15,205 bases of DNA from positions 1 through 15,205 of the forward strand of contig CALGIY010000069.1 of NCBI GenBank assembly GCA_937914965.1, read 5' to 3'. Shown here in pieces: positions 1-15,205 of the stretch (positions are counted from its first letter, which is position 1; every line of letters starts with the position of its first letter). This DNA comes from an uncultured Thermoanaerobacteraceae bacterium (GTDB taxonomy: Bacteria > Bacillota > DSM-12270 > Thermacetogeniales > Thermacetogeniaceae). The translations under genes and the position numbers were made by a program. Under the pieces are notes generated by a model. It was given only the letters and a program-made list of their open reading frames with translations. It was not told the DNA's origin and searched no databases.

Positions 1-1
1 C

Positions 2-961
2 GGCTTCCAAGAGGGAGTTATCGATATGTGGGGGGAAGGTGCCAAGTGGACCCCCTTCTCCAAAACCTTGAATGTGACCATTGATATTCAGGTAGTTGAT
101 GGTTTGGATACCCATACCCATGAGGAAACCGTAAGGTTGGCAGGGCTGAGAGCCGCTGAATTCATTGGCGAGGCCGGCAGAGACCTGGAGCCAGATGAGG
201 TTCTGACCTATGAGCTGGGAGGCATTTTTGAAGAAGCTGCAAAATACCCCGACCTTCCCAAAGTGGTCTATGCCGAAATGATGATCACCCAGGGGCTGCT
301 TCATGATACCTATATCTACGGTGTTAATGCCCAAACCATTCTGCCTTCTTTAATGCATCCCAACGAAGAGCTGGACAATGCAGTGGTCAGCGGCAACTGT
401 GTGGCAGCCTGCGATAAGATCACCACCTACCAGCACCAGAACAATACTGTTATCCTCGACCTTTATGCACAGCACGGGAAAGAGATTAATTTTATGGGAG
501 TGATTATGGTTCCCGAACATACCACCCTCTCCGGCAAGCTGCGTGCATCTGACTACACAATTAAATTGGCAAAGAACCTGGGTGCAGACGGTGTGCTAGT
601 CTCTGAAGAGGGGTACGGCAACCCAGATTCTGACCTGTTGATGATTTGTAAGAAGTGTGAAAAGGCTGGAATTACAACCACATTGATCACTGACGAATGT
701 GCTGGTAGAGATGGCATGTCCCAACCTCTAGCTGATACAGCAGTTGAAGCAGTAGCAGTGGTCTCGGGAGGCAATGTGAGCCATGTGGTTACTCTACCCC
801 CGGCGGACAAGGTGATCGGCAATCCAGAATCGATCGCTGTACTGGCCGGCGGCTGGGAAGGCGCTCTTCTTGAAGACGGCACACTGATGTGCGAACTTAA
901 TGCTGTGATTGGTGCTACTTCCGAAATCGGATACCACAATGTCACTTGCAGATTATACTAG
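2..961 (+). CDS. Glycine/sarcosine/betaine reductase component B, alpha/beta proprotein (GrdE/GrdG/GrdI family), 5'-truncated
   Basis: The reading frame is open from base 2 (GFQEGVID before the first ATG at 26), so that ATG is internal and the true start lies left of the window. About 319 residues are visible; family members are about 430, so roughly 110 are missing. In this family the proprotein is cut at an Asn-Cys bond and the Cys becomes a pyruvoyl group that binds the substrate amine as a Schiff base. The sequence VVSGNCVAACDK carries that site, with Asn at 395-397 and Cys at 398-400. The gene ends 24 bases before the selenoprotein subunit, so the two are surely co-transcribed. Component B determines substrate (glycine, sarcosine or betaine) in Stickland-type reduction to acetyl phosphate. 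The absence of grdA between the subunits favours a sarcosine (GrdG) or betaine (GrdI) type; this is inference. Family assignment is firm, substrate is not. Confidence 0.93.
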   Translation, partial: GFQEGVIDMWGEGAKWTPFSKTLNVTIDIQVVDGLDTHTHEETVRLAGLRAAEFIGEAGRDLEPDEVLTYELGGIFEEAAKYPDLPKVVYAEMMITQGLLHDTYIYGVNAQTILPSLMHPNEELDNAVVSGNCVAACDKITTYQHQNNTVILDLYAQHGKEINFMGVIMVPEHTTLSGKLRASDYTIKLAKNLGADGVLVSEEGYGNPDSDLLMICKKCEKAGITTTLITDECAGRDGMSQPLADTAVEAVAVVSGGNVSHVVTLPPADKVIGNPESIAVLAGGWEGALLEDGTLMCELNAVIGATSEIGYHNVTCRLY

Positions 962-985
962 CTCTATGAGAAGGGAGGAAATGAC

Positions 986-2296
986 ATGTCTGACAAATTC
1001 AAAGTACTGCACTATGTAAACCAGTTTTTCGGACAGGTCGGTGGAGAGGAAAAAGCAGGGATGCCTCCAGAATACCGTCCGGAAAAAGTAGGTCCAGCCA
1101 TGGGATTTGAAGGTGCGCTCAAGGGTGAGGGTGAAGTAGTAGGTACCATCATTTGTGGTGACAACTACTTTAACGAAAATAAAGAAAAATCACTGGAATT
1201 TATTCTTAAAACTATCAAAGAAACATCTCCTGATGTGGTTGTTGCAGGCCCTGCGTTCAACGCCGGGAGATATGGTATGGCCTGCGCCGAGCTGGGCAAA
1301 GCGGTGGTTGAGGAATTAGAGATCCCGGTTGTGACAGGTATGTATGTAGAAAACCCGGGTGTGGATGTTTGTAAGGATAAAGCCATCGTTGTCAGCACGG
1401 CTGATTCTGCTGCAGGTATGAGGAAGGCCCTGCCGGCCATGGCACCAATTGCCTGCAAGCTGGCTAAGGGGATTGAATTAGATGCACCAGAAAAAGAAGG
1501 TTATATCCCTCGCGGTATGAGAAAAACTCTCATCGTCGAGAAAAGAGGGTCCCAGCGTGCAGTTGAAATGCTGATCGCACGCTTCAAAGGGGAAGTATTC
1601 GAAACAGAAATGCCGATGCCGGTCTTTGACCAGGTTGATCCTGCTCCTGCGATCAAGGATTTGAGTAAAGCCACTATCGCATTATGTACATCAGGTGGCA
1701 TCGTTCCCGAGGGTAACCCGGACGGAATTCAGTCCGCCAGTGCCCAAAAATGGGGCAAATATGATGTCAGCGGTATGAGCGGCTTCAAAGCCCCTGACTT
1801 CTACTCCACCCACGGTGGATATGATACAGCTTACGCCAATGAGAACCCGAACAGGATTGCTCCTCTTGATCTCTTGAAGGAGTTCGAAAAGGAAGGGTTT
1901 ATTGGGAAGGTTTATGACTGGTTCTTCACCACAACAGGAACCGGTACATCGGTCAGCAATTCCCAAAAGTTCGGCATTGAAATCGGAAAGATCTTAAAAG
2001 ACGCGGGGGTCGATGGGGTTATACTCACCTCCACCTGAGGTACCTGTACTCGTTGCGGTGCAACGATGGTAAAAGAAATCGAAAGATACGGGATCCCCAT
2101 TATTCACATGGCAACTATCACCACGATTTCCGAATCTGTTGGTGCGAATAGGATAGTTCCTACTGTCGCTATCCCACACCCAGTGGGCAATCCGAAGCTT
2201 AACTCCGCTGATGAGCATGCGTTGAGAAAAGAAATGGTTAAAAGAGCGCTGAACGCCCTTGCCACTGAAATCACAGAGATAACACATTTCGAATAA
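986..2296 (+). CDS. Glycine/sarcosine/betaine reductase component B, selenoprotein subunit (GrdB/GrdF/GrdH family) with in-frame Sec codon
   Basis: This 436-residue selenoprotein reads through TGA at 2036-2038 as selenocysteine 351. The evidence is that the frame continues without a break to TAA at 2294-2296. The residues around the TGA (ILTST-U-GTCTRCGATM) are the family signature U-x-x-C-x-x-C, with Cys 354 and 357. The downstream part (IERYGIPIIHMATIT, then IPHPVGNPKL) is the conserved C-terminus, and the total length is normal for GrdB/F/H. In the family the selenol attacks the substrate Schiff base held by the pyruvoyl subunit, then passes a carboxymethyl group to the selenoprotein A selenocysteine. 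The start ATG 986 has a GGGAGG ribosome site just upstream. An automated call would stop at 2038 and lose 85 residues. The substrate class cannot be told from sequence alone; the neighbouring transporter and lack of grdA suggest sarcosine or betaine. Confidence 0.95.
2036..2071 (+). promoter_or_regulatory. Bacterial SECIS-like element: selenocysteine UGA plus downstream hairpin
   Basis: The UGA at 2036-2038 is followed by a perfect 6-bp hairpin at 2051-2065: CGTTGC, a GGT loop, GCAACG. A possible lower stem pairs TACC (2041-2044) with GGTA (2068-2071) across an internal loop. Bacterial SelB reads a hairpin placed about this far after the UGA, usually with a guanine-containing apical loop, and this fits in position and loop. 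All of it lies inside the coding sequence. The exact SelB contact bases are inferred. Confidence 0.75.
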
Positions 2297-2311
2297 GCTT
2301 CGCTGAAGAAC

Positions 2312-2351
2312 ACTCTCGGGGGGTTTAACCAATACCCCTCGAGAGTTTTTT
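2312..2351 (+). terminator. Intrinsic terminator of the grd locus
   Basis: A 12-bp stem pairs 2312-2323 (ACTCTCGGGGGG) with 2335-2346 (CCCCTCGAGAGT), with one G-T wobble and an 11-base loop, and runs into six T at 2346-2351. It starts 15 bases after the selenoprotein stop. It separates the reductase transcript from the transporter gene that follows. Confidence 0.93.
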
Positions 2352-2484
2352 AAAACCAATTCCCTGTTATTTAAAGTTAAAGATGGAAATACATGAAGTA
2401 ATACAAGCCACATATACGCTGTAGAATATGTTGTTCAAGTAAATGTTCCAAAAATTACAGCTATGGAATTGGAGGCCGAAATAA

Positions 2485-3834
2485 ATGGGTGATAAACGAG
2501 AAAGTTGGGGCAGTAGATTTGGTTTCATTATGACTGCAGCGGGTTTCTCAATTGGTTTGGGCAATATCTGGAGGTTCCCCTACCTAGTAGGTGTGAATGG
2601 TGGGGGAGCATTCCTAATAACTTATCTTTTGATCATCGTTTTCATCAGCCTTCCTTTGTTTATTGCTGAGGTCAGCCTTGGTCGGAAAACCCAGTTAAAC
2701 CCTATCGCAGGAATGCGCAAGCTGACTAAAAAGGGTAGTCCTTGGGTGCTGATCGGTTGGTTCGGAATACTTGCTTCGTTTTTCATCATGACCTACTATA
2801 TGTCCATTTTAGGTTGGGTTTTTGTCTATTTCTTTAAAGTGCTCTTTGGCTTGATCGATACTACATCACCAGAAACCATTGCTCTGGCGTTTCAAGCCTT
2901 TACCAGCAGCCCGCTGCAGGTAGCGTTCTTTGCCGCACTTGCTATGGTTATTGTTGGTTTGATTTCTTCCAAGGGATTGAAGGACGGCCTGGAAAAAAGC
3001 TGTAAGGTGATGATGCCTGCGCTGTTTATTATTTTGATTATTTTGGCCATAAGATCCCTTACTTTGCCAGGAGCTATGGAAGGGTTGAAGTGGTATCTTA
3101 CCCCTGATTTTTCCAAGATAACTTTTGATACGGCACTGGCAGCTCTCGGGCAGACCTTTTTCTCGATAGGTATTGCTAGTGCTGCGGCGTTTATCTACGG
3201 CAGCTACTTGGATAAGAAGGATTCCAATCTTCCTACAGATCTAACGATTGTGGCAGTCTTTGACACCTTTGGGGCGTTTACAGCCGGACTGGTGATCTTT
3301 CCTGCTATTTTCGCCCTCGGATTACAGCCTGATGTAGGCACAAGCCTGCTGTTCGTAACTTTACCGAACCTCTTTGCCCAACTGCCGTTAGGCAACATCT
3401 TTGGCGGGGCATTCTTTTTCCTGGTTTCTCTCGCAGGCGTGAGTTCAGCCCTGGGATACTTGGAAGCTGTGGTGCTCCCGGTAGCAGAGCTGCGGAATAT
3501 GGACCGCAGGAAGACAGTTTGGGCTACTCTAGCAGTTATGTTTATCATTGGGCTGGCCCCGGTTATGTCCCTGGGGCCGTGGAAAAATATCTTGATTTTC
3601 GGTAGAACCTTTTTCGATTTTGCGGACTATCTCTCTGCGAATATTTTGATGGCTGTGGGTGGGTTATTAATCGCTCTGTATACTGGTTATGTTTGGAGAT
3701 TTGAGAATTTCCAGGCTGATACCAATGTCGGTGCTCAGGGTCTGTTTATCCCCAAATTTTTTAAACCCTTGTATTTGTTTGTCATCCCTGTTGCTATAGG
3801 GATTTTGCTTGTTAAAGGATTGGGGCTGTTCTAG
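2485..3834 (+). CDS. Sodium:neurotransmitter symporter (NSS/SNF) family transporter
   Basis: This 449-residue membrane protein is a secondary transporter, expected to carry an amino acid or amine with sodium. The first membrane segment holds the family signature at residues 20-43 (GFSIGLGNIWRFPY, then NGGGAF), which in LeuT forms the unwound substrate and Na+ site. A TM6-like stretch (QTFFSIGIASAAAFIYGSY) and a TM8-like stretch (SLAGVSSALGYLEAVV) follow. The length matches the shorter bacterial members (TnaT/MhsT, about 445-450 residues) rather than LeuT (519), so 11 or 12 segments are likely. The start has a GGAGG site at 2471-2475. A terminator separates it from the grd genes, so it has its own promoter, which I could not identify in 2352-2484. 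Import of the reductase substrate (glycine, sarcosine or betaine-related) is a reasonable guess from position only. Confidence 0.92.
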   Translation: MGDKRESWGSRFGFIMTAAGFSIGLGNIWRFPYLVGVNGGGAFLITYLLIIVFISLPLFIAEVSLGRKTQLNPIAGMRKLTKKGSPWVLIGWFGILASFFIMTYYMSILGWVFVYFFKVLFGLIDTTSPETIALAFQAFTSSPLQVAFFAALAMVIVGLISSKGLKDGLEKSCKVMMPALFIILIILAIRSLTLPGAMEGLKWYLTPDFSKITFDTALAALGQTFFSIGIASAAAFIYGSYLDKKDSNLPTDLTIVAVFDTFGAFTAGLVIFPAIFALGLQPDVGTSLLFVTLPNLFAQLPLGNIFGGAFFFLVSLAGVSSALGYLEAVVLPVAELRNMDRRKTVWATLAVMFIIGLAPVMSLGPWKNILIFGRTFFDFADYLSANILMAVGGLLIALYTGYVWRFENFQADTNVGAQGLFIPKFFKPLYLFVIPVAIGILLVKGLGLF

Positions 3835-4201
3835 TATAAAGAAAAACGGTAATGTAATAGTTACCTGTTTTAGAGGGCGGGGCGTGTGTGCCCTCTAATG
3901 CACTTTGAAGACATTAGTAGGGATTTCAAACTAAATCCTTAAAGTTCTGGAAGCAGCCAGAAAATCAGGAGTTCCCATTTTCCATACAACTACCGGATAC
4001 ACTAGAAAAAGACAGCTCGATCTATGCAAATGGGACGAGAAAATTCCAATGGGGAGACTTCAGTAAAATTCCAAATGGCTGTCCAGGGGTACAGGATCGG
4101 CTGGCTTTATTGTAGACCTACAAAAATTATATGTATTTTTTGTGTGCTGCGTGGTAGTATTTTTTATAGGAGACAAAACCATATAGACAGGAGTGTTGGA
4201 A
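3835..4201. other. Gene-free interval with three short inverted repeats
   Basis: No convincing gene is present; the ORF at 4024-4332 lacks a ribosome site and overlaps ridA in another frame. Three structures are visible: a 9-bp hairpin at 3870-3898; an 8-bp hairpin at 3919-3940 (AGGGATTT/AAATCCTT, one wobble); and a perfect palindrome at 4110-4123 (TTGTAG-AC-CTACAA), which could be an operator upstream of ridA. The rest shows no clear promoter or riboswitch to me. Confidence 0.5.
3870..3898. terminator. Hairpin after the NSS transporter, probable weak terminator
   Basis: A perfect 9-bp stem, TTAGAGGGC (3870-3878) with GCCCTCTAA (3890-3898), has an 11-base loop. It lies 36 bases past the transporter stop. 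No T-run follows on the + strand, so it may stabilise the 3' end rather than terminate efficiently. Confidence 0.45.
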
Positions 4202-4657
4202 GTGAGTATCGAAGAGCGTCTGGCAGAACTGGCAATCAATCTACCGCAAGCACCAAAGCCTGTTGCAGCATATGTACCAGTTGTTCGGAGTGGGAATTTA
4301 CTCTATATATCTGGCCAACTGCCCCTGCTTGATGGGGAATTGGTGCACAAAGGCAAATTAGGCAGAGAGCTTTCACTGGAACAGGGCTGTGAGGCTGCAA
4401 GGGCAGCTGCTCTCAACTGTCTGGCCATTATCAAGCAGGAGTTAGGGAGCCTGGACAAGGTGAAAAGGATTGTCAAGGTTTTTGGAGTTGTCGCCTGTGA
4501 CCCCACTTTCTATGATCAGCCGAAAGTGATCAATGGGGCATCTGAACTGCTGGTGGAGGTGTTCGGCGACAAAGGTCGACACGCACGCCTGGCCGCGGGC
4601 GTCTGTTCACTCCCTCTCGACTCTCCGGTCGAAGTGGAAATGATCGTTGAATTTTGA
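4202..4657 (+). CDS. RidA/YjgF/YER057c/UK114-family protein (enamine/imine deaminase-like)
   Basis: The protein has 151 residues and a single RidA domain. It carries the longer N-terminus of the YjgH-like subgroup (LPQAPKPVAAYVPVVRSGNLLYISGQLP, residues 14-41). RidA proteins hydrolyse reactive enamines/imines such as 2-aminoacrylate and form trimers. The active-site arginine of RidA corresponds to Arg129 here, in HARLAAGV. The start is chosen at GTG 4202 because AGGAG at 4189-4193 sits 8 bases upstream; the farther GTG 4193 overlaps that site. The gene stands alone, and a short repeat begins 2 bases after its stop. Placed between an amine reductase/transporter locus and flagellar genes, its role is uncertain; not every member of this family is a deaminase. 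Confidence 0.88.
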   Translation: MSIEERLAELAINLPQAPKPVAAYVPVVRSGNLLYISGQLPLLDGELVHKGKLGRELSLEQGCEAARAAALNCLAIIKQELGSLDKVKRIVKVFGVVACDPTFYDQPKVINGASELLVEVFGDKGRHARLAAGVCSLPLDSPVEVEMIVEF

Positions 4658-4658
4658 C

Positions 4659-4710
4659 GGTACCTGGTTTGCTTTATTGCTTTATTGTCAAAAGGACCGT
4701 CCCTGTGACA
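4659..4710 (+). repeat. Dispersed repeat copy A (short, internally deleted)
   Basis: This copy starts 2 bases after the ridA stop. It joins the two ends of the longer copy B directly: the left block GTACCTGGTTTGCTTTATT (27 bases identical between 4660-4686 and 5450-5476), then a 25-base palindrome at 4686-4710 (TGTCA, core GGACCGTCC, TGACA) nearly identical to 5637-5661. About 160 internal bases of copy B are missing. Confidence 0.85.
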
Positions 4711-5019
4711 CTTTCAACCTCTTTCTAACTTGGGTGTAATAATCTGAAAGGGGTTGTTTGTTTTATACTAGGGAAAATGACAAGATTATGTAAAAAAACA
4801 GAGATTGCGTTATAGCTTATATGAATATCCTGTTATATATGATGAACCATTTGGCAAATAAGCAGCATGATTTAAGCCAGGCATTTCCTTTTGGCACTTT
4901 CTTTCTACTAGGTGAAAAATGGGGGTATAGAGATAAAAGTATTTACCGATATAGCTTAGGGAACCTTTAGAAATAATTTTTAATTTATTATCCAACAAGA
5001 TTAATAGGAGTGACTGCGG
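4711..5019. other. Gene-free interval upstream of yvyF
   Basis: Beyond the short repeat at its left, this AT-rich stretch holds no supported gene. The minus-strand ORF at 4810-5097 overlaps yvyF and has no family resemblance. Its one interesting element is the sigma-D-like promoter at 4926-4952. The rest shows nothing I can name. Confidence 0.5.
4926..4952 (+). promoter_or_regulatory. Candidate sigma-D (flagellar sigma-28) promoter for yvyF
   Basis: TATA at 4926-4929, a 15-base spacer, then ACCGATAT at 4945-4952. The Bacillus sigma-D consensus is TAAA-N15-GCCGATAT, so each box differs at one base and the spacing is exact. It lies 67 bases upstream of the flagellar gene yvyF, whose B. subtilis counterpart precedes flgM. 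Short motifs arise by chance, so this is a candidate. Confidence 0.6.
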
Positions 5020-5430
5020 ATGAGCTTGAGAAACTGCCCCGAGTGTGGTCGACTTTTTGAGTGCACACTGCGGAATCTTTGTCCAGACTGTATTCAAAAA
5101 GAGGACGAGGATTTTCAGAAAATCAAACAGTTTTTAAGAGAGAATCAAGGTGGCAGCATTACCGAAATCAGCGAAAAAACGGGAGTTTCAGAGCGGAGGA
5201 TATTGAGCTTTTTAAAAGAGGGGAGACTGGTCATTACCAAAGGGGACGATTCTACAGCATTACTGAAGTGCATGCGCTGTGGGAAACCCATTTCCAGAGG
5301 CTGCTATTGTAAGGAGTGCTGCCTCTCTTTAAATAAATTATTGAACGATTCCAGCCAAAGAACAAGAAACCAAACATCCCAGGAAGCAAAAGTGGGACCG
5401 GGGAGCTTTACAAACCATTTTCAGAAATAG
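5020..5430 (+). CDS. yvyF: YvyF-like flagellar operon protein (zinc-ribbon plus HTH)
   Basis: This 136-residue protein has an N-terminal treble-clef-like cysteine set (CPECG at 6-10, then CPDC at 21-24). A central helix-turn-helix-like segment follows (SITEISEKTGVSERRILSFLKEGRL, residues 46-70). A second cluster, CMRCG at 84-88 and CYCKECC at 95-101, probably binds another metal. This order matches the YvyF / TIGR03826 flagellar-region family, which in Bacillus sits in the comF-yvyF-flgM region and is implicated in flagellar gene control; the molecular role is not settled. AGGAG at 5006-5010 lies 9 bases before the ATG. A candidate sigma-D promoter is upstream. FlgM, FlgN and FlgK, usual neighbours, are absent; a long repeat copy follows 19 bases after the stop, so it is separated from fliN. 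Confidence 0.83.
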   Translation: MSLRNCPECGRLFECTLRNLCPDCIQKEDEDFQKIKQFLRENQGGSITEISEKTGVSERRILSFLKEGRLVITKGDDSTALLKCMRCGKPISRGCYCKECCLSLNKLLNDSSQRTRNQTSQEAKVGPGSFTNHFQK

Positions 5431-5449
5431 TCACATATAACATATAACA

Positions 5450-5661
5450 GTACCTGGTTTGCTTTATTGCTTTATTTTTGGCGCGATTCCCGTCTGCTTG
5501 TTCCCATCTTTTGATAACGATGGACAGCAGAACTGTTCCGTGTACAGAGTACCTCTTACTACGATTTGCCCCCTATCTCTACGTTGGTTTAACATGACAG
5601 CAGAGCTATCCCTGTGATCACACCGATCAGTTAGGTTGTCAAAAGGACCGTCCTCGTGACA
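5450..5661 (+). repeat. Dispersed repeat copy B (long, about 212 bases)
   Basis: This is the most complete copy. It begins GTACCTGGTTTGCTTTATT at 5450 and ends with the 25-base palindrome at 5637-5661. Internal blocks match copy C in reverse complement (GTCTGCTTG, ATCTTTTG, TGGACA-CAGAAC) and copy D (TAACTG, GTGATC, CAGGGATAG, TCTGCTGTC, TGTTAA). It contains three related palindromic units: 5521-5546, 5595-5620 and 5637-5661. There is no credible ORF inside; the minus ORF at 5464-5760 resembles no family I know. Confidence 0.87.
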
Positions 5662-5679
5662 TTCCCGTGACAATTCTCC

Positions 5680-5708
5680 TTGACATAAGCGGGATAAAAT
5701 ATTAACAT
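5680..5708 (+). promoter_or_regulatory. Candidate sigma-A promoter upstream of fliN
   Basis: TTGACA at 5680-5685 is a perfect -35 box. A 17-base spacer leads to TAACAT at 5703-5708, which matches TATAAT at four of six positions. The 5' leader would be about 145 bases long and contain the hairpin at 5801-5832. Confidence 0.45.
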
Positions 5709-5800
5709 AATTGGCAAAGATCCCATACATATTAACGGCAAAAATAATGTGCAAAACCATATTATGGTATCTAAATGAATAATCAGCTTGAAAGAGAAAA

Positions 5801-5832
5801 ATTTTCCGGAAACGTTCCGGGAGATTTTTTTA
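5801..5832 (+). terminator. Terminator-like hairpin in the fliN leader (possible attenuator)
   Basis: An 11-bp stem pairs 5801-5811 (ATTTTCCGGAA) with 5815-5825 (TTCCGGGAGAT), with two G-T wobbles and a 3-base ACG loop; the inner 6 bp are GC-rich. It runs into TTTTTT at 5825-5830 and on into ATTTTATT. It sits only 9 bases before the fliN ribosome binding site. It could either end upstream transcription or attenuate the flagellar operon. Confidence 0.75.
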
Positions 5833-5857
5833 TTTTATTGAGAAGGGAGTTTGTCCA

Positions 5858-6304
5858 TTGGATAATCGTGATGATCAACATTTATCACCGGAAGAAATCG
5901 ATTTACTGGTTAATGGGTTGGCACCTGACCAATCAGCTGATCAGGTGTCAGGTATTGACGATCAAAATGCCGAGAAGATTACAGCTCAACCGGCACAATT
6001 CCCTCCCTTTGAGCAAAATGATGAGGTTAAACAAATAGAGAGAAGTAAACTGGAATTACTATATGATGTTCCCCTCCAATTTACTGTGGAATTAGGGAGA
6101 ACCGAGAAAACTCTCAAAGAAATCCTCGACTTGGGGCCTGGGGCGATTATTGAGTTAGAAAAGTCGGCGGGGGAGCCGCTGGGTATTTTGGTAAATGGGA
6201 AACTGGTTGCTAAGGGAGAAGTAATTGTCATCGATGAAAATTATGGGATCAGAATCAAGGGAATTCTAAACGCGGAAGAGAGACTGAACAACATCAACAG
6301 CTGA
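5858..6304 (+). CDS. fliN: Flagellar motor switch protein FliN (FliN/FliY type, with FliM-like N-terminal peptide)
   Basis: This 148-residue cytoplasmic protein is part of the C-ring that controls rotation direction. Residues about 65-140 form the SpoA/FliN domain (LLYDVPLQFTVELGRTEKTL, then ILVNGKLVAKGEVIVID). The N-terminus begins LSPEEIDLLVNGL (residues 9-21), which resembles the EIDALL peptide with which FliM and FliY bind phospho-CheY or CheC proteins; a plain FliN normally lacks it. The CheC-like middle domain of full FliY is missing, replaced by a low-complexity linker (22-60), so this is a short hybrid form. Start is TTG 5858, with AGAAGGGAG at 5841-5849 eight bases before. It heads the fliN-flhF-flhG-fliF-fliG run, with a 48-base gap to flhF. 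Confidence 0.9.
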   Translation: MDNRDDQHLSPEEIDLLVNGLAPDQSADQVSGIDDQNAEKITAQPAQFPPFEQNDEVKQIERSKLELLYDVPLQFTVELGRTEKTLKEILDLGPGAIIELEKSAGEPLGILVNGKLVAKGEVIVIDENYGIRIKGILNAEERLNNINS

Positions 6305-6352
6305 GGTTAGAGAATATTTTATGCCTTAATGAAATTAGGGATGGTGAAGATA

Positions 6353-7489
6353 ATGAAGGTCAAGTGCTTCTATGGGGACAACCTTCCGGATGCCCTGATT
6401 AAAGTAAAGGCTGAACTGGGCAGTGATGCCGTCATCGTTAAAATAAATAAACAGCGTAAAGGGGGTCTTTTAGGGTTTTTCAAACCTCCTGTGGTGGAAG
6501 TGATTGCGGCTGTTGACGATAAGCAGCACCGATATCTAGCAAGTGATAAACCCGACTTTAGACCAGAACAGATTTTGAAAGAGGATTCTGTGTCTAGTCA
6601 GATCACAGAACTCAAAAGTCTGATCGAAGAGCAGATCTCCTTAAAACAGCCGCAAAATCAGGTTTATCCGAACTGCTTTAAAAACTTATTTGAAAATTTA
6701 TTAGCAAACAATGTTCATGAAAAGTTGGCCAGAGAAATTATTGATCGAGCCCTGCATGAAGTAAAGCAGCCGCTCTGGGATGATCCGGCGGCAGTAAAAG
6801 AGGTAGTGCTGGGCATTATATCTCAATATGTAAGTAAGTTTCAAAGAGAGCCCGCCGGGGAGAGGGGTCGAATCGCATTAATTGGACCGACTGGGGTCGG
6901 GAAGACAACCACCATTGCCAAGTTGGCTTCTATTTTTTCTGTTTTAGACGAGAAAAAGGTGGCCTTAATTACAATCGATACATTTCGAATCGCTGCTGTG
7001 GATCAGTTAAAAACCTATGCGGATATTATCTCCATTCCGATGGAGGTGGCACATACCCCCAGGGAATTAGGGCTTCTATTAGAAAAGCATGAAGATAAGG
7101 AAATGGTGTTGATCGATACTGCAGGGAGGAGCCCTTATAACAAACTGGAGATTGCAAAAACCAAGGGCTTTTTAGATGCCTGCCCGGGGGTGGAAGTATA
7201 TCTTGTGCTTAGTGCTGCCACAAATCAAAAGGACATGGTGGAAACCCTAAATGGGTACAGCCACTTTCCGATCACAAACGTAATTTTTACGAAACTGGAC
7301 GAGACGCGGAACTATGGGAGTGTACTAAATATTATGAACGAATATAAACAGGGTGTAGCCTATATCACTACAGGCCAAAATGTCCCCAATGATATCGAAG
7401 TTCCAGCCCCAGAGAAAATTGCCAACTTAATTCTGCAGGGGAGCGATAATTTTGAAAGACCAAGCGGAAAATCTGCGTTCAATGGTTAG
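6353..7489 (+). CDS. flhF: Flagellar biosynthesis GTPase FlhF (SRP-type)
   Basis: FlhF is a signal-recognition-particle-like GTPase that helps place flagella and recruit early basal-body parts at the membrane. The protein has 378 residues from ATG 6353, which gives the normal MKVKCFYGDNLPDAL N-terminus; upstream ATGs at 6329 and 6341 would add residues without family precedent. An N-terminal B domain and linker (1-110) are followed by the N domain and the G domain. The G domain has the P-loop GPTGVGKTT (178-186), FRIAAVDQLKTYA (211-223), DTAGR (255-259) and TKLD (313-316). It overlaps the next gene, flhG, by 38 bases, indicating translational coupling; FlhG is its GTPase-activating partner. 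Confidence 0.96.
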   Translation: MKVKCFYGDNLPDALIKVKAELGSDAVIVKINKQRKGGLLGFFKPPVVEVIAAVDDKQHRYLASDKPDFRPEQILKEDSVSSQITELKSLIEEQISLKQPQNQVYPNCFKNLFENLLANNVHEKLAREIIDRALHEVKQPLWDDPAAVKEVVLGIISQYVSKFQREPAGERGRIALIGPTGVGKTTTIAKLASIFSVLDEKKVALITIDTFRIAAVDQLKTYADIISIPMEVAHTPRELGLLLEKHEDKEMVLIDTAGRSPYNKLEIAKTKGFLDACPGVEVYLVLSAATNQKDMVETLNGYSHFPITNVIFTKLDETRNYGSVLNIMNEYKQGVAYITTGQNVPNDIEVPAPEKIANLILQGSDNFERPSGKSAFNG

Positions 7490-8336
7490 GGAGCTAGAAA
7501 CCAAATTTCGGGCACAGTTATCGGAGTTTTCGCCTGGGCGCTGCCGCGTTATTGCTGTTACGAGCGGCAAAGGGGGGGTAGGCAAAACCAGCCTGGCACT
7601 GGGGCTGGCGATCACCCTAGCCAAGGCAAACTATCGCGTGGTGCTGCTCGATGGGGATATGGGTATGGCCAATATCGATGTTGTATTGGGGTTATATACA
7701 AAATATGATCTTTCCCATGTAGTAAAGGGAGAGAAAGGGCTGCAGGAGATTATTTTAAAGGGGCCTGCAGGGATGAAAATTATTCCTGGTGGCTCTGGGG
7801 TTGAAGAATTGGCCAATATAGATTCCTCGACTTTAAACAGATTATTTAAAGAGATCACGCTGCTCGACCAGGAGACTGATTATCTATTTATCGATACTGG
7901 GGCCGGAATTTCAAAGCAGGTAATGCTTTTCCTGCAAGCTGCTGAAGAAATCCTTCTGGTTGCAACGCCTGAACCCACTTCTCTGACCGATGCCTATGGT
8001 TTAGTCAAGGTTTTTCACCGGCACTGCGGGAAGGCAAAGATAAAGGTGATCATCAACATGGCAAAAAATAAACAAGAGGGCGCTGCTGCTGCACAGAGAT
8101 TAAAAAGGGCGGCCCAATCGTTCTTGGGTGTCAATTTGGAAATACTCGGTTGTGTACACTACGATCCAGCGATTTCAAACGCCATAAAAAGGCATCTGCC
8201 CTATGTACTGGCCTCTCCATCCGCGCAAGCTTCAGTGGATACGATCAAAATAGCCTCAGTACTGGGAGAGGTGCCTGTGAAGCCCCCATCAGGGGTGAAA
8301 GTGTTCTTAAATAATCTTGTAAATCTGTTTACATAG
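7452..8336 (+). CDS. flhG: Flagellar number/placement ATPase FlhG (MinD-like, also FleN/YlxH)
   Basis: FlhG is a MinD-type ATPase that activates the GTPase of FlhF and limits flagellar number or pattern. The protein has 294 residues. The N-terminus MKDQAENLR contains the DQAxxLR helix known to stimulate FlhF, which supports the TTG start at 7452; AGGGGAG at 7437-7443 is 8 bases upstream. The deviant Walker A motif KGGVGKTS is at 40-47, followed by a conserved switch region (LLDGDMGMANIDVVLGL). The C-terminus VKVFLNNLVNLFT looks like the amphipathic membrane-targeting helix of MinD/FlhG. It overlaps flhF and is 35 bases before fliF. Confidence 0.95.
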   Translation: MKDQAENLRSMVRELETKFRAQLSEFSPGRCRVIAVTSGKGGVGKTSLALGLAITLAKANYRVVLLDGDMGMANIDVVLGLYTKYDLSHVVKGEKGLQEIILKGPAGMKIIPGGSGVEELANIDSSTLNRLFKEITLLDQETDYLFIDTGAGISKQVMLFLQAAEEILLVATPEPTSLTDAYGLVKVFHRHCGKAKIKVIINMAKNKQEGAAAAQRLKRAAQSFLGVNLEILGCVHYDPAISNAIKRHLPYVLASPSAQASVDTIKIASVLGEVPVKPPSGVKVFLNNLVNLFT

Positions 8337-8371
8337 TAAAGCGAGAACAAGGACGGGACGAAGGAGCAATT

Positions 8372-9916
8372 ATGATGAGTGTGAATAATGCTAAAGCAGG
8401 AATCAGAAAATACCTGGGTTTTGCCTTGGATTTCTTTGGTGGGCTCGATAAAAAAAAGAAAATTTTATTTATCTCTGGAGCAATCATCTGTTTGGTAATG
8501 ATTATTGTTCTGATTGTGTTTACTGCACAGCCCCGCTTTGTTCCTCTCTATACTGATATTGACACCCAGGATGCAGCTGCCATTACCCAGTATTTAAAGG
8601 ATAAAAAGATTCCCTTTGAGTTAAGTGATGAGGGGAGCACGATCCTTGTTCCCGAGCCGCAAAAATATCAAACTCGGCTTGATCTAGCCAATGAAAACTT
8701 GCCTAAAGGGAATGTCGTTGGATTTGAGTCATTTGATAAGCTTCGTTTCGGTGAAACAGAAAGCACGCAGAAGGTAAGATTGACTGCAGCTCTGCAGGGT
8801 GAACTGGAAAGGACGATCAGCAAGATTGCAGGGGTTAACGATGTTCGTGTTCATATTGTAAGACCCGAACAGTCCCTCTTTGTAGAAGATAAAAATGAGG
8901 CTACCTCCTCTGTATTCCTCGAATTAAAGCCTGGGTATGACCTGCAGCCTGCCCAGGTACGCGGCATTACCCGCCTGGTAGCAAGTGGGGTTGAAGGCCT
9001 TAAACCTGAAAATGTGACTGTTATCGACTCTGAAGGGAATGTGCTCTCCGATAATATCGATGATGCCAATCAAACAAATGGGAAACTCACTACAAATCAA
9101 ATGGAGTTTAAGCTCGATTATGAAAAGCAGCTGGATCGCTCTCTCCAAACCATGCTGGAGCGTGTGGTGGGATCGGGGAAAGCCGTTGTCCGCTCCAGTG
9201 TAGTCTTTGACTTTGACCAGGTGGAGATCCATCAGGAAGACTACGGGGACAAGCAGGTTAAAAGCAGTCATACCACTGACGAAAGCTCAACCGGTGCTTC
9301 AACCGGTCAGGGGCAGCCGGGGACTGGGGCTAATATTCCAAATACTTACCAGCAGGTTGACGGCCAGGATGGTACACAGCAGCAGAGAACTGAAAAAATA
9401 ACCGATTATGAAATAGATAAGGAAACTACGCACCGTGTGGTGGCACCAGGCCAGATCAAACAGCTTGCCGTTTCTGTCCTCTTGGGGGAGGAGATCGGTC
9501 TTCAAAAACAGCAGATGATTGCAGATATGGTCGCCTCGGCAGCCGGAATTCGTCCGGAGAGTGAAGACCGGGTGACAGTTACATGCCTGCCATTTAACTC
9601 TGGAGAGGGGCAAACAGAGAAGGGAATGGGTAGTGTTTGGAATCGTAATCAGTTAATAATAATTGTTGGTATACTCCTGGCACTGGTGGTTGCCTTACTG
9701 CTCTTCTGGCTGCTGCGGAAAAACAAAAGGGAGACGAAGCAAGGCGAACAGGAAGTACTAGTCCAGGATTTACTGGCTTCGAAACAGCAGGAGGTCATGA
9801 TGCCTGCTCCAGAGGACCAGGAAAAGATACAAATGCTCGAGCAGCTGCGCAAGCTTGCCAAAGACAACTCAAAGGAAACAGTCGAAGTACTCAGGTCCTG
9901 GCTTTCTAATGATTAG
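8372..9916 (+). CDS. fliF: Flagellar MS-ring protein FliF
   Basis: FliF forms the membrane ring on which the rotor and export gate assemble. This 514-residue protein has two membrane spans, about residues 31-52 and 428-448, with a large periplasm/wall-side region between them. That region has the ring-building motifs, including QGELERTISKIAGVNDVRVH at 142-161, and a low-complexity hinge rich in Ser/Thr/Gly/Gln (298-340). The C-terminal cytosolic end (KLAKDNSKETVEVLRSWLSND) is the FliG-binding segment, matching the next gene. AAGGAG at 8361-8366 is 5 bases before the ATG; ATG 8375 is an equally possible start. The gap to fliG is 12 bases. Confidence 0.97.
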   Translation: MMSVNNAKAGIRKYLGFALDFFGGLDKKKKILFISGAIICLVMIIVLIVFTAQPRFVPLYTDIDTQDAAAITQYLKDKKIPFELSDEGSTILVPEPQKYQTRLDLANENLPKGNVVGFESFDKLRFGETESTQKVRLTAALQGELERTISKIAGVNDVRVHIVRPEQSLFVEDKNEATSSVFLELKPGYDLQPAQVRGITRLVASGVEGLKPENVTVIDSEGNVLSDNIDDANQTNGKLTTNQMEFKLDYEKQLDRSLQTMLERVVGSGKAVVRSSVVFDFDQVEIHQEDYGDKQVKSSHTTDESSTGASTGQGQPGTGANIPNTYQQVDGQDGTQQQRTEKITDYEIDKETTHRVVAPGQIKQLAVSVLLGEEIGLQKQQMIADMVASAAGIRPESEDRVTVTCLPFNSGEGQTEKGMGSVWNRNQLIIIVGILLALVVALLLFWLLRKNKRETKQGEQEVLVQDLLASKQQEVMMPAPEDQEKIQMLEQLRKLAKDNSKETVEVLRSWLSND

Positions 9917-9928
9917 AGGTGAAGAAAA

Positions 9929-10930
9929 GTGAGTAAGTTGACAAGTAGACAGAAGGCAGCTGTCTTGCTACTTGCTCTGGGAGATAGCATCGCGATTCAA
10001 ATTGTGAAAGAGTTAGATGAGCATGAACTCGAACAAATTTGCCTGGAGATTGCTAACCTCGGGGAAATAACGCCGGAGATGATCCAGGATGTAACTGAGG
10101 AATTTTACGAGATGTGCCTGGCTAATAATTATATAAACCGCGGTGGGATCGACTATGCTCGCACACTGCTGGAGAAAGCCCTTGGCCCAACCAAAGCGGG
10201 TAATATCATCAATCATCTTGCAGCTTCATTAAGAGTGCGCCCTTTTGATTTTGTACGCAGGACAGATCCGGCGCAGCTGCTCAACTATATACAGAACGAA
10301 CACCCGCAAACCATTGCTCTGGTCCTGGCACACTTAGATCCCGACCAGTCCGCCGGGATTATTGCGGGGCTTGCTCCCGATAAGCAGGCAGAGGTCGCTT
10401 ACCGGATGGCGGTAATGGAAAGCACATCTCCAGATATTATCAGGGAAGTGGAGCATGTCCTGGAAAGAAAGCTGTCAACTGTTGTTCCCCGGGATTATAC
10501 CAGTGCCGGGGGAGTTAACTCGGTAGTTGAAATACTGAATAGGGTTGATCGTGCAACTGAAAAAATGATCCTGGAAACCCTGGAAACACAAAACCCGGAA
10601 CTGGCGGATCAAGTTAAAAAGCTCCTCTTTGTCTTTGAAGATATTGTACGGCTTGACGATAGGTACGTGCAGTTGATTTTGAGCGAGGTTGACCAGGACG
10701 ACCTGCCACTAGCATTGAAGGGTGCTACTGACAGTGTTTATAAAAAAATCGAAAACAATATGTCCAAACGGTCTGCTCAAAACCTGAAAGATGAGATAGA
10801 ATTCCTGGGACCAGTCAGAATTAGAGATGTGGAGGAATCCCAACAAAGGATCGTCTCTGTTATCCGCAGCTTGGAAGACCAGGGGCAGATCATTATCGCC
10901 AGGGGTGATGAAGACCAGATCATTTCATAG
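9929..10930 (+). CDS. fliG: Flagellar motor switch protein FliG
   Basis: FliG sits on FliF and transmits torque from the stator through its C-terminal charged helix. The 333 residues have the expected length. The N-domain starts LTSRQKAAVLLLALG (4-18); the middle domain has EHPQT (124-128, family EHPQR-like); the conserved GGV hinge is at 194-196, and LFVFEDI (233-239) corresponds to the MFxF motif. Start is GTG 9929, with a GAGGTGAAG site just before. The stop codon TAG (10928-10930) is also the first three bases of the palindrome that opens repeat copy C, so the repeat provides or abuts the gene end. Confidence 0.97.
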   Translation: MSKLTSRQKAAVLLLALGDSIAIQIVKELDEHELEQICLEIANLGEITPEMIQDVTEEFYEMCLANNYINRGGIDYARTLLEKALGPTKAGNIINHLAASLRVRPFDFVRRTDPAQLLNYIQNEHPQTIALVLAHLDPDQSAGIIAGLAPDKQAEVAYRMAVMESTSPDIIREVEHVLERKLSTVVPRDYTSAGGVNSVVEILNRVDRATEKMILETLETQNPELADQVKKLLFVFEDIVRLDDRYVQLILSEVDQDDLPLALKGATDSVYKKIENNMSKRSAQNLKDEIEFLGPVRIRDVEESQQRIVSVIRSLEDQGQIIIARGDEDQIIS

Positions 10931-10961
10931 ATCGCGGGGACGGTTCTCGTGATCTATTTTT
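10928..10961 (+). terminator. Possible intrinsic terminator after fliG, formed by repeat copy C
   Basis: In RNA of the + strand, 10928-10941 pairs with 10943-10956 with three G-U wobbles and no other mismatch, so about 11-12 bp can form after the centre opens as a loop. UUUUU follows at once. On the opposite strand the wobbles become A-C mismatches, so the + strand fold is the better one. Confidence 0.55.
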
Positions 10962-11124
10962 GAGCTATCGGGAGATCGCTGGGACTTGCCACTTCGCTAT
11001 AAGGGTTCATGCAAAAGGTGCGGTCAAGCATCACCTATGGGGGGGATATACGGTTCTGTTGTCCACCGATAACAAAAGATACGGGACAAGCAGACAAGTA
11101 AAGCAATAAGGCAAACCAGGTACC
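10928..11124 (-). repeat. Dispersed repeat copy C (long, about 197 bases, opposite orientation to B)
   Basis: Its left end is a palindrome at 10928-10956 (TAGATC ... GATCTA). Its right end CCAGGTACC at 11116-11124 and TAAAGCAATAAGGCAAACC match the left block of copies A and B in reverse complement. Internal blocks shared with B include CGGTTCTGTTGTCC and CAAAAGAT. It begins at the fliG stop and ends 16 bases before flgF, in front of the flgF ribosome site. A T5 run (10956-10960) follows the palindrome, which makes it terminator-like on the + strand. Confidence 0.85.
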
Positions 11125-11140
11125 GAAAGGGGGTGGGAAT

Positions 11141-11899
11141 ATGATTAGGGGTTTGTATACTGCAGCAGCGGGTATGATGGCCAGAGAGGCCGAGGTCGAT
11201 GTTATTTCGAATAATATGGCTAATGTAGATACTCCTGGCTACCGGAAGGACGAGGCCTTGGCGGCTTCATTTCCAAAGATGTTGTTGTCACGTATTGGTG
11301 AGGGGAGCGCAGTTATTGGAGGGCTGGGAACTGGCTGCGTCATTGACGGGGTGGCCACTTCTTTTGAAGGGGGTACGGTGCGTCAGACCGGTAACCCTTT
11401 TGATGTAACCCTGAATGGCAATGTGTTTTTTACAGTAAGAAATGAAAATGGAGAGCTCTTCTATACCAGAAACGGTAGGTTTATCTTGGATCAAAACAGG
11501 ATGTTGGTGACCGATACAGGGAATGCGGTGCTCGGGGAGATCAATGGAGAGTCTATGAAGATCTTTGTTCCCGGCGGTAAACTGGGTGTTGACGGAGATG
11601 GTACTTTGAATGGCGCTGTCGATGCCAATGGCCGGATTGTAACACGGCTTTACCTGAGGGCACGACCTACAGCTGCTGCATGGGAGAAGAGAGGCGATAC
11701 CCTCTTTCAGGGCGCATCTCAAACTCCAGTGGGGTTCATCAAAGTAGAACAAGGTGCCAGTGAAGGTTCCAATGTGAATCCGGTTGAAGAAATGGTCAAA
11801 CTGATTGCTGCCATGCGAGCCTATGAAGCTAATTCCAAAGTAATTCAAATTACAGATGGGACTTTGGATAAGTTGGTTAACAGTGTTGGTAATGCTTGA
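11141..11899 (+). CDS. flgF: Flagellar rod protein FlgF/FlhO
   Basis: This 252-residue rod/hook-family protein is exported by the flagellar type III system and forms part of the proximal or distal rod. The N-terminal D0 helix carries DVISNNMANVDTPGYRKD at 20-37. The C-terminus has the matching coiled segment (NPVEEMVKLIAAMRAYEANSKVIQ). The start MIRGLYTAAAGM is typical of FlgF/FlhO, and it is paired with a second rod gene (flgG/flhP), as FlhO-FlhP are in Bacillus. GGGGGTGGG just upstream serves as ribosome site. No signal peptide is seen, as expected. The gap to flgG is 91 bases and contains a hairpin at 11934-11958. Confidence 0.88.
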   Translation: MIRGLYTAAAGMMAREAEVDVISNNMANVDTPGYRKDEALAASFPKMLLSRIGEGSAVIGGLGTGCVIDGVATSFEGGTVRQTGNPFDVTLNGNVFFTVRNENGELFYTRNGRFILDQNRMLVTDTGNAVLGEINGESMKIFVPGGKLGVDGDGTLNGAVDANGRIVTRLYLRARPTAAAWEKRGDTLFQGASQTPVGFIKVEQGASEGSNVNPVEEMVKLIAAMRAYEANSKVIQITDGTLDKLVNSVGNA

Positions 11900-11933
11900 G
11901 CAGAGGCTGGACCCTTTTAGGGAGGCCTTTTAC

Positions 11934-11958
11934 GTGCGCTGATCGATCGAAGCGCCAC
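11934..11958. other. Hairpin between flgF and flgG
   Basis: GTG-CGCT at 11934-11940 can pair with AGCG-C-CAC at 11951-11958, with one bulged C and a GATCGATCGA loop. It lies 35 bases after the flgF stop. Without a T-run it is not a clear terminator; it may affect mRNA stability or just be chance. Confidence 0.35.
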
Positions 11959-11990
11959 TTAAAATCAGAGATAAAGGAGGCCTGACAAAT

Positions 11991-12794
11991 ATGCTGTGTT
12001 CTCTTTATACAGCGGCATCTGGCTTGGCGGCACAGCAGTTCAATATCGATACCATCGCCAACAACCTGGCCAATGTCAATACAACAGGCTACAAAAAGGT
12101 AAGACCCGAGTTCCAGGATCTACTCTACTTATCATTACAAGAGCCTGTCTTACAGCAGGAAAATCAAGGTGCTGGTGCTGGTACCCCACTTGGTTTATAT
12201 GTGGGGCTTGGTGCAAGGCCCTCTGGTTCACAAACTATAATGCGCCAGGGTAATTTACAGAAAACCGAAAATCCGCTGGATGTTGCCCTGTCTGGTTCTG
12301 GTTTTTTTGCAGTAAGTCAGGAGCGGGATGGGAACAACAGGTTTTATACCAGGGATGGCAGTTTTAAGCATGATGCCAGCGGAGACATTGTAACAAGTGA
12401 TGGTTGTTATGTTTTGAGTGATAACGGGAATACAATTAATATCCCTACAGGTGCTAAAGAGATTAGCATAGCAAGAGATGGCACGATAACATTCACTAAC
12501 TCAGGTGATGATGACTTTCAAGAGGCTGGCAAATTAGGTGTTGTGCAGTTTTCCAATCCTGTTGGCCTGGAAAGAGCGGGGCACAACCTCTACCAAGTCA
12601 CAGAGGCATCGGGCAACCCGCAGGTGAATACAGCTGACAGCACAGTTGAGCAGTATTACCTTGAGTCATCTAATATCCAGGTTGCTGACGAAATAATTAA
12701 TTTAATAACAGCCCAGCGGGCTTATGAATTAAATTCTAAGGCGGTTCAGGCATCTGATGAAATGCTTGGTATCGCCAATAATCTGCGCAGATAA
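11991..12794 (+). CDS. flgG: Flagellar distal rod protein FlgG/FlhP
   Basis: FlgG builds the distal rod. This 267-residue protein has FNIDTIANNLANVNTTGYKK (17-36) and the FlgG-specific continuation VRPEFQDLLYLSLQEP. It has a core with NGS-type repeats (QKTENPLDVALSGSGFFAV) and the C-terminal helix (EIINLITAQRAYELNSKAVQASDEM). The usual start MxRALWTAATGM is changed to MLCSLYTAASGL, with an unusual Cys3. AAAGGAGG at 11973-11980 is 10 bases before the ATG, the strongest ribosome site in the window. It sits beside flgF; downstream is a repeat-rich gap before the flgB operon. Confidence 0.93.
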   Translation: MLCSLYTAASGLAAQQFNIDTIANNLANVNTTGYKKVRPEFQDLLYLSLQEPVLQQENQGAGAGTPLGLYVGLGARPSGSQTIMRQGNLQKTENPLDVALSGSGFFAVSQERDGNNRFYTRDGSFKHDASGDIVTSDGCYVLSDNGNTINIPTGAKEISIARDGTITFTNSGDDDFQEAGKLGVVQFSNPVGLERAGHNLYQVTEASGNPQVNTADSTVEQYYLESSNIQVADEIINLITAQRAYELNSKAVQASDEMLGIANNLRR

Positions 12795-12865
12795 GTTGGA
12801 AGCAAGAAGTCGGATGTCGGAAAAGATCGCGGAGATGGGAGCGACCGAGCTGGGTCGTGAAACAT

Positions 12866-12955
12866 AGTAGATCAGGGGGACGCTTCACTTGATCTACTCT
12901 TGGTCTCGGGGTACTTCGGACCCTGTAATAAGGGCAGTTCCTGCATGTTTCCGGC
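12866..12955 (-). repeat. Dispersed repeat copy E (diverged)
   Basis: Its palindrome at 12866-12898 (AGTAGATCA ... TGATCTACT, 9-bp perfect arms) aligns with copy C's palindrome (TAGATC, GGGGACG core, GATCTA). Past it, ACTTCGGACCC-GTAATAAGGG and TGCATG resemble the ACTTCG-CTATAAGGG and TTCATGC of copy C. The CCAGGTAC end was not found, so the right limit is approximate. Confidence 0.6.
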
Positions 12956-13039
12956 GTCTGACATCCTCCTCCGACATCATTTATGTGGCCTATTTTGGCC
13001 CATTTTCCCCATTCATATAGGACCAACATCCCAAATTGA

Positions 13040-13069
13040 TTGACAATCGCCAATTATATCGATTATAAT
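13040..13069 (+). promoter_or_regulatory. Sigma-A promoter for the HTH gene and flgB-flgC-fliE
   Basis: TTGACA (13040-13045) and TATAAT (13064-13069) are both perfect consensus boxes with an 18-base spacer. Transcription should begin near 13076. This places the GTG at 13078 at the very start of the RNA without a ribosome site, and so supports the later start at 13144. Confidence 0.85.
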
Positions 13070-13143
13070 CTCCCTTAGTGGTTATTTCTACAATTATCCA
13101 GAAAATTAGACGCTATATGTATTTAAGAAGGGGAGATTTCTGG

Positions 13144-13833
13144 TTGGCCAGGCCAAGAGCTGTGATCGACAAAGATGAATTTTTATTACTTTATAGGAAG
13201 GGTTTCTCCGATCAGGTAATTGCGGAGCATTTTTGTGTTCATCGTTCAACGATAGCACGCAAGCGCCGGCAGATGTCACTGCCCCCGATCAGAAAGCGTG
13301 GGGAACGCGGCCCAGGGACAGTTCAAAAAGATATGCCATATTACGCAGAAATTTTTCGCCTCTTAAAACATGTAGGGAAATATATCAGAGAAGAAACAAG
13401 AAGGGTCCGCTGTGAAGCCGCAGCCCAGGGGAATAAGGAGGTCCAGGAGCGCCTGTACCTGCTCTCATGGCTAGCAACTGGGGTCGACCCTGCTCCGGTG
13501 CCACATCCTGTACCAGGGAAGTATGTACAAGATGCTCTGCGACCAAAGTCTGAAAGAGTCAGACACCTTCTTAACCTAGAATATCTTGCCGATAGGGCGG
13601 GACTGGCAGGTGTCCCCGGTCCCTCGATCATCAACCTGGCCCGGGTCTTTAAAACAGCAGATGAAAAGACCAAAAGCGAACTGGTTAGACAGGCTATTGC
13701 AGAAGCAGGTTATGTGGGTGTCCATGAAACTGTAGGGCATGTTCTGGAGAACGGGTTCGCTGGCTACGACAACTGGGTAGAGTTGTGGGATAGACAACGT
13801 GATGTGGTGCTGCAGTGGGTTCCTGGCACATGA
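13144..13833 (+). CDS. Unrecognised HTH DNA-binding protein of the flagellar locus
   Basis: I do not recognise this family. The protein has 229 residues. Residues 11-45 (DEFLLLYRKGFSDQVIAEHF, then VHRSTIARKRRQ) read as a helix-turn-helix with the look of a resolvase or sigma-like domain. The tail (after about 60) is charged and mostly helical, with no membrane span. Start is set at TTG 13144 because AAGGGGAG at 13128-13135 lies 8 bases upstream; the GTG at 13078 lies next to the expected transcription start and has no ribosome site, and ATG 13117 also lacks one. It shares the promoter at 13040-13069 and is followed 91 bases later by flgB-flgC-fliE. A regulator of this flagellar operon is a plausible guess, not shown. 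Confidence 0.75.
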   Translation: MARPRAVIDKDEFLLLYRKGFSDQVIAEHFCVHRSTIARKRRQMSLPPIRKRGERGPGTVQKDMPYYAEIFRLLKHVGKYIREETRRVRCEAAAQGNKEVQERLYLLSWLATGVDPAPVPHPVPGKYVQDALRPKSERVRHLLNLEYLADRAGLAGVPGPSIINLARVFKTADEKTKSELVRQAIAEAGYVGVHETVGHVLENGFAGYDNWVELWDRQRDVVLQWVPGT

Positions 13834-13924
13834 AGAAATTACACCGAACTGTGAGTCAGACCGGTTGGTCGGAAGTGATTGACTATGGAGCTGCTTCAGA
13901 TATCTATGATAAGGGGGGAGTATC
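13834..13924. other. Short spacer between HTH gene and flgB
   Basis: Nothing is recognised here except the flgB ribosome site (AAGGGGGGAG, 13911-13920). No terminator is seen, so flgB is probably read from the same promoter as the HTH gene. Confidence 0.5.
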
Positions 13925-14296
13925 TTGCAGATAGCCAATCCAGCAGCAGAAGTTATGGAGAGAGCATTGGACATTAACTGGCTTCGCCAGCAGTTAATTG
14001 CCAACAATATAGCCAATGTTGATACACCTAACTATAAGAGAGCGGATGTTGACTTTAAAAGTTCTCTTATAAAAGCTCTGAACAATCATTCAGATTCCCG
14101 ACTGGCTGCCAAAGAGGTGGAGCCAGATTTCGTTGACTCGGAAGATTTGATACTCAGCAATGATGGGAACAACGTGGATATTGAAAAGGAAATGTCCCAA
14201 CAGGCTGTCAATGTATTACAATACGCTCTTTTGACAAGGTTGGTATCAGATCAACTCGGTATGCTGAGGACAGCGATTACGGAAGGGAGACGGTGA
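13925..14296 (+). CDS. flgB: Flagellar proximal rod protein FlgB
   Basis: FlgB is one of the proximal rod subunits exported by the flagellar apparatus. The 123-residue protein has the rod-family motif LIANNIANVDTPNYKRADVD (24-43) and a C-terminal helix (NVDIEKEMSQQAVNVLQYAL). Length is within the usual range of about 120-135. The start is TTG 13925 after AAGGGGGGAG. The stop is four bases before flgC, so translation is likely coupled. Confidence 0.93.
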   Translation: MQIANPAAEVMERALDINWLRQQLIANNIANVDTPNYKRADVDFKSSLIKALNNHSDSRLAAKEVEPDFVDSEDLILSNDGNNVDIEKEMSQQAVNVLQYALLTRLVSDQLGMLRTAITEGRR

Positions 14297-14300
14297 TTAG

Positions 14301-14753
14301 ATGGGACTGTTTACTGGGATTGAAATAAGCAGCAGCGCTCTGACCGCCCAGAGGCTGCGGATGGATATCATCTCGAACAACATTGCCAATGAAGGAACCA
14401 CCAGGTCCGGGCAAGTTGACCCTAATGGGAGACCGGTACCCTACCGGAGGGAGTATCCCGTTTTTGAAGCAGGAGTACCTTTTACCACCTATTTAAAAGG
14501 ATTGGGAACCAAGGATGCCAATCCTGGAGTCAAGGTTAAGGCTATTCTAGAAGACAACTCCCCCTTCCCACTGGTCTATAAACCGAACCATCCAGATGCA
14601 GACCTGGAAGGGTATGTAAAAATGCCGAATGTTAATGTGATGCAGGAGATGGTGGACCTAATCGATGCCAGCCGGGCCTATGAGGCTAGTATTTCAGCTT
14701 TGAATGCCTCAAAGGAAATGAGCATCAGGGCGATCGAGATCGGGAAAAAATAA
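14301..14753 (+). CDS. flgC: Flagellar proximal rod protein FlgC
   Basis: This 150-residue rod protein has the N-terminal motif LRMDIISNNIANEGTTRSGQ (19-38) and the C-terminal rod helix (VMQEMVDLIDASRAYEASIS). The GQVDPNGRPVPYRREYPVFE segment is typical of FlgC. GGTGA at 14291-14295 serves as ribosome site five bases before the ATG, inside the end of flgB. Confidence 0.94.
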   Translation: MGLFTGIEISSSALTAQRLRMDIISNNIANEGTTRSGQVDPNGRPVPYRREYPVFEAGVPFTTYLKGLGTKDANPGVKVKAILEDNSPFPLVYKPNHPDADLEGYVKMPNVNVMQEMVDLIDASRAYEASISALNASKEMSIRAIEIGKK

Positions 14754-14777
14754 ATATTTTTATGGAGATGTTTTGAG

Positions 14778-15074
14778 ATGTTGATCCAGGATCTAGGGCC
14801 AGTACTGTTTCCGAAACAAGATACTGAAAGCGCTGGTGCAGTTCAAAAGGGAACTGAATCCTTTCAGGATATACTTCTCATGGCTGTCAACAAAGTAGAT
14901 ACCCTGCAAAAGGATGCGGAGATGAAAGCATGTGAAGTGGCCATGGGAGATGCAGGCAGCTTTCATCAGGCTGTTGTTGCTTCAGAAAAGTCAATGCTGG
15001 CTTTGCAGCTTACTGTTCAAGTGCAAAATAAAGTCGTAGAGGCCTATAACGAAGTGATGCGCATGCAGATTTAG
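14778..15074 (+). CDS. fliE: Flagellar hook-basal body complex protein FliE
   Basis: FliE joins the MS-ring to the rod. The protein has 98 residues, typical for the family. It has a helical C-terminus (SFHQAVVASEKSMLALQLTV and QNKVVEAYNEVMRMQI), a hallmark of FliE. It follows flgC by 24 bases. In most Firmicutes fliF-fliG come next; here a repeat copy starts 10 bases after the stop and fliF-fliG are 6 kb upstream. ATG 14778 is used, with a modest GGAG at 14764-14767. Confidence 0.93.
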   Translation: MLIQDLGPVLFPKQDTESAGAVQKGTESFQDILLMAVNKVDTLQKDAEMKACEVAMGDAGSFHQAVVASEKSMLALQLTVQVQNKVVEAYNEVMRMQI

Positions 15075-15084
15075 TGGTTGCTGG

Positions 15085-15205
15085 TTAGTGTCGCGGGGAC
15101 GATCCTTTTGACAAACTAACTGGCCGCGTGATCGCAGGGATAGTTCTGCTGTCGTGTTAACCCTACGGAGAGAAGTAGGAGATAATCGGAACTAAAGCAA
15201 TAAAG
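15085..15205 (-). repeat. Dispersed repeat copy D (runs off the window)
   Basis: It begins with TTAG plus the palindrome TGTCG ... TGACA at 15089-15113, flanked by CTAA at 15116-15119. It then matches the reverse complement of copy B block by block (AACTAACTG, GTGATC, CAGGGATAG, TCTGCTGTC, TGTTAA). It ends CTAAAGCAATAAAG at the window edge; the conserved CCAGGTAC end is expected just outside. Compared with B it lacks an internal stretch of roughly 75 bases. Confidence 0.82.

Follow-up and report, generated by a model that had tools for sequence, protein, structure and literature searches.

Post-stop repeats of a bacterial draft genome as probable BIME-like composites of TIRs from two TIRYT-type Y1 transposase clades

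The window, by which we mean the whole stretch of 15,205 nt analysed here, is contig C69 of a draft genome of 2,002,603 bases in 411 contigs, and its last base is also the end of that contig. We find that it holds five real repeat copies, A to E, which lie 0–71 bases 3′ of stop codons and occur in both orientations. A hairpin, block B, is present in all five, and a second element, block A, is present in copies A, B and C, truncated in copy E and absent from copy D. The block A consensus, GGTACC[TA]GGTTTGCTTTATTG[CT][TC]TTA, forms no hairpin and matches at 4661–4684, 5451–5474 and 11099–11122 with 0, 0 and 1 mismatches, respectively, and the contig end cuts a fourth occurrence; as 200 dinucleotide shuffles of the window gave no match, the shared end block proposed in an earlier sequence-only reading is real. 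That reading had also joined the five copies into a single family of roughly 200 bases, which we could not uphold, since the blocks represent two distinct families, copy D consists of the hairpin alone and the spacing between blocks A and B ranges from 13 to 180 nt.

The copies differ in their make-up. In copy A there is no interior: block A (4659–4684, plus strand), one base past the TGA of a ridA-like gene, is abutted by a single B hairpin with arms of type S1 (TGTCA..TGACA; 4685–4710), the exact core of which lies on the minus strand. The long copies B, C and E, the last of them truncated, carry extra degenerate hairpins. In copy B, block A (5449–5474, plus strand) lies 19 bases past the stop of the ORF at 5020–5430 and is followed, on the minus strand, by an interior degenerate S2-like hairpin (5521–5545) that aligns with locus L113, by a second degenerate hairpin (5594–5620), where identity to copy E is 84–87%, and by a terminal S1 hairpin (5636–5661). 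Copy C consists of a terminal hairpin with S3 arms (AGATC..GATCT; 10927–10957, plus strand), the left arm of which contains the fliG stop codon, an interior (10958–11098, plus strand) with a degenerate hairpin at about 11045–11068, and block A on the minus strand (11099–11124), the outer edge of which abuts sequence shared with the relative G006 upstream of flgF. In copy D a solitary hairpin of the S3 type is all that is found, its core being the variant GGGACGCTTC (12866–12898, plus strand). Copy E, finally, has a terminal S1 hairpin (15089–15113, plus strand), which taken alone lies 14 bases past the fliE stop, a degenerate hairpin (15128–15155, plus strand) homologous to 5594–5620, and the start of block A (15193–15205, minus strand). 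The core is exact in the palindromes at 4685 and 10927, has one mismatch in those at 5636 and 15089 and two in that at 12866. All five palindromes noted earlier are thus real, but three of them are unremarkable by folding energy alone: folded as single-stranded DNA and compared with shuffles, the hairpins at 10927 and 12866 were far better (z −5.2 and −6.5), whereas those at 4685, 5636 and 15089 were not (z −1.4, −1.6 and −0.2).

Both blocks are dispersed through the genome. At up to three mismatches, block A was found in 55 places of the 2.0-Mb draft (36 exact, 12 with one mismatch and 7 with three), and GGGACGGTTCTNNTG alone found block B in 46 places; the reversed-pattern control gave no match for either, which bears out a family of dispersed, intergenic, post-stop repeats that is neither limited to the window nor within chance. 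In 68 contigs of this genome (494 kb), chosen for holding A or B, 3 of 56 block A copies lie inside called genes, and block A copies lie at a median of 29 nt from the nearest stop (n=39), compared with 95 nt for intergenic positions taken at random (n=1027). The position profile of block A is conserved from GGTACC to about TTA and contains no GTAG tag, and folding against shuffles confirms that the block does not fold. It is preceded by a looser TAAC (60–77% per base), which may reflect a target preference. An exact scan for GGTACCWGGTTTGCTTTATTG in the genome contig collection, outside which this genome may itself lie, gave no match.

Outside the window, at 8117–9013 of contig C367, lies the only PF01797 gene found in the genome. 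It encodes a RAYT-like protein of 298 aa, which scores 51.5 bits with Y1_Tnp (cut-off 23), 72.1 bits with NF047646 (under the cut-off of 80), just under the cut-off with REP_Tyr_transpos, and 29.4 bits with Bac_DnaA_C (E 8e-7, just under the cut-off of 31.5). Block A stands twice upstream of this gene in one orientation and once inverted downstream (A> A> and <A), where it overlaps the stop codon, and the inverted-repeat score of 22 compares with a shuffled maximum of 11.5. The suspected link of the repeats to a Y1/RAYT gene is thereby supported, and from this inverted bracketing block A is identified, at the level of sequence, as the TIR of the one TIRYT gene found in this genome. Protein searches of the genome found no second TIRYT gene and no RAYT locus beyond this one, and a derivation of the repeat interior from a transposase gene is accordingly unsupported.

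Homologs of the gene carry comparable ends. The best of them in a search of 60 relatives are up to 42% identical, and homologs of 40% identity are bracketed by GGGGTCAGGCTTG-type repeats similar in form to block A. In the RAYT tree the gene forms a group (support 93) with L084, L085 and L167, the last on a long branch; CGGGGTCAGGTATCAACTTT brackets L084 and GGGGTCAGGCTTG lies upstream of L085. Of the 518 homologs retrieved with these A-class proteins we took the best 80, all of them named; near these, GGGGTCAGG is directed inward in 77 instances and outward in 3, lies on both sides in 23 of the homologs and is missing on both sides in 57. A form close to block A, GGGGTCAGGCTTGCATTATTGCA, is found on both sides in Pelotomaculum sp. 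UBA3103 and in a Bacillota MAG. Block A of this genome reads GGTACC[TA]G, the best homologs read GGGGTCAG, and GGGGWSAS is shared by some TIRs and not by all. We also observe that the GGTACC of this block A departs from GGGGTC.

Block B is a hairpin with an 11-base core, GGGACGG[TC][TC]CT, and variable self-complementary arms. Among 91 exact-core hairpins of this genome, 34 have arms of type S2, 25 of S1, 9 of S3, 6 of S4, 6 of S5 and 11 of other types; arm positions 3–8 outward from the core are paired in 77, 87, 91, 85, 89 and 67% of these hairpins, by several pair types, and pairing falls to 35% beyond position 8. In 123 looser copies of block B, arms scored 5.2 with their own partners and 2.8 with shuffled ones. 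This pairing, together with the several arm types, shows that the tip is constant and that the arms are variable yet complementary. Beside the B cores listed, GTAG does not occur as a conserved tag.

Hairpins with compensatory arms in post-stop positions could also represent RNA structures or terminators that are retained in 3′ untranslated regions because they regulate genes. We regard this as highly improbable, as the repeats occur in both orientations, block A stands on both sides of a transposase gene, Rfam gave no match but SECIS_4 elsewhere in the window, and B hairpins coincide with none of the terminator-like sites listed in 4400–15205. We likewise rejected a group-specific RNA family (Rfam at E up to 1 gave only SECIS_4, at 2039–2076). 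Some copies may have a host role after insertion.

Hairpins of the B type are found at the RAYT genes of relatives. We analysed 56 RAYT loci, namely that of this genome and 55 others (56 of the 64 listed matches, 8 being left out), at which GGGAC[AG]G points inward 47 times upstream and 55 times downstream and outward 4 and 6 times, respectively (102 compared with 10). It is found on both sides at 29 of the loci and is absent upstream at 20 and downstream at 20. In 20 of these 29 cases a gene has matching arms at its two ends, compared with 85 of 812 cross pairs, and the own-stem score for the 29 genes is 5.12, compared with at most 3.06 in 200 partner shuffles. Arm types of the present genome recur among these brackets: S2 arms bracket the RAYT gene of G006 (L097) and S4 arms the broken RAYT gene of G018 (L149), these two being sister genes in the tree, and S1 arms flank the RAYT gene of G022 (L100) in the same orientation on both sides, not inverted; no S3 or S5 brackets were seen among the 56 loci. 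The TIR class follows the RAYT tree with 7 changes, compared with at least 14 in 200 shuffles, in a tree of 48 of the 56 loci (proteins shorter than 215 aa left out) in which 35 of the 48 rows are labelled and 13 are without a usable label. On this comparison of loci, the block B class is shown to consist of putative hairpin TIRs that bracket other TIRYT genes in relatives, and since no B-type transposase gene was found in the present genome, its B copies look like orphans. GGGACG-type palindromes thus bracket RAYT genes in relatives, but the gene of this genome is flanked by block A instead. As block A and not the palindrome flanks the transposase gene here, the resident enzyme is the less likely user of the palindrome as a recognition site; more probably the palindrome belongs to different transposases that are absent.

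The joining of blocks A and B is not random, one inverted arrangement being preferred. When one core mismatch was allowed, which lets in some chance coding matches of block B, the sequence within 300 nt of the 56 block A copies held 22 B blocks downstream and inverted, 2 downstream in the same orientation, 5 upstream in the same orientation and none upstream and inverted. With the exact core, and without contig C118, the two halves of which are identical and inverted, all 15 pairs within 250 nt were downstream and inverted, A>...<B (binomial 9e-10 at one quarter, pairs taken as independent); beyond 250 nt the exact-core orientations were mixed. Only 14 of 54 block A copies have an exact-core partner within 250 nt, so that most of them are solo or have decayed partners. 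Pairs of block B within 300 nt of each other were convergent in 6 of 24 cases, compared with the 22 A>...<B pairs; on these counts of A–B and B–B pairs, the main unit is not an inverted pair of one and the same REP.

The interiors of the composites are related as well: copies B and E of the window align with a score of 120, and loci L076, L113 and L115 give 92–122, where the shuffled maximum is 46. Between copies B and E, and between L113 and L115, the similarity stops at the terminal hairpin. As some composites share their interiors, these were probably copied whole. We have considered that two unrelated repeat families merely pile up in the same short post-gene gaps, which would fit the preference of both for intergenic, post-stop DNA, the lack of an exact-core B partner at most block A copies and the fliE site of G006, which holds an A-like part only. 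Shared gaps would, however, yield neither one side and one orientation in 15 of 15 pairs nor shared interiors, and we therefore think this quite unlikely.

The same fixed orientation and shared interiors agree with another explanation, that of a single MITE-like family, the unlike ends A and B of which are both handled by the resident TIRYT, the only one found in the genome. E. coli offers a precedent in TnpA-REP, which is described as acting on y, z1 and z2 REPs (PMC8266576). We nevertheless consider a one-enzyme family unlikely: A and B are unlike in sequence and in form, A does not fold, B belongs to a different TIRYT clade in relatives and is found alone many times, and the B partners of A span arm types S1–S4.

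In relatives the picture is similar and less sharp. A search of 20 other genomes gave 70 copies of A-class repeats (CWGGYTTGCTTTATTG; control 0) in 8 of them, almost entirely within genera g7 and g8 (72 rows, in which two copies on one contig of G019 are counted twice). GGGACGG lies within 300 nt downstream and inverted at 14 copies, upstream in the same orientation at 6, downstream in the same orientation at 3, and upstream and inverted at none; 12 of the 14 downstream-inverted copies are in g7 and 2 outside it. The bias has the same direction as in the present genome but is weaker, with wider spacing. At the RAYT locus G018 has only a C-terminal remnant (63% identity), without block A, and in the other genomes of the family that have the neighbouring HAD gene, no RAYT gene was found in the stretch beside it. 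In G006, which belongs to another genus and is the one alignable relative, homology upstream of flgF sets in again immediately beyond block A, the fliG–flgF region is split by a contig end, the DNA downstream of flgG is unrelated, and no clean empty site was found. Downstream of fliE it carries an A-like remnant but lacks B; stepwise assembly would account for this as readily as copying of a whole unit.

Block A brackets the Y1 gene of this genome and B-type hairpins bracket the RAYT genes of relatives, so that both modules look like TIRs of the TIRYT type. We favor the reading, to which we give a probability of about two in three, that the repeats of the window are non-autonomous, BIME-like composites of TIRs from two TIRYT-type Y1 transposase clades. 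In the preferred unit, A>...<B, one system would contribute its left end, facing the right end of another. Such units could have arisen by in-trans ligation of ends processed by two TIRYTs, or by B arrays growing beside A, and the assembled unit would then have been copied to other post-stop sites with its interior kept, as the shared interiors suggest. Cleavage would take place on single-stranded DNA, where the hairpin tip would serve as a shared signal and the arms would be specific to each transposase. This genome has the A system, and the B systems appear to be lost or unassembled; at a completeness of 92%, the assembly could lack a B-type gene. Both movement and function of the composites we infer from sequence.

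More tentatively, it is possible that related Y1 transposases share a hairpin tip (GGGACGG) and have an arm pair each, as an arm code that separates neighbouring systems, and that the ends of two systems are regularly joined as heterotypic mobile units. If the overall reading is right, it supplies TIRYTs, a branch of the domesticated transposases that is poorly understood, with a defined substrate of constant tip and exchangeable arms, the joining of the ends of two systems in one orientation bears on how REP-like mosaics form, and through the match of arms to genes, orphan repeats could be traced to the transposases that were lost.

Literature matches to GGGACGGTTCT, and to GGGGTCAGG together with transposase and repeat, look unrelated by title, and no description of heterotypic pairs of this kind was found in titles and the starts of abstracts, by which their absence is not proven. 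The closest known system is the TIRYT/TIRtron (Di Nocera, 2013; PMC3733652), for which that account describes a RAYT-like Y1 gene between inverted repeats, one of which overlaps the 3′-end of the gene, moderate numbers of the TIR throughout the genome, dimers and clusters, and TIRs some of which are self-complementary, all as found here. Its class motif, GGGGWSAS, fits GGGGTCAG and GGGGACAG, but block A (GGTACCAG) and block B (GGGGACGG) of the present genome do not fit it strictly. TnpA-Y1 subclass 2.1, or RAYT group 1 (Quentin, 2018; PMC6006769), is similar in joining the Y1 core to a C-terminal Bac_DnaA_C-like HTH, a likeness that here rests on HTH similarity just under the Pfam cut-off. As far as the survey describes its searches, these revealed no REP-like sequences in the vicinity of subclass 2.1 genes, whereas here hairpin repeats stand at both ends of many homologs within one phylum, and hairpin TIRs beside such genes would thus extend the survey.

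REPINs and BIMEs of RAYT systems, as outlined in PMC8266576 and PMC2817692, likewise consist of short repeats that form inverted pairs and mosaics after genes, and the BIMEs of E. coli join y with z1 or z2 REPs. These three, however, are described there as related GTAG REPs served by one enzyme, whereas A and B are unlike and linked to different clades; classical REPs and REPINs carry a GTAG (or CGTC) tag beside the palindrome, and no GTAG was seen here. In-trans ligation between RAYTs acting on different REPs was proposed in 2010 (PMC2817692), and in the form given there would produce heterotypic units. The TIRYT kind is thus already known; compared with the TIRYT/TIRtron as described in PMC3733652, what is different and new here is the heterotypic pair of TIRs, A>...<B, together with a hairpin of constant core and variable arms.

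The lone B hairpin of copy D (window 12866-12898, forward strand) is flanked on both sides by inverted copies of a further dispersed repeat, TCGGATGTCGGA / TCCGACATC, which lie at 12797-12827 and at about 12955-12980. This repeat has matches of 90-97% in two relatives (G006 and G019), and in relatives it is also found close to copies of the A class.

Upstream of a radA-like gene on contig C367 of the same genome (L048), four matches to block A fall within 400 bases (12090-12475) and are distributed over two stretches that are related to each other. Contig C118 (L054) consists of two identical halves in inverted orientation on either side of the repeat, an arrangement that is probably an assembly artefact. 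At the orthologous site in the relative G018 (L169, contig C35, 1106-1286), the RAYT gene is represented by its HTH-coding 3′ end only. The composites at three loci of the window's own genome (L076, L113 and L115) contain runs of the heptamers GACCAAC/GACTAAC.

Within the window, a perfect TTGACA-18-TATAAT match (13040-13069) precedes an HTH_23-like gene (13078-13833). As a SECIS_4 element (2039-2076) follows the terminal TGA of the ORF at 986-2038, this gene probably encodes a selenoprotein, with readthrough to 2296 (region 2036-2296).
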